Shown here: positions 1-64,000 of the stretch, in pieces | How positions within the stretch are numbered: the stretch's first letter is position 1 | Layout of the letters: each line of letters begins with the position of its first letter | Assembly (NCBI GenBank): GCA_947589575.1 | Contig: CANQBM010000001.1 | Span: 310,001-374,000 of the forward strand | Origin: an uncultured Clostridia bacterium | GTDB lineage: Bacteria; Bacillota; Clostridia; Oscillospirales; Acutalibacteraceae | DNA length: 64,000 bases | Reading direction: 5' to 3' | Notes under the pieces: generated by a model | The model's database searches: none | Told to the model about the DNA's origin: nothing | The model's input: the letters and a program-made list of their open reading frames with translations, nothing else | Translations under genes and position numbers: made by a program

Positions 1-1404
1 ATAAGCAGCTACAAAATCGCCCCAGTTTGTATATACATCGTCAAGCGGCTCGGGTGTTCCGAGATCTGTTGCGTAATGCTCCTCGTATTTTAATCTCTGG
101 GAATCAATAGCGTCCCTTAATGCCTGATATTCGGCAGGGTCGGGAGTGCTTGAAACGCTGTCAAGAGCTTCAACTGCTGACTTAATAGCATTTGAAGCAT
201 TTGTAACAGCAGTTTCCATATCACTTGAATAATCATAACTATTAATATCAAGGTTTATTGCATCATTAAATTTCTGAATTACGTCATCAAGTCCGCCTGC
301 GGCATATGTGTTGACTGCGCCGATATTGAGCTTCTGGCTGTTTCTTTCAACTGCCTGAGTCAGAGCGTTATAGTTTACAACGTAAATTTTAGCAGAATCA
401 TTTGTAATAAAGCCGTTAGTTCTGTTTGGAGCAGCGCCGGCGCCTACATACCATGTAGGTGTAATAACTTTTGAATACTGTTTGTTTGCGATAGTGTTGA
501 TTTTTATACCATTAAAAACAGCTATGCCTCCTACGCTTCTGTCAGCAGACTGCATACTTCTTACGCCGCTGGTATAATCACTGCCTACATATCTTAATTG
601 GTCTTCAGTTCTCTCGCCTTCAATAAAATGCCAAAAGCCCCATTTAAAACCATCGGCACTTGTTCCCCAGGTACCTATCCAATAGGTTTTGTCACCAAGT
701 TTACTGTCAAGGAAGGTGTTCTTTCCTTTTTGATAGCCTAAAGAAATATCAACAGAATCCCTGCTTGAACCGCTGCCATTATTAGGATATATACTATAAA
801 GGAAGTCACCGCTTGATTTAGCGCCCACGGGAACTATTGCGGGATCAGAGTCACCATTATAATATACAACGGTATTACCGTGATGAACATCCACCTTAAT
901 ACCGCTAACGGTTACATCACCTGACGGGGTTGTTGGAATAGGTTCAGCATAAAGAATATTGTTGAAGTAAGGCGATTCATAATCTGTAAACTTATTGCCT
1001 TCAGTGGTGTCAATCTGTGACGGATAAGCTTCCTCTATATTTGAGCCCGGCTTCCACGGCGTCATCTCTCCTGTCGCTGTTGTAAGAGCTCTAGTTGCAT
1101 CCTGCATATTAGTTAAATCGGTGGTACTAAATCTGGCATTAGTATACATATATTTATCGTATTGTTTAACCGCTTCACGATATGCATTATACGCTTCGGG
1201 CATCTTATTGTAAATCGTACCGTCCATTTTGGTTTCGTAACTTTCTATTGCGTTACTAAGAGCAGACGCGGCGCGTGCACACTGCGGATCTTCTGCCCAA
1301 TGCGTATGTTCTTCATCAGCAAATACTACCAAAGGCAATGACGTGATTACCATAAGCATTGAAAGGACAGCGCAAAGCATTTTCTTTGTTAATCTGACTT
1401 TCAT
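1..1404 (-). CDS. Secreted FIVAR-like repeat protein, N-terminal part (runs off left edge)
   Basis: The frame is open from an ATG at its right end to the window edge: 468 codons with no stop, so the C-terminus is missing. It begins with a signal peptide (KKMLCAVLSMLMVITSLPL, then VVFADEE). About residues 35-110 are a helical segment rich in Ala, Tyr and Asn that resembles FIVAR-type repeats. A Trp/Gly/Tyr-rich, probably beta-structured region follows (about 140-370, containing YWIGTWGTSADGFKWGFWHF), and then another FIVAR-like helical segment begins. The start is supported by AGGAGG seven bases upstream and a consensus promoter further out. The same order of parts (signal, helical repeat, beta region, helical repeats) is seen in the gene at the right edge, so the two look paralogous. 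FIVAR repeats are known in Gram-positive surface proteins that bind wall or host ligands. Binding here is inference, and any wall anchor would lie outside the window. Confidence 0.8.
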   Translation of the reverse strand, partial: MKVRLTKKMLCAVLSMLMVITSLPLVVFADEEHTHWAEDPQCARAASALSNAIESYETKMDGTIYNKMPEAYNAYREAVKQYDKYMYTNARFSTTDLTNMQDATRALTTATGEMTPWKPGSNIEEAYPSQIDTTEGNKFTDYESPYFNNILYAEPIPTTPSGDVTVSGIKVDVHHGNTVVYYNGDSDPAIVPVGAKSSGDFLYSIYPNNGSGSSRDSVDISLGYQKGKNTFLDSKLGDKTYWIGTWGTSADGFKWGFWHFIEGERTEDQLRYVGSDYTSGVRSMQSADRSVGGIAVFNGIKINTIANKQYSKVITPTWYVGAGAAPNRTNGFITNDSAKIYVVNYNALTQAVERNSQKLNIGAVNTYAAGGLDDVIQKFNDAINLDINSYDYSSDMETAVTNASNAIKSAVEALDSVSSTPDPAEYQALRDAIDSQRLKYEEHYATDLGTPEPLDDVYTNWGDFVAAY

Positions 1405-1813
1405 ATAAATATCCTCCTTAAAAAGACTAAATTTATCCGTCTTAATAAAAACAAAACAGAAGGCAGGAAACCTGACCTGTTTCTTTTGTGCCCGATGCAA
1501 TGTTTAAATAAGACATGTCTTGATATAAACAGACATAATACGCCTATTTATATTTTGATACGTAATAATTATAATATATAAAGAACTGATTGTCAATTAG
1601 ATTTAAATGGATGCACGTCAAAATAATTAACAATTTTTTTACATTTTTTTAGTCAGTTTGTACAATTAGATTCAACATTGTTGAGAAATGCTGTTAATAT
1701 ATTATTATATTTTATTAAAAACTATATTTTAAAATATGACTCTTGCGGAGGTCGTGACACTGTCAAAATCAAGTGGACTTGCTTAATTTTAATTAAACAA
1801 AAAGCGGTACAGG
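1405..1813. other. Intergenic region: promoter, about 150-nt leader and AT-rich spacer
   Basis: It holds the promoter and long untranslated leader of the leftward secreted protein gene and, at its right end, the terminator of the capsule operon. The leader contains a hairpin around CAGG-TTT-CCTG (about 1461-1485) but matches no riboswitch class I know. The part from about 1600 to 1800 is very AT-rich, with only a 16-codon open frame near 1735 that has no ribosome binding site. I see no gene there. Confidence 0.6.
1568..1596 (-). promoter_or_regulatory. Promoter for the left secreted protein gene
   Basis: Read on the minus strand this is TTGACA, a 17-bp spacer and TATAAT, a perfect sigma-A consensus. 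Transcription would begin near 1560, giving a leader of about 150 nt before the ATG at 1404. Confidence 0.85.
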
Positions 1814-1837
1814 TTATTTACTCTGTACCGCTTTTTT
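1801..1837. terminator. Terminator of the capsule operon
   Basis: Inverted repeat GCGGTACAG / CTGTACCGC with A and T runs on both sides, so it could work in either direction. It overlaps the last codons of the VanZ-like gene and closes the leftward capsule operon. Confidence 0.85.
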
Positions 1838-2395
1838 GTCTGAAAATTTTTTAATTGTAATATAAATTACTGCGCCTGCAAGACCGCCTAATGTATTATA
1901 CGCCAGGTCGGATATTTGAAAAGTTCCTAAGCTGAATATCAACTGTGTAAGCTCGATAAACAATGATACGGAAAATGAAATGACACACGAATATACCAAA
2001 AGTTTTTTATTGCCGTATGTTTTATTAAAAAAATTCTTTATGAAAAAGAACAATGCAAAACACAGCGGTAAAAACAAAATCGTATTTAATATAGGCTTAG
2101 GATTAACATACATTGACGTTTCACCGTCAAAAACCGACCATTCACCGAATGTATTATACAAGTCAGGTATATTTGCTCCTATTCTGCTCACGAGCGTTAT
2201 ATCAAATGTCAGCACAAAATAAAAGGAAAAAATAAAAAGAGAAATTAATTTATCTTTTATAATTTTCTGCTTTTTTATATTACAAACTATTATATATATA
2301 AGAACTATTGCTAACGATAATAATAATGCGGTTGATAAGTATGCTTTACAATAATTTTCCGTACTCTTTAATAATGTTTTAAATATTTTTTTCAT
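1814..2395 (-). CDS. VanZ-like membrane protein
   Basis: 193 aa with about five hydrophobic segments. The C-terminal signature is that of the VanZ family (PF04892): FIELTQLIF followed by SDLAYNTLGGLAGA. VanZ itself gives low-level teicoplanin resistance by an unknown mechanism. Many family members sit in capsule or wall-polymer loci, as here, where this is the last gene of the operon and its stop lies in the terminator. The ATG has no strong Shine-Dalgarno sequence. Membership of the family is secure; the role in polysaccharide assembly or export is inference. Confidence 0.85.
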   Translation of the reverse strand: MKKIFKTLLKSTENYCKAYLSTALLLSLAIVLIYIIVCNIKKQKIIKDKLISLFIFSFYFVLTFDITLVSRIGANIPDLYNTFGEWSVFDGETSMYVNPKPILNTILFLPLCFALFFFIKNFFNKTYGNKKLLVYSCVISFSVSLFIELTQLIFSLGTFQISDLAYNTLGGLAGAVIYITIKKFSDKKAVQSK

Positions 2396-2441
2396 AGCTT
2401 TACCGTTTTATAAGTGGTTAAAATAGCTTTTATAAAATTGT

Positions 2442-3611
2442 TTAATTAAAATATGTTTGGTACGCTTTATTTATTCTGTAACAAATTTCTTCGCTTGCTT
2501 TTCCTGTTTCAACCGTTTCATAAAATGCTAAAACATTTTCACAGTTTTGTTTAAAGTCTTCGTCGGTGTTATTACGGATTATCGAGTTAAGCTCGTTTTG
2601 ATTATATGCAATAAAATATCCTGTTTCTTCAATAGGTATTCTGAAATTACGGCAATTATTCTCGTAATCATCTTTGTCAAACGCCGCGATGATAACAGGC
2701 TTTTTTCTAATCAGAAAATCGCCTGCGCATGAGGAATAGTCGGTAATCAGCATATCCGAAATCAACAGCAAATCAGCCATATCGGGATATTTTGTAACGT
2801 CAATGATTTTTTTATTTTTGTTTTGTATATTAATTCCCTTTGATGCAGAGTGCGCCCTTACAATACATATCCAGTCTCCGCCTTTATTGTTCAGCTCTTC
2901 AAGTGTTAAACCGATGTCTATAATGGGGTTTTGACTGTTTGGGGTATTATCCCTGAATGTAGGAGCGTATAAAAGAATTTTTTTATCGGGGGGAATATTC
3001 AGATACGTTTTTATCAGATTGATTTCTTTTTCATTATTAACCAACAATTTATCATTTCTCGGCATACCGATTTTTAATATTTCACCGTTATATTTGAAGG
3101 CGTTTCTGTAAACGCTTTCGCCGTAATCTGAAGCGGCAACGCATATATCGGTTATTTTATTGTCCGTAATTTTAACGGCGCGCTTTACTCCCCAGTCATC
3201 TAAACATTCGTATAAGCACCGTTTAAAGCCTCTGTCGCCATGCCAGGTTTGTACTATAAACTGGCCTTTTCTTTTATAAGTACCTGAATTAACAGGGTTT
3301 GTTGTTATGATTGCGGAAGATGTTGAAAATTCCTTTAAATATTCAAATTTTGTACCGACTTTTTTGACATAATCGGGGATTAGAAAATTGTCCGTGTTTT
3401 TGTCGGTAAATGACCAAACTATTTTGTAGTCGGGGTAAAGCTCGTGGAGTTTTTCTGAAATTGACCTAGGATCTCCGGAATATTCTTTTCCTCCGAAGCT
3501 TGAAAACAGCACCTTTTTTTCAATCGGATGAAAAAGTGCCCAAAAATGAAGAAACATAAAGTTCCTCATACTGACAAGTTTTAATTTTATATTTTCCGCT
3601 TTTTTACTCAT
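2442..3611 (-). CDS. CDP-glycerol:glycerophosphotransferase family protein
   Basis: 389 aa matching the TagB/TagF family (PF04464): an early FSSFGGKEYSGDPRSI segment, then the WHGD motif (QTWHGDRGFKR), APTFRD, and LLISDMLITDYSS, which contain the residues used to bind CDP-glycerol. Such enzymes move glycerol phosphate, or another CDP-linked polyol phosphate, onto a lipid-linked acceptor at the inner face of the membrane. The ATG overlaps the end of the flippase gene by 8 bp, with AAGGAA upstream, indicating translational coupling. In this locus it probably decorates or extends the polymer with glycerol phosphate. No CDP-glycerol synthase (TagD) is present in the window, so the donor must come from elsewhere. 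Confidence 0.87.
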   Translation of the reverse strand: MSKKAENIKLKLVSMRNFMFLHFWALFHPIEKKVLFSSFGGKEYSGDPRSISEKLHELYPDYKIVWSFTDKNTDNFLIPDYVKKVGTKFEYLKEFSTSSAIITTNPVNSGTYKRKGQFIVQTWHGDRGFKRCLYECLDDWGVKRAVKITDNKITDICVAASDYGESVYRNAFKYNGEILKIGMPRNDKLLVNNEKEINLIKTYLNIPPDKKILLYAPTFRDNTPNSQNPIIDIGLTLEELNNKGGDWICIVRAHSASKGINIQNKNKKIIDVTKYPDMADLLLISDMLITDYSSCAGDFLIRKKPVIIAAFDKDDYENNCRNFRIPIEETGYFIAYNQNELNSIIRNNTDEDFKQNCENVLAFYETVETGKASEEICYRINKAYQTYFN

Positions 3612-5124
3612 TTGTTTTATTCCTTGATAACGCGCGTTTAATAATTTGTATTAAAGAACTTAATTCTTTTCTGTAAAAGATTGCCGACGATATAACGGTA
3701 ATAACAAAGGCAATAGCTAACACAATGAACGCTTTTAAAAACCAGCCAATCCAACCGGGTACCTGATTGTGGGAAATAACTGGAAATGAAACGGTCATAA
3801 TTAAAGCCAAATTTAACAGCGTCCATATTACCTTTAAAATTATCTCTTTATATCCTCTATATAAAATCCTTTTAGATACAAACCAAATATACTGTATTGT
3901 TCTGATAAGATTAGCTAACAACGTGCCGATGATTATTCCGTTTATACCTAAGATATTAACTAAAATTACGGATGAGACAATATTTACAACAGCTTCAAAA
4001 ATTGCGCCGTTTTTTGTTTCTTTATAGTGACCGGTTGCCTGGACTAAGGTTAAATAAGGGTCTCTAATGCAATAAACCGCTTCAGTGACTGTTATTAAAA
4101 CGGCAAGATCTGTTCTGACATAAACTATATCTGTAACACCCTTGGAGAACAGTTCAACAAATGGTAAAATAAGCAGTCCCACACAGGAAAAAACAATTGA
4201 AATAAATGAAAAGACGACAAATTCATATATGCGAAAATTTTTGCTGATATTGTCAATTTCTTTTTTAACCCACATATTTCCAAACGCCGCTTCGAGTCCT
4301 ACGGTTAAGGACTGTAAAACAGCCCGTATTTTTCCTACAGCATAATTATATACAGTATAAACGGATACGAGCTTGGCATCAGTAAATATCGTGAGGATAA
4401 TCAAATCGGTGTTATTGTGAACTATATTTGCTATTGAGTGAAAAGCAACTGCTTTTCTTTGTTTAAGTGCAGAGTTATCAGCTTCACAATTTTTAATAAG
4501 CGAATATTTTTTATTAACATAAAAATTTAAAAATAGTGGAGAGAGTGCGAAAACAAACACACTAAAAAGCTTAACAATAAAGATATTTTGATTTGAAAAA
4601 ATAAGTGTTGCTACAACAACTGTATTTAAAACAGTTACAATTATCTGCAGAATGGAAGAAATATATTCGCTTTGGTCAGCTGTGAGAAGTGTTTTATATG
4701 TAACCCCGAAAAAATACTCGGCAAATGTTCCTATAGCAACTATTCCTATTAACGCAGATGCCTCAATATGGGGAAGGCTATTGTGAGATATTAAAGGGTA
4801 TACTGTCATTAAAATAATTGCATAAAGCACAATAGAAAGTCCGACCTTATACATATATTTTTGAGTTGCCTTTACTATCCTGCTTGTGCCCAAAGTATCG
4901 TTATCAGCCAACGTCTTGTATAACGCTACTCTAACAGCGCCCCCAATTCCCAATGTCAGAATTGAAATCATACTCATAAACTGAGTGGCAGAGGCAATTA
5001 TACCATTGTATGTAGAACCGAAAGTAACTAAAATTAAACGCGGAGTAATAAATCCGCATATTGTTGCGACAACCTGATATATGAGTGAAGTGGAGGTATT
5101 TAATATTGCTTTTTTGCTTCTCAT
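3604..5124 (-). CDS. Polysaccharide flippase (Wzx-like, MATE/MVF superfamily)
   Basis: 506 aa, hydrophobic throughout, with about 12-14 predicted membrane helices. The start (KKAILNTSTSLIYQVVATICGFITPRLIL) is typical of PST/Wzx oligosaccharide flippases, which turn undecaprenyl-diphosphate-linked repeat units to the outer face of the membrane. It is next to the polymerase gene, as in Wzx/Wzy-dependent capsule loci. The family is clear from size, topology and context, while the substrate cannot be told from sequence. The start has only a weak ribosome binding site. Confidence 0.85.
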   Translation of the reverse strand: MRSKKAILNTSTSLIYQVVATICGFITPRLILVTFGSTYNGIIASATQFMSMISILTLGIGGAVRVALYKTLADNDTLGTSRIVKATQKYMYKVGLSIVLYAIILMTVYPLISHNSLPHIEASALIGIVAIGTFAEYFFGVTYKTLLTADQSEYISSILQIIVTVLNTVVVATLIFSNQNIFIVKLFSVFVFALSPLFLNFYVNKKYSLIKNCEADNSALKQRKAVAFHSIANIVHNNTDLIILTIFTDAKLVSVYTVYNYAVGKIRAVLQSLTVGLEAAFGNMWVKKEIDNISKNFRIYEFVVFSFISIVFSCVGLLILPFVELFSKGVTDIVYVRTDLAVLITVTEAVYCIRDPYLTLVQATGHYKETKNGAIFEAVVNIVSSVILVNILGINGIIIGTLLANLIRTIQYIWFVSKRILYRGYKEIILKVIWTLLNLALIMTVSFPVISHNQVPGWIGWFLKAFIVLAIAFVITVISSAIFYRKELSSLIQIIKRALSRNKTNE

Positions 5125-5211
5125 TCTTTAAAAATTCTTTCTTACGCCTCAGCGGTATTTTATTAAATGCTTAATTTAGAAATTAAACGCATTATTTATC
5201 TGCAATCATTT

Positions 5212-6492
5212 TTAAGTGTTAAGCATTTGCGGATTTTTATTAATACTCTTTACTTCAAAAGAAAAAAACTGAATTATTAAAAATGCGATGAAAAATTGGT
5301 ATGATTCCAGATGAGTTGCCCACGCAATTCTTGCGTAATCAAGAATTATCATTGAAATAAGCCAAAAGAAAGTTATTTTGACCAGCGGGTGACTGTTCCT
5401 GTATTTAAATCCTTTTATCAAAATAAAAAATGTCGGCACATACCAGACAATCAACCCTAAAATTCCGAGATCAGCCATAAGCTCCGAAAAGTTACAGTGA
5501 CTATATGTTGCTTCTAAATAATATCCTTTATATATAGGGTTATCACGTACATAGCATTTAAATCCGTCAAGACCCCATCCTAATATAGGTCTGTCCTTAA
5601 ACATTTCAAAAGCTATTTCCTTAAAATATTCGCGTCCCAGTGTGCTGGCGTCTTCAATACTTTTACCGGAAAGGGTTGTAAATAATCCTTCAAATCTAAT
5701 CCAGATGTTTTCATATAAAATGGGAATATTTCGCAAAAGTAAAATTATTATTGCTCCGGCAAAAACAAATACAAATGTTTTTGTCATCATTCTGAATATA
5801 TCTTTATCAATAATAACTATAAGAACAAATAAAATCAACAACTGGATTAACGAGCCGCGCGATCCCGTCAGAAATGTAAGAACAACAAAAAATCCCGCCA
5901 TATAATTTCCGTATTTGAAATCTGTATACCGTTTCAGATATACACATACTACTGACATACCTGCACAAACAGCGCCTATGCCGTTACGATGCTGACCGAT
6001 CACCTGACCAAAGCCTTCTTCTCCTGCTTGAAAATACTGAGAGGGAGAAGTAGTTATCAAAGCGGCAATGCACATAACCATAGACGCATACGCAAAGGAC
6101 TGAATGAGTGAAATTGCCTTTTCGGTTGAATCTGCATATAAAAACATTGCCAGACCGATACCAAAGCATCTGAATACACCTAACATAGTTTTGGAACCGC
6201 TTACATAACTGTATGCCCAAAGCTTAGTGGATAAGTAAAGAAGCAGTGTAAGCATACCGAACCATAAAATTAATAAGATTATATTTTTTATATCATTTAA
6301 TTTTAACGTAATTCTGTAATTATTTATTTTCCTTATGACTACATATGCTATTATAAAAAGCTGTATTCCAAGCTGAATCCATGTAAATCCATAAAGGCAG
6401 AACATTACAGCAAAGTAAATAAAAAACGCTAAATCAGGCTTTACGTTTTTATATTTATTAAGCGGTATTTTAGTTATACTGTTTTGAGCCAT
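5212..6492 (-). CDS. O-antigen ligase/polymerase family protein (Wzy-like)
   Basis: 426 aa with about 11 membrane helices and one large extracellular loop. The PF04932-type signature lies around residues 290-355: PILGWGLDGFKCYV, then TYSHCNFSELMADLGILGLIVW. The His in this loop is conserved in the family. The protein probably polymerises repeat units after flipping. The ATG at 6492 is preferred to an upstream TTG because AGGAG lies six bases before it. The gene is next to the flippase and the ATP-grasp gene. Wzy and WaaL-type ligases are hard to separate by sequence; the locus context favours polymerase. Confidence 0.82.
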   Translation of the reverse strand: MAQNSITKIPLNKYKNVKPDLAFFIYFAVMFCLYGFTWIQLGIQLFIIAYVVIRKINNYRITLKLNDIKNIILLILWFGMLTLLLYLSTKLWAYSYVSGSKTMLGVFRCFGIGLAMFLYADSTEKAISLIQSFAYASMVMCIAALITTSPSQYFQAGEEGFGQVIGQHRNGIGAVCAGMSVVCVYLKRYTDFKYGNYMAGFFVVLTFLTGSRGSLIQLLILFVLIVIIDKDIFRMMTKTFVFVFAGAIIILLLRNIPILYENIWIRFEGLFTTLSGKSIEDASTLGREYFKEIAFEMFKDRPILGWGLDGFKCYVRDNPIYKGYYLEATYSHCNFSELMADLGILGLIVWYVPTFFILIKGFKYRNSHPLVKITFFWLISMIILDYARIAWATHLESYQFFIAFLIIQFFSFEVKSINKNPQMLNT

Positions 6493-6518
6493 TTTCAACT
6501 CCTATAATTAAAAAATAA

Positions 6519-7424
6519 TTAATCTATTGGCAGTTTAATCCATTCACCCATTTTATAGTCCCACTCTGAGGGCGTAATTGGAGCAAAGCCGCTGCAATGA
6601 TAGAATGTTAATTCTCCGACATATATATGATTGTCAACAGAATAGAAGTCAACTCTTAAATGCGCGATCCCTTCAGACAGAATTTTGGCAAACTCTTTCA
6701 TTTTTTCAAAATTAATTGGCTTTTCGGGGAGAATTTCAGAGTTCGGATCACGCATTTTTATCGGAAGAGAGTTAAAGTCCATATCAAAAAAATCAGTCGT
6801 AGGATTATCGGAGTGGTCTTTGGAAATATAGAAAATTTCAGGCACGCCGTTAAAACAGAAAAATTTATAATCGGTAAGACATTCACTTGATTCGGTTATA
6901 GTATTATCCGATTGATTTGTTTTTTCCTCAAGATACTCCTCAGCAATAATTCTCGGTTTTACATTTTTATACGGCCATTCCCTACATGAATAAAAATAGT
7001 TTTTTTTAAGATGCCGGTTTAGTTTTTTTTGAGCTTCTTTTATATTAAACTCTGTCTTATCTTTGCATATAACAAGTCCACCTGAATCGTGCGTGCATTT
7101 AAGTACAAACTGGTTTGGAAGACTGTCAAAATCTATATCCTCAAACTTGTCCCAGACACCGAGAGTCGGTATAATATATTCTGCGCCTATAATAGACGCT
7201 ACGTAATCCTTGACAGCGTATTTATCCACCATTGCAATATATTCGGGCCTGCGGTCGTAAAGCTTAAGCCATTGAAGTTTTTCGTTAAAAGATTGAGGAT
7301 TTTTAAGGTTGAGATTTTTACCTAATTTACATTTATAGCAAAGCTTTAAATAAAGCTTATCAGGCATCCAGTCGAAAAAATTTCTTCTTGCAAAAAACAT
7401 AAATGTATCCTTAAATAAATTCAT
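6519..7424 (-). CDS. TupA-like ATP-grasp protein
   Basis: 301 aa. The opening LKLCYKCKLGKNLNLKNPQS, SFNEKLQWLKLYDRR, VLKCTHDSGG, DYKFFCFNG and the final HLRVDFYSVDNHIYVGELTF match the TupA-like ATP-grasp family (PF14305). Its namesake is needed for teichuronopeptide in alkaliphilic Bacillus. ATP-grasp enzymes join a carboxylate to an amine or similar nucleophile through an acyl phosphate. The ATG at 7424 is chosen because AGGA lies five bases upstream; earlier in-frame starts overlap ugd or lack a ribosome site. Because the adjacent genes make UDP-uronic acids, an amide link between a uronate carboxyl group and an amino acid is an attractive inference. Many family members are annotated only as glycosyltransferases. 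Confidence 0.82.
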   Translation of the reverse strand: MNLFKDTFMFFARRNFFDWMPDKLYLKLCYKCKLGKNLNLKNPQSFNEKLQWLKLYDRRPEYIAMVDKYAVKDYVASIIGAEYIIPTLGVWDKFEDIDFDSLPNQFVLKCTHDSGGLVICKDKTEFNIKEAQKKLNRHLKKNYFYSCREWPYKNVKPRIIAEEYLEEKTNQSDNTITESSECLTDYKFFCFNGVPEIFYISKDHSDNPTTDFFDMDFNSLPIKMRDPNSEILPEKPINFEKMKEFAKILSEGIAHLRVDFYSVDNHIYVGELTFYHCSGFAPITPSEWDYKMGEWIKLPID

Positions 7425-7443
7425 ATTATTCCTGCCAATCATT

Positions 7444-8619
7444 TTAATCTCTGTAAAATAAATCTCTTGTGTAAACCTTGTCAGTGACATCTTCAATTTC
7501 ACTGCTGAAACGGTTTGCGACTATAACATCGGATATTTTTTTAAACTCGTTCAAATCTTTTATAACACGGCTGTTAAAAAAGAGTTCATCCTTAAGTGAT
7601 GGCTCGTAAACAACGACCTCAATACCCTTAGCCTTAACTCTTTTCATAACGCCCTGGATAGAGGACTGACGGAAATTATCGGAATTTGCCTTCATCGTAA
7701 GGCGGTAAATACCGACAACTTTCGGATTTTTTTCGATTATCCTGTCCGCTATATAGTCTTTTCGGGTTGAATTTGAATCAACAATAGCGCCGATAAGATT
7801 GCTCGGAACATCGGCAAAGTTTGCTCTGAGCTGTTTTGTATCTTTCGGAAGACAGTATCCTCCGTATCCAAAGCTCGGGTTGTTATAGTGGTCACCGATT
7901 CGAGGGTCAAGACACACGCCTTCAATAATGTGTTTTGTATCAAGACCTCTTATCTCTGCGTAGGTGTCAAGCTCATTAAAGTAAGCAACCCTTAGAGCAA
8001 GATAAGTGTTTGCAAAAAGTTTAACAGCCTCGGCTTCGGTTGGATTTGTGAACAAAACAGGTATGTCTGGTTTTATTGCGCTATCCTTAAGAAGCTTCGC
8101 GAAGGTGTGAGCGTATTCTGTTATATCTTCAGATGCTCCGACAATGATTCTTGACGGATAAAGGTTGTCATATAAAGCATGTCCCTCGCGTAAAAATTCC
8201 GGGGAAAACATTATTTTTGCACTGCTGTATTTTTCTTTAATGCTTTCGGTATAGCCAACAGGAACAGTTGATTTTATGACAATAACGGCATAGGGGTTTA
8301 CTTTCATAACAAGCTCTATAACAGATTCAACCGATGAAGTGTCAAAGAAATTCAACTTAGGGTCATAATTTGTGGGTGTTGAAATTATTACAAATTCAGC
8401 GTCCTTATATGCTTTTTCGGCATCGGTTGTTGCGATAAGGCTTAGTTTTTTGTTTTTAAGATAATCGTTAATTTCATCGTCAACAATAGGGGATACGCCT
8501 CTGTTTATCATATCGACTTTATCTTTGATAATATCAACTGCTGTAACCATATTGCTCTGTGCCAGAAGGACTGAAATTGATAGTCCCACATATCCTGTTC
8601 CCGCAACTGCAATTTTCAT
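7444..8619 (-). CDS. ugd: UDP-glucose 6-dehydrogenase
   Basis: 391 aa, very similar over its full length to the short form of Ugd known from E. coli. It oxidises UDP-glucose to UDP-glucuronate with two NAD+. Visible parts are the N-terminal Rossmann motif GTGYVG (residues 7-12), the catalytic Lys200 in [14 protein letters not shown], the nucleophile Cys256 in [14 protein letters not shown], and a second Rossmann-like domain from about 290. The start is the ATG whose first bases overlap the stop of the upstream epimerase (ATGA), with a G-rich ribosome site; a longer reading adds 13 unrelated residues. Together with the next gene it provides UDP-uronic acids for the capsule. Confidence 0.95.
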
Positions 8620-9644
8620 TTTACAAAGCCCCCCGGAATGTAAAAGGACTTGTACCATTTTGCAAATTCGTCGAGTCCCTTTTCAATAGGTGTGTTAGGT
8701 TTAAAATCAAAGTCCCTTATAAGATCGGATACGTCAGCATATGTCTGATAGACGTCCCCCGGCTGCATAGGTAAAAATTCCTTTTTGGCCGGCTGTGTAA
8801 TAACGCCCTCGCTTATAAGAGCCTTTTCGAGCGTTTCAATATATGTCATAAGGTCCTCAGGCTCATTGTTGCCTATGTTGTAAATTTTGGCAGGATCTTC
8901 GCCCTGAGGGGGATTACACAGCATATTTTCAATGCCCTGAATAATATCGTCAATATATGTGAAATCTCTTTTCATATCGCCGTTGTTGAATATCTGAATA
9001 GTTTCACCCTTAATCATTTTGTCGGTGAATGAGAAATAAGCCATATCAGGTCTGCCGAACGGACCGTAAACCGTAAAAAAGCGCAGACCTGTCGTTGGTA
9101 TATTGTAAAGATGAGAATATGTAAACGCCATAAGCTCGTTTGATTTTTTTGTTGCTGCATAAAGGCTGATAGGATGCGATACATCATCGGTTACTGAGAA
9201 AGGAGTCTTCTCCTGCATGCCGTAAACCGAGGAGGAGGAGGCGTAGAGAAGGTGTTCAACGGGATTATGCCTGCAAGCCTCAAGTATGTTGAAAAAACCG
9301 ACAATATTAGAGTCAATATAAGCGTCCGGATTTGTTATAGAATAACGTACGCCTGCCTGCGCCGCAAGGTTTACAACAATATCGGGGTTATGCTCTTTGA
9401 AAGTATCAGTCACAAGAGCTTTGTCCGAAATGCTGCCTTTGATAAAAGTGAATTTGTCAAATTTGCTGAGAATATTAAGACGCGCCTCCTTGAGTCTGAC
9501 GTCATAATAATCGTTCATATTGTCAATGCCGACAACCTCCGCTCCCTGCTCCAATAGTTTTTTGGACAGGAAAAAGCCGATAAAGCCGGATGAGCCGGTT
9601 ATTAAATATTTTTTTTCAGAGTCCGTTTTTTTGAACTTATACAT
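8616..9644 (-). CDS. UDP-glucuronate 4-epimerase (GalE-like SDR)
   Basis: 342 aa extended short-chain dehydrogenase. It shows GSSGFIG (17-23) for NAD binding, the [17 protein letters not shown] stretch typical of UDP-glucuronate 4-epimerases, SSSSVYG at about 136-142, and the catalytic pair Tyr162/Lys166 in YAATKKSNE. The ADMAYFSF-like segment ([13 protein letters not shown]) also matches that subfamily. It would convert UDP-glucuronate, the product of the gene downstream, to UDP-galacturonate. The second of two close ATGs is chosen because AGAGG is seven bases before it. Substrate assignment rests on these motifs and on the pairing with ugd. Confidence 0.9.
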
Positions 9645-9658
9645 TTTCATACCTCTGT

Positions 9659-10741
9659 TTATTCAAGTATACTGTCAAATACACTTTTCCATTTTTTGCA
9701 GATGTTGTCTGATGAAAGCTCATTGCGAACAGATAATGCTTTCATACCCATTGCTTTTGCTTTATCGGGGTTTTCCGCAACATAGCACATAGCTTTTGCC
9801 ATTTCGTCAACATCGCCCACGGGGGTAAGTATGCCGTTTTCATAGCTTTTTATATATGTTCTTGCTCCGCCGGGCGGATGGTCAGTGCAAATAACAGGAA
9901 GTCCAAGCGCAAGCGCCTCAAGCATTGCGTTTGAAAGTCCCTCAAAATCAGACGACATAACGTACATCCCCGCGTCAACAATTCTTTCGTGAACATTTTT
10001 ACAAAATCCGCAAAGTTCTATATTGTCATTTAAACCCAGTTTTTTTATGTAATTCTCAATAGTTTTTCTTAAAATGCCGTCTCCGTATATTTCAAGCCTG
10101 AAGTCAGAGTGCTTTGTAAAAAACACAGCGAAAGCGTCAAGCAGAAGTTCGTAATTTTTCTGAGGATTGAATCTGCCGACCGAAACGATTGTTTTCTTTC
10201 TTTCAAGTGTGTAAGGCTCGGGCAGTCCGTCCTTCAGCGGATTTGCAATAACGACGCTTTTGCTTTTAATTCGGTCGGAAAAGAAATCCATGGCTCCCTT
10301 AGTCTGAAAAATTATTTTTTTGCAGTAATGGCTTTTATAAAGAATATTTCTTACTATATTTCCTACCTTGGTTAATTTAGCGGTAAATGAATGGGCAGGG
10401 TCGTTTCGTTCCGATACCAAAACCCGCGCCTTTGTACCGATAGCCGCAAGAAGAGTAAAGAGATTCTGGTGAGTGAAAAAGGAAACAAAAAGAGCGTAAG
10501 GGTCTTTTTTCATAAAGTGTCTTATAAATTTAATTTGGGCTGTCATATCTTTTGGGTGAATATCAGCCCTTTTATAGAGTTTTATTTTACCATTGATTTC
10601 ATAGGCGGTTTCTTTATCCTGCAAAAGAAGAAAATTTATTTCATACTCATGTTCAACAAGATAGTTTGATAGCACGCTCATAACTCTTTCGGCTCCTCCG
10701 CCGGTAAGAGCGTTAGTAATAAAATAAACTTTTTTTTTCAT
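9659..10741 (-). CDS. Glycosyltransferase family 4
   Basis: 360 aa GT-B fold enzyme. The N-terminal GGGAERVMSVLSNYL is the acceptor-side glycine loop. The C-terminal domain has VSVGRFNPQKNYELLLDAF and the E-x7-E motif in SSDFEGLSNAMLEALALGLPVICT, as in GT4 retaining transferases. It acts at the cytoplasmic face of the membrane and adds one sugar to the lipid-linked repeat unit. It lies 15 nt from the next glycosyltransferase gene in the same operon. Donor and linkage cannot be read from the sequence; galacturonate transfer is possible because the UDP-uronate genes are adjacent. Confidence 0.9.
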   Translation of the reverse strand: MKKKVYFITNALTGGGAERVMSVLSNYLVEHEYEINFLLLQDKETAYEINGKIKLYKRADIHPKDMTAQIKFIRHFMKKDPYALFVSFFTHQNLFTLLAAIGTKARVLVSERNDPAHSFTAKLTKVGNIVRNILYKSHYCKKIIFQTKGAMDFFSDRIKSKSVVIANPLKDGLPEPYTLERKKTIVSVGRFNPQKNYELLLDAFAVFFTKHSDFRLEIYGDGILRKTIENYIKKLGLNDNIELCGFCKNVHERIVDAGMYVMSSDFEGLSNAMLEALALGLPVICTDHPPGGARTYIKSYENGILTPVGDVDEMAKAMCYVAENPDKAKAMGMKALSVRNELSSDNICKKWKSVFDSILE

Positions 10742-10756
10742 TTAATATTCTCGCTT

Positions 10757-11986
10757 TTAATTTTTATTGTTTTCTTTTAGTAGATTTTCATATATTTTGT
10801 CATAAAATTGAATTTTGCTTTTCCAAGAATATTTTTCAGATTCGGTTTTTGCGTTTTTACCTTTGCGGTAAACCTCGTTTGGATTGTTTATACAATGATA
10901 AATTATATTGCTTAGATTTTCAACCATTTCACTTTTTGTATTACCGCTATATAAATATCCGCATTTATTATTTATTACTTTTGCAGATGCGAATTTATTT
11001 ATGGCAATTACAGGAGTTGCCTTTGACATACTTTCAAACATAACATTACCTGAGGTTTCTCTTAAACTCGGCATAATCAATATATCTGCCTGAATATATT
11101 TTTTTTCCATTTCGGTATATGGAATTCTTCCTAAAAGTGTAATATGATTACTGAGCTTTTTCGATTTGCTGATTCTGTTTTTAATATCACTATAGTCGGG
11201 ACCGTTTCCGACAATTTCCAATCTATATGATAAATTCTCAGGTAGTTTTTCGAGGGCGTCAAGCAGAAATTGATGCCCTTTTCTGTAAACCAGTCTTCCG
11301 GCAACTAAAATATGGAATATTTTATCGGCATTGTATTCTTTTTGGTAATTATTATTTAGATCTTTTTCACTTATTCCCGTTTCTATGAAGACATTATTTT
11401 CGCAATGATTGTTTAATTCTTTTTTAGTTTCTTCATTTGCAAATAAAACATAATCGCATTTATCAAGCTTTTTTGATAAAAGAAGTTTGGTTTTATAAAA
11501 TTTATTAGCGGTTTTTCTTAAAAGTTCTTTTTCAATATTTCCCTTTTGGTAATATCTTAGAGCTTTTGGTATGTATTCTCCTCCGCCCAAAGGTCCTGCA
11601 ACAAATTTTATGTCAGGCACCTTGTAGTAATCCCCAATGGCCCTGAATTCAATCGGTGTTATCTGATGTATTATATCAATATGATTCTTTATACATATAT
11701 CTTTTGCGGCTTTGACAGCGCGTTTATTTAATAAATTTAATTTAAAGGTCATTAGAGGACCGACAAATATTTTTTTTAAGTAATTAGGTATATCTACATA
11801 ATAAAATTTAAGATTTTCTATTTTATTGTTTTTAAAATATTCATCAATATATTTTTTTTGCTCCGCCCGTGTAATTACACATACTTTCTCGTGGTTTTTT
11901 GCACTTTCAAATGGTATTTTCCATCCTATTTTGTCCTCGCTTCCATTATATGGATTACAGGATAAAGAAATATATAATATGTTCAT
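10757..11986 (-). CDS. Glycosyltransferase family 4
   Basis: 409 aa GT-B enzyme: N-terminal SLSCNPYNGSEDKIGWKIP, then AGRLVYRKGHQFLLDAL and the E-x7-E region in SLRETSGNVMFESMSKATPVIAI. The coding sequence is markedly AT-rich and Lys/Asn-rich compared with ugd and the epimerase downstream, as are the LicD and acyltransferase genes on its other side. This suggests the central glycan-specifying part of the locus has a different history. AAGGAG lies about eleven bases before the ATG. It is one of four GT4 enzymes here; donor and acceptor are unknown. Confidence 0.88.
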   Translation of the reverse strand: MNILYISLSCNPYNGSEDKIGWKIPFESAKNHEKVCVITRAEQKKYIDEYFKNNKIENLKFYYVDIPNYLKKIFVGPLMTFKLNLLNKRAVKAAKDICIKNHIDIIHQITPIEFRAIGDYYKVPDIKFVAGPLGGGEYIPKALRYYQKGNIEKELLRKTANKFYKTKLLLSKKLDKCDYVLFANEETKKELNNHCENNVFIETGISEKDLNNNYQKEYNADKIFHILVAGRLVYRKGHQFLLDALEKLPENLSYRLEIVGNGPDYSDIKNRISKSKKLSNHITLLGRIPYTEMEKKYIQADILIMPSLRETSGNVMFESMSKATPVIAINKFASAKVINNKCGYLYSGNTKSEMVENLSNIIYHCINNPNEVYRKGKNAKTESEKYSWKSKIQFYDKIYENLLKENNKN

Positions 11987-12032
11987 TATAATATAAGCTC
12001 CTTACCTGAAATAAATTTCTCATTTAAATCAC

Positions 12033-12869
12033 TTAATATATACCGAAATCAACCTTTTTTATTTCATGATTAATTCTATCACTCTCAGGAGGCATTGTCA
12101 TATAATCGCCGTATTTGACGGATAAGTACTTTTCATATTCGCAAAATCCAAGATATTTTCTGTCCTCAAAGTCAAAATATCTTGTTTTATCAAAGTATAA
12201 CTCTTTACTGCAGTCATTTAAAAATGTTTCGGGAAAATCAATATTGCCTAAATAACATTCTTTATATTCAAGTTCGTTATACTTTTTAAGAAGATTAATA
12301 TATTTTTCTTTTTCTTTATCATATGAAACTAATGAAAATAAAACCTTGCTGATATTATATTTTATTCTTTGCGAAAAGCTTTCATCGCGTATACACTTGC
12401 CGTATCCCTTTTTCATCCACAGAATTCGTTTAATAAACATTGCCTTTTTACAGAGCATTACACGTTCATTTCTATCAAGGGGAATTTTATCAAAAGGAAA
12501 TACATCAACAAAAATCTCACTGAACTTTGGATTGTCACGCGTAAATGCCTCGTCGATATGGGTTCCCTTTAAAGTGATTTTTGTATATCCAAACGGAAAA
12601 TCCTTGTCGGTATTCCAGTTAAGGACTCTGAAGTTGTCAGACAGCTCGTATTCGCATAAATTTAAAAATCTTTCATATTCCTCTCTGATCATACTGATAT
12701 CCATATCATCATCCCACGGAATAAAGCCCTTGTGCCTGACTGCTCCAAGCATTGTTCCGCCGTCAATACTGTAATTTATGCCGTGCTTTTTACATATTCT
12801 ATGTATTTCGTCCGCTATAATAAGACAGCATTTTTGATAATGTTTTATATCAATAGAAAGCTCAGCCAT
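12033..12869 (-). CDS. LicD family phosphotransferase
   Basis: 278 aa. The LicD signature (PF04991) is near the N-terminus: YSIDGGTMLGAVRHKGFIPW followed by DDDMDISM, with a second conserved block EIFVDVFPFDKIP. LicD proteins transfer phosphocholine or related phosphodiester groups from a CDP-linked donor to surface glycans. No choline uptake or activation genes (licA, licB, licC) are in the window, so the transferred group is uncertain and could be another CDP-linked alcohol. The ATG at 12869 is preferred because TGAGG is six bases upstream; an upstream TTG would overlap that site. It sits between a GT4 gene and an acyltransferase gene, so it probably modifies the repeat unit. Confidence 0.88.
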   Translation of the reverse strand: MAELSIDIKHYQKCCLIIADEIHRICKKHGINYSIDGGTMLGAVRHKGFIPWDDDMDISMIREEYERFLNLCEYELSDNFRVLNWNTDKDFPFGYTKITLKGTHIDEAFTRDNPKFSEIFVDVFPFDKIPLDRNERVMLCKKAMFIKRILWMKKGYGKCIRDESFSQRIKYNISKVLFSLVSYDKEKEKYINLLKKYNELEYKECYLGNIDFPETFLNDCSKELYFDKTRYFDFEDRKYLGFCEYEKYLSVKYGDYMTMPPESDRINHEIKKVDFGIY

Positions 12870-12932
12870 ATATAACCTCAATTTTAATTTTAGATTTAAT
12901 AAATTTTAGTGTCAGATAAAAAAATAAGTTCT

Positions 12933-14015
12933 TTATTTAACCTTATTTACAAGCTTAACATTATACAATATTTCCGTTATTTTTTCTATTTTTAACTTGT
13001 TTACCAGCTTAACAAATATCAGCGGTAATACTATACTGCATATTGAGCACACAATCATAATCAAAATGTAACATAACAAATTTGCAGGTAAAATTTTAAC
13101 AAGCACCATTCCTATTACAGCGCAGCAGAACGGCTGGTGAAGCAAATATATGTTAAAAGAATTTTTACCCAAATAAATTAAAAATTTATTATCGGCTGTT
13201 TTTTTGCTCAAATTTACAATTAACAGTATCATCAGCGTATTTCCGATTAAAAACTGCAAAGCGTTTAATATAAAAGTTACCTGTTCATTGAATGTAATTA
13301 CATTTATAACCGATAAAGTTTGAACGATTGTCATTATTAATCCGATTGAAAAAAGTAATTTAACTGAAACTTTATTGTTGTATTTTTCCTGTAATGCACC
13401 GCCTTTTATGCTGTATATGACACCTAAAGAAAAATAAAATAAATTCTTTGCAACATAGTTTAACAGCGCTGAATCTGATTTTACAAAGAAGTGTATTATT
13501 ATTGTAACTAATATAATAGGGATTAAACAAACAATACTTTCTGATTCTTTTCTCAATACGTACTTTTCGTATATAAACATTATTATTTCAATAATAAACA
13601 GAACCCAAATATACCAGGTATGAAATGCGTACGGGTTATTTATATTTAATGTTTCAAGCATATATTCCTTTATCGGAACAATGCCCATAGATGCATTCTC
13701 AAATAACGAATGAAGAAATGGTATTAAATCTGCTATGTAAAATATGGCGTATATAGTTAAGGAATAACAAATCAGAGGTATAAATAACTGTTTTGTCTTT
13801 TTAATGATAAACCCGTCAGATTTTTTAAAGGAATGGAATGTTACTCCTGCCAAAAAGAAAAATAACGGCATATGAAATGAATATATGAATGAAAACATAA
13901 AGCGAATAGCGGGATAACTGTCGACCATTATGTCCCTCGGGGAATGTCCCAAAATAACTAATAATATACCGATTCCCTTTGCAATATCAATCCAGTTTAT
14001 TCTTGTTTTAGTCAT
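12933..14015 (-). CDS. Acyltransferase 3 family membrane protein (O-acetyltransferase)
   Basis: 360 aa with about ten membrane helices. It opens with RINWIDIAKGIGILLVILGH and then SFHMPLFFFLAGVTF, the PF01757 pattern with the conserved membrane His. Such proteins acetylate (or succinylate) sugars of capsules and wall polymers, taking the acyl group across the membrane. The C-terminal part ends in a Lys/Val-rich tail. Family assignment is firm; the target sugar is unknown. Low GC matches the neighbouring LicD and GT4 genes. Confidence 0.88.
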   Translation of the reverse strand: MTKTRINWIDIAKGIGILLVILGHSPRDIMVDSYPAIRFMFSFIYSFHMPLFFFLAGVTFHSFKKSDGFIIKKTKQLFIPLICYSLTIYAIFYIADLIPFLHSLFENASMGIVPIKEYMLETLNINNPYAFHTWYIWVLFIIEIIMFIYEKYVLRKESESIVCLIPIILVTIIIHFFVKSDSALLNYVAKNLFYFSLGVIYSIKGGALQEKYNNKVSVKLLFSIGLIMTIVQTLSVINVITFNEQVTFILNALQFLIGNTLMILLIVNLSKKTADNKFLIYLGKNSFNIYLLHQPFCCAVIGMVLVKILPANLLCYILIMIVCSICSIVLPLIFVKLVNKLKIEKITEILYNVKLVNKVK

Positions 14016-14035
14016 TGATAATCACCATGCGTGAA

Positions 14036-15205
14036 TTAATTTTTTATTTGGGACGCAATGTCCGCTTCAACAATTTCCTCTCCGGTTTTATCTTTTAACT
14101 GTTCTCTCGAAATTTCCGAAAGTCCATCGTTCGCGTCAGCGTTCATATCACAAGTGGAGAGCTTGTCAAGCTCCTCTTTAGATACTTTACCGTCACGCAG
14201 GTCTCGGCAAATTTTATTTTCAAACATCGAATATTTCTGATTTTTAAAATATCTGAGAAACTTATGTTTGATAACCCATATAGCAGGTTTTTGAATATAT
14301 TTGTGCATAGCGGGGGAAACAGAGCCTATCATCCAGCATTGTCTGTCGCAGCTGCGAACCTTTTCACGTACTTTTTCTGCTTGAGGGCTGTTCCAAAGGG
14401 TATCCCAGTCAGTTTCATTGAGATTGCCCATAACCTCCTTTTCCTTTGTACCGTTGCAAGGCATAACATCGCCGTACGGGTCAATGAAAAAGGTATCAAA
14501 TGCCATATCGCAGGGGAGCAGTCTTTTTTGCCCGTATATATAGTTGATAAGTCCGTGATTGAAATATGCTCTGAACCATTTTTTAGGGGAATTTGATTTT
14601 AACAGCTCATTAATAAGCCTTTCAAATTCCTTAGCGACCACAGGTCTGTCTTTGATAATATTTTTGGCCTCTACAAAATAAAAGGAGTTATGAAGCGACG
14701 CTGTTGCAAATTCCATGTTCAGTTCATCGCTCAGCTTATAAAGGTCAACCAAATCCTTAGCGTTTGCATCTTGTACAGTCATACCGAAACCAACGTCAGG
14801 ATGATTCATTTCAACAAGTTTTTTGAGCGTTGTATAGCCCTTATTAAAACCGTCGTCAAGTCCACGTATTGAATTGTTTGTTTCCTCAAGTCCTTCAATG
14901 GAAATTCTTATGCCGACATTCGGAAACTCGTTGCAAAGGTCAATGATTCTGTCGGTAAAAAAACCGTTTGTAGAAATAACAATTCTGTCGCTTTTTTTGT
15001 AAAGCTCTCTTACAATATCTTTTAAATCTTCACGGATAAAAGGCTCACCGCCGGTGATGTTTGTGAAATACATCGGCGGTAATTTTTTTATCGTTTCAAC
15101 TGTTATTTCCTCTTCGGGTTTTGATGGTTTTTTGTATCTGTTACACATATTACAACGCGCATTACAGCGGTATGTAACAATAACTGTTCCGTTTAATTTT
15201 TTCAT
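14036..15205 (-). CDS. Radical SAM/SPASM domain protein
   Basis: 389 aa. The radical SAM cluster motif C-x3-C-x2-C is at CNARCNMC (residues 14-21), followed by the SAM-binding ITGGEPFIR and an (alpha/beta)6 barrel. After about residue 230 there is a Cys-containing SPASM-like extension (LLPCDMAFDTFFIDPYGDVM, PCNG, and SCDRQCW) that would hold an auxiliary Fe-S cluster. The tail from about 320 is charged and may be a separate module. The start has GGAGAG four to five bases upstream. SPASM enzymes usually modify peptides, but members with sugar or lipid substrates exist. There is no precursor peptide beside it, and its place inside the capsule operon suggests that it modifies a repeat-unit component. 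The exact reaction is unknown. Confidence 0.88.
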   Translation of the reverse strand: MKKLNGTVIVTYRCNARCNMCNRYKKPSKPEEEITVETIKKLPPMYFTNITGGEPFIREDLKDIVRELYKKSDRIVISTNGFFTDRIIDLCNEFPNVGIRISIEGLEETNNSIRGLDDGFNKGYTTLKKLVEMNHPDVGFGMTVQDANAKDLVDLYKLSDELNMEFATASLHNSFYFVEAKNIIKDRPVVAKEFERLINELLKSNSPKKWFRAYFNHGLINYIYGQKRLLPCDMAFDTFFIDPYGDVMPCNGTKEKEVMGNLNETDWDTLWNSPQAEKVREKVRSCDRQCWMIGSVSPAMHKYIQKPAIWVIKHKFLRYFKNQKYSMFENKICRDLRDGKVSKEELDKLSTCDMNADANDGLSEISREQLKDKTGEEIVEADIASQIKN

Positions 15206-15219
15206 TATACTCTCCGATT

Positions 15220-15912
15220 TTATCTGTTACCGATTATTTTTGCGGGTATTCCGCCGACAATCGAATATTCAGCAACATCTTTGTTTACGACTGCGCCTGC
15301 TGCAACAACAGAGCCTTTTCCTATTTTAACGCCGTCAAGAATAATTGCGTCAGCTCCAATCCAGCAGTCCTCGCCGATTTCAATTCCTTGTCTTTCAGCC
15401 CCCTGAAGATATATAGGAGCAGACCTGTCGGTATAAATATGGTTCTCCGAAAACAGTTTGACTCCCGGTCCGAAAATTGTTGAACTGCCAATTTTAACCG
15501 TACCTCTTACAGATATAAAAGCATTTGCGGCAATGCCCACATTATCGCCGATTTCAAGACCTTCGCCAAGCTCGCGGATAACCCCCGTACATTCAATTAT
15601 GCTGTTTCTTCCGAGTGAAAAATTATTACCTATATGTACTGAATTTTTACAAAGAGCGTTAATAAAGCAACCGTCTTCTATAGTAAGACCACTTCCGCAG
15701 AGAAGGTGTTTTTTTGAACGTATTTTTACTCTGCTTCCTATAAATGTCATTTTTCCCGATTTTTTAAAACCAAGGCGTCGGAAAAAACCTCTTACAAGCA
15801 TTATCATACGAATAAAGAGAATGCTAAATAAATCAGACGATTTAATACTGTCATCTACAGTGTATTCTCTATGTTTTATTTTACTTATCAGTTTTGATAT
15901 AAGCTTAACCAT
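15220..15912 (-). CDS. Hexapeptide-repeat acyltransferase (LbH/maa-like)
   Basis: 230 aa. From about residue 60 the sequence is a left-handed beta-helix of hexapeptide repeats, ending in the typical [21 protein letters not shown] and [20 protein letters not shown], which carries the CoA-binding region of sugar O-acetyltransferases. A catalytic His is in [10 protein letters not shown]. It probably acetylates a capsule sugar in the cytoplasm, complementing the membrane acyltransferase two genes downstream. The ribosome site AGAGGAT overlaps the last codons of the preceding glycosyltransferase gene, indicating tight coupling. Confidence 0.88.
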
Positions 15913-15914
15913 TT

Positions 15915-17123
15915 TTATCCTCTGTTATTTATCAGATTTTGATAAATTGAAATTAGTTTGTTTGAATAATTTTGAATTGTATTAGTAGATAACTTAATGC
16001 AGCTTTCACTCATTTTGTCAAGTGCATCAGGATTATTATACAGATTAAGTATTTTATTTTTTAGGTCGTTCTTGTCGCCCGCTGTAAAAATTTCTCCTGT
16101 TATGCCGGGAATAATAAGTTCGGGAGCGCCGCCCAAATCCGAACATATAACGGGGGTGCCGATTGATATAGATTCAATAATTGACATAGGGCAGTTTTCA
16201 TTCCATTCCGACGGACAAACAGAAAACAAAGCGTTTCTAATTATCTCTCTAAGTTCATCACCCGATTTAAAACCGACTGTGTCAATGTTTTTTATATTTT
16301 TACAAACGTCTGCCAGAGGACCTGTTCCCGCAAAAACAAACTGAATTTCCGGCAACTGACTGCAGACTTCAATCAAGGTTTTTATTCCTTTTTCAACGCT
16401 CAGTCTGCCGAAATAAAGGACGTACTTTTTACTTTTGTCTTTTGGCGGCAGCGTTTTGTGATTATCGCAATAGTTATGTAAAATCTCAATTTTATCTTTT
16501 TTTACGCCTGCTTTTGTAATTGTATCAGCCATAAACCGACTCGGACAAATATAACAGTCAACAAGATTGTATGTGCTTTTTTTATGATAGTAATATGATT
16601 CAGCAGAGGCTATTACGCTTTTCAAAGCGGAGCCGTGAACACATTTGTTTTTTACGCAGTTAATGTAATGCCCGTTAGAGCATTGTGAACATATTTTTTC
16701 TGTACGCTCATTATACATCCTGTGATTAGGGCACGCTATTTGAACGTCATGCACTGTTTGAACAATAGGTATGTTCCGCTCTTTAACAGCATAAATAATC
16801 GACGGAGTAAGCTGAAAATTGATATTATTTAGGTGGACAATGTCGGGCTTGAAATTGTCAAGAACCTTGGCTGCTTTTTCTTTTGCCTCATTAGAATAGA
16901 TTGTTTTAAGCGAATATTTTATTTTAGAAATAGTACTTGAATTGCTGAAGTCAATATTGTCGGTATAACAGTCAATAGAATTTGATACTGTTCTGTTATC
17001 ACTGTCCATACCGAAATATTCAACCTGATGACCTATGGATTTTAAATAATCTCCAAGACCAAGCATATAAGTTTCAGAACCGCCTTTAGGATAAAGAAAC
17101 TTATTTACCATTAAAATTTTCAT
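15915..17123 (-). CDS. Glycosyltransferase family 4 with a Cys cluster
   Basis: 402 aa. The N-terminal [20 protein letters not shown] loop, [20 protein letters not shown] and the E-x7-E region in [20 protein letters not shown] identify a GT4 enzyme. Between about residues 130 and 165 lies a cysteine-rich insert ([19 protein letters not shown], then [10 protein letters not shown]), seen in a subset of GT4 proteins and possibly binding a metal. Its ATG directly follows the stop of the neighbouring GT4 gene (TAA-ATG). Donor sugar unknown. Confidence 0.9.
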
Positions 17124-18245
17124 TTATTTCCCTTCATAAAGAGCAAGAGTTTTATCTGTAACGTCCTTCCAACTGTATTTACTGCAAATATAATCGGAAG
17201 AGCCTTTCTTGTATTTATCGACTAATTCATTATTATCCAAAAGCATTTTCAGCTTTTCACGCAAATCCTTGGTATTTCCGTTTTTAAATGAAACCGCATT
17301 GTCACCGCAGACCTCAGTACATTCGGGTATGTCGGAGATCAGGCAGCAACAGCCGTAGCTCATTGCCTCAAGCAGACTTATGGGCATACCCTCCAAATCG
17401 CTTGGCAGGCAGTAGATATACGCATTTGAATAAAGCTCCTCAAGAGTTTCACCCTCAACAAAGTCAGTAAAAATAATTCTGTTATCGTTTTTTGCAAGCT
17501 CTTTAAGTTCACGCATATAATCATCTGTGTGGCTTGAACCTCCGGCGATTACCAGCTTTTTGTATGTGTCAATATCTTTATAAGCGTTAATAAGGTAGTG
17601 CACGCCTTTTTCGGGAACAATTCTTCCGAGAAAAAGAGTGTAACCGTTATTTTCAATGCCGAATTTTTCTTTAATAAGAGAATCTGTCTTTATCTCGGGC
17701 TTTTCAATTCCGTTTGAAATATAAACTGTTTGTCTGCCGTATGTGTCAAGAAAATATTTCTGTACATTTTTTGAAAGAACAATTATTTCATCTGCATATT
17801 TTACAGCAACCTTTTCACCGAACTTTAAAAACTTAGCGGCAAAGCCGCCCCATTTTGACCTCTGCCAGTCAAGACCGTGAATTGTAACGATGGTTCTTTT
17901 CCCAAAAAGCTTTGGTAAAAAACACATTGACGCAGGACCCTCAGCATGAATATGTACAACATCAAATTTACTCAGACCCGCTCGTATAGCGGCTATAAGA
18001 CTGTAAACAATCGCGTTTAACCTGCTGCTTTGAAATGTAAAGACAGTTTTAAGTTTAACTCCGTTATATTCTTTCAGTTTTTTGCCGTTTTCAAATTCTT
18101 TTCCTGATACATGGTGTCCCTTGCGATTATAAGCCACAACAGTATGACCTCTTTTAACAAGCTCGGTGGAGATTTTATCAACAACAATCTCGATTCCGCC
18201 CTCGCGTGAAGGTATTCTTTTGTGTCCTATCATTGCAATTTTCAT
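17124..18245 (-). CDS. Glycosyltransferase family 4 (rhamnosyltransferase-like)
   Basis: 373 aa. The N-terminal GHKRIPSREGGIEIVVDKIS is characteristic of the subgroup with a DUF1972-type N-terminus, which includes capsule rhamnosyl- and related transferases acting early in repeat-unit assembly. The C-terminal domain has LFLGRIVPEKGVHYLINAY and SDLEGMPISLLEAMSYG. GGAGAT precedes the ATG. It is the first glycosyltransferase after the initiating enzyme in gene order, so it may add the second sugar; that is inference. No dTDP-rhamnose genes are present in the window. Confidence 0.88.
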   Translation of the reverse strand: MKIAMIGHKRIPSREGGIEIVVDKISTELVKRGHTVVAYNRKGHHVSGKEFENGKKLKEYNGVKLKTVFTFQSSRLNAIVYSLIAAIRAGLSKFDVVHIHAEGPASMCFLPKLFGKRTIVTIHGLDWQRSKWGGFAAKFLKFGEKVAVKYADEIIVLSKNVQKYFLDTYGRQTVYISNGIEKPEIKTDSLIKEKFGIENNGYTLFLGRIVPEKGVHYLINAYKDIDTYKKLVIAGGSSHTDDYMRELKELAKNDNRIIFTDFVEGETLEELYSNAYIYCLPSDLEGMPISLLEAMSYGCCCLISDIPECTEVCGDNAVSFKNGNTKDLREKLKMLLDNNELVDKYKKGSSDYICSKYSWKDVTDKTLALYEGK

Positions 18246-18270
18246 TTTATCTCCAAATCATATAAGAGTA

Positions 18271-19767
18271 TTATTCAGCGCCCTTATGAGTTAAAACTAC
18301 GCCGACTGTCTTAAACAGTATTTCTATATCAAGCAAAACCGACCAGTTGTCAATATATTTGCAGTCAAGCTTAACGACCTCTTCAAAATCCTGTATATCG
18401 GATCTGCCCGATACCTGCCATAAGCCTGTTATACCGGGGCGCAGGGAAAGTCTTCTTTTGTGATGACTTTCGTACTGCTCAAACTCATCAATGGTAGGGG
18501 GGCGCGTGCCGACAAGACTCATATCTCCTTTAAGAACATTCCAAAACTGCGGCAGCTCGTCAATACTTGTCTTACGGATAAATTTGCCAACCTTAGTAAT
18601 TCTCGGGTCATTATCCATTTTAAACATACAGCCGTTTATTTTGTTCTGTTCCATAAGGGCCTTTTTTCTTTCTTCAGCATCTATATACATTGACCTCAGC
18701 TTGTAAATATAAAAAATTCTTCCGTTTTTGCCTACACGAGGCTGCTTGAAAATCAGCGGTCCGGGTGATTCAATTAAAAGAGGAACAGCAGTAATTAAAA
18801 TTATCGGTATTGAAATTATACTACCGACAAGACCGCCGATAAAATCAATGGCTCTTTTTATAATCATCTGTGTCGGACTGTGAACAGCCGGAGAAAATAC
18901 AGCCATTGGCACATCCGCTTTAACATTACAGCTGAGATTGTCAAATTTACTTTCTTTAAGGATTTTTTCGAGCGAGAGTATATTTACATTAACAACAATA
19001 CCCATATCTTCAAGTTCTTCAATATAATCAGGAAGAATGTTAAGATATTCGTCCGAAAGATTAATATAAACCTCATCAAGAGAGGCTGTACGAATCCAGC
19101 CCATAAGATTGTCAAGATTTGCCACAACGGGAACATCGTCAATATTGCTGATAATTTCATCTGTATCAATAGAGATGTTTTTGCCATTATTATTTTGTAC
19201 TTTACAGCTTTTATAAACTCCGTTTTCCAAAACCGTATCAACAAGAGCAACCGCTTTTATGTTTTTTGACCAGTCGCTTTTTAACTTCGGAATGAATTCT
19301 CTGCCTATGTCAACTGTTGTAATAATACCTGTTATTGTCGCAAATCTGCTCTTAGGCAGAATATTAATCATTATTTTTTTTATGATAAATCGTCCTGCGC
19401 AGGATAAAACGCAGTATCCCGCGAAACCGCTGATAAAAAGGTATCTTGACTGAATGATTTCATTTTTTGTAAGCAGAAGAAGAACCGAAAGAAGCGCGTA
19501 TGTAAGCGAGCAGTTTCTTATGGTTGAAGAAAATTCCATCGATCTGCTACGCTTAAGAAGATTAATCGGTGAGGAAAAACAAAAGAAAATTATGATGTAT
19601 GACAGTAAAACGATGATTATATATTCTCTCCAGCTGTTATTGCTATAATCTGAAATCCTGTTAATTACTAATGTAAAAAAAACATAGCCGGCTAAATTGG
19701 ATAATGCAAGCGCTAACAAATCCACCAAAAATTCAAGCTGCTTTTGCATCCTTTTGCGATTATCCAT
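18271..19767 (-). CDS. Undecaprenyl-phosphate sugar phosphotransferase (initiating enzyme, WbaP/CpsE-like)
   Basis: 498 aa. It has four to five N-terminal membrane helices, a central Rossmann-like domain (about 150-290), and a C-terminal bacterial sugar transferase domain (PF02397): [67 protein letters not shown] and [15 protein letters not shown]. It moves a sugar-1-phosphate, usually galactose- or glucose-1-phosphate, from a UDP donor to undecaprenyl phosphate and so starts the repeat unit. The ATG at 19767 has AGGTG six bases upstream and is preferred to a GTG nine bases earlier. It follows the CpsD kinase gene, a normal order in Gram-positive capsule loci. Confidence 0.93.
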
Positions 19768-19780
19768 TAAAAACACCTAC

Positions 19781-20584
19781 TTATTTGTATCTGTTGTGAT
19801 AATTGTTATTATATCCGTAGTTGTAACTGTATTTGTAGTTATATTTGTATTTTGAGCGGTAGGAACCCCTCTTATAGTATGATGAGTAACGTTTTCCCGA
19901 CGCGTTAATATCATTCAAAACAAAGCCGACAATCTGCGCGCCGATGTGCTTGAGAGAATTAACCGACGTTTTGACTTCCTGCAAATCAGTAGTCTCAAGC
20001 TTAATTATAAGGATATATCCTGTAGCCTTTGTCGCGAAAGCGGTTGAATCGGTAACAAGATTTACGGGAGGGGTATCAATAAGCACGCAGTCATAATGTG
20101 CTTTGACAAATTCAAGCAGTTTGTCCATTCGCGCGGAAGAGAGGAGTTCAGCCGGATTCGGAGGAACTTTTCCCGCTGTCAGAATTGAAAGATTTTCAAT
20201 ATCGGTCTTTGAAACAGTAATACTGTCGGTCAAGCCCGCAAGAATTTCGGAAAGGCCGTTTTTAACGGGAATTGAAAACATACGGTGTATGGTGGGGTTT
20301 CGCATATCCGCGTCAATAAGAAGTGTCCTTTTGCCCATCTGCGCAAAAGAGATTGCCATGTTTATTGAGTTAATGGATTTTCCGTTATTCGCGGTAGGAC
20401 TCGATACAACAAAGATCGGGCATTTTTCACCCTGCTGTGTAAAAAGAAGGTTTGTTCTTATTGAGTTATATGCTTCTTTTACAACAAAGGGTGAATCCGC
20501 GCAAAGAATTTTCTTTTGGTCATCTCTTGTAAAACCGGATGCTTTTGCTTCTCTCTTCTGTTTTTTTGAGTTTTTTCTATTCAT
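19781..20584 (-). CDS. Capsule tyrosine-protein kinase (CpsD/CapB BY-kinase)
   Basis: 267 aa cytoplasmic BY-kinase. Walker A lies in SSPTANNGKSINSINMAISF (a GKS motif), Walker A' in LLIDADMRNPTIH and Walker B in CVLIDTPP. The C-terminus carries an unusually dense tyrosine tail: 13 Tyr in the last 35 residues, the cluster that these kinases autophosphorylate. It works with the membrane partner encoded just upstream (CpsC/Wzz) to control polymer length and export. The ATG at 20584 overlaps the partner gene's end by 8 bp and has AGGAGG nine bases upstream. No PHP-type or low-molecular-weight tyrosine phosphatase gene is in the locus, which is a gap compared with streptococcal cps operons. Confidence 0.94.
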   Translation of the reverse strand: MNRKNSKKQKREAKASGFTRDDQKKILCADSPFVVKEAYNSIRTNLLFTQQGEKCPIFVVSSPTANNGKSINSINMAISFAQMGKRTLLIDADMRNPTIHRMFSIPVKNGLSEILAGLTDSITVSKTDIENLSILTAGKVPPNPAELLSSARMDKLLEFVKAHYDCVLIDTPPVNLVTDSTAFATKATGYILIIKLETTDLQEVKTSVNSLKHIGAQIVGFVLNDINASGKRYSSYYKRGSYRSKYKYNYKYSYNYGYNNNYHNRYK

Positions 20585-21371
20585 TATTCGCACCCTCCTT
20601 GTCGGTTTTTAATGATTCAATGGGCGGCTTAGGCGGTTCAAGCGAGGATTTTGAATCAGCTTTAGTAGTTGACGATACGGGCACAAGCCTTGGAATTGTG
20701 CCGAGAATAGGAATATCAAATTCTCGCTGTAAATCTTTTTCATCGGTAATGCTTGTGTCAAACAGTTCTTTTATAAAGAAGAAAACGAATGAAACAGCAA
20801 AGCTTAAAATTAATCCTACAAGTATATTTTTCTGCAAATTAGGGGAAGACGGTTCCTGCGGAAGTGTAGCGTAATCAATAACCTCCACGCCGCCGACCTT
20901 AAGAATTCTCACAATTTCATCGGGGCACGTGTCGGCAATCGCGTTTGCTATATTCATTGCAAGATCACGGTCCGTACTTGTTACATTAACCTGAAATGCG
21001 AGAGTTTCCTCAATTTGTGAGCAGCTCATCATTTTACCTATTTCATCGGGATCCATATTGTTGCCTAATTTGCCGGCAACCTTTTCCCTGAATGTTCTGC
21101 TTTCAACAACAACAAGATATGTGTTAACAAGCCTTTGCGAAGCTTCAAGTTCGCTTGATGTGATTGTGCTGTTTGCGCCGACGCGGTTATCACTGCTGCT
21201 GTAAACGTGCATTTTAATGCTGGCAGTGTATTTCGGTTCAATAAAGAAATTTGTGATACATCCTGCGAGAACAGCACCGATTAAAGAAATAACAGCTATG
21301 AAAATTATTTTTTTCCTGAGCATAGAAAAAATTTTTCTTAAATCTATGTTAATCTCTTTGTTTTCTTCCAT
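20577..21371 (-). CDS. Capsule chain-length regulator (CpsC/Wzz-like)
   Basis: 264 aa. An N-terminal Wzz domain has one membrane helix at about residues 20-40 (IIFIAVISLIGAVLAGCI), an extracellular helical part, a Pro-rich LPQEPSSPN segment and a second helix at about 180-200. A cytoplasmic tail with Pro-rich PPKPPIESLK presumably contacts and activates the kinase. It is the first gene of the operon, directly behind a strong promoter, with GGAGGG before the ATG. In Gram-positive capsule systems this is the membrane activator of the separate BY-kinase. Confidence 0.92.
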   Translation of the reverse strand: MEENKEINIDLRKIFSMLRKKIIFIAVISLIGAVLAGCITNFFIEPKYTASIKMHVYSSSDNRVGANSTITSSELEASQRLVNTYLVVVESRTFREKVAGKLGNNMDPDEIGKMMSCSQIEETLAFQVNVTSTDRDLAMNIANAIADTCPDEIVRILKVGGVEVIDYATLPQEPSSPNLQKNILVGLILSFAVSFVFFFIKELFDTSITDEKDLQREFDIPILGTIPRLVPVSSTTKADSKSSLEPPKPPIESLKTDKEGANNE

Positions 21372-21410
21372 GATTCCCTCCGAAACTTTTTGATAAAAAT
21401 ATATAAAAAC

Positions 21411-21439
21411 ATTATATCACTCGGCATATATTATGTCAA
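21411..21439 (-). promoter_or_regulatory. Promoter of the capsule operon
   Basis: On the minus strand: TTGACA, 17-bp spacer, TATAAT. It lies about 40 bp upstream of the first capsule gene. No other convincing internal promoter was noticed in the next 20 kb, so the whole set is probably one transcript. Confidence 0.88.
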
Positions 21440-21514
21440 TCTAAATATACTATATTATAATTATTATATAATATATGGAGAAATAAATCTACCGTAAAAA
21501 TATAGAAATCAATC

Positions 21515-21550
21515 AAAAAACTGCCTCCTGTTTAAAGAGACAGTCTTTTT
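21515..21550 (-). terminator. Terminator after the Dabb gene
   Basis: On the minus strand ACTGTCTC pairs with GAGGCAGT (one G-U pair) and is followed by TTTTTT. It separates the Dabb gene from the capsule promoter. Confidence 0.8.
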
Positions 21551-21552
21551 AA

Positions 21553-21843
21553 TTACATTTCATAATCGACAGAAATTGAAGCTTCCTGCACACTGTGAAT
21601 GTACTTTTTAACAACATCACAGTGATAAGAATCATTTTGATAATCTTTAAGAGCCTCTGTGCTTTCAAATGTTGTTTCCAAAATTATATCGTAAGAACGC
21701 TGTGAATGAAGAAAATCAACACCTACCTGAATGCTTTTTATCTGCGGAACCTTGCCCTCCATTGACCTGAATATTTCAGCTGCCTTTTCGCAGCTTTCCT
21801 TACTTCTGTCCTTAAGCTTAAAACACACAATATGTTTAATCAT
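21553..21843 (-). CDS. Dabb (stress-responsive A/B barrel) domain protein
   Basis: 96 aa. MIKHIVCFKLKD, the central Q-x-G pattern (IKSIQVGVDFLHSQRSYDII) and the C-terminal HCDVVKKYIHSVQEASIS fit the Dabb family (PF07876), small dimeric alpha-beta barrels. The biological role is mostly unknown. The ATG has GGGAGGT upstream; an earlier in-frame start would lie on the ribosome site. It follows rny beyond a terminator hairpin and may receive some read-through. Confidence 0.85.
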   Translation of the reverse strand: MIKHIVCFKLKDRSKESCEKAAEIFRSMEGKVPQIKSIQVGVDFLHSQRSYDIILETTFESTEALKDYQNDSYHCDVVKKYIHSVQEASISVDYEM

Positions 21844-21864
21844 TTTATTACCTCCCAAGTAATA

Positions 21865-21897
21865 AAAATGCCGACTTATGTCGGCATTTAATAACTG
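21865..21897 (-). terminator. Terminator after rny
   Basis: On the minus strand AAATGCCGAC / GTCGGCATTT with a four-base loop and a T-rich tail, immediately after the rny stop codon. Confidence 0.85.
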
Positions 21898-23454
21898 CTA
21901 TTTTGCAATATCACTGGCTCTTGATTCTCTTATAATATTAACTTTAATTTGTCCCGGATATTCCATTTCGCTTTCAATCTTTTTAGCGATTTCATGAGCA
22001 ATATAAGGCATTCTCGTATCGTCAATAACATTAGGTTTAACCATAACTCTGACTTCGCGTCCCGCCTGAATTGCATATGCTCTTTCAACGCCTTCAAAGC
22101 TTGTTGATATTTCTTCAAGCTGCTGTAGGCGTTTTATATAGTTTTCAATATTTTCTCTTCTTGCGCCGGGTCTTGCGGCTGAAACCGCGTCCGCCGCCTG
22201 AACAAGACAAGCAACAACAGTTTTACACTCAATCTCACCGTGATGCGCGGCAATAGCGTGAACTACGCCCTCATTTTCTTTGTACTTTCTTGCAAATTCA
22301 ACGCCGAGCGCAATATGAGAGCCTTCCATTTCGTGGTCAAGTGCTTTTCCAATATCGTGAAGAAGACCGGCGCGTCTTGCAAGTTTTTCATCGGCGCCGA
22401 GTTCTGCTGCCATAAGTCCCGCGATATAAGATACCTCCAAGCTGTGCGTAAGTACGCTTTGACCGTACGATGTACGGTATTTCAGCTTACCGAGAAGCTT
22501 AACAAGCTCAGGGTGAATCTGACCGCAGTTAGCCGAAAGAACTGCTTTTTCACCCTCTTGTTTAATAGTGGCGTTAACCTCTCTGGTGCTTTTTTCAAAC
22601 AGTTCTTCAATTTTAGTCGGATGAATACGTCCGTCCTGTATGAGTCTTTCAAGCGTAAGCCTTGCAATCTCTCTTCTGATAGGGTCGAAAGAACTGATTG
22701 TAATGGCTTCGGGTGTGTCGTCAATAATTAATTCAACACCGGTAATTGTTTCGATAGAGCGGATATTTCTACCCTCTCTGCCGATAATTCTGCCTTTCAT
22801 TTCATCATTTGGCAGGGCTACAACGGAAACAGTCGTTTCTGCTGTGTGGTCTGCCGCGCAGCGCTGGATAGCAGTGCCGATAATCTCTCTCGCCAAAATA
22901 TCGCTTTGGTCACGAACCATCTGCTCGTATTCAAGAATACGCTTGCTTTTTTCAGTATCAAGTTCTTCACCGAGAGTCGCAAGGAGCTGCTCCTTAGCTT
23001 CCTCCTGTGTGAGTCCCGATATGCGCTCAAGCATATCAAACTGACTTTTCTTAATGCCGTCAATTTCGAGTAGCTTTTCATCAAGCTGCTTTTGCTTTTC
23101 ACTTAAAGCGTCAGTCTTTTTTTCAAGAGAATCCGCACGTTTGTCAAGATATTCTTCTCTTTGATTCAAACGTGTTTCCTGCCTCTGAACCTCACTTCTT
23201 CTCTCGCGGATTTCCTTATCGGCATCCGAGCGGAGCTTGTGAATTTCATCCTTAGCTTCAACAAGACGGGCTTTCTTTGTAGCCTCCGCCTCGGATAAAG
23301 CATTGTTAATTATTTTTGTTGCCTCTTGTGTTGCAGAGCCGATTTCCTTTTCGCTTGTTCTTCTGCGGTGTTCACCGCCTATAACAAAACCGATTATACC
23401 AAAAATAACAGCGCATACCGCGCCGACAATAATAGGGATAATTATACTACTCAT
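21898..23454 (-). CDS. rny: Ribonuclease Y
   Basis: 518 aa, the usual RNase Y length. An N-terminal membrane helix ([20 protein letters not shown]) is followed by a long coiled coil rich in Glu, Lys and Arg up to about residue 190, a KH domain with [14 protein letters not shown], and an HD domain ([18 protein letters not shown], then [19 protein letters not shown]). It is a membrane-attached endoribonuclease that starts decay of many mRNAs and processes some operon transcripts in Firmicutes. The ribosome site AGGAGGTG is strong. It is divergent from thrS, each with its own promoter. Confidence 0.97.
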
Positions 23455-23590
23455 ACGTTAACAGCACCTCCTTCTGTTTATAATTCTCGAAATTTACCAT
23501 TCAGAAAAGGTACAGTTTAAATGCAATTTTTATCAAAGTTTGACATATTTGCAGATAAGAAAGCATATCTATATGTAAAACTTATATAAT

Positions 23591-23619
23591 AATATACACC
23601 TATATCTTGTATCTGTCAA
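23591..23619 (-). promoter_or_regulatory. Promoter of rny
   Basis: Minus strand TTGACA, 17-bp spacer, TATATT. Confidence 0.82.
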
Positions 23620-23668
23620 GCGTTTTGAGCCAAAACCTTAAAATGCACAAAATTAAAATCTAAAATTA

Positions 23669-23697
23669 TTGACAATTATATTTGAGCGTGATAGAAT
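23669..23697 (+). promoter_or_regulatory. Promoter of thrS
   Basis: TTGACA, 17-bp spacer, TAGAAT, just upstream of the T-box leader. Predicted start near 23704. Confidence 0.85.
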
Positions 23698-23703
23698 ACT
23701 TTA

Positions 23704-23928
23704 AAAGAAAATCGTTGACAAGGATATGATTTGTTTTTGAAACTTAAAGAGAGTGTGTGGGCGGTGAAAACACACAGCGTAAAAAACAAATTACCACCTT
23801 TGAGTGCCTTTAATACAGGCCGGTCTGCTTCCGTTATAAAGCGTATGAGCGGCGATTCTTCGCAATTCAGGTGGAACCGTGGATTTTTTTTATTCACCCT
23901 GACTTTTCAGGGTGATTTTTATTTTTTT
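23704..23928 (+). promoter_or_regulatory. T-box riboswitch of thrS
   Basis: The conserved T-box sequence AGGTGGAACCGTGG lies at 23869-23882. A Stem I with AGAGAG and the helix GTGTGT/ACACAC is seen at about 23738-23776, and a terminator (CACCCTGA / TCAGGGTG, then a T-rich tract) at 23895-23928. A candidate threonine specifier ACC followed by a purine is at 23793-23795. In this class uncharged tRNA-Thr pairs with the specifier and stabilises the antiterminator, so thrS is expressed on threonine starvation. Confidence 0.93.
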
Positions 23929-23943
23929 ACGGAGGGAATAAGA

Positions 23944-25854
23944 ATGGTTAAAATTACTTTAAAAGACGGCTCGGTTAAAGAGTATGACGCGTCTGTGTCT
24001 GCCGCCGATGTTACAAAGGAAATTTCAATGGGGCTTTACAGGAACGCGTGCTCCTGTAAAATCAACGGAGAGGTTAAGGATTTAAGGACTGTTATTGATA
24101 GCGACTGTACCTTTGAGGTGCTGACATTCGATGACGAGGACGGCAGAAAGACCTTTAATCATACCGCATCGCATATTATGGCGCAGGCTGTCAAGAGACT
24201 TTACCCCGATGTAAAGCTCACTATCGGACCTGCCATTGACAACGGTTTTTATTATGACTTTGACGCTCCCGAGGCATTTACTCCGGAAAATCTTGACGCA
24301 ATAGAAAAAGAGATGAAAAATATTGTCAAGGAGGGCTTGGAGATTGAAAAGTTTGAGCTTCCTCCCGACGAGGCAGTCAGGCTTATGGAGGAAAAGGGTG
24401 AGCCTTATAAGGTTGAGCTTATTAATGAACACGCTCAAAAAGGCGAGCCTATAAGTTTTTATAAGCAGGGCGAGTTTACCGAGCTTTGCGCGGGTCCGCA
24501 CCTTATGGATATGAAAGCGGTTAAAGCGTTTAAGCTCACAAACTGCACAGGCGCATACTGGCGCGGAGACGCTAAAAACAAGATGCTCTGCCGTGTTTAC
24601 GGTACGGCGTTTCCCAAAGCGTCAATGCTTGAAGAGCATCTCCAAATGCTTGAGGAGGCTAAAAAGCGGGATCATAGAAAAATAGGAAAAGAACTTGAAC
24701 TTTTTACAATTATGGAAGAGGGACCCGGTTTTCCGTTCTTTTTGCCAAAAGGTATGACATTAAAAAACACCCTTGTTGATTATTGGAGAGAGATTCATAA
24801 AAATGCAGGCTATCTCGAAATTCAGACTCCGATTATCCTTAACAGAGCATTGTGGGAACGCAGCGGACATTGGGAACATTATAAAGAAAATATGTATACT
24901 ACGGTTATTGATGATGAGGATTTTGCAATAAAACCTATGAATTGTCCGGGCGGTATGCTTGTTTATAAGACCAAAATGCATTCCTATAAAGATTTACCTC
25001 TTCGTATGGGCGAGCTTGGTATTGTCCATAGACACGAGCTTTCCGGTGCTCTTCATGGTCTTATGCGAGTTCGTAACTTTACTCAGGATGATGCTCATAT
25101 TTTTATGACAAGAGAGCAGATAAAGGATGAAATCAAGGGAGTTGTAAAACTCATTGATTCTGTATACAGCACCTTTGGTTTTAAATATCATATTGAATTA
25201 TCCACTCAGCCTGAGGATTCAATGGGGGCAAAGGAAGATTGGGATATTGCGACGGATGCCCTTCGGGATGCCATAACTGAGCTTGGATATGACTATGAGG
25301 TTAACGAGGGAGACGGGGCATTTTATGGACCTAAGCTTGATTTCCATTTGACAGACTGTCTTGGAAGAACATGGCAGTGCGGAACAATTCAGCTTGATTT
25401 TCAATTGCCTGAAAGATTTGAACTTGAATACGTTGGTTCTGACGGAGAAAAACACAGACCTATAATGATTCACAGGGTTGTATTTGGCAGTATTGAGCGC
25501 TTTATTGGTATTCTTACCGAGCATTTTGCAGGCGCGTTTCCTGTATGGCTTGCTCCTGTTCAGGTTAAGCTCCTTCCGATTGCCGACAGACATCTTGATT
25601 ATCTCTATGAGGTTAAAAAGACTCTTGAGGCTAAGGGTATCCGCTGTGAGATTGATGACAGGTCTGAAAAAATCGGATTTAAAATCAGAAGCGCACAGCT
25701 TGAAAAGGTACCTTATATGCTTCTCGCGGGCGATAAGGATATTGAAAACGGTACAATTTCAGTCCGCTCAAGAAAGAACGGCGACGAGGGACCTGCAACT
25801 GCAAATGAATTTCTCGCAAGAATCATTGAAGAGATTGAAACAAAAGCGCTTTAA
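23944..25854 (+). CDS. thrS: Threonyl-tRNA synthetase
   Basis: 636 aa, normal length. Domains in order: an N-terminal TGS-like domain (about 1-60), the editing domain with HTASHIMAQAV and CAGPH, the class II catalytic core with the motif-2 region MNCPGGMLVYK, HRHELSGALHGLMRVRNFTQ and the zinc-site Cys/His residues, and motif 3 in HRVVFGSIERFIGILTEHFA. The C-terminal anticodon domain starts at PVWLAPVQVKLLPI. The ATG is chosen because GGAGGG precedes it and it lies just after the T-box terminator; a longer upstream reading frame would pass through the riboswitch. Confidence 0.98.
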   Translation: MVKITLKDGSVKEYDASVSAADVTKEISMGLYRNACSCKINGEVKDLRTVIDSDCTFEVLTFDDEDGRKTFNHTASHIMAQAVKRLYPDVKLTIGPAIDNGFYYDFDAPEAFTPENLDAIEKEMKNIVKEGLEIEKFELPPDEAVRLMEEKGEPYKVELINEHAQKGEPISFYKQGEFTELCAGPHLMDMKAVKAFKLTNCTGAYWRGDAKNKMLCRVYGTAFPKASMLEEHLQMLEEAKKRDHRKIGKELELFTIMEEGPGFPFFLPKGMTLKNTLVDYWREIHKNAGYLEIQTPIILNRALWERSGHWEHYKENMYTTVIDDEDFAIKPMNCPGGMLVYKTKMHSYKDLPLRMGELGIVHRHELSGALHGLMRVRNFTQDDAHIFMTREQIKDEIKGVVKLIDSVYSTFGFKYHIELSTQPEDSMGAKEDWDIATDALRDAITELGYDYEVNEGDGAFYGPKLDFHLTDCLGRTWQCGTIQLDFQLPERFELEYVGSDGEKHRPIMIHRVVFGSIERFIGILTEHFAGAFPVWLAPVQVKLLPIADRHLDYLYEVKKTLEAKGIRCEIDDRSEKIGFKIRSAQLEKVPYMLLAGDKDIENGTISVRSRKNGDEGPATANEFLARIIEEIETKAL

Positions 25855-25984
25855 TTTTAACTTATTAAGGCAAGATGCTCCCTGCTTTTAAAACGGCGCC
25901 TTGACACGTTGAATGACAGGGCAAGTTTCTTATTAAATTCCACGCAGTGCGGAGTTATTCCACTACACGTTCATTGCAGAGTTT

Positions 25985-26020
25985 ATCCTCCTGTTTTATA
26001 TTGAAAACAGGAGGATTTTT
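25985..26020 (+). terminator. Terminator-like hairpin after thrS that contains the next gene's ribosome site
   Basis: A perfect 13-bp inverted repeat, ATCCTCCTGTTTT / AAAACAGGAGGAT, with a six-base loop and five more T residues. It looks like the intrinsic terminator of thrS, but its 3' arm is also the AGGAGG of the gene starting at 26022, so the folded form would hide that ribosome site. Confidence 0.8.
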
Positions 26021-26021
26021 T

Positions 26022-26534
26022 ATGAAAAAATTTTTTAAAATAACAGGTGTTGTTTTTATTACATTTCTAATTTTATTTACTGTTATTTCATTTAAGTGGC
26101 TGTATTATCATCTGTGGTATTCCGGTGACAGAATTACAATTAATCTTACTACTGAAATTGACAATAAAGCAGTGCATATTGACAAAGAAGTAATGCTTAC
26201 TGATGATTATGGAAATGCTGTTTATAGTAATGGCATTGTAAAAGTTAAGGAAAATGGTACAAAAACAGTTATTTCAGTACCGGCTCAGTCATATGGTCCT
26301 TATCGAATAAAATTTAATGTCAATTCAATTCCTTTTTATTTGGAATTGTACCAGTTTAATTGGTGGGATGTACAGGAAATTCTTTTAGATATTAACATTG
26401 ATACAGAAAACGAGATGGTTTTTTACAATGTTAAACATATGTATCTTAATGAAGAGGCTTTAAAAGAAACATACTATTACAATGAAAAATTTTTGCTTGA
26501 TGAATCCTATAACTCAATAGGACTTATGAGATAA
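26022..26534 (+). CDS. Hypothetical membrane-anchored extracytoplasmic protein
   Basis: 170 aa, no family recognised. It begins KKFFKITGVVFITFLILFTV, a signal-anchor helix (about residues 2-25), and the rest is soluble and probably beta-rich: YSGDRITINLTTEIDNKAV, then TVISVPAQSYGPYRIKFNV, and a Trp/Tyr-rich segment FYLELYQFNWWDVQEIL. No cysteines or catalytic pattern are visible. The start is fixed by AGGAGG, which is inside a terminator-like hairpin. It has its own strong terminator and no evident operon partner. Confidence 0.75.
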   Translation: MKKFFKITGVVFITFLILFTVISFKWLYYHLWYSGDRITINLTTEIDNKAVHIDKEVMLTDDYGNAVYSNGIVKVKENGTKTVISVPAQSYGPYRIKFNVNSIPFYLELYQFNWWDVQEILLDINIDTENEMVFYNVKHMYLNEEALKETYYYNEKFLLDESYNSIGLMR

Positions 26535-26566
26535 GTAACAAAGGGATACCCTTTGTTACTTTTTGT
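26535..26566 (+). terminator. Terminator of the hypothetical protein gene
   Basis: GTAACAAAGGG, three-base loop, CCCTTTGTTAC, then a T run. It follows the stop codon directly. Confidence 0.9.
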
Positions 26567-26594
26567 TTGACAAATGACTTGTTGTATTTTAATA
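26567..26594 (+). promoter_or_regulatory. Promoter of the metallophosphoesterase gene
   Basis: TTGACA, 16-bp spacer, TAATAT, about 30 bp before the start codon and just after the preceding terminator. Confidence 0.75.
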
Positions 26595-26624
26595 TGAGAA
26601 CAATAGAATTTAAGGGAGAATTTT

Positions 26625-27434
26625 ATGAGAATTTTACTAATCGCGGATGTTCATAATAAACCGCACGGCAGTAAAAAATCGCTCAATTCAATTAATAATA
26701 TTATTAAAAAAAGCAAAAGTGATTTAATTGTTTTTATGGGGGATACTGTTCACGGTCCGTCTACGCCTTATAACTATGAAAAATATTTGAGACAGGTTTT
26801 TGATTTAACGGGGGATGTTCCTTTCGCGACGGTCTTCGGCAATCACGACGATGAGTGCTCCACCTCAAAGGAAGATATTTTAAAAATTACGAAATCATAT
26901 AAAAACTGCCTGACTGTCGGTTGTGATTACGTTATTGAAATGTTTGACGAGACCCTGCTTTTCATTGACAGCGGTTCGTATTATAACGGGGAAGAGAGCT
27001 TTTATGATACGGTGAAAAAGGAGCAAATTGATTTTGCGAAATCAAAAATAAAGGGTAAAAAGGCAATTCTTTTTCAGCATATAATTATGCCTGATATTAT
27101 GGAATGTATTGAAGAATACGGAAAAATGGTAAAAGGAGCAGTACGTGACGGAGAAAGATTTTATAAATTTAAAAATAATATTGAATATACAGGTACGCTC
27201 GGTGAACGTCCTTGTCCTCCCGATATAAACACAGGCGAGTTTGAAGAACTCAGGGAATATTTAAAAGCCTGTGTTTTCGGTCATGACCATAAAAATTCAT
27301 TTGAACTTTATATAAGAGGCGTGAAGTTTATTCAGTGTGCCGGAAGCGGTAATAACTCATACGATAAATTCTGCAAATCATCAGTCAAAATACTTGATAC
27401 AAAAACACTTGAAACAGAGCGGATTTTTATTTAA
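26625..27434 (+). CDS. Calcineurin-like metallophosphoesterase
   Basis: 269 aa. The five metal-site blocks are present in order: ADVHN (7-11), MGDTVHG, GNHDDE, FQHIIMP and FGHDHKNSFE, as in PF00149 enzymes with a two-metal centre. There is no signal peptide, so it is cytoplasmic. The closest architecture is that of stand-alone bacterial phosphoesterases of unknown substrate, acting on nucleotides or phosphodiesters. GGGAGA precedes the ATG. It has its own promoter, and no terminator with a clear T run was seen after it. Confidence 0.9.
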   Translation: MRILLIADVHNKPHGSKKSLNSINNIIKKSKSDLIVFMGDTVHGPSTPYNYEKYLRQVFDLTGDVPFATVFGNHDDECSTSKEDILKITKSYKNCLTVGCDYVIEMFDETLLFIDSGSYYNGEESFYDTVKKEQIDFAKSKIKGKKAILFQHIIMPDIMECIEEYGKMVKGAVRDGERFYKFKNNIEYTGTLGERPCPPDINTGEFEELREYLKACVFGHDHKNSFELYIRGVKFIQCAGSGNNSYDKFCKSSVKILDTKTLETERIFI

Positions 27435-27576
27435 CTTCGCACAAAAAGTCAGGAAATTTATATTAATCCGTGTTAAAATTTTTAAGAGTTGCGGGTAAAA
27501 TGTGGTTAATATGACGGATTAATAGGAAAAATTAGGTGGTAAAATGGTAAAATTTAATAAAAAACTTTAAATTTTC

Positions 27577-27605
27577 TTGCGTTTAAAATTTTTGTGTGTT
27601 ATGCT
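27577..27605 (+). promoter_or_regulatory. Probable promoter of the peptide/ABC exporter unit
   Basis: TTGCGT, 17-bp spacer, TATGCT: a moderate sigma-A match with correct spacing. The predicted start falls on the palindrome that follows. Confidence 0.55.
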
Positions 27606-27611
27606 TTTTTC

Positions 27612-27625
27612 ATTGATTAATCAAT
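27612..27625. promoter_or_regulatory. Palindrome at the predicted transcription start (candidate operator)
   Basis: Perfect 14-bp palindrome ATTGATTAATCAAT located 6-20 bp downstream of the -10 box, a common place for a repressor site. No regulator gene is adjacent. Confidence 0.45.
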
Positions 27626-27650
27626 AATAATTTAACGGAGGTGAACACAA

Positions 27651-27767
27651 ATGACAAAATTCAGAGCTTATGATATGACTAATCAAATGGTTGAACCTAA
27701 ATGGTATGGGTACAACCGTAATATTTTCTGCCGATTTATTGATTGTGTTCACTATCCCAATCAATAA
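27651..27767 (+). CDS. 38-residue peptide of unknown family, candidate exported or precursor peptide
   Basis: A short gene with a near-perfect ribosome site (GGAGGTG, seven bases before the ATG). The product starts MTKFRAYDMTNQMVEPKW and ends CRFIDCVHYPNQ. It has a polar first half, an aromatic middle (KWYGYNRNIF) and two cysteines four residues apart (27 and 32), which could form a disulfide or thioether. There is no hydrophobic signal, no GG leader motif and no match to a precursor family I know. It is followed at once by an attenuator-like hairpin and then two ABC exporter genes, the usual layout for a highly expressed precursor with a less expressed transporter. No modification enzyme or protease is nearby. 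Translation is well supported by the ribosome site and context; export and function are inference. Confidence 0.7.
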   Translation: MTKFRAYDMTNQMVEPKWYGYNRNIFCRFIDCVHYPNQ

Positions 27768-27781
27768 ATAAGTGTGTTTAC

Positions 27782-27818
27782 GCACCGCCGGCAGTAATGC
27801 CTGCGGTGCTGTTTTTTT
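27782..27818 (+). terminator. Attenuator-like terminator between peptide and exporter genes
   Basis: GCACCGC-C-GGCA-GTAA-TGCC-T-GCGGTGC followed by seven T residues: an 11-bp stem with one mismatch and a tetraloop. The exporter ATG is only about 18 bp further, with no room for a separate promoter, so partial read-through is likely. Confidence 0.85.
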
Positions 27819-27835
27819 ATGAATGAGGTGAAATT

Positions 27836-29656
27836 ATGAGGTATATTCAGCTTCACGAGCAGACCAAGGTGCCTGTTGTGAAAAATATAATTTACGCGGT
27901 CAAGCTGGTATGGCAAGCGGACAAAAGACTGCTTTTGGGATATATATTAAGCTATGTTTCAAGCGCAATTTTTTCTTTATTTATTCAGAATATTTTATTT
28001 TTAAAAGTTCTTTTAACATTGATTGACGGTAATTCGGATTTCAGGGTATATGTAAAATATTTAGCAATATTTTTGCTTGTGTCATTATTTTCAAAAGCGG
28101 CTGAATGGTACGGCAGTTATATGAATCATGACGCTACTAAAACGGTGCTTAAAAATATTAATAACAAAATATTTAAAAAAGCTTATCAGCTTGATGTAAG
28201 CTGTTATGAGGACCCTGAATTTTATGACAAATACCAAAGGGCTACGCTTGTATTATCCTCAGGATACTATGATCTGATTTGTTATGATATTTCAATTATT
28301 GTCGGCGCGGTAGTATCCTTTATCTGCGTCATTACAACTGTTACTGTTATTGACCCTATGTATCTTCTGTTTCTTCTTCCCGTACTATTTGTATTTGCTG
28401 TTGAAATCTCAAAAAGCAGGCTCGTATATAAACGCGACCTTGAAATGACGACAAATAACAGAATTAAGGCATACGTACAGCGTACGGTTTTTTTAAAGGA
28501 TTATTCCAAGGATATGAGAACGTCCAATATATTTGCCGTGCTTATGAAACGCTTTGACGCAGCAATAAAGTCAAATATTGTTATACTTAAAAATTACGGA
28601 TTAAAGCTGTTTATATACAGTATGGTAAGTTCTGCATTAAGCGAGTTCATACCGATTATAGGTACATACGCTTACGCGGGATACCAGTTTGTATATAAAG
28701 ACACAATGACTGTTTCGGGATTTTCAGTTGTTCTTTCCTCAATAAATTCCGTAAGAGATACAACGCTTAATATTGTTGAAGGTTTTGACGAGCTTAATCA
28801 GATGGCGCTGTATTTTCAAAATCTGCGCGACTTCTTTGACTATGAGCCGAAGGTTGTAAGCGGAACAAAAACAGCTGGGGAGTTTGAAAGCCTTGAATTC
28901 AAAAACGTCAGCTTTAAATATCCGTCTGCTCAGAAATACAGCATTAAAAATGTCAGTCTTAAAATAAATAAGGGCGATACAGTTGCCGTTGTAGGCATCA
29001 ACGGCGCGGGAAAATCAACGCTTGTAAAGCTTCTTTTGCGTTTTTATGACCCCGACGAGGGCGAGATTTTCTATAACGGCATAAACATCAAAGAATATAA
29101 TTTTGAGTCTTACAGAGAACGCTTTGCGACAGTATTCCAGGATTATAAAAATTTTGCGATTTCCGTTTTTGAAAACGTAATGTGCCGCGAATGTACATAC
29201 GAGGATAAGGCTTTTGCCAAAAAAGCGTTAATTCAAAGCGGTGTTTGGGAAAAAATCAGTTCCTTTTCAAACGGCGGAGATACTCTTTTAACACGTGAGT
29301 TTGATGAAAACGGAGCAGGTCTTTCGGGTGGTGAAAATCAGAAGGTTTCAACCGCAAGGCTTTTTGCGAGAAATTTTGATATTGCGGTTCTTGATGAGCC
29401 TTCCTCCGCTCTTGACCCGATTGCCGAGTACCGGATGTATGAAAATCTGATTTCAGCAACCGAGAACAAAACGGTAATCTATATTTCTCACAGGCTCTCA
29501 AGCGCCGTTTTGTCGGATAAAATATTCGTACTCGGAGACGGCAGGCTTATTGAGTCTGGAAATCATTCTGACCTGATGGCGCAAAATGGAGAGTACCGCA
29601 AAATGTTTGACCTCCAGTCAAAAAGCTATAAGGAGGAGGTGAACTCCGATGAGTAA
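27836..29656 (+). CDS. ABC exporter half-transporter, first subunit (permease-ATPase fusion)
   Basis: 606 aa. An N-terminal six-helix exporter domain (about 15-330) is fused to an ATPase domain: Walker A GINGAGKSTLVKLLL, Q-loop FATVFQDYKNF, signature LSGGENQKV, Walker B IAVLDEPSSALDP and switch His in YISHRLSS. There is no N-terminal C39 peptidase domain. It forms a pair with the next gene, whose ribosome site and start overlap its last codons by 8 bp, so a heterodimer is likely. GAGGTG precedes the ATG. The small peptide gene immediately upstream makes a peptide the best guess for substrate; drug or lipid export is the alternative. Confidence 0.92.
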   Translation: MRYIQLHEQTKVPVVKNIIYAVKLVWQADKRLLLGYILSYVSSAIFSLFIQNILFLKVLLTLIDGNSDFRVYVKYLAIFLLVSLFSKAAEWYGSYMNHDATKTVLKNINNKIFKKAYQLDVSCYEDPEFYDKYQRATLVLSSGYYDLICYDISIIVGAVVSFICVITTVTVIDPMYLLFLLPVLFVFAVEISKSRLVYKRDLEMTTNNRIKAYVQRTVFLKDYSKDMRTSNIFAVLMKRFDAAIKSNIVILKNYGLKLFIYSMVSSALSEFIPIIGTYAYAGYQFVYKDTMTVSGFSVVLSSINSVRDTTLNIVEGFDELNQMALYFQNLRDFFDYEPKVVSGTKTAGEFESLEFKNVSFKYPSAQKYSIKNVSLKINKGDTVAVVGINGAGKSTLVKLLLRFYDPDEGEIFYNGINIKEYNFESYRERFATVFQDYKNFAISVFENVMCRECTYEDKAFAKKALIQSGVWEKISSFSNGGDTLLTREFDENGAGLSGGENQKVSTARLFARNFDIAVLDEPSSALDPIAEYRMYENLISATENKTVIYISHRLSSAVLSDKIFVLGDGRLIESGNHSDLMAQNGEYRKMFDLQSKSYKEEVNSDE

Positions 29657-31445
29657 AAATAAAAATAAAACAGAACATTCAATGCTCTCAAATATATTTT
29701 TCTTTATTAGATTGCTGTTTTCAATCTCTCCGCTTCTTGTAATCGGCGAGTGCATATGGGGAATCATACTGACACTGCCGGCAAGACTTATCAGTGTACT
29801 CGGTGTTAAATATATAATTGATATTGTCAGCAGCAGGGAAAGAACGGAAAGAGTATTTGCTGTTATCGCGGTAATAGCTGCCGTGCTTGTTTTAAGCAAG
29901 CTGATCGCGTGGCTGTTCAGGGAGTTTTACTGGAATGTTGAAAGGGAAAAGGTATATCGGGGACTGAATACAAAACTTTATGAGAAAGCAAAGTCGCTTG
30001 ATTTATCCTCATACGACGATCCTGATTTTTACAATAATTTTATTCTTACAATAGAATCATCGTCTGACAGTATTCAGAATATGCTCGGACTTGTAAGAAA
30101 CTATATAGGTAATATTATTTCACTGTTTACCATAGGCTCAATTCTTCTTGCTATTGACCCTTTGTGTCTGTTAATTATTCTTGTGTTTGTGGTGGCATTT
30201 ACACCTCTCAGCAGAAAAATAGGCAGTCTTCAAATGAACAGAAGAATTGATAATACAAGATTTCACAGACGTTCCGACTACTTTCAGCGTATTTTTTATT
30301 TGCAGGATTATGCAAAGGAAGTGCGTATGAACAATATCAAGCCTCTGCTTATTGAACGGTACAATGACGCGGCGGATGATGTTATTAAAAATCAGAAAAA
30401 GTACTGGTCAAAAATATCGCTTTTTTACTTTATACAGGAATCCGGTGTGCAGGTTTTAGGTTTTATGTTTATTCTTCCGCTTTATCTCGGATATTGCGTT
30501 CTTGTGAAGAAAACCGTTTCGCCGGGCGATTTTGTCGCATCCTTTAACGGCGCTTATTCAATCGCTATGTCATTCAACTTTTTAACCGTGTGGGCTCTTT
30601 CGGCATTTTCCGAACGCGGAAAAATGATTGAAAAATACAGGGAATTTTTAAAATGCGAAGGCAAGATTAAAGACGGTAAACAGTCCGCATTAATTTCACA
30701 GCCTAAGACAATCGAAATTAAAAATCTTTCCTTTACATATCCGGGAAATAATGAGCCGACGCTTAATAATATTAATTTAACCGTAAAACCGTATGAAAAG
30801 ATAGCACTGGTAGGCTATAACGGCGCAGGAAAAACCACCCTCACAAATCTTTTACTAAGGCTTTATGATGCCACCGAGGGCGAGATTCTGATTGACGGTG
30901 AAGATATAAGAAACTGTACTGTAAAATCGCACCGTAACAGATTTTCAGCCGTGTTTCAGGATTTTCAGATTTTCTCCTGTTCAGTCGCGGAAAATGTTGC
31001 GCTTGATGTTGACCCTGATAAAGAAAAGGTTTGTGAAGCGCTTGGACACAGCGGATTTACCAAGGAGCTTAAGGACGGAACGGATACCGAGGTATTGAGG
31101 GAATTTAATGACAGCGGTATTATGATGTCCGGAGGTGAGGCACAGAAGGTAGCAATTGCGAGAGCGTTTTACAAAAATTGCCCTTACGTTATTCTTGACG
31201 AGCCGTCCGCGAATCTTGACCCTGTTGCCGAATACAATCTTAATCAGGCAATGCTTGAGGCGGCCAAGGACAAGACGGTTATCTTTATTTCTCACAGGCT
31301 TTCAACTACAATCAACGCGGATAAAATATATGTTATGGAAAACGGCAGAATAATTGAAAGCGGCTCTCACGCAGAGCTTATGGAAAAGGACTCCGCATAT
31401 GCCTATATGTTCAATCTTCAGGCTGAAAAATACAGAAAAGGATAA
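29649..31445 (+). CDS. ABC exporter half-transporter, second subunit
   Basis: 598 aa with the same fused layout as its partner: six-helix domain (about 15-335), then Walker A GYNGAGKTTLTNLLL, Q-loop FSAVFQDFQIF, signature MSGGEAQKVAIARAF, Walker B YVILDEPSANLDP and switch His in FISHRLSTT. All ATPase motifs are intact in both subunits, so neither site looks degenerate. It has no peptidase domain. The start lies inside the end of the first subunit gene, with AAGGAGGAGGTG upstream. A strong hairpin follows the stop, so the unit is peptide, attenuator, two exporter subunits, terminator. Confidence 0.92.
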   Translation: MSKNKNKTEHSMLSNIFFFIRLLFSISPLLVIGECIWGIILTLPARLISVLGVKYIIDIVSSRERTERVFAVIAVIAAVLVLSKLIAWLFREFYWNVEREKVYRGLNTKLYEKAKSLDLSSYDDPDFYNNFILTIESSSDSIQNMLGLVRNYIGNIISLFTIGSILLAIDPLCLLIILVFVVAFTPLSRKIGSLQMNRRIDNTRFHRRSDYFQRIFYLQDYAKEVRMNNIKPLLIERYNDAADDVIKNQKKYWSKISLFYFIQESGVQVLGFMFILPLYLGYCVLVKKTVSPGDFVASFNGAYSIAMSFNFLTVWALSAFSERGKMIEKYREFLKCEGKIKDGKQSALISQPKTIEIKNLSFTYPGNNEPTLNNINLTVKPYEKIALVGYNGAGKTTLTNLLLRLYDATEGEILIDGEDIRNCTVKSHRNRFSAVFQDFQIFSCSVAENVALDVDPDKEKVCEALGHSGFTKELKDGTDTEVLREFNDSGIMMSGGEAQKVAIARAFYKNCPYVILDEPSANLDPVAEYNLNQAMLEAAKDKTVIFISHRLSTTINADKIYVMENGRIIESGSHAELMEKDSAYAYMFNLQAEKYRKG

Positions 31446-31483
31446 ACTGTTTTCTAATTTATAATTTTTATTAAAAGGTATAA

Positions 31484-31516
31484 TTTAACCCTTCCCGAAA
31501 AACGGGCAGGGTTAAA
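31484..31516. terminator. Bidirectional terminator between convergent genes
   Basis: TTTAACCCT-T-CCCG / CGGG-C-AGGGTTAAA with T and A runs outside. It serves the exporter genes on the plus strand and the SPFH gene on the minus strand. Confidence 0.82.
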
Positions 31517-31520
31517 TTTG

Positions 31521-32444
31521 TTATTTATTAACTGATTCAATTACACCTTCTGCCAGACCGGCAAGCCCCTGAATTTCAGACGGGATAATAATTTTTGTCG
31601 CCTGACCGTCGGCAGCTTTTGCAAATGCCTCAAGCGCTTTGAGTTTGATAACAGCGTCTTTAGCGTCTGCTTCGTTTAAAAGTTTAATTGCGTCGGCTGT
31701 TGCTGTCTGTACCTTTAGAATAGCCTCAGCCTCACCTTCAGCCTCACGTACCTTGGCTTCCTTAACGGACTCTGCGTGAAGAATTGCCGATTGCTTTTCC
31801 GCCTCTGCCTCAAGGATTTTTGATTCCTTGTGACCTTCGGCAACGAGTATTCTCGACTGTTTTTCACCCTCGGCTCTGAGAATGGATTCACGGCGTTCAC
31901 GCTCTGCCTTCATCTGCTTTTCCATTGCGTCCTGAATTTCTCTCGGAGGAATGATGTTTTTAAGTTCAACTCTGTTTACCTTAATTCCCCACGGGTCTGT
32001 TGCCTCGTCAAGAATTACTCTGATTTTAGCGTTGATTGTGTCACGCGATGTAAGTGTTGAGTCAAGCTCAAGCTCGCCGATAATGTTACGGAGTGTTGTG
32101 GCAGAAAGATTTTCGATTGCTGAAATCGGGCTTTCAACACCGTAGGTATAAAGCTTCGGGTCGGTAATCTGATAGAAAACTACCGTGTCAATCTGCATGG
32201 TAACATTATCTTTCGTAATAACAGGCTGCGGCTTGAAATCAACGACCTGCTCCTTGAGTGAAACGATTTTCGCGATTCTGTCAATAAACGGAATTTTTAC
32301 GTGAAGACCTGTGTCCCAGGTTGAATAATAGGTACCGAGTCTTTCAATAACATATGCCTTTGACTGCGGTACAACTCTGATGTTAGTAAGAATCAGAGCA
32401 AGGATTGCAATAACAACTATTGCTAGAATGATAATCAGTGCCAT
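31521..32444 (-). CDS. SPFH/stomatin-like membrane protein
   Basis: 307 aa. An N-terminal membrane helix (about 2-20), then the band-7/SPFH domain beginning VVPQSKAYVIERLGTYYSTW and including ELKNIIPPREIQDAMEKQM, then a long Ala/Glu-rich coiled coil (about 175-265). It resembles QmcA/stomatin-type proteins that assemble membrane microdomains. It lies directly behind an NfeD gene, the classic partner. AAGGAG precedes the ATG. The role is probably membrane organisation or quality control; the specific client is unknown. Confidence 0.92.
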   Translation of the reverse strand: MALIIILAIVVIAILALILTNIRVVPQSKAYVIERLGTYYSTWDTGLHVKIPFIDRIAKIVSLKEQVVDFKPQPVITKDNVTMQIDTVVFYQITDPKLYTYGVESPISAIENLSATTLRNIIGELELDSTLTSRDTINAKIRVILDEATDPWGIKVNRVELKNIIPPREIQDAMEKQMKAERERRESILRAEGEKQSRILVAEGHKESKILEAEAEKQSAILHAESVKEAKVREAEGEAEAILKVQTATADAIKLLNEADAKDAVIKLKALEAFAKAADGQATKIIIPSEIQGLAGLAEGVIESVNK

Positions 32445-32477
32445 AATATTTCTCCTTTGTCTTTATATTTTTGAGAA

Positions 32478-32924
32478 TTATTTGCTTTTGACAATCAGCT
32501 TTACGCCATCAATCCTGTCAATGATTATTTCATTGCCTGCGGGAATATTGCTGTTGTCAGCCGACCTTGCAGTCCAAACCTTTCCGTCAACCTTCACCTG
32601 ACCTGTGGCTTTTATATTATCAATATCCTCAGCCACGATACCGGTCTGACCGATAACCTTGTCTGCATTAGTATACTCTTTTTTGGGATTAATATATTTT
32701 TTAACGAGTGGTCTTGTGATAACAAGAGCCAAAATCGTAACGGCAATAAATATGACTATCTGAATTGGGATTGACGCTCCGAATATAGCTGAAATCAGAG
32801 AAGCGATTGCTCCGACTACAAACCATATTGAAACAAGCTGCGCGGTAACCGCCTCAGCTGCACCGAATAAGATAATCGCCGCCGCCCAAAAAATGTACAT
32901 TGTTGTTTGCGTAATTTCAACCAT
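32478..32924 (-). CDS. NfeD-like membrane protein
   Basis: 148 aa. Three to four membrane helices (about 8-85) precede a C-terminal OB-fold domain with IGQTGIVAEDIDNIKATGQV and VDGKVWTARSADNSNIPAG, typical of short NfeD proteins (NfeD1b) that pair with SPFH proteins. The ATG is preferred to a GTG three codons earlier, because that GTG is part of the ribosome site GGAGGTG. It forms a two-gene operon with the SPFH gene. Confidence 0.9.
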   Translation of the reverse strand: MVEITQTTMYIFWAAAIILFGAAEAVTAQLVSIWFVVGAIASLISAIFGASIPIQIVIFIAVTILALVITRPLVKKYINPKKEYTNADKVIGQTGIVAEDIDNIKATGQVKVDGKVWTARSADNSNIPAGNEIIIDRIDGVKLIVKSK

Positions 32925-33004
32925 TGAAATCACCTCCGCCCTTTTTTATTTACATTATATAATGCATTCAATACACATTTGATTATCTTGTGTATTGTGT
33001 CTAT

Positions 33005-33033
33005 ATTATACCATATATTGTGCCAAAATTCAA
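33005..33033 (-). promoter_or_regulatory. Promoter of nfeD-SPFH
   Basis: Minus strand TTGAAT, 17-bp spacer, TATAAT with an extended -10 (TGG before TATAAT). Confidence 0.75.
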
Positions 33034-33264
33034 TATATTGCGCATATAAGCGACAGGAATTTACAATCTATTCACAATGAACACAAGGACTTGTATATTG
33101 ATTTTTCAGATGTTATTCCTGTGGTATACTTATTTTTTGCAAATAAATCCACTGATTGACAAAAAATTATCAAAAGTAAAAACTTTACTGTACTTAATAC
33201 TTATGAAATTAATTTTTTAAATATCTGGTATTATATTTTCATATTGATTAAGGTTTTAATAGAA

Positions 33265-33299
33265 AAATGAGCAATCCCACAAAATGAGACTGCTCATTT
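33265..33299 (-). terminator. Terminator of the ech-hyp operon
   Basis: AAATGAGCA / TGCTCATTT around a 17-base loop, followed on the minus strand by TT-C-T. It lies directly after hypE. Confidence 0.7.
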
Positions 33300-33304
33300 A
33301 TTTA

Positions 33305-34285
33305 TTAACATATTCTCGGCAGACCCTCGCCGTAAAGCATATTGACCTGCCTTCTGCCTCCTATTGATGTAATCAGCGTCACGCCGGAGCCTCGCTTTAC
33401 CTCTCCGATAATCTGCGCGTTTTCTCCGTATTGGCAGGCTCTGATAATTTCAAGCGCGTTGTTCGCCTGCTCCTTTGGCATAACGGCAACTAATTTTCCC
33501 TCGTTTCCCATATGAAGAATGTCAAGCCCGAGAATTTTTGCAAACGACCTGACCTCGTTATCAACAGGTATTTTTTCTTCGGACAGTTCAATATTTACAT
33601 TTGACGCTTTTGAAAGCTCGTTTAAAACAGTGCCGAGTCCTCCGCGTGTAACATCACGCATACAGTGAAGCTCAATTCCGTTTTTAAGCATTTTTCTTAC
33701 CATTTCGCAGAGGGGAGCGTTATCGGATTTAATATTATTTTCAATATTCATTCTTGCTGAAAGAATGGTGGCGTGGTGGTCGCCCATATTTCCGCTTACT
33801 ATGACCGAATCGCCCTCACGCAGATTAGTCGATACAATGTCCGTGCTTTCCTTGACAAAGCCGACACCCGTTGTGTTTATGTATATTCCGCCTTTGCCCT
33901 CAATCACTTTAGTATCGCCGCAGATAACGGTAACGTCCGCTTCTTCAGCCGTCAGCGCCATTGATTTTGCGATTTTTTCAAGTGTATCGGTATCGGCGCC
34001 CTCTTCAATAATGAATGCTGATGTAATATACTTAGGAACGGCGCCCCGCATAAGCAGGTCATTAACCGTGCCGCAGACAGACAATCTGCCGATGTCACCG
34101 CCTTTGAAAATTAAGGGGGTTACAACGAAGGAGTCGGTAGTAACGGCTATTCTTGACGCTCCGTCAACAACGGCGCTGTCCTCCATCATATTAAGTATAG
34201 GGTTTGAAAAATGCTTTGCAAAAACCGAGTTAATAAGGTCGGAAGTCGATTTTCCGCCGCTGCCGTGAGCAAGTGTTATTTTCAT
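33305..34285 (-). CDS. hypE: Hydrogenase maturation protein HypE
   Basis: 326 aa. It starts KITLAHGSGGKSTSDLI, has the AIRS/PurM-like ATP-binding region VCGTVNDLLMRGAVP and DVTRGGLGTVLNELS, and ends in the conserved PRIC whose terminal Cys carries the carbamoyl group. HypE dehydrates S-carbamoyl to S-cyanide, making the CN ligands of the [NiFe] centre with HypF. The ATG at 34285 is chosen from the family start and the AGGAG site; a reading frame 41 codons longer has no support. It is the last gene of the operon. Confidence 0.97.
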   Translation of the reverse strand: MKITLAHGSGGKSTSDLINSVFAKHFSNPILNMMEDSAVVDGASRIAVTTDSFVVTPLIFKGGDIGRLSVCGTVNDLLMRGAVPKYITSAFIIEEGADTDTLEKIAKSMALTAEEADVTVICGDTKVIEGKGGIYINTTGVGFVKESTDIVSTNLREGDSVIVSGNMGDHHATILSARMNIENNIKSDNAPLCEMVRKMLKNGIELHCMRDVTRGGLGTVLNELSKASNVNIELSEEKIPVDNEVRSFAKILGLDILHMGNEGKLVAVMPKEQANNALEIIRACQYGENAQIIGEVKRGSGVTLITSIGGRRQVNMLYGEGLPRIC

Positions 34286-34298
34286 AATTTGGTTGCTC

Positions 34299-35339
34299 CT
34301 ATTTTCTGTTGTTAATGAAATAATGAAAGCAGGCGCCCTCGTTTGACACCATACACGCGCCCTGAGGATTTTCGGGTGTGCAGGCGCTTGCGAAAAGAGG
34401 ACATTCACGCGGCGAAATACAGCCTGTTATAACTTCGCCGCAGCGGCAGCTATTGTTTTTTATGCTGTCATTCATCAGTTCACGGCTGCCCGCGTCATAA
34501 TAAATATACTCTTTTTTCAGTACCATGCCCGAGTTTTTTATCCGGCCCATTCCTCTCCATGCGGCGTCGCACGGCTCAAAATATTTATTTACAAGCGTCT
34601 TTGCTTTTACATTTCCGTTATCTGTTACGGCTGATTTATACAGATTAAGAACCCTGCCTTTATTTTTGAGCTTAACAAGCGCATAGATTGCGGCAAGCAG
34701 CTCTTCACCTTTAAATCCGCTGATTACAAACGGGAGATTATATTTTTCCGCAAGCGGTATAAATTCGTTTGCCCCTGTAATTACGCTGACGTGTCCCGGC
34801 GCAATAAAGCCGTCAATTTTGTTGTCTGTCTTACAAAGCGCGTCAATAGCGGCAGGCATTGTTTTAAGCGCTGTCAAAAGTCTTACGTTTTTAATATTCT
34901 CCTTAATTATTTTGTCAAGAAGAACAGCATAGACAGGGGTTGTGGTTTCAAAACCGACCGCGGCGAAAACAAAGTCGGTTTTACTGTCTCTTTCGGCAAG
35001 TCTTATTATGTCTAAAGGGGAGTATACCATCTCAATACGACCGCCCTTTGATTTTGTTTCCTGCAATGAGGAAACAGATCCCGGAACTCTTATCAGATCG
35101 CCGAATGTCACAACGCAGGTGTTTTTCTCAAGAGCAAGCCCGCACAGCTTGTCAATGTAGCTTGCTACTGTAACGCAGACGGGACATCCCGGACCGCTTA
35201 TCAGCTTTATTTTATCGCTAAGCAGAAAGGGGATACCGTTTTCGCTTATTGATGCGGTATGAGTTCCGCACACCTCCATAAATGAAAGTTCTTCGCCGTC
35301 GTATTTACTTAAAAATTCAGTAATATCCTTTATATTCAT
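34299..35339 (-). CDS. hypD: Hydrogenase maturation protein HypD
   Basis: 346 aa. FMEVCGTHTASISENG and SGPGCPVCVTV carry the redox-active Cys residues, FAAVGFETTTPVYA is a conserved block, and the C-terminal Cys set (CRCGEVITGCISPRECPLF, then PENPQGACMVSNEGACFHY) binds a [4Fe-4S] cluster. HypD and HypC form the scaffold on which Fe(CN)2CO is assembled. The start overlaps the hypC stop by one base (TGATG). Confidence 0.97.
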   Translation of the reverse strand: MNIKDITEFLSKYDGEELSFMEVCGTHTASISENGIPFLLSDKIKLISGPGCPVCVTVASYIDKLCGLALEKNTCVVTFGDLIRVPGSVSSLQETKSKGGRIEMVYSPLDIIRLAERDSKTDFVFAAVGFETTTPVYAVLLDKIIKENIKNVRLLTALKTMPAAIDALCKTDNKIDGFIAPGHVSVITGANEFIPLAEKYNLPFVISGFKGEELLAAIYALVKLKNKGRVLNLYKSAVTDNGNVKAKTLVNKYFEPCDAAWRGMGRIKNSGMVLKKEYIYYDAGSRELMNDSIKNNSCRCGEVITGCISPRECPLFASACTPENPQGACMVSNEGACFHYFINNRK

Positions 35340-35554
35340 CAGGATAATTCTCCAAGCTTATTAAAAATATCAATCATATTTTTTGCCTCATCTTCAGGAA
35401 TTACCTGAATGATAAGACCCGCGTGAACAAGCGCATAGTCACCGATTTTTACATCCACAATACCCTTGTTTGCGTTAATTTTGTTGCCATTATAGTCAAT
35501 AACGGCGGTATTACCGTTTATTTCAATCACCTTTCCGGGTGCAGCTACACACAT
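35339..35554 (-). CDS. hypC: Hydrogenase maturation chaperone HypC
   Basis: 71 aa. It starts MCVAAPGKVIEI with the essential Cys2, and the GIVDVKIGDYALVHAGLIIQ segment is typical. HypC carries the iron ligand complex with HypD and delivers it to the large subunit. The ATG has GGAGG seven bases upstream and overlaps the end of hypF by 10 bp. Confidence 0.97.
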   Translation of the reverse strand: MCVAAPGKVIEINGNTAVIDYNGNKINANKGIVDVKIGDYALVHAGLIIQVIPEDEAKNMIDIFNKLGELS

Positions 35555-37644
35555 TGCCGGTCCTCCAAACTTGCTAAATATGCCTGACCAAGGGCAATGC
35601 CGCCATCGCCGCAAGGTACCTTTTCATTAATATATACCGAAAAGCCTTTTTCTTCAAGTGTCAAAATTGCAAAAGAGGTTAAAATTCTGTTATTAAACAC
35701 GCCTCCGCTCAGTACAATCTGATTTACGCATTGTTCTTTTTTGTATTTTTCGGCAAGGGCGCATATCAGATTGCAAAGCATCATATGGAAGCCGAGGGCA
35801 AGCTCCTCTTTTTTTACCGTGTTTAAAGCATTTTTGATTTGCTTTAATATTATTACAGGGTCAAGAGAGGGAGTCAGATTATATGCCTTGTCAGCTTTTT
35901 TTGCGGCGCTTTCAAGGGCGCAGGCGCATTCACCCTCATATGAATTGTAATGCTTAATGTCAAGCAGAGAGCATACTGCGTCAAAAAGCCGTCCCATACT
36001 TGAGGAAAGAACGGTATTAATATTATTTTCAAGCGCTCTGTCAACAAGCTTATTACCGCCGAGGTAACACTCAAGAGCAAGCCTGCCGTTTTTTGAAATC
36101 TCATCAGACGCGAGCATTTTTGTATATTTTAAATGCTCAACACGTTTAAAGCTTTTTCCGTTAATGAGAAATACCTCGCTTCCCCAAACAGCGCCGTCGT
36201 CACCGTAGCCGGTTGCGTCAAAAGCAAATGCAAGTATTTTCCCTTTCAATTTATGCTCCGCGATTACAGAAGCGGCGTGGGCCTTGTGATGCTGTATCTT
36301 AACACTGTTTTTACAGATGTTTGAAGAATAGTAATCAGGGTGGGCGTCCGATACTGTTTTGTTTAGATTAAATCCATGAAGAGAAGCAAAACGCCTGATA
36401 TTTGATTTATAGCTTTCAAATACATCACATTTTTCAAGGTCGCCGAAATATTGGCTTAGGAAAACATATTTGTCCCTGTGAAAGCCGAATACTGCCTTTA
36501 GGTCGCCTCCGAGGCACAGTGTGTCTGCTTTTGCACAATTATCAATCTCAATTGACAGGGGAACATAACCCCTTGCCCTTCGTATAAACTGGGTTCTCCC
36601 TGCGACAACGCGCACGATACTGTCATCAATGGGAGTTAATATTTCACGGTTGTGTGAAAGTACATCAACACCAAACTTATTTATCTCGTTATCATTAATT
36701 ATTATAGGCTCACCGCTGATGTTTGCGCTTGTCATAACAAGGGGTGATATTCTGTCAAGCAGCATAATCTGAATAGGATTACAGGGCAGGAATGCGCCTA
36801 TATAGTCGCTTTCGCCGCAGACTGATTTATCAAAATCTCTTATTTTTTCAAGCAGTACAATCGGACGGGCAGGGGATTCAAGCAGTTCTTTTTCCTTGAT
36901 ACTGACCTTGCAGTAATTTCTTATTTCATCAATAGAGGAAAACATAACAGCAAACGGCTTTGATTCCCTGCCTTTGATTTCTCTGATTTTTTTAACGCTT
37001 TCGGGATTGTCCGCATCGCAGGCAAGATGGTATCCACCGATATCCTTTATAGCAAGTACTTTGCCTTTCCTCAATATTTCAACAGCAGTTTCTATTGAAA
37101 TATTTGTTACGGGTCCGCAGTTATTGCAGGCAATCGTTTGTGCGTGGCACCGCCTGTCATATACTGATTTATATTCCGCTTTACAGTTGTCACACATATC
37201 AAATTCCGACATTGTGATATTTTCTCTGTCATAAGGCAGTTTATTAATAACGGTATATCTCGGTCCGCAGTTTACACAGCTGATAAAGGGATGGTTATAT
37301 CTGCGGTTGCCTTTATCTTTCAGTTCGGCTTCACATTCCCCGCAAGTTGCAATGTCCGGAGTGAGGAAGGGAGTGGCGTTATCATTTGTTGAGTGAACAA
37401 TACTGAAGTCGTCAAAATCAGCGTCCTCTATATTTTCAATACTATATTCTTTTATTTCAAACATGGTAATAAGGCGTCGGACAAATTCGTCCAACGCCTG
37501 TTCTTTGCCGCTGATTATAAGCTTGACGTTTCCGCCCGAATTTTTAACCCGGCCTTTTATATCAAGGTCTTTTGCGGTACGCAGCGCGGCGGGTCTGAAT
37601 CCTATGCCCTGAACAATACCGTGAAAGATTAATTTCTTTGTCAT
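35545..37644 (-). CDS. hypF: Carbamoyltransferase HypF
   Basis: 699 aa. Domains in order: acylphosphatase (HGIVQGIGFRPAALRTA), two zinc-finger pairs (CGECEAEL, CVNCGPRY, CDNCKAEY, CNNCGP), a YrdC-like nucleotide domain (about 185-370), and a Kae1/TobZ-like carbamoyltransferase domain with HHKAHAASVIAEH and FDATGYGDDGAVWG. It moves a carbamoyl group from carbamoyl phosphate to the terminal Cys of HypE. It lies five bases after the last ech gene, so hydrogenase and maturation genes appear to be one transcript. Confidence 0.97.
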   Translation of the reverse strand: MTKKLIFHGIVQGIGFRPAALRTAKDLDIKGRVKNSGGNVKLIISGKEQALDEFVRRLITMFEIKEYSIENIEDADFDDFSIVHSTNDNATPFLTPDIATCGECEAELKDKGNRRYNHPFISCVNCGPRYTVINKLPYDRENITMSEFDMCDNCKAEYKSVYDRRCHAQTIACNNCGPVTNISIETAVEILRKGKVLAIKDIGGYHLACDADNPESVKKIREIKGRESKPFAVMFSSIDEIRNYCKVSIKEKELLESPARPIVLLEKIRDFDKSVCGESDYIGAFLPCNPIQIMLLDRISPLVMTSANISGEPIIINDNEINKFGVDVLSHNREILTPIDDSIVRVVAGRTQFIRRARGYVPLSIEIDNCAKADTLCLGGDLKAVFGFHRDKYVFLSQYFGDLEKCDVFESYKSNIRRFASLHGFNLNKTVSDAHPDYYSSNICKNSVKIQHHKAHAASVIAEHKLKGKILAFAFDATGYGDDGAVWGSEVFLINGKSFKRVEHLKYTKMLASDEISKNGRLALECYLGGNKLVDRALENNINTVLSSSMGRLFDAVCSLLDIKHYNSYEGECACALESAAKKADKAYNLTPSLDPVIILKQIKNALNTVKKEELALGFHMMLCNLICALAEKYKKEQCVNQIVLSGGVFNNRILTSFAILTLEEKGFSVYINEKVPCGDGGIALGQAYLASLEDRQCV

Positions 37645-37649
37645 CAGGA

Positions 37650-38231
37650 TTACTCCTTGTGAAGTGTTACAATTCCTTTTTCACCGTCATCGTCGGCGGC
37701 GCTCAATGCCTTGAATTTTACGCACGCGTCAATACATGCGCCGCACTGTACGCATTTGTCACGGTTAATTGACCATGTTTTTTCACCTGTTCGGTCAACT
37801 GTAATACATTCCTGGGGACATTTTCTTGCGCAGAGTCCGCAGAGAATACATTTAGACATATCGTTCACAATCTTACCGGGCTTAGTCTCCGTAACAGGCA
37901 GGCTGTATGTATCAACAATTTTTTCGGTTGAAGGAGAAGAATATCCCGGATGTATTGAAAGACATTTTTTGGGGCACGCATTTACACACGCAGAGCACTG
38001 CACACAACCCATTCTTTCAATGGACCACGTTTTATTTGCTCTGTCAACCGTGATTGCACCTGACATACATTTACGCGAGCATATTCCGCACATAATGCAG
38101 TCGTCAATATTAATTTCAATGTGGCCTCTGCTTCTTTCGGGATACTGCCTTTGAACAGCGGGATAGTCAGCGGTAGCAGGTTTTGAGATTAAATTCTTTA
38201 ATGCTGTGAAAGAAAAATTCATAATTGCCAT
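37650..38231 (-). CDS. echF: Ech hydrogenase ferredoxin subunit EchF-like
   Basis: 193 aa with four C-x2-C-x2-C-x3-C motifs in two pairs (CIMCGICSRKC and CVQCSACVNAC; CILCGLCARKC and CVQCGACIDAC), hence room for four [4Fe-4S] clusters. The usual NuoI/EchF subunit has two, so the protein looks like a duplicated two-cluster ferredoxin module; both halves share the phrase K-T-W-S-I. It would pass electrons from soluble ferredoxin to the EchC small subunit. GGAGG precedes the ATG. Confidence 0.88.
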   Translation of the reverse strand: MAIMNFSFTALKNLISKPATADYPAVQRQYPERSRGHIEINIDDCIMCGICSRKCMSGAITVDRANKTWSIERMGCVQCSACVNACPKKCLSIHPGYSSPSTEKIVDTYSLPVTETKPGKIVNDMSKCILCGLCARKCPQECITVDRTGEKTWSINRDKCVQCGACIDACVKFKALSAADDDGEKGIVTLHKE

Positions 38232-38244
38232 AAAACTCTGCCTC

Positions 38245-39324
38245 CTATCTTTCCGTACAGCTTATGCAGGGGTCGATTGTCAGAATTTGAAGCGGTACGT
38301 CGGCAAGCTCCGAGCCCGGAAGAATATGAATAAGAGATTCAATATTTGTAAAAGTCGGTGTGCGTACTCTGAATCTCTCAAGGAATTTAGTTCCGTTAGC
38401 TTTAGCGTAATAAATAGCTTCACCGCGTGGCTGTTCTGCTCTGACAAACGCCTCACCGTCAGGATTTCCTTTAATCGGTACTGCTATCGGTCCGTCGGGA
38501 ATTTTATCAACAAGCTGTCTGATAATATTGAACGACTGGAAAACTTCACCGATACGTACCGCGCACCTTGCATAGCCGTCGCATTCATCTGACGTGATTA
38601 TATCAAAATCAATTTTATCATAAGCCTCATATCCTGTTTTACGTGTATCAATTTCAATGCCTGCGGCTCTTGCCATAGGACCTACGGCACCGAGCCGGAC
38701 AGCGTCCTCCTTGGTCAGAATTCCTACACCCCTCAGACGATATTCAACCGTGTAGTCTTTAAGAAATGTATTCGCAAGCTTTTTAAAATCCTTTTCTATA
38801 TCATCAAAGATATTTACAAAGCTTTTCAACATTGAGGAGTCCATATCCTTAAGAACACCGCCGATTTTATTTACGGAGAAAATAACGCGTCCTCCTGTTG
38901 ATGCCTCAAACATATCAAGGACTCTTTCTCTCATTCTCCAGCATTGCATAAAGAGCGCGTCAAAACCAAAAGCGTCCGCTAAAAGACCGAGCCACAAAAG
39001 ATGTGAATGAATACGGCTCATCTCACCCCATATAGTTCTTAAAAACTTTGCTCTCTCGGGAATCTCCGCGCCGAAGATTTTTTCTATCGACTCACAGTAG
39101 CACATACCGTGCTTGAAGGAGCAGATACCGCAAATTCTTTCAATAACATACTGGTAGTCGTTAAAATCTCTTTTTTCAGCCAGACTTTCCAGTCCTCTGT
39201 GAACAAATCCGATTGAAGGAATTGCCTCAATAACCTTTTCGTCCTCAAGAACCAAGTCAAGATGAATAGGCTCAGGAAGCACAGGATGCTGAGGACCGAA
39301 CGGAATTACTGATCTTTCACCCAT
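38245..39324 (-). CDS. echE: Ech hydrogenase large (catalytic) subunit
   Basis: 359 aa, NuoD-like. The two Cys pairs that hold the Ni-Fe site are RICGIC (Cys65, Cys68) and DPCISC (Cys353, Cys356). The protein ends just three residues after the last Cys (TER), so there is no C-terminal peptide for a maturation protease to remove. Some group 4 hydrogenases are known to be made this way. HSHLLWLGLLADAFGFD and the conserved RGVGILTKEDA block fit the Ech branch. The ATG overlaps the echD stop (TAATG). Confidence 0.95.
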   Translation of the reverse strand: MGERSVIPFGPQHPVLPEPIHLDLVLEDEKVIEAIPSIGFVHRGLESLAEKRDFNDYQYVIERICGICSFKHGMCYCESIEKIFGAEIPERAKFLRTIWGEMSRIHSHLLWLGLLADAFGFDALFMQCWRMRERVLDMFEASTGGRVIFSVNKIGGVLKDMDSSMLKSFVNIFDDIEKDFKKLANTFLKDYTVEYRLRGVGILTKEDAVRLGAVGPMARAAGIEIDTRKTGYEAYDKIDFDIITSDECDGYARCAVRIGEVFQSFNIIRQLVDKIPDGPIAVPIKGNPDGEAFVRAEQPRGEAIYYAKANGTKFLERFRVRTPTFTNIESLIHILPGSELADVPLQILTIDPCISCTER

Positions 39325-39716
39325 TATTCTTCAGCCTCCTCTTCCTTTTTAATAACCTTTACAGTTTCTTTAATTTCCTTTTTGAAAGGGGTTTTCTTTG
39401 CTATTCTGTAAAGTTTGTTGTTATAGTCGGGATTTATAGACGTTACTTTAACACCAAAAAGCTCTTTCATTTCGTTTTCGTAGAGCATTGCCGACGGAAA
39501 AAAGTCGGATATTGTGTTTATTTGTGTGTCAATCGGAACAATTACCTTATAATTTTCAAAGGTATAGTCAAACGCCACAGAGTAAATAACCTCGTTATAG
39601 CCTTCAAATGCTGTCGCGCAAATCTGTACAAGACGATAGCCGGCTCTCTGTTTTTCAAGCATAATTCTGTAAAGGGTAGGAATATCAACCGTTTCAAGAG
39701 TATATTGCTCGCTCAT
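39324..39716 (-). CDS. echD: Ech hydrogenase subunit EchD (NuoC-like)
   Basis: 130 aa. FDYTFENYKVIVPID, SDFFPSAMLYENEMKELFGV and the C-terminal Lys/Glu-rich tail match the 30-kDa NuoC-type subunit of Ech complexes, a peripheral structural subunit contacting the large subunit. Starts exactly at the stop of echC (TAA-ATG). Confidence 0.9.
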   Translation of the reverse strand: MSEQYTLETVDIPTLYRIMLEKQRAGYRLVQICATAFEGYNEVIYSVAFDYTFENYKVIVPIDTQINTISDFFPSAMLYENEMKELFGVKVTSINPDYNNKLYRIAKKTPFKKEIKETVKVIKKEEEAEE

Positions 39717-40151
39717 TTATTTACCCTCCTTGAGTTTAACGCTTTTTTCCTTAAGCAGTGCAAGCGACTGAACAACACCGTCAATGATTGCCTCAGGTCT
39801 TGCAGCGCATCCCGGAACATAAATATCAACCGGGATAACCTTATCAACACCGCCGAGAATATTGTAGCAGTCCTTGAATACGCCGCCGTTGCAGGCGCAA
39901 ATTCCGATTGCGCATACAACCTTAGGCTCAGTCATCTGCTCATAAATTTGTTTTACAACATCTTTGTTTTGCTCGTTTACAGAACCCGTAATGAGCAGAA
40001 TATCCGCATGCTTCGGATTGCCTGTGTTAATTACACCAAAGCGTTCAACATCGTAAACAGGAGTTAAACAGGCAAGAACCTCAATATCACAACCATTACA
40101 GCTTGAGCCGTCATAGTGCATAATCCAGGGCGATTTAGTTATGTCAGCCAT
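39717..40151 (-). CDS. echC: Ech hydrogenase small subunit (NuoB-like)
   Basis: 144 aa. SSCNGCDIEVLACLTPVYDV holds the first two cluster ligands (Cys18, Cys21). Further Cys residues lie in AIGICACNGG and VPGCAARPEAII, completing the proximal [4Fe-4S] site beside the Ni-Fe centre. As in other Ech small subunits only one cluster is present. Three bases separate its ATG from the echB stop. Confidence 0.95.
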   Translation of the reverse strand: MADITKSPWIMHYDGSSCNGCDIEVLACLTPVYDVERFGVINTGNPKHADILLITGSVNEQNKDVVKQIYEQMTEPKVVCAIGICACNGGVFKDCYNILGGVDKVIPVDIYVPGCAARPEAIIDGVVQSLALLKEKSVKLKEGK

Positions 40152-40153
40152 GC

Positions 40154-41041
40154 TTATACCCCCTTAATAAACACTTCAAGAATAAAAACATTAAGCGCGC
40201 CGATGATAATTGTTGTCAGCCATGAATTCTTGAACATCTTCTGCCACTTAAGTCTTGAATTTGTATTGTCAACAAGAATAAGAATAAAGTATATTACAGA
40301 AATTGCGGCAAGTGCAATTAATACAGTCCACCATTTTGCATTGATGAAAAACAATGCGATAACACCCATAAGAAATACGTTTTCATACCAGTGTGAAATC
40401 TCGACAATAGCAAACATCTCGCCGGAGAATTCGGTTGTTATACCTTTTACCATTTCCTGATGCGCATGGTGGCTGGTTGCAAGGTCAAACGGATGCTTTC
40501 TAAGCTTTATTGTAAGAATGAATACAAATCCCACGAATACACCGGGAAGTAAGATAATAGGGAGAATGCCGTTGTTTGTGACAATTTCTCTTACTTTAAA
40601 TGTTCCTGTTGAAAGATAAAAGCCTACCGCTGTCAGCAGTACCATAGGTTCATATGCAAGCATCTGTACCATTTCGCGGCTTGCGCCCATACTTGAATAC
40701 GGCGAATGACTGCTTGTTGCCGCAAGTATAAGAAAAAGGTTTGCAGTTGTAAGCGCAAAGAAAACAAGAAGCAAATCAAAGCCTCCGAAAAATAAGCAGC
40801 CTGTGAATATTACAAAAACAAGAAAGGTTAAAAGATAGAAAACCTGAACGTGATTAACTACGACTGTTTCCTTTTTTAAAAGCTTAATTACATCGTAAAA
40901 CGACTGCAAAACAGGAGGGCCCTGTCTGCCCTGCATACGAGCGGTGATTTTTCTGTCAAAGCCTGACATTAAGCCGCCGATAAGAGGAGCAAAAATAATG
41001 TAGGCGGCAATACTCAGTATGATTTTTATTGTACCTGTCAT
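40154..41041 (-). CDS. echB: Ech hydrogenase membrane subunit EchB (NuoH-like)
   Basis: 295 aa with about eight membrane helices. The conserved loop FDRKITARMQGRQGPPVLQS, then FYDVIKLLKKE, and PFDLATSHHAHQEMVKGITTEFSG mark the NuoH/HycD family that links the catalytic arm to the ion-pumping unit. The ATG overlaps the echA stop (TGATG) and has GGAGGTG upstream; a longer start 25 codons earlier lies inside echA and is rejected. Confidence 0.95.
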   Translation of the reverse strand: MTGTIKIILSIAAYIIFAPLIGGLMSGFDRKITARMQGRQGPPVLQSFYDVIKLLKKETVVVNHVQVFYLLTFLVFVIFTGCLFFGGFDLLLVFFALTTANLFLILAATSSHSPYSSMGASREMVQMLAYEPMVLLTAVGFYLSTGTFKVREIVTNNGILPIILLPGVFVGFVFILTIKLRKHPFDLATSHHAHQEMVKGITTEFSGEMFAIVEISHWYENVFLMGVIALFFINAKWWTVLIALAAISVIYFILILVDNTNSRLKWQKMFKNSWLTTIIIGALNVFILEVFIKGV

Positions 41042-42951
41042 CAGAATGCACCTCCTATTGAAATAACCATAATTGCAATAATAAATATAGTTGAAATTAT
41101 GATTGAAGGATTCCAAAGCTTTTTCTCGCCGAAAATATCTTCCATATACCAGTTAGCAAGGAAGAAACGTCTTTTTTCACCCATAGAGTCAATATAATTC
41201 ATTTGGTCTCCGGCATTGACACCGCTTATGTAACGGTCAACCTTTCTGTATTTGGTATGACGCGCGGAAATCCACGATACACCCGGAATAACAAATATAG
41301 CAATAAGCATAATCATCATAATGATGATATTATCGTTTGAGATAACCTGTGACGCATCATTAAATACCGTATGAATATAAGGCATAATAACTTTTGATGA
41401 AATGAACGGGAAAGCAAAGCAAAGCAAAATCATAAATGCGGAGTGGATTAAAATAGAAATCCACTGATTAGCGGAAGTTGTGTTTTTTGCCTTAACGTCA
41501 TTATATTTTGACGCCAGCACGGTTGCAATCCATTTCATCCAGTAAAACAGTGTTGTTGCACTGCCGAAGCATACAAAAAGAATAAGTATTATAGAACCGC
41601 TGTCAATAAAGGCTTTAAGCGCAGCCCATTTTGAAATAAGCATGCCAAACGGTGCAAGAAACATACCTGCAATACCGATAACAAGCGTCCACGCAAGGTG
41701 AGGGTGACGGCGGACAAGACCGTGCATTGTTTCAATATCCCTTGAGCCTGTTGCGTTTTCGATAGCTCCGACTGTCTGGAACAGGAGTGATTTTGATACG
41801 GCATGGAATATCAAAAGGAATATGCCCGACCAAACGGTTTCCTCAACACCTATGCCTGCGCATGCCGTAATCAGACCGAGGTTTGAAATTGTTGAGTAAG
41901 CAAGTACCTTTTTGCCATCGCTGACAGTGATTGCGAGCATTGACATAATGAGAAATGTAAATCCGCCCACAAGGCTTACCATTGTACCCGCATATGTTCC
42001 CGCGAGAACAGGTGATAATCTTAAAAGCAAATACACCCCGGCTTTAACCATTGTTGCACTGTGAAGAAGAGCTGAGGAGGGCGTGGGAGCGACCATTGCC
42101 CCGAGAAGCCATTTTGAAAACGGCAGTTGGGCGCTCTTGGTAAGAGCGGCAAAGGAAAGCAGAATAACGGGGATAATAACGATTGCACCGTCGCAGAGAA
42201 TGAGACTCTGCATATCTGTTATTTTAAAGCGTATTCCCGCAAGCACAATGGCAGCTGCAAAGCCGCAGCCTCCCAAAAGGTTCATCCATAAAGCTCTGAA
42301 ACAGTTGTGAATTGCCTGCGCTGTTCTTGTGTAGCCGATAAGCAGGAATGACACAACGCTTGTTATTTCCCAAAAGAAATACATCCAGATAAGACTGTTT
42401 GAAAGAACGAGTCCGAACATTGCCCCGAGGAAAATGTAAAGCAGAGAAAAGAAATATTTTCTTCTGTCCTTAAATTCTGTATGGTGATTATGGTAATCCT
42501 TCATATATCCGCAAGCATAAACTGTGATAAGCGTACCTATAAAGGCAACAATGAGCACCATAATTACCGTGAGGTTGTCAATATATATTTTTTTAATTTC
42601 CTGATGCGGAGCGTTTCCGCTGAGCTCATACCAGAACATCAGCGCGGTTTGCGCGATTGAAAGTAAAGCGGCAAAAAACTGCTTGTATTTAAAACTCAGA
42701 ACAGTAACAAGCGCCATCAAAAATGCCTCAACGCCCATCATTGCATAATCAATAATTTCTGTCTGAGGAAAAAATGATAAGCCGCTGCTGCCTGATATAA
42801 AATACTTTGCGGCAAAGACTACGGCCGTACCTATTATGGTAATACTGCTTAAATATGTAATTATTTGTCTTATTTTATCGTTTTTGAATATGCTTAAAAA
42901 CAACGAACTCAAAAAAGGAAAACAAATCAGCGCGATGATTAAACTTTCCAT
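41041..42951 (-). CDS. echA: Ech hydrogenase ion-pumping subunit EchA (NuoL-like)
   Basis: 636 aa with about 16 membrane helices. The Mrp/NuoL core includes FFFWEITSVVSFLLIGYTR (with a key Glu), KSAQLPFSKWLLGAMVAPTP, SSALLHSATMVKAGVYLL and FHAVSKSLLFQ, where membrane Lys and His residues form the ion path. The first gene of the ech-hyp run, with a clear promoter. In known Ech complexes electron flow from ferredoxin to protons drives H+ or Na+ export. Confidence 0.95.
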   Translation of the reverse strand: MESLIIALICFPFLSSLFLSIFKNDKIRQIITYLSSITIIGTAVVFAAKYFISGSSGLSFFPQTEIIDYAMMGVEAFLMALVTVLSFKYKQFFAALLSIAQTALMFWYELSGNAPHQEIKKIYIDNLTVIMVLIVAFIGTLITVYACGYMKDYHNHHTEFKDRRKYFFSLLYIFLGAMFGLVLSNSLIWMYFFWEITSVVSFLLIGYTRTAQAIHNCFRALWMNLLGGCGFAAAIVLAGIRFKITDMQSLILCDGAIVIIPVILLSFAALTKSAQLPFSKWLLGAMVAPTPSSALLHSATMVKAGVYLLLRLSPVLAGTYAGTMVSLVGGFTFLIMSMLAITVSDGKKVLAYSTISNLGLITACAGIGVEETVWSGIFLLIFHAVSKSLLFQTVGAIENATGSRDIETMHGLVRRHPHLAWTLVIGIAGMFLAPFGMLISKWAALKAFIDSGSIILILFVCFGSATTLFYWMKWIATVLASKYNDVKAKNTTSANQWISILIHSAFMILLCFAFPFISSKVIMPYIHTVFNDASQVISNDNIIIMMIMLIAIFVIPGVSWISARHTKYRKVDRYISGVNAGDQMNYIDSMGEKRRFFLANWYMEDIFGEKKLWNPSIIISTIFIIAIMVISIGGAF

Positions 42952-43014
42952 TCAGTATCCTCCTACAAAAAATATTTTTATATATAATATGTTTTAAATA
43001 TTTAAATCAGTAAT

Positions 43015-43043
43015 ATAATAACACTAACTTTATTTACGGTCAA
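43015..43043 (-). promoter_or_regulatory. Promoter of the ech-hyp operon
   Basis: Minus strand TTGACC, 17-bp spacer, TATTAT, about 65 bp upstream of echA. Confidence 0.82.
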
Positions 43044-43125
43044 CTTAAAACTGTTAAAAAAATAGTATGATTTATCAGTTAAAATATTACAATGTTACCG
43101 AATTTTAACTTTTTTGTAATTATTG

Positions 43126-43154
43126 TTGATTTTTGTAATTTTCAGTATTATACT
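43126..43154 (+). promoter_or_regulatory. Promoter of the polysaccharide deacetylase gene
   Basis: TTGATT, 17-bp spacer, TATACT, divergent from the ech promoter and about 60 bp before the start codon. Confidence 0.65.
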
Positions 43155-43171
43155 TATTTATGTATAATGTG

Positions 43172-43189
43172 TTGACAATTTTATGTCAA
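43172..43189. promoter_or_regulatory. Palindrome in the deacetylase leader (candidate operator)
   Basis: TTGACA, six bases, TGTCAA: a perfect inverted repeat of six-base half sites about 12 bp after the predicted transcription start. It could bind a regulator of the downstream gene. Confidence 0.35.
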
Positions 43190-43212
43190 TTAGTTTTATG
43201 GGAGATGAAATT

Positions 43213-44541
43213 TTGGCAAAGAAAATAAAAATTTTAACCTTTTTGATTATTGTTTGTATTCTCATAGGCGCCTGTTGTGCAATTATAGTTGTAAACGGAA
43301 AGAGTATTGACGTTGTAGAAAGCGTTGAAATGGTGGAAAATACAAGTAATTCTATCAACATTAAATGGAATGAGGTTAAAAACGCCGAAGGATATTACAT
43401 ATACTCAGTTGATGAAAAGAGCGGAAAAGCTGAAAAAATCGCAGATATTCAGGATGGTGCTGTCTGCTCATATGAGCTTAATGGTATAGAGAGCGGATCA
43501 ATCTGTAAACTAAAAGTCACGGCGTACAAAACTTTTAATAAAAATGAATATGAAAGCGAAGACGCACAGGTAATAACCGCTTATTCACTTCCGTCAGTAT
43601 CGGAGATTAAGGCATCATCTCCCGAGGAGGGTATCCTCAGCATAAAATGGACCGAGCAAAAAAATGCCCAGGGGTATGAGCTTGAGTACAGCAAAAACAA
43701 GGATTTCAGTGACTCTAAAAAGGAAACACTTACTGAAAACAGTTTCAAGGCGGAAAAACTTACACCTAAGGATATTTATTATGTGAGAGTAAGGTCATTT
43801 ATAAAAATTGATGATAAAAATATCTACGGCGACTGGAGCGGAGTCAGCAAAGCAGACATTAAGGAAAAGCTTGTAATGCCGGCTGATATTGACCCTAAAA
43901 AGCCTATTGTCGCGCTTTCTTTTGACGATGGACCCGCATATGACCAAAACGGTAAAAATTCTACAGAGGAAATTTTAAAGGTGCTTGAAGAGTACGGAGC
44001 AAGAGCCACATTCTTTATGTGCAGTTCAAGAATTGCGGAATCAAATAAAAAGTGCCTGAAAAAAGAAATTGAGATAGGTTGTGAAATCGGCAATCACACA
44101 TATGACCATTCACATTACGGAAAAAGTGTAACTGCGAATGATATTAAGAAAGGCAGTGACACTATCAAGAAGGCGTGCGGAAAATATCCGACAATTTTTA
44201 GATGCCCGGGCGGTATGATGACTTCGGCAATTCAAAAAGAATGCAAGAAAGAGGGTATGCCGATCGCGTACTGGTCGGTTGATACTGAGGATTGGAAATC
44301 GAAAAACGCTGACTCGGTTTATAAAACAGCGGTTAAGTATGTTTATGACGGTTCAATTATCCTTATGCACGACATATATCCTTCTACCGCCGAAGCAGTT
44401 AAGAAAATTGTACCAAAGCTTATTGAGGACGGATACCAAATAGTTACAGTCAGCGAAATGCTTACGGTAAAAAACGGAGGCAAAGCACCGAAGGCGGGCC
44501 AGCAGTATATTGATTATAAAACAATTAACAATAATACGTAA
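43213..44541 (+). CDS. FN3-polysaccharide deacetylase, membrane anchored
   Basis: 442 aa. An N-terminal membrane helix (7-27) is followed by two fibronectin type III domains (about 33-125 and 127-218) and a NodB deacetylase domain: FDDGP (237-241), the zinc site HTYDH (295-299), RCPGG, DTEDW and LMHD. It probably removes acetyl groups from peptidoglycan or a wall glycan outside the cell. The chosen start is a TTG with GGGAGATG upstream; an ATG thirty bases earlier lies in a palindrome and lacks a ribosome site. Paralogous FN3 units are common in Clostridia wall enzymes. Confidence 0.88.
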   Translation: MAKKIKILTFLIIVCILIGACCAIIVVNGKSIDVVESVEMVENTSNSINIKWNEVKNAEGYYIYSVDEKSGKAEKIADIQDGAVCSYELNGIESGSICKLKVTAYKTFNKNEYESEDAQVITAYSLPSVSEIKASSPEEGILSIKWTEQKNAQGYELEYSKNKDFSDSKKETLTENSFKAEKLTPKDIYYVRVRSFIKIDDKNIYGDWSGVSKADIKEKLVMPADIDPKKPIVALSFDDGPAYDQNGKNSTEEILKVLEEYGARATFFMCSSRIAESNKKCLKKEIEIGCEIGNHTYDHSHYGKSVTANDIKKGSDTIKKACGKYPTIFRCPGGMMTSAIQKECKKEGMPIAYWSVDTEDWKSKNADSVYKTAVKYVYDGSIILMHDIYPSTAEAVKKIVPKLIEDGYQIVTVSEMLTVKNGGKAPKAGQQYIDYKTINNNT

Positions 44542-44555
44542 CAGAGTTTGCATAA

Positions 44556-44587
44556 AAAAGGACTATCGAATACCGATAGTCCTTTTG
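44556..44587. terminator. Bidirectional terminator between deacetylase and amino-acid ABC genes
   Basis: GGACTATCG / CGATAGTCC flanked by A and T runs on either side; serves both convergent genes. Confidence 0.87.
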
Positions 44588-44592
44588 TTTTA

Positions 44593-45336
44593 TTACAATA
44601 TTGATTTTAAAAACTGGCGTAATCTCGGGTCTTTAGGAGCTGTAAACATAACCTGCGGACTTGCCTCCTCAACTATTGCGCCGTCAGACATAAAAACAAC
44701 TCTGTCGGCAACCTCACGGGCAAATCCCATTTCATGAGTGACGCAAATCATTGTCATACCCTGATTTGCTAAATCTTTCATAACATTAAGCACCTCGCCG
44801 ACAAGCTCAGGGTCAAGCGCTGATGTAGGCTCGTCAAAAAGCATTACGTCAGGATTCATAGCGAGCGCTCTGACAATAGCGACGCGCTGTTTCTGACCGC
44901 CCGAAAGCTGTGAAGGATACGCGTTTGCTCTGTCCTCAAGTCCGACCTTTTTCAGCAAATTAAACGCTGTTTTTTCAGCCTCTTCCTTGCTTTTCTTTAA
45001 GAGTTTCATAGGAGCGTGGGTAATATTTTTCAAAATTGTCCAGTGCGGAAAAAGATTGAAATGCTGAAAAACCATACCCATTTTCTGCCTGTGGATATTT
45101 ATGTTCACGGACGAATCCGTAATATCGGTTCCCTCAAAAATGATTGAGCCGCTTGTCGGTATTTCAAGCAGATTAAGCGAACGCAAAAGAGTGCTTTTAC
45201 CGCTGCCAGATGGTCCGATAATAACAACTACTTCGCCTTTTTCAACGTCAATACTGACGCCGTCAAGGGCTTTTATTTTTCCGCCGGCATAATGTTTTTT
45301 TAAGTCTTTTACCTGAATAATTGCATTACCGCTCAC
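44593..45336 (-). CDS. Polar amino-acid ABC transporter, ATP-binding subunit
   Basis: 247 aa. Walker [16 protein letters not shown]-loop [11 protein letters not shown], signature [17 protein letters not shown], Walker [15 protein letters not shown] and switch His in CVTHEMGFA: the GlnQ/HisP group. The start is a GTG overlapping the permease gene end by 11 bp; no in-frame ATG fits. Works with the permease and binding protein upstream to import an amino acid such as glutamine, cystine or arginine; the substrate is not resolved. Confidence 0.94.
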
Positions 45337-46054
45337 TGTTCTTCAGCCTCCTTTCAAGCAAGTTCACCAGCTTGGTAAAGAAGATTACCATTATCAAATA
45401 TATTAAAGCTACTGCTATGAGAGGGAAAAAGCTCTGATATGTAATTCCTCGGATAATATTTGCCGCACCCGTTAAGTCTATAACCCCTACATAGCTTGCG
45501 ACTGATGTTTCCTTAAGCAGAACAATGAACTCGTTGGCAAGAGTAGGGAGAATATTTTTAAACGCCTGGGGTAAAACGATATACCACATAGTTTGTATGT
45601 AGTTATAGCCGAGAGATCGTCCCGCCTCAGTCTGCCCTTGATCAATGCTCATAATACCGCTTCGGATAATTTCGGCTACATATGCGCCTGAATTGATACC
45701 AAAAGCAATAATTCCGCAGAGAATTTTATTTTTTGAGCTTGCCATAATTACGAAGAAAATAATTAAAATCTGCACCATTACAGGCGTTCCGCGGATAACG
45801 GTCAGATAGATTCTGGATATTTTATCAAAAAAAGCAAGAATGCCTTTTCCTATTCCTTTTTTCATCTGTGAATACTGCTTGTCATATGTTGATCGTATTG
45901 CAGAGACGATGATACCTATTACAACACCGAGAATTAAGGAAAAGAAAGTTAATATCAGGGTATTTCCCAAACCTTTTACAATGTATTTCCAGCGGTTGTC
46001 TGTAATGAAAGCCATTGTAAACTGTTCGGCAAAGTTTTGTAACAAATTGCTCAT
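45326..46054 (-). CDS. Polar amino-acid ABC transporter, permease subunit
   Basis: 242 aa. Five to six membrane helices with the HisM/GlnP pattern: [20 protein letters not shown] at the start, [18 protein letters not shown], and the EAA loop [27 protein letters not shown] precedes the ATG. It lies behind a hairpin that separates it from the binding-protein gene. Confidence 0.93.
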
Positions 46055-46080
46055 TTTACCCCTCCTTTTAAAGATTTAGA

Positions 46081-46112
46081 AAAGGGCAAAGTTGAAAACA
46101 ACATTTGCCCTT
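46081..46112 (-). terminator. Intergenic hairpin between binding protein and permease genes
   Basis: Minus strand AAGGGCAAA-T-GTTG, TTTT loop, CAAC-TTTGCCCTT, T-rich. Such hairpins often lower expression of permease relative to binding protein or protect the upstream mRNA end. Confidence 0.7.
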
Positions 46113-46135
46113 AATAATTACAAAAGTATTATTTA

Positions 46136-46924
46136 TTACTCAGCAGGGATGTATTTGTCAATAATTTGTTTAACAGTGCCGTCAGCAATTAATTCACCGA
46201 GAGCCTTATCAAGCTCCTTAAGAAGCGCATCGTTATCCTTGCTTACAGCGATTGCATAGCTTTCTTCGGTATATGCGCTGTCAAGGAGTTTTAAGCCTTT
46301 GTTCTTCTCAACAAATACCTTTGCCGGCTCATTGTCAATAACGACGCAGTCTACCTTACCCGAGGTAAGAGCCATTACAGCGTCGGCACCCTTGTTGTAT
46401 CTTTCAACCGTACCGAGATTTTTGCTTTCAATATCGTCTGTGCAGTATATATCTCCTGTTGTACCCTTTTGAACACCGATTGTAACGCCGCCTTTAGAGA
46501 GGTCATCGGCAGTTTTGATATTTGAGTTTTCGGGTACAATGATTGCCTGTATACCTGTTGCATATGACTGAGTAAAGTTTACATTTTCAAGTCGTTCCTC
46601 ACTTGCTGTCATGCCTGCCATGCCGAAATCGTACTTACCGCCCTGAACACCGGGAATGATTGAGTCAAAGTCAATATGCTCGATTTTAAGCTCGTATCCG
46701 AGTTTATCGCATATGGCCTTTGCAATTTCAGCGTCGATGCCGACAATCTGCTCGTTTTCAAAATACTCATATGGCGGAAATTCTGCGTTTGTAGCCATTA
46801 CGAGTGTTTTTGTTCCGGAAGTTCCGGTGTTTTTATCATTTTCAGATTTTGAGCAACCCGCAAAGCAAGCGGCAACTATAGCCGCAGCGAGTATTGAGAC
46901 TAAGATTTTTTTGATTAATTTCAT
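46136..46924 (-). CDS. Polar amino-acid ABC transporter, substrate-binding lipoprotein
   Basis: 262 aa. A lipoprotein signal (ILVSILAAAIVAACFAGC) with the lipobox Cys at about residue 24, then an SBP-3 domain: VMATNAEFPPYEYFENEQIV, DAEIAKAICDKLGYEL, FDFSIIPGVQ-like FDSIIPGVQGGKYDFGMAGM, and KVDCVVIDNEPA. It captures the amino acid outside the membrane. AGGAGG-like GGAGGA precedes the ATG. Confidence 0.94.
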   Translation of the reverse strand: MKLIKKILVSILAAAIVAACFAGCSKSENDKNTGTSGTKTLVMATNAEFPPYEYFENEQIVGIDAEIAKAICDKLGYELKIEHIDFDSIIPGVQGGKYDFGMAGMTASEERLENVNFTQSYATGIQAIIVPENSNIKTADDLSKGGVTIGVQKGTTGDIYCTDDIESKNLGTVERYNKGADAVMALTSGKVDCVVIDNEPAKVFVEKNKGLKLLDSAYTEESYAIAVSKDNDALLKELDKALGELIADGTVKQIIDKYIPAE

Positions 46925-46999
46925 TTTTTATTCCTCCGATTAGAATTTAAAAATACGGGGCAGGGGCGTCACCCTACAGACTCCCTTGCCCTTAATGTA
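46925..46999 (-). promoter_or_regulatory. Leader hairpin of the amino-acid ABC operon (candidate attenuator)
   Basis: In the transcript GGGCAAGGG (46983-46991) can pair with CCCCTGCCC (46957-46966), and TATTTTT follows. It looks terminator-like and lies between the promoter and the first gene, so conditional read-through is possible. It matches no riboswitch I know. Confidence 0.45.
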
Positions 47000-47028
47000 A
47001 ATTTATCATAATTATTTTATAAAGTCAA
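47000..47028 (-). promoter_or_regulatory. Promoter of the amino-acid ABC operon
   Basis: Minus strand TTGACT, 17-bp spacer, TAAATT. Confidence 0.75.
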
Positions 47029-47061
47029 TAAAAATGAAGTAATAATTATAAATATAAGCAG

Positions 47062-47835
47062 TTAGTCAGCATTAGCAAGCCACTCATATTCGGGTACATA
47101 AATTCTTGTTTTATCCCAAGGATCGCCGTCAATGTGGCGAATAAGCCATACATAATACATTTCATATCCCGGAGCTGTTACCTGCTGATGTGCGTTTCCG
47201 CCCCTGATACAAAGGCAGGAGCCGTTTTCTGTCTTGTAAGGAGTATCACCTTCAAAGCCCGCGCCGAAACCTTCAGGATGGTCAAATTGATAATAATAAA
47301 GTTCGGGCTGAGGATGATGATGAGGAGGGTAGCTTGACCAGCGTCCGGGCTGATTAAACACCTCGCCCATTACCATATTTGAGTAAGGAGCATTGTCAAG
47401 ATCAAACATTGTTGATACAATTCTGTGCCCCGTTCCGTTCCACTGTCCCTTGCCGAATTCCTGATAAAGACAATTTTCGGGATTATAAAATACAGGCGGC
47501 CAAGTCTTCTCATTGTCTGTCATTTGTACAAGAATTTCACTATCCTCAAGGGCGGTTACAGTTGCCTTTGTTTCTTTGCAGAAATGAACGGCATAAGGCG
47601 TTTTCTGAAAAGGATTTTTTCTTGCGCAGTTTTCGTTGATTTTATCACCGACTGTAAAATTAACATTTCCGGACAAAAGGAGAACCGCACATTCATTTTC
47701 CTTTTCATCAATTTTAAGAGTATCTCCCTTTTTCATTTTCTGAACATAAATATCCATCATCATTTCGGAATTGACGCCATTCATTTGGCAAAGTATTTTT
47801 TTACCGTTTTCGTCATATTCGGGTTTAAATAACAT
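47062..47835 (-). CDS. iolB: 5-deoxy-glucuronate isomerase family protein (IolB)
   Basis: 257 aa two-cupin protein. The metal-binding cupin motif lies in GRWSSYPPHHHPQPELYYYQ with several His and a Glu, followed by GFGAGFEGDTPYKT and CIRGGNAHQQVTAPGYEMYY, as in IolB/KduI-type isomerases of inositol breakdown. No other inositol genes are near, so it may act in another sugar-acid route or be a leftover of a scattered pathway. A -10-like TATAAT lies about 45 bp upstream (47879-47884) without a clear -35. Confidence 0.87.
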   Translation of the reverse strand: MLFKPEYDENGKKILCQMNGVNSEMMMDIYVQKMKKGDTLKIDEKENECAVLLLSGNVNFTVGDKINENCARKNPFQKTPYAVHFCKETKATVTALEDSEILVQMTDNEKTWPPVFYNPENCLYQEFGKGQWNGTGHRIVSTMFDLDNAPYSNMVMGEVFNQPGRWSSYPPHHHPQPELYYYQFDHPEGFGAGFEGDTPYKTENGSCLCIRGGNAHQQVTAPGYEMYYVWLIRHIDGDPWDKTRIYVPEYEWLANAD

Positions 47836-47925
47836 TTTTAATACCTCTTTATTATTTTATTATTTTTGCCTGTAACAAATTATATTACTGTAATACCGGA
47901 TTTAATACTTAAGTACTTAGAGCTG

Positions 47926-49830
47926 TTACTCGGCTGCTTGAATTTCATAATCTGTTTGGTGATAATTAGGGACAAAAATTTTCAGCTTTTCTCTTACATT
48001 ATCATTATTAATATCTTTTAGACTTTCAAGCATTTTGAAAAAATGCTCTGTATCTATTTCGGTAGGCTGGTTTACAAAAATCTTTTCATGAGCTGTTTTT
48101 TGTCTTGTTTCAAGCTCCGTATCCATCGCGAGCTCCTCATAGAGCTTTTCACCCGGTCTGAGACCTATAATTTCAATTCCTATTTCTTCAACAGTAAAGC
48201 CTGAAAGTTTAATCAGATTTTCGGCAAGATCAATAATTTTTACAGGCTCACCCATATCAAGTACAAATATTTCCCCGCCTTTTGCAAGACCTCCGGCCTG
48301 GCAGACGAGCTGAGCAGCCTCAGGTATTGTCATAAAATAACGCGTGATTGCGGGATGAGTTACACGGACAGGACCTCCGTTTTCAATCTGCTTTTTAAAT
48401 ATAGGAATTACCGAGCCGTGAGAGCCCAAAACATTTCCGAAACGGACTGCCGCGTATTCTGTATTTTTACTTATTTCATTCATATTCTGAACAATTAATT
48501 CGGTAATCCGCTTTGTAGCGCCCATTACATTTGTCGGATTAACCGCCTTATCAGTGGAAAGAATAACCATTTTAGGTACTTTGAACTTGTCTGCCGTCAC
48601 GGCAACATTATATGTGCCGAATACATTATTCTTTACAGCCTCGCACGGTGAATCCTCCATAAGAGGGACATGCTTGTGAGCGGCGGCGTGGAAAACGACA
48701 TCGGGATGAAATTCCCCGAATATTTCCTCAAGTCTGTCAATGTCACGCACAGAACCGATTCTTACCTGAATATTTATGCTGCCGCCGTACTTTTCATTAA
48801 GCTCATTCTGAAGTTCAAAGGCGCAGTTTTCATAAATATCAAAAATGACAATGGTTTTTGGTTTGTATCTTGCGCATTGATTGCAAATTTCAGAGCCGAT
48901 TGAGCCGCCTCCGCCTGTAACAAGGATAGTTTTGTCAATTAAATATTTGCAGACTCTTATGTCAAGCTTAACCTCATCGCGTGAGAGAAGGTCTGTAATT
49001 TCAACATTACGAATTTTATGGATATTTGAATTATCCTGCAAAATTTCCTGCATTGAAGGGGTGGTTTTTACAGGATTTCCTGTCGAGATTGCTATTTTGG
49101 CGATTTCATTTTGCCTTTTTGCTGAAGCGGACGGCATACAGATAATAATTTCATCTACGTTGTAATTTTTGGCAATTTCAGGAATTTGCTCACAGTTTCC
49201 CGCGATTTTTACTCCCTGAAGTCTTTTACCTTTTTTTGCGGGGTTATCGTCTACGGCAACAACGGGATAATATTTGTCACGCTGATTTGTTTTGATTTCA
49301 TCAATCATCGTGTTGCCCATATATCCTGCGCCGACAATCATAAGCCTTTTAGCGTGTTTATCTATATTGTATGATGATGGAAGCTTTATAAACTCGTTTC
49401 TTAAAACCCTGTAACCTATTCTGGGTGCGCAGGTGCTGAATATTACAAGAAGAAAACTTAAAACGTACGCGTAAAGCGGAAGTATTTGAGCGTTTAAAAT
49501 CTCCTTGAAAACAATCCTGTCCACAAGATAAAGCGCCAAAGTGTTAAAAAATGACGCCGCGGTGCAGTTGACGATTTCTCTCGTACCTGCAAATGTCCAT
49601 ATGCTTTTATAAAGCTTAAATAAGTAGTTAATGAGAACAATGATTATACTCAAACTTATTAAATGATATGCGTTAAATAAAACAGCGTCGTCATAAGGAA
49701 AATCATTAAAATCCCCTCCGTTAATAATATAACAGACAGCGATATTTGAGGCTGCAAATAAAGCTATATCAATAAAGGCAAGCAGCCATTTTTTCATTAT
49801 TCCTATCATTTTTCTTTTTTTAGAATCCAT
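47926..49830 (-). CDS. CapD/WbpM-like nucleotide-sugar 4,6-dehydratase, membrane-bound
   Basis: 634 aa. Four N-terminal membrane helices (about 15-135), a CoA-binding-like Rossmann domain (GAGYMGNTMIDEI at about 165), and a C-terminal SDR dehydratase domain with VTGGGGSIGSEICNQ, FHAAAHKHVPLMED and STDKAVNPTNVMGATKR, in which the usual catalytic Tyr is replaced by Met as in WbpM/PglF/CapD. It would make a UDP-4-keto-6-deoxy-HexNAc. It probably supplies the capsule or a glycoprotein glycan although it is 26 kb from the capsule operon. The gene follows the CHAP hydrolase gene by 35 nt and may share its promoter. Confidence 0.92.
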   Translation of the reverse strand: MDSKKRKMIGIMKKWLLAFIDIALFAASNIAVCYIINGGDFNDFPYDDAVLFNAYHLISLSIIIVLINYLFKLYKSIWTFAGTREIVNCTAASFFNTLALYLVDRIVFKEILNAQILPLYAYVLSFLLVIFSTCAPRIGYRVLRNEFIKLPSSYNIDKHAKRLMIVGAGYMGNTMIDEIKTNQRDKYYPVVAVDDNPAKKGKRLQGVKIAGNCEQIPEIAKNYNVDEIIICMPSASAKRQNEIAKIAISTGNPVKTTPSMQEILQDNSNIHKIRNVEITDLLSRDEVKLDIRVCKYLIDKTILVTGGGGSIGSEICNQCARYKPKTIVIFDIYENCAFELQNELNEKYGGSINIQVRIGSVRDIDRLEEIFGEFHPDVVFHAAAHKHVPLMEDSPCEAVKNNVFGTYNVAVTADKFKVPKMVILSTDKAVNPTNVMGATKRITELIVQNMNEISKNTEYAAVRFGNVLGSHGSVIPIFKKQIENGGPVRVTHPAITRYFMTIPEAAQLVCQAGGLAKGGEIFVLDMGEPVKIIDLAENLIKLSGFTVEEIGIEIIGLRPGEKLYEELAMDTELETRQKTAHEKIFVNQPTEIDTEHFFKMLESLKDINNDNVREKLKIFVPNYHQTDYEIQAAE

Positions 49831-49865
49831 ACCTTTTCCTCAACTAAATTAACATATTTTCCAAA

Positions 49866-51089
49866 TTATTTTTTCTTTGCTTTTCTGACAACAGCTACAA
49901 ACGCCGAAATGCAAAATGTAACAACAATAATTGTAAGAGGTATAATATAATACTGTTTGTGTTGACTTAACTTATTTACATTAACCCCCATGTTTGTCAG
50001 AACGCTTTGAACGCTTTTTTGGGTTGTAACAATTTCCGCCTTTGTCGTCGCGACAACCTTTCTTTCTTTGCTTTTATGTGTAGTAACTTCTCCTACAGCC
50101 TCAGTGACTGTAAAGTCACACTGCTTGTACAATTCATTATTAGCACATACTACAACTGTTGCCGTGCCTGAACCGATTGCCTTTATTTTTCCGCCGTTTC
50201 CGATTTCAATTATGCCCTCTTCGTCGCAGAAATAACCTACTACGGCAGGAGCGTCCGCCGGATCGACAGAATAGTTGAGCTTAACCGTATCTCCTACTTG
50301 AAGGTCGTATGACGGGGCGTTGATTGTAAGATTGTCAAGAGGAGTTGCCTGTGTAGTTTCCTTTTCGGTAGTAGTCGCTGTTTCTTTTTTTTCTGTTGTT
50401 TTCTCATTAATATGCGAACTTGTTGCGGCTTTTTTTGTTGTGTTATTATTTTCGGCTTTTTTAGTGCTTGCAGGCTTTTTGGCGGTCTCTGATTTATTGC
50501 TGCCGCTGCCTTTGCTTACAGACGAAAAGGCAGGGACTGCGTAACCCATAATTGCGCTTATATTGTTATAGGGCTTTGAACCGCTTGATGTGTATTCCCG
50601 CGACTTGACTTTGCCTGAACAGTTGCCTTCAATCGTATATACCGTACTTCCTGATGTTCTCGTAACAATACCCACATGCTGTGACGAGCCATTCCCGCTC
50701 CAGTCAAAAAATACAAGATCACCTGCTTTAGGCGTATAGCCGTTTGAACGGGTGTAATATCTGTCTTTATTTTTAAACCAGCTTATCATACTGTTGCAGT
50801 TACCGCCGCTCGGAACAATATTTGAATACAGCTTCACTCCGTTGTTAGCTCCTGCTTGATTAAAGCACCACAACACAAATGTAGTGCACCATGAGCCTTG
50901 ATAACCGTACCAGTCACCATACTTTGAGTATGAAGATGTACCGGTGTACCCAACCTCATTTTCAGCTATGGATACAACCGCATTTCTTAGGGAATTTTCT
51001 GTAGCTCCCTGTACGGATAACGGTATTAGCGTTGTATATAGAATTATAAGCGAAATTATTACAGATAAAGCTTTTTTAAAAAATCTCAT
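49866..51089 (-). CDS. CHAP-domain wall hydrolase with Ig-like domain and C-terminal anchor helix
   Basis: 407 aa. A signal peptide (FFKKALSVIISLIILYTTLI) is followed by a CHAP amidase/endopeptidase domain (about 30-185) with the catalytic Cys in GSWCTTFVLWCFNQAG and His in SSQHVGIVTRTSG, a Thr/Lys/Ser-rich linker (about 195-250), a BIG2-like Ig domain (about 250-335: YDLQVGDTVKLNYSVDPADA, then GSGTATVVV), and a C-terminal helix YYIIPLTIIVVTFCISAFVA with a basic tail that keeps it in the membrane. It probably cuts peptidoglycan at the cell surface. Confidence 0.9.
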   Translation of the reverse strand: MRFFKKALSVIISLIILYTTLIPLSVQGATENSLRNAVVSIAENEVGYTGTSSYSKYGDWYGYQGSWCTTFVLWCFNQAGANNGVKLYSNIVPSGGNCNSMISWFKNKDRYYTRSNGYTPKAGDLVFFDWSGNGSSQHVGIVTRTSGSTVYTIEGNCSGKVKSREYTSSGSKPYNNISAIMGYAVPAFSSVSKGSGSNKSETAKKPASTKKAENNNTTKKAATSSHINEKTTEKKETATTTEKETTQATPLDNLTINAPSYDLQVGDTVKLNYSVDPADAPAVVGYFCDEEGIIEIGNGGKIKAIGSGTATVVVCANNELYKQCDFTVTEAVGEVTTHKSKERKVVATTKAEIVTTQKSVQSVLTNMGVNVNKLSQHKQYYIIPLTIIVVTFCISAFVAVVRKAKKK

Positions 51090-51136
51090 AATAATTTCCT
51101 TTCTTCGTCAGTATATCTTAAGCAATGGTTGTATTT

Positions 51137-51164
51137 ATTATACTATTTAAAATTAAAATGTCAA
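51137..51164 (-). promoter_or_regulatory. Promoter of the CHAP hydrolase gene
   Basis: Minus strand TTGACA, 16-bp spacer, TATAAT. Confidence 0.8.
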
Positions 51165-51193
51165 ATTATATTTATTAAAATATCATTTATAGA

Positions 51194-51222
51194 TTGAAAA
51201 AAATATGCTTTTGAGTTAAAAT
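51194..51222 (+). promoter_or_regulatory. Promoter of the serine hydrolase gene
   Basis: TTGAAA, 17-bp spacer, TAAAAT, divergent from the CHAP promoter. Confidence 0.65.
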
Positions 51223-51258
51223 AATAATATAATAACAATTTTAGATGGAGAGAGCTTT

Positions 51259-52854
51259 ATGAAAAGGTTAGAGCATTACCGGCTTGAACATACTACCCCG
51301 GAGGCAGTCGGCGTTGACAGCAAGATTATTACGTCTTTTATAAACGAGATTAATGAAAAGGGTTTGGGACTTCAGAGCTTTACCGTCGTCAGACACGATA
51401 AGGTGTGTGCCCAGGGTTTTTTTAAGCCGTACAGCGCCGATATTCCCCATGTTCTTTATTCAATGAGCAAATCTATAACGTCAACCGCTGTAGGTTTTGC
51501 CGTGAGCGAGGGGCTTATAAATTTAAACGACAGAGTTGTTGAATATTTTCCCGAATATGCAATGAGCAAAAGACCGTTTAACCGAATGCTTACCATACGT
51601 ATGCTTTTAACAATGCACTCGGATAAGCTTATAACCGTCTTGGAAGAAAAGGGACAGAGGGACTGGATAGCTAACTTTTTGAATGCTACTTTTATTCTAC
51701 CGCCCAACACAAAGTTTAATTACATATCTGAAAATACTTTTATGCTCTCCGCAATTATTTCAAAGGTTACGGGTATGAGTGTGATTGATTACCTTTATCC
51801 GAGAATTTTTGAGCCGCTTGGAATTGAAAAACCGTTTTGGGAAACAGACGGTGAAGGGAACAACGCAGGCGGCTGGGGCCTTTATATGAAAAGCGAGGAT
51901 ATTGCAAAGTTCTTCCTGCCTTATATTCACGGAGGTAAATGGATTGACGGTACTCAGATTATTCCCGAAATCTGGGTCAAGGAGGCTACCAGGAAACAGG
52001 TAAACTCTGTGCGCGACGGTTTTATTGACAATATGGAGGGCTACGGTTATCAGTTTTGGAGAAACCCGATTGCAAACAGCTACCGCGCAGACGGATTGTT
52101 CGGTCAGCGATGCTTTATGTTTCCCGATTATGATGCGCTTGTTGTCCTTAATTGCGGTGAAGCGGAGGACTACAAGATAATGAAGGTCTTCTGGGAGTAT
52201 TTCCCGAACTGCTTTGGATATGAGCCGCTTCCGGAAAACAAAGAGGCTTATAATGAAATGCTTTCTGTAATTGATAACTGCGCTGTAGAGGATTTGCCGA
52301 AAACAGAGAGAAATTTTGAACTTGAAGAAAAAATTTCAGGCAGACTTATCAAGTGTAAGACATCTGAATTTGTGTCGGTCGTTACAGTTTCAATTACACA
52401 GATGCTTTATAATAAGCCGGGCGAAATTAGTGAGATGAAATTGACCTTTAGCAAGGATAAACTCAGCTTTTACTGGAAAGAAAAGGAATATGAAAACACG
52501 ATTGACGCGGGTCTTGACGGAAAGTATATGGTATCCGAAATCACATTAGGCGACCTTCATTATCATACATATTCAAAGGCTTCCTGGCAGGAGGACGGCT
52601 CGCTTAAGCTGTGGATTAGACCTATTGAAACAGCGCATGTGAGAAAGTTTACATTCTGTTTCAGGGATGACAATACCGTTAAGGTTGTTAATGAAATGAC
52701 GCCGAGGATGGAGGATTTGGTTATTTACTATATGACGTTTACGGGACATCCGATTAAAGGCGAGCTTACCGAAGATGTCATTAAAAGCGCTGTTAAAACT
52801 CTCGGACTTCCGATTATTGAGCCGGATTTTAAAGGAAAGTTTGTTGATGAATAA
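51259..52854 (+). CDS. Serine hydrolase of the beta-lactamase/class C esterase family
   Basis: 531 aa, no signal peptide. The SxxK catalytic pair lies in YSMSKSITS (Ser68, Lys71), a Tyr-containing second motif in NYISENTFML, and WGLYMKSEDIAKF and YGYQFWRNP are typical of PF00144. After about residue 350 there is a C-terminal beta-rich extension of unknown role. As the protein is cytoplasmic, true beta-lactamase activity is unlikely; an esterase or amidase is more probable. GGAGAGAG precedes the ATG. Confidence 0.88.
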   Translation: MKRLEHYRLEHTTPEAVGVDSKIITSFINEINEKGLGLQSFTVVRHDKVCAQGFFKPYSADIPHVLYSMSKSITSTAVGFAVSEGLINLNDRVVEYFPEYAMSKRPFNRMLTIRMLLTMHSDKLITVLEEKGQRDWIANFLNATFILPPNTKFNYISENTFMLSAIISKVTGMSVIDYLYPRIFEPLGIEKPFWETDGEGNNAGGWGLYMKSEDIAKFFLPYIHGGKWIDGTQIIPEIWVKEATRKQVNSVRDGFIDNMEGYGYQFWRNPIANSYRADGLFGQRCFMFPDYDALVVLNCGEAEDYKIMKVFWEYFPNCFGYEPLPENKEAYNEMLSVIDNCAVEDLPKTERNFELEEKISGRLIKCKTSEFVSVVTVSITQMLYNKPGEISEMKLTFSKDKLSFYWKEKEYENTIDAGLDGKYMVSEITLGDLHYHTYSKASWQEDGSLKLWIRPIETAHVRKFTFCFRDDNTVKVVNEMTPRMEDLVIYYMTFTGHPIKGELTEDVIKSAVKTLGLPIIEPDFKGKFVDE

Positions 52855-52860
52855 AGTTGA

Positions 52861-52899
52861 AAAAAGTGACGAAGAGATTTATTCTCTTCGTCACTTTTT
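52861..52899. terminator. Bidirectional terminator between serine hydrolase and luxS
   Basis: AAAAAGTGACGAAGAG / CTCTTCGTCACTTTTT around a seven-base loop. Confidence 0.9.
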
Positions 52900-52906
52900 G
52901 TTTATA

Positions 52907-53374
52907 TTATTCTTGCGCGGTCTGATATTTTAAATCCTCCTTGGTCCAGTCATTAATTATTTTTAAAAACGCTCTTGATTCCTCTTTAGCCTGGGGAAGA
53001 TTGTGCTCGGTACAATTACCGCATTCTTTAGGAGAAGCGCCGGGAATAACTCCCCAGTAGTCAGCTATAAACCTGAATGCCTCTTTAATGAGACCGATTG
53101 TATAATTGTCGCTCAGACTTCTTGTTAGAAAATAAAAGCCCGTCCTGCATCCCATCGGTCCGAAATAAATGATATTATCGCCGAATTCCGTGTTGCGCAC
53201 ATAAGTTGCAAAAAGATGCTCGATGGTGTGAATCGCGGCATTCGTCATAACAGGCTCCCTGTTTGGCTCTCTCATACGTATATCGTATGTTGTAATATCG
53301 TCATCAATTCTGCTGATATAAATTCCTTTTTTTAATATATTGTGGTCAATTTGAAAGCTTGGTATAGTTTTCAT
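52907..53374 (-). CDS. luxS: S-ribosylhomocysteine lyase LuxS
   Basis: 155 aa. The metal site HTIEH (His49, His53) and Cys118 in PKECGN, and the catalytic Cys76 in GPMGCRTGFY, are all present. It splits S-ribosylhomocysteine into homocysteine and DPD, the precursor of autoinducer AI-2, and recycles SAM by-products. The ATG overlaps the stop of the upstream gene (ATGA). No pfs or other methyl-cycle gene is adjacent. Confidence 0.97.
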   Translation of the reverse strand: MKTIPSFQIDHNILKKGIYISRIDDDITTYDIRMREPNREPVMTNAAIHTIEHLFATYVRNTEFGDNIIYFGPMGCRTGFYFLTRSLSDNYTIGLIKEAFRFIADYWGVIPGASPKECGNCTEHNLPQAKEESRAFLKIINDWTKEDLKYQTAQE

Positions 53375-54291
53375 TCTGTTTCAACTCCCGTTAAAAATGA
53401 TTTATTTTCGGTAATTTCTTTGCAGCTTTTGTTTTGATTAAATGAAATTATCATCCTTTGAGCGTCTGCTTTTGAAAGCTCAAATAATTCTTCAAAGGAC
53501 TCGTTTCTTATGTCATCGCTGTAGGGCGATTTCCATTTTCTGTTTTCTATATTAGCATATTTTTTTGTTTTTTCCAAGTCCCTTGGACGCATCATTGCAG
53601 TAAATTTAAAATTACCGCTGAATGGAGCGCATACAGTTTCAAACGCCGACAGTATATTTCTTTTATATCCTTTTTTGTCAAGAGTAAGGTTTTGTATATA
53701 TTTTGTATCGAAAACCGCTGTTTCTCCCTGTTTTGAGGTCATACTTTTTCCGATTGTTTTAGGCACAACGCATTCAAGCAGCTTTCCGGTTTCGGCAATA
53801 ACATTTATGTCGTTCGTAATTGTCGATGAAGTGTCGAATTTAACAGGCTCTTTAATACCGAGTCTTTTGTTCAGAAGATAACAATCAAGTGAAAATTCAA
53901 TGGTATTGTGCGCGGTGTGATGGTTAATAATCCTGTGTGATTTTGTAATTTCATTTTGAAGAAAATACACATACGGATGGCAGTTTCTGTCTAAGGCATA
54001 GTGGAGAATAAAGCCGTAGGTATATGATTTCGCAATGTCCGGATAATCTGAAATTTTACAGTATTCACGCATATTTTCAAAAAGCAGTTCAGGGTTTGAA
54101 CGGTGTATCATTGAGCCGTATTTTAACAGAGATTTCCCCGTCATCCAAGGGAAAACTCTGTGGAAGAAAAATATGTCAGGTCCCTGGGCCCCGAGAAAAA
54201 CGGCGTCGTCATTTATTTCAAAGTCAGCCGTTTTTTTTAAAAAGGGGAGCAGTTCCTTTGCAAAGATATAGTGTGTTGAAAACGCGGGCAT
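53371..54291 (-). CDS. Zinc-dependent phospholipase C-like protein
   Basis: 306 aa. The N-terminal PAFSTHYIFAKELLP, FLGAQGPDIFFFHRVFPW, YGFILHYALDRNCHPYVYFL and HHTAHNTIEFSLDCYLLN are the His/Asp blocks of the bacterial zinc phospholipase C superfamily (PF00882). There is no signal peptide, unlike secreted clostridial alpha-toxin-type enzymes, so an intracellular role is likely. It is translationally coupled on both sides, to the pseudouridine synthase gene (TAATG) and luxS (ATGA). Confidence 0.85.
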   Translation of the reverse strand: MPAFSTHYIFAKELLPFLKKTADFEINDDAVFLGAQGPDIFFFHRVFPWMTGKSLLKYGSMIHRSNPELLFENMREYCKISDYPDIAKSYTYGFILHYALDRNCHPYVYFLQNEITKSHRIINHHTAHNTIEFSLDCYLLNKRLGIKEPVKFDTSSTITNDINVIAETGKLLECVVPKTIGKSMTSKQGETAVFDTKYIQNLTLDKKGYKRNILSAFETVCAPFSGNFKFTAMMRPRDLEKTKKYANIENRKWKSPYSDDIRNESFEELFELSKADAQRMIISFNQNKSCKEITENKSFLTGVETE

Positions 54292-55139
54292 TATATCAGT
54301 CCTTTAAAATCTTTAGGAAAATCACTGTCAATTACAGTCGGTTTTCCACTTATCGGATGATTAAAATAAATTGTTTTGCAGTGAAGCGCCTGCCTTGAGA
54401 TTTTTTCACAGTCACCACCATACATGCTGTCCCCGAGAAGAGGAAAGCCGATGTGTGAAAAGTGAACTCGTATCTGATGTGTTTTCCCTGTTTCAAGATT
54501 GATTTTTAGTAAAGTGTTTTCGCCGTTATTTTTAACAGCCTGCCAGTGAGTTACGGCTTTTTCGCCGTCATCGGAAACCGTGCGTTTAATAATGCTGTCG
54601 CTCATTCTTTTAATAGGCAGGTCGATTGTTCCGCTTCCTGTAAGTATACCCTTGCATACGGCATAATAATCTTTTTTTATTCTTCCCGCAAGCTTACAAG
54701 CCGCAAGCTCGTTTTTAGCAATGAGTACAAGTCCGCTTGTGTCCCTGTCGAGTCTGTAAACAGCGCGAAATGCAGTGTTGCTTTCCATATAACAGGAGGC
54801 TGCGTTTGCAAGCGTGTCACCCTGGTGATTTCTGCTCTCGTGTACAGGCATCATAGGGGGCTTGTTAAGGACTAAAATGTCCTCGTCGCCGAATACCTTT
54901 TTGACGTTGTTATTTGCGAGCGGGGGAGGCATTTTACCTTTACTTTCAATGGAAATTGAAAGATGGTCGCCTGCGTGGATTTTGTCAATGGATTTTACAA
55001 ATTCGCCGTTAAGTGTAATACCGTTTTCTGTCCTTTTAAGTCTTGCGAGAAGAGATGCCGACACGCCGAAATCACGCAGAAAATCCCTTATTTGCCTGTT
55101 ATTATCTTTTTCTTTAATTTCAAAATCAATAACTCTCAT
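54291..55139 (-). CDS. RluA-family pseudouridine synthase
   Basis: 282 aa. An S4-like N-terminal RNA-binding part (RQIRDFLRDFGVSASLLARL) precedes a catalytic domain with the motif YRLDRDTSGLVLIAK, whose Asp is the nucleophile, and KTHQIRVHFSHIGFPLLGD. It modifies uridines in rRNA or tRNA. The chosen ATG, MRVIDFEI, follows the usual family start, but no Shine-Dalgarno sequence is visible, only a T-run from the ilvE terminator; a frame starting 45 bases earlier would run through that hairpin. Confidence 0.88.
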   Translation of the reverse strand: MRVIDFEIKEKDNNRQIRDFLRDFGVSASLLARLKRTENGITLNGEFVKSIDKIHAGDHLSISIESKGKMPPPLANNNVKKVFGDEDILVLNKPPMMPVHESRNHQGDTLANAASCYMESNTAFRAVYRLDRDTSGLVLIAKNELAACKLAGRIKKDYYAVCKGILTGSGTIDLPIKRMSDSIIKRTVSDDGEKAVTHWQAVKNNGENTLLKINLETGKTHQIRVHFSHIGFPLLGDSMYGGDCEKISRQALHCKTIYFNHPISGKPTVIDSDFPKDFKGLI

Positions 55140-55144
55140 AAGCA

Positions 55145-55175
55145 AAAAATAACAGTCCCGAACGAGGGGACTGTT
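55145..55175 (-). terminator. Terminator of ilvE
   Basis: Minus strand AACAGTCCC / GGGACTGTT, seven-base loop, then A and six T. It lies between ilvE and the RluA gene, close to the latter's start codon. Confidence 0.87.
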
Positions 55176-55187
55176 ATAAATCATTCA

Positions 55188-56249
55188 TCAGTCAACCTTT
55201 ACTATCCATCCCATATCGTCCGGCTTTGTACCGAACTGTATACCTGTAAGTGTATCGTAAAGTCTTTGTGTAAGCTCGCCGGTTTTGAAATTATTAATTT
55301 CAACAGTTTCATTTTCGTATGTAAGACCGCCTACAGGACTGATAACAGCGGCTGTTCCCGTGCCGAATACCTCTTCAAGCTTGCCGCTCTTAGCAGCGTC
55401 CATAATGAAATCAATCGTAAATCTTGTTTCGTTTACTTTATATCCCCATGCTTTGAGAAGGTCGATACAGCTCATTCTTGTGATACCGGGAAGAACTGTT
55501 CCTACTGTCGGAGCAGTGTAAATTTCACCGTCAACCTTAAACATAATATTCATTGAGCCGACTTCCTCAACATACTTTCTCTCAACACCGTCAAGCCAGA
55601 GCACCTGAGAGTAGCCAAGCTTGTGGCCTTTTTCGGACGCTATTATAGAAGCGGCATAGTTGCCTCCGCACTTAATGTAGCCTGTGCCGCCGGGAGTAGC
55701 GCGTACATACTCATCCTCAACGTAAATTTTAACAGGGTTCATTCCCTCCTCATAGTAAGCGCCTGACGGTGAACAGATAATAATAAATTTATATTCGTCA
55801 GAAGCCTTAACACCGAGAACTGGCTCTGTCGCGATTGTAAACGGACGGATATAGAGGCTCGTCTCGGGCTCGAACGGAACCCAGTCCTTTTCAACGCTTA
55901 CAAGAGCTTTTACAGCCTGAACAAAATCGTCAACAGGTATTTCGGGAATACAAAGCCTTTGATGTGTTGACTGCATTCTTTCAGCATTCTTGTCAGGTCT
56001 GAAAAGCTGAACGTCTCCGCTCGGAGTTCTGTATGCTTTTAATCCCTCAAAGCACTCCTGCGCGTAGTGAAACACAAGCGCTGACGGGTCAAGAACTATG
56101 GGCTGATAGGGAACGATTCTTGCATTGTGCCATCCTTCGCCTGTCTTGTAATCCATAATGAACATATGGTCGGTGAAGATGTTTCCAAAGCCGAGTTTAC
56201 CCTGCGGTTTTTCCTTTGGCGTTTTTGAGAGTTCGTACTTGATTTCCAT
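55188..56249 (-). CDS. ilvE: Branched-chain amino-acid aminotransferase
   Basis: 353 aa class IV PLP aminotransferase of the long (eukaryote/Firmicute) type. FHYAQECFEGLKAYR, RLCIPEIPVDDFVQAV, the PLP-Lys region GGTGYIKCGGNYAASI, VLWLDGVERKYVEEVGSMNI and GTGTAAVISPVG are conserved. It makes or degrades Leu, Ile and Val. AAGAGGT lies ten bases before the ATG. Confidence 0.96.
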   Translation of the reverse strand: MEIKYELSKTPKEKPQGKLGFGNIFTDHMFIMDYKTGEGWHNARIVPYQPIVLDPSALVFHYAQECFEGLKAYRTPSGDVQLFRPDKNAERMQSTHQRLCIPEIPVDDFVQAVKALVSVEKDWVPFEPETSLYIRPFTIATEPVLGVKASDEYKFIIICSPSGAYYEEGMNPVKIYVEDEYVRATPGGTGYIKCGGNYAASIIASEKGHKLGYSQVLWLDGVERKYVEEVGSMNIMFKVDGEIYTAPTVGTVLPGITRMSCIDLLKAWGYKVNETRFTIDFIMDAAKSGKLEEVFGTGTAAVISPVGGLTYENETVEINNFKTGELTQRLYDTLTGIQFGTKPDDMGWIVKVD

Positions 56250-56289
56250 TTTTATATTACCTCTTTTAACAATAAAATTTACTAAATGT

Positions 56290-57147
56290 TTAAAAACTGT
56301 ATGAAGTTATAATTCCTCCGTTTGACGCGTAAAGCGAGTTAAGACCGGAAGCTTTGATAAGCTCAACTCTGCCGAAACTTACCTTCTCTGCAATTTTATC
56401 GGCAACAAGTTTTGCCCTGTCCTCACAGCATACGTATGAAATATAGAGTTTCTTGTCGCTTAAATCTCTGCCTGTAACATCCTGAGCTATTATATTTGCC
56501 ATTTTTATTAAAGCCCTGTTGATTGTTATGTCCTGACCGGCAAGTGAAATATTGCCCTCAAGAGTTCTTCTGCATACGAGCTTTACTCTTATTTTTTCGA
56601 GTACCTTTGCGGCAAGAGCAAAAAGCCTGCCGTTAGATTTTAAGGCGTCAAGACTTTCGAGGCAGAAATATAAACCTGTGTGATTAAGAATATAATCCTC
56701 AACATAAGAAATTGTTTCCTCAAAAGATTTGCCTTCCTCACAGAGATTTTTTATCTCCTGCGCAACAATTGTTTCAAGACCTGAGGTTGCAAGGGAGTTG
56801 AAAATATGAATTTTTTTGCCGTCCCTGTGTTCTTCTTCGTAAAGAACTTTACCCTGTAAAGCGCTGTTATACGTTCCGCTCAGCTTATCGGTAATTGTCA
56901 GTACGTAAACTGCATCGTAGTCGCCTTCATATGCTTTTTTAAAAGCGTCGGGAGCGGGGCAGGCGGATTTTGCCAGACCTCCGTTTGCTTTCATTCTGGC
57001 AATAAAATCGTCCTGGTCAAAATTCTCGTCATCATATATGCTGTAATCGGCAACTTCAAGAAGAAGCGGTACGATTTCAAAGTCGGTCCATTCTTTCATT
57101 TCAGATGTTAAATCACAGCAGCTGTCAACAACGATTTTACAACGCAT
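56290..57147 (-). CDS. DegV family fatty-acid-binding protein
   Basis: 285 aa. KIVVDSCCDLTSEM at the start, ACPAPDAFKKAYEGDYDAVY, LTITDKLSGTYNSAL, SLATSGLETIVAQEI and ESLDALKSNGRLFALAAKVL match DegV (PF02645), which binds one fatty acid and in Firmicutes passes it to fatty-acid kinase (FakA). No fakA gene is nearby. It has its own promoter; no terminator is clear before ilvE, so ilvE may be partly co-transcribed. Confidence 0.93.
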   Translation of the reverse strand: MRCKIVVDSCCDLTSEMKEWTDFEIVPLLLEVADYSIYDDENFDQDDFIARMKANGGLAKSACPAPDAFKKAYEGDYDAVYVLTITDKLSGTYNSALQGKVLYEEEHRDGKKIHIFNSLATSGLETIVAQEIKNLCEEGKSFEETISYVEDYILNHTGLYFCLESLDALKSNGRLFALAAKVLEKIRVKLVCRRTLEGNISLAGQDITINRALIKMANIIAQDVTGRDLSDKKLYISYVCCEDRAKLVADKIAEKVSFGRVELIKASGLNSLYASNGGIITSYSF

Positions 57148-57189
57148 ATGCTTCTTACCTTTCAGTATTAGTAGTTCATATATAAAAAT

Positions 57190-57218
57190 ATTATACTCTT
57201 TTCGGTAATTTTAGTCAA
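57190..57218 (-). promoter_or_regulatory. Promoter of the DegV gene
   Basis: Minus strand TTGACT, 17-bp spacer, TATAAT. Confidence 0.82.
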
Positions 57219-57223
57219 TAAAA

Positions 57224-57253
57224 ATAAGGCGGAATATAAAAAATCCGCCTTAT
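57224..57253 (-). terminator. Terminator of the arg operon
   Basis: Minus strand ATAAGGCGGA / TCCGCCTTAT followed by TTTTTA, just after argH. Confidence 0.87.
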
Positions 57254-57257
57254 AACT

Positions 57258-58634
57258 TTATTTGCTTATAATTTCTCTTGCCTTCGCTATCTGCTTATCG
57301 ACGCTTGCCGCGCTCGGTCCGCCCTCAACAAGTCTGCCGTTAACACAGTTTTCAAGGTTAATCGCAGTATAAACATCTTCGTCAAACAGACCGCAAACCT
57401 CTTTATATTGTTCAATCGGCAGTGTTTCAAGGGTCAATCCCCTGTCAATACATAAAGCGACAAGCTCGCCGGTAGCCTTGTAAGCGTCACGGAAAGGGAG
57501 CCCCTTTCCTACAAGGTAGTCCGCGCAGTCGGTTGCGTTAATAAATCCCTTTGCCGCGGCATTTCTCATATTTTCCTTAATAACAGTCATCGTGTCAATC
57601 ATCGGGGTAAAAGCGTTCAGGCACATTTTAACAGTATCAACAGCGTCAAATATTGCCTCCTTGTCCTCCTGCATATCCTTGTTGTATGCAAGCGCGATAC
57701 CTTTCATAACAGTAAGCAGAGCAGTCAAATCGCCGAAAACACGGCCGCTTTTTCCCCGCACAAGCTCCGCAATATCGGGATTTTTCTTTTGCGGCATAAT
57801 GCTTGAGCCGGTTGAAAAAGCGTCGTCAAGCTCAATAAACTTGAATTCCCAACTGCACCACATAATGATTTCTTCGCTGAATCTTGACAAATGAACCATT
57901 ACGATTGATAACGCCGACGCAAGCTCAATACAGAAATCTCTGTCGGACACGCCGTCAAGACTGTTTGACGAAATACCGTCAAAACCGAGCAAATCAGCGA
58001 CCGTATTTCTGTCAAGCGGATAAGTTGTACCCGCCAGCGCACCGCTTCCGAGGGGGAGGATGTTCATTCTCCGCTTAACATCTTTGAGCCTGTCCAAATC
58101 TCTGCAAAGCATTGAGCAGTATGCCATAAGGTGGTGCGCGAAAGTGATAGGCTGTGCTCTCTGTAAATGAGTGTAGCCCGGCATAATTGTGTCCTTGTTC
58201 GCCTCGGCTTTCTTGCATAAAACATCAATAAGGTCTTTGAGCTTTTTAACGATTTCGTCAATTTCCTTTTTCAGTACCATTCTTATGTCAAGGGCAACCT
58301 GGTCGTTTCTTGACCTTGCGGTGTGCAGTCTTTTTCCCGTCTGTCCGAGCCTTTCGGTAAGTTCTCCCTCAATAAAGGTATGGATGTCCTCAGCCTCCAT
58401 ATCAATATCAAGCCTGCCGTTTTTTATATCATTGAGTATTTCGCTGAGCCCCTGAACGATTTTCTCGCTCTCGCTTTTTTCTATTATTCCGACAGCGCCG
58501 AGCATAGTCGCGTGCGCGATACTGCCGTTAATATCCTCCTCAAACATTCTGCTGTCAAATTTAATAGAGGAGTTGAAATCATTAGTTTCTTTGGCAAGCT
58601 CTTTTTTAAACCTGCCTTTCCATAATTGTGCCAT
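57258..58634 (-). CDS. argH: Argininosuccinate lyase
   Basis: 458 aa. KGRFKKELAKETNDFNSSIK at the start, TARSRNDQVALDIRM, PGYTHLQRAQPITFAHHLMA, and the flexible loop signature GSSIMPQKKNPD with the catalytic Ser are all present. It releases fumarate and makes arginine. GAGGTAAGG precedes the ATG. It is downstream of argG with a hairpin between them. Confidence 0.97.
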   Translation of the reverse strand: MAQLWKGRFKKELAKETNDFNSSIKFDSRMFEEDINGSIAHATMLGAVGIIEKSESEKIVQGLSEILNDIKNGRLDIDMEAEDIHTFIEGELTERLGQTGKRLHTARSRNDQVALDIRMVLKKEIDEIVKKLKDLIDVLCKKAEANKDTIMPGYTHLQRAQPITFAHHLMAYCSMLCRDLDRLKDVKRRMNILPLGSGALAGTTYPLDRNTVADLLGFDGISSNSLDGVSDRDFCIELASALSIVMVHLSRFSEEIIMWCSWEFKFIELDDAFSTGSSIMPQKKNPDIAELVRGKSGRVFGDLTALLTVMKGIALAYNKDMQEDKEAIFDAVDTVKMCLNAFTPMIDTMTVIKENMRNAAAKGFINATDCADYLVGKGLPFRDAYKATGELVALCIDRGLTLETLPIEQYKEVCGLFDEDVYTAINLENCVNGRLVEGGPSAASVDKQIAKAREIISK

Positions 58635-58655
58635 AACCTTACCTCACACAATATT

Positions 58656-58692
58656 AAAAATATGTACAATCGGGAACCGTCCCGATTGTACA
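58656..58692 (-). terminator. Hairpin between argG and argH (partial terminator?)
   Basis: A perfect 12-bp inverted repeat GTACAATCGGGA / TCCCGATTGTAC with a four-base loop, followed on the minus strand by ATATTTTTAA. It may lower argH expression relative to argG. Confidence 0.65.
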
Positions 58693-58709
58693 AGTGTTTC
58701 AAAATTGTT

Positions 58710-59936
58710 TTATTCTTTATTCTCTCTTTCAGCGTCAAGGATAGCCTTAACCTTGAGCGGAAGACCGAAAAGATTGATAAAGCCTGCTGAATCGTTCTGG
58801 TCATAAACCTCATCGGCATCAAATGTTGCAAAGTCCTCGCTGTAAAGGCTGTACGGAGATGTAACGCCGACATTTGTTATGTTGCCTTTGTAAAGCTTAA
58901 TTCTTACATCACCCGTTACTCTCTTCTGCGTTTGTGTAACAAATGCGGAAAGAGCCTCGCGCAGAGGGGTGAACCATTGACCGTAGTAAACAACCTCGGC
59001 AAACTTTTGAGCAACAAGGAATTTGTAGTGCTGAGTTTCTCTGTCAAGACAGATTTGCTCAAGAGTTTCGTGTGCTTTGTAAAGGATTGATCCGCCGGGA
59101 GTTTCGTAAACGCCCCTGCTCTTCATGCCGACAAGCCTGTTTTCAACCATATCAACAAGACCGCATCCGTTCGCTCCGCCGAGTTCATTCAGCTTTTTAA
59201 TAAGCTCAACGCTGTTCATCTCAACGCCGTCAATGGCGGTCGGCACGCCCTTTTCAAAATGGAGCGTAAGATATGTTGGTTTGTCAGGAGCCTTTTCGGG
59301 AGAAACGCCCATTTCAAGAATTTCATCGTATTTCGGCTCGTTCGCGGGATCCTCAAGGTCAAGTCCCTCGTGGCTGAGATGCCATATGTTCTTGTCCTTT
59401 GAATAGTTTGTTTCCCTGTTTATCTTAAGAGGAATATTCATTTTTTCCGCATATTCGATTTCTTCCTCACGGCTTTTAAATTCCCATGTTCTCCAAGGGG
59501 CTATGATTTCCATTTCGGGAGCGAAAGCCTTGATAGCAAGCTCAAACCTTACCTGGTCGTTGCCCTTTCCCGTACAGCCGTGGCAGATTGCGTCAGCCCC
59601 TTCGGCCTTAGCAATCTCAACGATTCTCTTTGCAATAATAGGTCTTGCAAAAGCAGTACCCAAAAGATACTGGTTTTCATAAACGGCGCCTGCCTGAACG
59701 GTAGGAATAACGTAATTGTCAATAAATTCTTGATTAAGGTCCTCAATGTAAAGCTTTGACGCGCCTGTTTTGAGGGCTTTTTCCTCAAGTCCGTCAAGCT
59801 CTGTGCCTTGTCCGACGTTACCCGATACGGCGATTACCTCACAGTTGTTGTAGTGCTCCTTCAGCCACGGAATAATGATTGACGTGTCAAGTCCGCCCGA
59901 ATAGGCGAGGACAACCTTCTTTATCTCTTTTGCCAT
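58710..59936 (-). CDS. argG: Argininosuccinate synthase
   Basis: 408 aa. The ATP pyrophosphatase P-loop SGGLDTS (13-19) is near the start; [15 protein letters not shown] and the citrulline/aspartate-binding region [20 protein letters not shown] follow. It joins citrulline and aspartate with ATP. AAGGAG lies nine bases before the ATG. Likely regulated by an arginine repressor, given two ARG-box-like sites upstream. Confidence 0.97.
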
Positions 59937-59968
59937 AATATATCTCCTTAAAATTTTAACTGATAACC

Positions 59969-59997
59969 ATTATAATGACACTCTTGTTCATTTTCAA
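59969..59997 (-). promoter_or_regulatory. Promoter of argG-argH
   Basis: Minus strand TTGAAA, 17-bp spacer, TATAAT. Confidence 0.82.
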
Positions 59998-60011
59998 CCT
60001 TTTTTATCAAC

Positions 60012-60029
60012 TTTGTATAAATATTCAAA
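60012..60029. promoter_or_regulatory. ARG box 1 (ArgR/AhrC site)
   Basis: TTTGTATAAATATTCAAA matches the published 18-bp ARG-box consensus TNTGNATWWWWATNCANA at every defined position. It lies just upstream of the argG -35 box. Confidence 0.7.
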
Positions 60030-60052
60030 AAATACACGATATATACAAGAAA

Positions 60053-60070
60053 ATTGTATAAAATTACAAC
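60053..60070. promoter_or_regulatory. ARG box 2 (weaker)
   Basis: ATTGTATAAAATTACAAC-type site with about 11 of 14 defined positions matching the ARG-box consensus, centred 41 bp (about four helical turns) from the first site. Confidence 0.45.
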
Positions 60071-60231
60071 GGCGATAAAGTTTAAATTGTCAGACGGTTT
60101 TTATTTGGCGCATAGGCGCATACCCGTTCCATATTAATGGTATAAAATTATATAATATATAGTACAATCCGAGCGTAACAGATTTGTAAACAAATTGTAA
60201 AATATTACCCATAATTATTTTCCAAATTCTG

Positions 60232-60260
60232 TTGACAATGAGTTTTCTGTGTGATATTAT
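60232..60260 (+). promoter_or_regulatory. Promoter of the right secreted protein gene
   Basis: TTGACA, 17-bp spacer, TATTAT. Predicted start near 60267. Confidence 0.85.
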
Positions 60261-60417
60261 GAGTTTGTATAAAATGGTTAATAGGGTTGTCTACCCTGTT
60301 GAGCCTGTTAAACGCTCTTTGTTGCGATTTTGATTCCTGTGCGCAGGCTGGTCAGAAGCGTAAATGCCATGGGTTTTATCACGATTCGGAGCATGATTTT
60401 ATAAGGAGGAAAAATAT

Positions 60418-63400
60418 ATGAAAACAAAACTATCCAAAAGAATTTTGTCTGTTTTTCTCTCAGCATTGATGGTTGTTACATCCATTCCGTTTGTAACATT
60501 TACCGCCTTTGCTGACGAGTATGATGAGCTTGAGAGCGCAATGGAAGCTTTTGACGCTAAGCTTGCCGCTGAAGGCGCAGCTTACGGCAATGTTGAACCC
60601 GCTTACGAGGCTTATGTTAACGCGCAGAAAGCGCAGGACGCTTACACTTACGGCGGAGCGACAAAGGAAACGCTGACAGCTGCCCTCAATTCGCTTAATG
60701 ATGCGATGAGTCAGATGACCGATTTTACGGGGTATAAATCGACGCTGCGTAAGGACCAGGTTACTAGTACTGACAGCGCAGACGGTGAAAATTTTGCTAA
60801 TTATTACAAAAATGTTCTTTGGGTTGAGACCGGATATGAGGCTGCACGCGGCAGTGCATCCGGCGACCGGCACGGCGCTGCATTATATTATCCGCAGGCA
60901 ACAATGTTCTATGACGGTACAAATGTAGCTCAATCCACAGTTCTTATTGATGGCTACGGTGAAGGCAGTACAGGTATAGGTACGAGCAAAACAAGAACAA
61001 TGCTTAGTGTTGCGGTAACTAACACAGACGGCATTTCTCTTACTGAAAACTGGATTGGATGCCCGGGCAATAATTTGGATATGAACTGGACGCTCCGCGG
61101 CGACTGGAATACTAACCCGAGTTATCTTTCGTATATGACAGACGGCTTGAACAACGCCGGCACTTATAATATACGCGATGGCAGAACTAACAGAGATTAC
61201 AGATTCGTCAATTTCTTAAAGTTTACCGGCACGATGGAAGCGACTGAGAATATTAAAGAAATTACTCCGAGTGTTCATGTGTATATGAACTCTTCTTCGG
61301 CATGGAAAGCGGACGATGGGGCAAGCCTTGATATTACAGGCGATACGCCTATCCGCGTCATCAATATTAAACGCCTTATTGACGCAATCGCTGAAAACGG
61401 CGGTAAGATGAAGGGTATTGACTTTGACCTTTACAGTGAGGGCGGTTTATCGGAGTTTATTACAGCGATGGACGACGCTACGGGATTTGACCCTAACACC
61501 TATTTCACAGCGTCAAATGATTATAACGCCTGTGTTGAAGGCATAACAAACGCTATTAACGCTATGAACAGCGCCTCAACCGACAAGCAGGATAACGAGG
61601 CATATCAGAATCTCCGTGCCGCTATGGACGCTAAAATGACTACATGGAATAACGGCGTAAACAGCGGTTACACAGAAGACTCATGGAGTACGTTCTATAA
61701 TGCGTATAATAATGCAAAGAGCTTTATGTCTTCACTTCCTTCCACAGGTTATGCAGATCCGCAGCGCGCGCAGGAGTTGGCTGACGCCTTGAATGCAGAA
61801 AACCCTGTAACGAATGTTTCAAAAGCCGATACATCTGCTCTTGAGGCAATCATAGACAAGTTTACCGGATTTTCAAATATCTTTACAACGGAAACTTATG
61901 ACGCGGTTTTGCAGGTTGTAAATAATGCTAAAACCGCTGTTTGGACATCTGTTGAGGATTATAAGAACGCATCTAAATCTCTTGACGATAGTGAAGAAAA
62001 TGACGGAATAATCGCTCAGCAGGTAACTTTAATTGAAGAAGCGTTAAAGACACTTCGTATTGACCCTGACACGGTTGTAGTTACCGAAAACGGCAGATAT
62101 TCTTTAAATTCGGCTGTTAAGCTTGAGGATGAGGCGGGAGATCCGCACGATTATGCAAACTACGTTGTATTTGAAACTGCTGTTAACGACGCAAGAAATT
62201 ATATTCTTCAGATGGCTGCTGAGGAGTTTACGGATTATGATACTCAGTATAATGCTTATATTGAGAAGATAAATGCTGTTGTTAAAGCGTATTATTCTCT
62301 TGAATATGCGTTTACAAACATACCTGACGGTACAATAGCTCAAACTCCTGAATATAAAAGCATTACTCAGCTTAACCACGATCCGGACGGTGGTTATAAT
62401 TACTGGTTTGACTTCCGTTATCCGTCATCCGCTATTATTTTCAGAACAACTCACGATGCAAAGACTGTAGATTACGGTGATGCGGAACTTACCTATGCTT
62501 TGACATCCGGCAGCGATGCAAATAAAGACAATAATGCTCTTGACAGTATTACAATCGAAGGCACTGCGGAAGCTGCTGCCGGTCAATTAACCAGCAATGG
62601 TATGGGTAACGGCACGCCGAAAGAATTGTCTCAAGACCAGAAAACGACATATGCCGGCTCTCTGTCTCATAACGGATTTTCGTTAACCAACTTCAGAGTA
62701 ACGGAAACAGCAAACGACACCCTTGACCATTACGGCATAGATGCAAGCGGTAACCATATCACCGAGATGGTATCGCCGACTGACGAATACACAAAGATTC
62801 TTGCGACAACAGAGGGCTTATCATCATTGAACGGCACAATTCCTCTTAAGGCTACAAAAGGCGGTGAAAACGCATCAATTAAGCTCACTTCCGATATGAA
62901 CTATGATGTGCCCGCGTCTGAAAAGCAGGAGCTTTCCGCGACGACACTGCCTACAAGCACTACTTATTCGTTGACCGGAACATATTTCGGCGCTACATTT
63001 GCATGGAGTACACAGCCGTCTTTTGCTTATGCAGGTTATGCTTATGTAACGTCAAAGACAAATGAAGAGATGCTTGCATCAACAGTAACCGTACTTGATA
63101 TCTCATATCTTATTGAACTGTGCGATAAGATTGAGGATGAGGTTGCTCCCGAAAGCCAGAAATATACCGATGACTCATGGCAGCAGTTATCACAGGCTCT
63201 CATGGAGGCTGAAGCAAGCTTAGATTACTCTACGCTCAGCGCGGCTACCATGCTCAATCGCTGCCGCGGAAGATATACTAATCTTTGGAACGCATACCAG
63301 AACCTTAAGATTAAGGACCTGAATGTTACATTCAATTATAAGGACGCTCAGGGCTCTGATACATCAAGCGTTATCACAGTTAAGTACGGTGAAACTCTCA

Positions 63401-64000
63401 ATGACCATCTTGACGAGTTCAACCAAATAGTTCCTCCTTCATATTCATCTGAAGACGGCATGACACTGTACACATTTGATACATGGTCGCCTGAAGTTCA
63501 GCTTGAGGAGCCTGTTGTATTTGAATCAAGCTATACAGCTCAGTATGTTGAATCTCAGAACAAAGCCGATTTCACTGAATATGATCTTGCAAAGGCTGCT
63601 CTGAAGGGCAAGCTTACAGATAAAACCTATACGGTTAAAGACCTTGAGGCTCTTGAAGCCGATGTTAAGCAGATGACATATTTTGATATGGACGAAGGTG
63701 CGAAAGGAGAGCTGATGGGTGACTCTCAGCCCGCAATTAACGCTGAGAAAGATAAAATCAATCAGCTTGCTGAAGGACTCAAGGCGGCTACTCTTGATGA
63801 TTCAGCCGCTGAGGCTGCCGTTCAGGCTGCAAAGGCAGGCAAGGACGAAGATGTTTATGACATCAGCGGTCTTGATTTTGAGTATACGCAATCAGTAAGC
63901 GTATGCGGTGAGAGTGTTCTTGGTCTTAAGTATGAAAGCCAGGATGAGCTTGACGCGGCTATCTCTGAAGTTTTAAGCAGCTTAAGCAAGCATCAATATA
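60418..64000 (+). CDS. Large secreted FIVAR-like repeat protein, N-terminal part (runs off right edge)
   Basis: The frame is open from the ATG to the window edge, 1194 codons, so the protein is larger than 130 kDa. The signal peptide (SKRILSVFLSALMVVTSIP) ends near FAFADE-like TAFADE. A FIVAR-like helical segment (about 35-110), a Trp/Asn/Gly-rich beta region (about 115-335), and several further helical FIVAR-like units follow, with the recurrent pattern Y-x-A-x2-A-x-N-A. A beta-sheet module at about 965-1020 (DLNVTFNYKDAQGSDTSSV, then YTAQYVE) resembles the small InlB B-like repeats of Gram-positive surface proteins. AAGGAGG precedes the ATG. The same order of parts occurs in the left-edge protein. 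Ligand unknown; wall anchor outside the window. Confidence 0.8.
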   Translation, partial: MKTKLSKRILSVFLSALMVVTSIPFVTFTAFADEYDELESAMEAFDAKLAAEGAAYGNVEPAYEAYVNAQKAQDAYTYGGATKETLTAALNSLNDAMSQMTDFTGYKSTLRKDQVTSTDSADGENFANYYKNVLWVETGYEAARGSASGDRHGAALYYPQATMFYDGTNVAQSTVLIDGYGEGSTGIGTSKTRTMLSVAVTNTDGISLTENWIGCPGNNLDMNWTLRGDWNTNPSYLSYMTDGLNNAGTYNIRDGRTNRDYRFVNFLKFTGTMEATENIKEITPSVHVYMNSSSAWKADDGASLDITGDTPIRVINIKRLIDAIAENGGKMKGIDFDLYSEGGLSEFITAMDDATGFDPNTYFTASNDYNACVEGITNAINAMNSASTDKQDNEAYQNLRAAMDAKMTTWNNGVNSGYTEDSWSTFYNAYNNAKSFMSSLPSTGYADPQRAQELADALNAENPVTNVSKADTSALEAIIDKFTGFSNIFTTETYDAVLQVVNNAKTAVWTSVEDYKNASKSLDDSEENDGIIAQQVTLIEEALKTLRIDPDTVVVTENGRYSLNSAVKLEDEAGDPHDYANYVVFETAVNDARNYILQMAAEEFTDYDTQYNAYIEKINAVVKAYYSLEYAFTNIPDGTIAQTPEYKSITQLNHDPDGGYNYWFDFRYPSSAIIFRTTHDAKTVDYGDAELTYALTSGSDANKDNNALDSITIEGTAEAAAGQLTSNGMGNGTPKELSQDQKTTYAGSLSHNGFSLTNFRVTETANDTLDHYGIDASGNHITEMVSPTDEYTKILATTEGLSSLNGTIPLKATKGGENASIKLTSDMNYDVPASEKQELSATTLPTSTTYSLTGTYFGATFAWSTQPSFAYAGYAYVTSKTNEEMLASTVTVLDISYLIELCDKIEDEVAPESQKYTDDSWQQLSQALMEAEASLDYSTLSAATMLNRCRGRYTNLWNAYQNLKIKDLNVTFNYKDAQGSDTSSVITVKYGETLNDHLDEFNQIVPPSYSSEDGMTLYTFDTWSPEVQLEEPVVFESSYTAQYVESQNKADFTEYDLAKAALKGKLTDKTYTVKDLEALEADVKQMTYFDMDEGAKGELMGDSQPAINAEKDKINQLAEGLKAATLDDSAAEAAVQAAKAGKDEDVYDISGLDFEYTQSVSVCGESVLGLKYESQDELDAAISEVLSSLSKHQY

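Follow-up and report, generated by a model that had tools for sequence, protein, structure and literature searches.

A 38-codon open reading frame as the putative leader of a transcription attenuator in front of an ABC exporter pair in an uncultured Clostridia bacterium

The leader region and the exporter genes

The window, a stretch of 64,000 nucleotides from an uncultured Clostridia bacterium, carries on its plus strand a promoter, a strong ribosome-binding site, a 38-codon ORF, a terminator and two overlapping ABC exporter genes, in this order from upstream to downstream. All of these elements had been named in a preliminary description of the DNA, and both the coordinates and the folds bear them out. 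The promoter (27577 - 27605), recognized by eye, consists of a -35 hexamer TTGCGT (27577 - 27582) and an extended -10 element TGTTATGCT (27597 - 27605) with 17 nt from hexamer to hexamer. Promoter-like sequence is found, also by eye, in the corresponding position of many of the lined-up leaders. A palindrome, TTGATTAATCAA (27613 - 27624), lies near the expected transcript start and is a candidate for a 5' hairpin or an operator. It is present in a single copy in the genome, and a genome search for an operator regulon therefore found nothing beyond this copy. The Shine-Dalgarno (SD) sequence GGAGGTG (27637 - 27643) precedes the ATG-initiated ORF MTKFRAYDMTNQMVEPKWYGYNRNIFCRFIDCVHYPNQ (27651 - 27767), and the pattern of SD and spacer, GGAGGTGAACA..ATG, occurs once genome-wide.

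The ORF is followed by an intrinsic terminator, GCACCGCCGGCA-GTAA-TGCCTGCGGTGC with a U-rich tail (27782 - 27819). The best fold of its hairpin (27782 - 27809) has an energy of -20.7 kcal/mol. A mechanical scan for promoters and terminators listed neither the leader promoter nor the leader terminator; the omission of the latter is attributed to the single mismatch in its stem. The leader RNA as a whole folds better than 200 of 200 dinucleotide shuffles (z = -4.67). A search against Rfam gave three sub-threshold matches only, none of them close to the gathering score.

The two exporter genes (27836 - 29656 and 29649 - 31445) overlap by 8 bases and encode proteins of 606 and 598 residues. Subunit 1 is a fusion of a transmembrane domain (TMD) and a nucleotide-binding domain (NBD) with the motifs GINGAGKST (Walker A), LSGGENQ and LDEPSSALD; the equivalent motifs of subunit 2 are GYNGAGKTT, MSGGEAQ and LDEPSANLD. 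The only Pfam matches above the cut-offs are ABC_tran in both subunits and ABC_membrane in subunit 2, and the ABC_membrane score of subunit 1 is 18.7, below the cut-off of 28. With this one sub-cut-off match, each subunit has the TMD and the NBD, complete with Walker A, signature, Walker B and H-loop, of a type IV ABC exporter pair. None of the best 25 NCBIfam models for either exporter reaches its cut-off, and the best 60 of 215 and the best 60 of 243 matches to solved structures are generic ABCB/MsbA relatives that give no clue to the substrate. Heterodimers of the BmrCD type are defined by one subunit that lacks the catalytic Walker B glutamate, and BmrC has such a degenerate site. The window pair does not belong to this type because the glutamate (LDE) is present in both NBDs. 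Among 54 named loci, 50 have a separate match to the second subunit behind that to the first.

The leader peptide and its relatives

The order of precursor, terminator and exporter, together with the strong SD, is what would be expected if the ORF encoded a peptide substrate of the ABC pair (a bacteriocin, a RiPP precursor or a signal) and the terminator between precursor and exporter were leaky. The preliminary description had favored such an exported peptide of a new family. Several observations make this reading very improbable. The 38-residue peptide has no match in Pfam or NCBIfam. Near copies are found in L064/L086 and L031/L135 and partial ones in L137 and L103/L139, all nearest relatives of the window that lie outside an even sample of 398 genomes of the family. 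A peptide search of this sample found the window's own copy with an E-value of 1e-25 and the next match with 0.01. Some match at E<=1 is present in 69 of the 398 genomes, but most of these matches are short, partial or interrupted.

Leaders that occupy the same place in front of homologous ABC pairs encode unrelated peptides. The preliminary description had suggested looking for homologues upstream of the ABC pair and regarded a reading frame that is not conserved there as evidence against the peptide. This is largely what is found for the peptide itself: conservation of a precursor linked to the exporter, as in operons for RiPPs or other exported peptides, is confined to the nearest relatives, whereas a leader ORF as such recurs.

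It had also been proposed that the aromatic, cysteine-containing C-terminal half is conserved. A C-terminal stretch, FCRF-DCV, is indeed kept with both cysteines in six of the seven nearest aligned leaders (four leader types), L032 being the one without the two cysteines, and this speaks in favor of an exported product. However, the stretch coincides for the most part with the RNA pairing segments 2b and 2 described below. Furthermore, leaders differ in the frame in which they translate the RNA element that they share: it yields C-V-H in the window and C-S-P in L048. The conserved feature is base pairing, with the leader's own SD and with the terminator.

A C39 domain is absent from the Pfam matches of both subunits. 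The seven flanking proteins scanned against Pfam are a metallophosphoesterase, a protein without a significant match, ThrRS, an SPFH protein, NfeD, an AIRS-type protein and HypD; there is no modification enzyme among them, and no leader-peptidase domain in these proteins or in the ABC pair. The absence of a C39 peptidase and of a nearby modification enzyme, noted previously, has therefore held within this set. On the grounds of conservation and context the exported-peptide reading is rejected.

The ABC gene is kept in 66 of 80 genomes of the genus, two of the 68 matches to subunit 1 having been left out (G435, a broken gene, and G468, at a contig end). A leader of the same build was recognized in only 16 of these 66 upstream regions and none was recognized in the other 50; these counts are our reading of the scans, which miss leaders that lack a recognized SD or terminator (L174 was found by eye). 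Rows with an SD, an ORF and a terminator in L035, L036, L075, L097, L110, L140, L143, L154 and L158 were excluded as leaders. Other homologues of the pair have a different short ORF and terminator in the same position. In two other genera, leaders designated class II precede 13 of 13 and 6 of 6 ABC matches at E<=1e-100.

Base pairing within the leader

Segment 1 (GGTGAACACAA, 27640 - 27650), which comprises part of the SD and the spacer, is complementary to segment 2 (TTGTGTTCACT, 27743 - 27753) at the 3' end of the same ORF, and the two co-vary across unrelated leaders. The score of the 1:2 helix of the window, 24.5 (listed under L085, a copy of the window), was reached by none of 500 codon shuffles. 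Matched changes are evident in the pairs GGTGAACACA/TGTGTTCACT of the window, GGCGAACA/TGTTCGCC of L048, GTGAATATAACG/CGTTATATTCGC of L112, GGCGAAACATAATG/TATTATGTTTTGCC of L071 and GGTGGAACAG/TTGTTCCGCC of L052. For 27 representatives chosen by us from 41 leaders, with L085 removed as a duplicate, the mean score of a leader's own 1:2 pair is 21.5 compared to 15.5 (sd 0.63) for permuted partners, and none of 5000 permutations was as good, although these counts, here and below, are not strict probabilities because the representatives are not phylogenetically independent. A leader's own partner beats 86% of the swapped partners on average. In a scan of the window and the loci (2,104,700 bases, both strands, with some repeats), which gave 75 candidates with an SD, an ORF and a terminator, every candidate with a 1:2 score of at least 19.5 is upstream of the same ABC gene, apart from a single one on the minus strand of L071.

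The pairing is not uniform. L057, L058, L060 and L062 have no clear ungapped 1:2 helix, and for L037, L070, L100, L052 and L053 between 15 and 55 of 500 codon shuffles did as well as the leader itself. In the alignment of the seven closest leaders the 1:2 helix is 97% paired and nearly invariant, so that this alignment alone contains no covariation signal. In the minimum-energy fold of the window leader, the partner of the SD is a near-copy located past the stop codon (27774 - 27781) and not segment 2.

A second pairing connects segment 2b near the 3' end of the ORF (CTGCCG, 27728 - 27733) with segment 3 in the 5' arm of the terminator (CGGCAG, 27789 - 27794). Across all 27 leaders the mean score is 15.9 compared to 14.0 (sd 0.49) for permuted partners, with 2 of 5000 permutations as good. 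By class, the counts are 61 of 5000 for class I (n=20) and 31 of 5000 for class II (n=7), the latter including CGTTTCTG/CGGAAGCG of L184 (its top-scoring 2:3 helix) and GCAAAGC/GCTTTGC of L182, which are not deemed equivalent to the pairings of their relatives. On average, only 63% of the swapped partners score below the own one. Besides CTGCCG/CGGCAG of the window, examples are TTTCTGCCG/CGGCAGAAA (L031), TGTTTTGCCAACG/CGTTGGCAAAACA (L071), TTCGGG/CCCGAA (L183), TTTCGG/CCGAAA (L189) and CTGTCCG/CGGACAG (L174). In L071 and L031 the pairing extends into the terminator loop, and terminator pairing alone is therefore no explanation for it. In the window by itself the helix has only 6 bp and is not significant (p = 0.063 for dinucleotide shuffles; 5 of 19 swaps as good). 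Scores are 12 or less in L037, L038, L048, L088, L100, L112 and L173, and only 13 in L070 and L176. Segment 2b overlaps segment 2 in several relatives, and the 1:2 and 2b:3 pairings, which overlap or cross, are mutually exclusive.

Two other structures were considered. An intermediate hairpin, ATTTATTGATTG...CAATCAATAAAT (27734 - 27769), holds part of segment 2 in its loop. As given, off by one column, it is 58.9% paired in the alignment with no pairs changed on both sides, and when slid by +1 it is 70.6% paired with two such pairs, which speaks neither for nor against it. An antiterminator formed by the SD and the 5' arm of the terminator (GGAGGTG with CACCGCC) appeared possible in the window; it was not seen by eye in a few other leaders and has been set aside.

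The region could also be a plain 5' UTR that ends with the terminator of an unrelated small gene, the pairing being coincidental and the ABC genes having another promoter. The 50 ABC-bearing upstream regions of the genus without a recognized leader would fit this explanation. It is nevertheless very improbable, marginally more so than an exported peptide, because the pairing across unrelated leaders exceeds all 5000 permutations and because the terminator tail of the window is only 16 nt away from the ABC start codon.

A probable ribosome-controlled attenuator

The locus has the parts of a leader-ORF attenuator, namely a short ORF with a ribosome site upstream and an intrinsic terminator before the structural genes. 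In addition, the proposed anti-antiterminator includes the start region of the ORF (segment 1), as in attenuators of the vmlR/cplR type that respond to stalled initiation. Sequence comparison leads us to the reading that the 38-codon ORF is probably, at odds of roughly 0.7, a regulatory leader at which ribosomes control the attenuation of transcription into the ABC pair. The attenuator suspected in the preliminary description thus becomes a specific one, with pairing to the leader's own SD and to the terminator.

With the SD free of ribosomes, the 1:2 anti-antiterminator would form, 2b:3 would be blocked and the terminator would stop transcription. During normal translation, ribosomes crossing segments 2b and 2 would again prevent 2b:3, and transcription would also stop. 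A ribosome held at the SD and start codon, by a drug or a stress acting on initiation or on the first codons, would cover segment 1; 2b:3 could then form as the antiterminator, the terminator would fail and the exporter genes would be transcribed. The exporter is thus probably made when translation is disturbed, the presumed inducing condition, and the pair is most likely an efflux pump with drugs or toxins as its presumed substrates. Judging from the leaders compared, the peptide sequence drifts while the RNA pairing is kept.

Alternatively, the attenuator might sense codons: a drug would arrest the ribosome inside the leader peptide (for example macrolides at K-F-R of MTKFR, or drugs of the peptidyl transferase center (PTC) after Thr2), in place of a response to general occupancy of the start. 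Some PTC drugs prefer Thr near their site, and Thr is the second residue encoded by 18 of 31 leaders, compared to 12 of 214 control genes. Lys or Arg is present at both positions 3 and 5 in 4 of the 31 leaders versus 6 of the 214 genes (p = 0.026), and Arg/Lys-X-Arg/Lys is a known arrest motif for ketolides and macrolides (PMC8298421). However, the peptides are diverse past Thr2, and the motif, suggestive in the window, is not enriched at positions 2 - 7 overall, being present in 5 of the 31 leaders and in 21 of the 214 genes (p = 0.22). The leaders in this comparison are also not independent of one another. Codon sensing is therefore the less likely, though a serious, alternative to sensing of a ribosome at the start.

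Leader switches of this kind are known, and the comparisons that follow extend to the available portions of the published accounts. In Bacillus subtilis, bmrB is the leader of the multidrug ABC exporter bmrCD and, like the window leader, combines a short translated ORF, a terminator, two ABC exporter genes and three alternative stem-loops; induction by drugs requires translation of the leader (PMC4191407). The bmrB terminator is inside the leader ORF, whereas that of the window is past the stop codon, and the authors of the bmrB study call the function of its anti-antiterminator unclear (PMC4191407), whereas the proposed anti-antiterminator of the window contains the leader's own SD. The B. 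subtilis vmlR leader has the same logic of anti-antiterminator, antiterminator and terminator, and a ribosome stalled at uORF initiation blocks its anti-antiterminator; unlike in the window, the uORF has three codons, lies within the anti-antiterminator hairpin and has a single-stranded SD upstream, and the target is an ABC-F factor, not an exporter (PMC9226507). In Clostridioides difficile cplR, a 5' hairpin likewise sequesters the uORF and stalling there permits the antiterminator, but the uORF encodes a tripeptide, the terminator masks the main gene's SD in addition and the target is again an ABC-F protein (PMC10201436). The msrDL leader resembles that of the window in having an ORF and an intrinsic terminator that is read through when a drug stalls the ribosome; there, it is the ribosome itself, stalled where a hexapeptide ORF ends, that stands in the way of the terminator, and the target is an ABC-F protein (PMC10314930). 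The 'ABC-leaders' of a 2010 survey of premature terminators are predicted attenuators in front of operons for ABC transporters, among them a multidrug exporter of lactobacilli, and the available portion of that survey describes neither pairing with the own SD nor a leader ORF of this build (PMC2965389). The wiring that places the leader's own SD in the anti-antiterminator was not found described in these portions.

More tentatively, at somewhat less than even odds, the leaders may represent an undescribed class of attenuators that is widespread among Clostridia of gut and rumen. In this class, a switch strand containing the leader's own SD would sense a ribosome at the start, the pairing would persist despite free turnover of peptide and sequence, and one family of ABC exporter pairs would be governed by a broad sensor of translation stress. 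If so, this free turnover would make the class invisible to sequence-based family searches. Such fast-evolving, sequence-poor attenuators could then be searched for by a simple rule: the SD of a leader is complementary to the end of that leader, and a neighboring segment is complementary to the terminator. A short ORF that resembles a precursor would be a sensor, and its likely misreading as bacteriocin-like would be corrected. Uncultured gut Clostridia would be predicted to induce the ABC pump when their translation is disturbed.

Build of the locus and its exporters

The locus (27577-31445) consists of a promoter, a strong Shine-Dalgarno (SD) sequence, a 38-codon ORF (27651-27767), an intrinsic terminator (27782-27819; hairpin fold of -20.7 kcal/mol) and two overlapping ABC exporter genes. 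All of these elements, named in the preliminary description, were found again on re-reading the sequence. A mechanical scan listed neither the leader promoter nor the leader terminator, both of which are readable directly. Over its full length, the leader RNA has more structure than any of 200 dinucleotide shuffles (z -4.67).

Both exporter subunits have an intact Walker A motif, signature, Walker B motif with its Glu, and H-loop. ABC_tran is above the Pfam cut-offs in both subunits, and ABC_membrane is above them in subunit 2 only, falling below the cut-off in subunit 1. No NCBIfam model among the 25 listed for each exporter reaches its cut-off. Among solved structures, both resemble ABCB/MsbA-type exporters.

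The seven flanking proteins scanned with Pfam are a metallophosphoesterase, a threonyl-tRNA synthetase, SPFH, NfeD, AIRS-type and HypD proteins, and one without a significant match; as described earlier, no peptide-modifying enzyme is among them. The metallophosphoesterase gene (26625-27434) precedes the leader. Because it lies upstream of the ABC gene in just 7 of 54 named loci (tblastn; at least 900 nt of upstream sequence is held in 50 of these 54), the ABC pair occurs in varied neighborhoods.

Distribution of the peptide and of the ABC gene

Near copies of the leader peptide are found in the closest relatives (L064/L086 and L031/L135; L-numbers denote loci with ABC gene homologs in other assemblies), and partial copies in L137 and L103/L139. 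A search of 398 family genomes, sampled evenly and not including these relatives, recovered the peptide's own copy (E 1e-25), and the next best match had E 0.01; some match at E<=1 occurs in 69 of the 398, mostly short, partial or interrupted. Of 80 genus genomes, 66 carry the ABC gene. Among bacterial assemblies it occurs at 54 named loci, nearly all labeled as Clostridia or subgroups. A second-subunit match follows the first subunit in 50 of the 54; in L058, L075, L082 and L083 the best such match lands on the first gene.

A leader with SD, ORF and terminator was recognized upstream of the ABC gene in 16 of the 54 named loci; for the genus, the count is 16 of 66 upstream regions (from 68 ABC gene matches, two being left out). 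The peptides differ, for example MTNKLTYSIDPIQMTQQKKDNSKYQFAENVHPYTV (L032), MTKKRYSLDKHNLNYNFKSKSEISVIFASGIKKCSPVFGA (L048) and MTNRWYDNRKLNTFNSFCPYLRYNSCSCD (L037). The expectation that the peptide would be conserved upstream of the same ABC pair was thus not borne out beyond the closest relatives. Judged by sequence comparison, the conserved feature of the leader is not the peptide but the base pairing.

Some upstream regions are built differently. L100 and L101 have a small helix-turn-helix gene, identified by eye, between the leader with its terminator and the ABC pair, and the leader there may control this regulator. In L035 and L036, a 9-10 codon ORF (MLDIKSEQK or MKLDIKSEQK) runs into a long hairpin and then T's, with a further promoter-like sequence ahead of the ABC gene; these ORFs were excluded from the counts of leaders of the window's build.

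Two pairings in the leader RNA

In most leaders the SD and spacer (segment 1) have their complement (segment 2) toward the 3' end of the ORF that they serve. The window's two paired segments are GGTGAACACAA (27640-27650) and TTGTGTTCACT (27743-27753), and other leaders have different sequences with matching partners: GGCGAACA/TGTTCGCC, GTGAATATAACG/CGTTATATTCGC, GGTAAAACAAA/TTTGTTTTGCC, GGTGGAACAG/TTGTTCCGCC and GGCGAAACATAATG/TATTATGTTTTGCC. Pairing statistics were calculated for 27 representatives of 41 leaders, 20 window-like (class I) and 7 shorter ones before more distant ABC homologs (class II). The mean 1:2 score is 21.5 for own partners compared to 15.5 (sd 0.63) for permuted ones, with none of 5000 permutations as good, and the own partner is superior to 86% of swapped partners on average. 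A good ungapped 1:2 helix was not found in L057, L058, L060 and L062, and of 500 codon shuffles, between 15 and 55 did as well as the native pairing in L037, L070, L100, L052 and L053. The reading frame across the shared RNA element varies, giving C-V-H in the window and C-S-P in L048, and selection on the leader therefore appears to act on the RNA rather than on the peptide.

The second pairing joins segment 2b, near the ORF end, to segment 3 in the terminator 5' arm. Examples are CTGCCG/CGGCAG (window), TTTCTGCCG/CGGCAGAAA (L031), ATTTGCCG/CGGCAGAT (L032), TGTTTTGCCAACG/CGTTGGCAAAACA (L071), TGCCAACG/CGTTGGTA (L094) and CTGTCCG/CGGACAG (L174). The mean score is 15.9 compared to 14.0 (sd 0.49) for permuted partners. 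Equally good scores came from 2 of 5000 permutations of the whole set, from 61 of 5000 within class I and from 31 of 5000 within class II; the own partner is superior to 63% of swapped ones on average. Taken singly, the window pairing is not significant (p 0.063), and the score is 12 or less in L037, L038, L048, L088, L100, L112 and L173. In L031 and L071 the pairing extends into the terminator loop, an extension compatible with an antiterminator but unnecessary for a terminator by itself.

Class II leaders, of about 18-25 codons (MMTTLFNKTEIRVAVSVSAC, MKYSVRNANYPVIVSAPC), precede ABC homologs with about 35-41% identity to the window's first subunit. Both kinds of pairing recur in them: the ORF end is matched by GGACATAATG of the SD/start, and the pairings with the terminator are TCCGG/CCGGA, TTCGGG/CCCGAA or TTTCGG/CCGAAA. 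In two other genera, such leaders stand beside 13 of 13 and 6 of 6 ABC matches with E<=1e-100 (3 and 4 of these loci, respectively, were scanned within the L172-L197 set, the others separately). Within L172-L197, a leader of either class occurs in 17 of 26 loci (L174 by eye) and none was recognized in 9. A Cys-rich 49-residue peptide (MERIKTIETRDLVKST...CGECQTSCQSACKTSC...) is encoded near the class II ABC pair in L192 (-) 3062, L193 (+) 3042 and L234 (-) 3043, minus-strand positions being numbered on the reverse complement; it presumably resembles the six-cysteine SCIFF peptide.

The window and loci L031-L134 (2,104,700 bases, both strands counted, with some repeats and including 400 kb, about a quarter, of the window's own genome) contain 75 candidates with SD, ORF and terminator. 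Where the own-SD helix is strong (score at least 19.5), the candidate always lies upstream of the ABC gene, except for one on the L071 minus strand. The window's SD and spacer pattern occurs once in its genome.

Many leaders also carry a short palindrome or hairpin directly past the -10 element, varying by lineage: ATTGATTAATCAAT in the window (27613-27624; unique in its genome), CGTTGCGCAACG in L176/L177, TTACTTGCAAGTAA in L172 and TTTCTGCACC-loop-GGTGCAGAAA in L183. The loop is CCGTGTTAA or a near variant in several class II leaders. The palindrome may serve as an operator or form a 5' hairpin.

A putative ribosome-controlled switch

The leader probably works as a ribosome-controlled switch, the pairings being read from the sequences and the order of events taken by analogy from bmrB-bmrCD (PMC4191407), vmlR (PMC9226507) and cplR (PMC10201436). 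Pairing 1:2 would be an anti-antiterminator that also hides the leader SD. With no ribosome at the start, 1:2 would form, the antiterminator 2b:3 could not, and transcription would end; a ribosome travelling through the ORF end would block 2b:3 too. A ribosome held at the SD or start would leave 2b free to pair with segment 3, and transcription would run on into the exporter genes. By the same analogies, the inducer would be translation inhibitors or stress, and the substrate most likely a drug or toxin.

Two observations count against so neat a picture. In the minimum-energy fold of the window the SD is paired not with segment 2 but with a near-copy past the stop codon (27774-27781), an arrangement that would likewise cross the antiterminator, and the alignment of the seven nearest relatives has too few changes for covariation to show.

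Thr is the second residue (ATG-ACN) in 18 of 31 leaders compared to 12 of 214 control genes, a strong excess, and Tyr occurs within residues 3-8 in 19 of 31 compared to 43 of 214, although the p-values overstate the case because the 31 leaders are related. The K-x-R of MTKFR in the window leader is suggestive as a drug clue; +x+ motifs show no overall enrichment in the same comparison.

Predicted attenuators before ABC operons have been reported (PMC2965389), and leader-ORF attenuators are known that control ABC-F factors or an ABC exporter. In the mostly open-access literature searched on leaders, attenuators and arrest motifs, we found neither a leader SD pairing with the leader's own end nor an attenuator for the window's ABC pair. 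The kind of attenuator is known; its wiring, and the rapid turnover of sequence under a fixed pairing, look like a variation on it.
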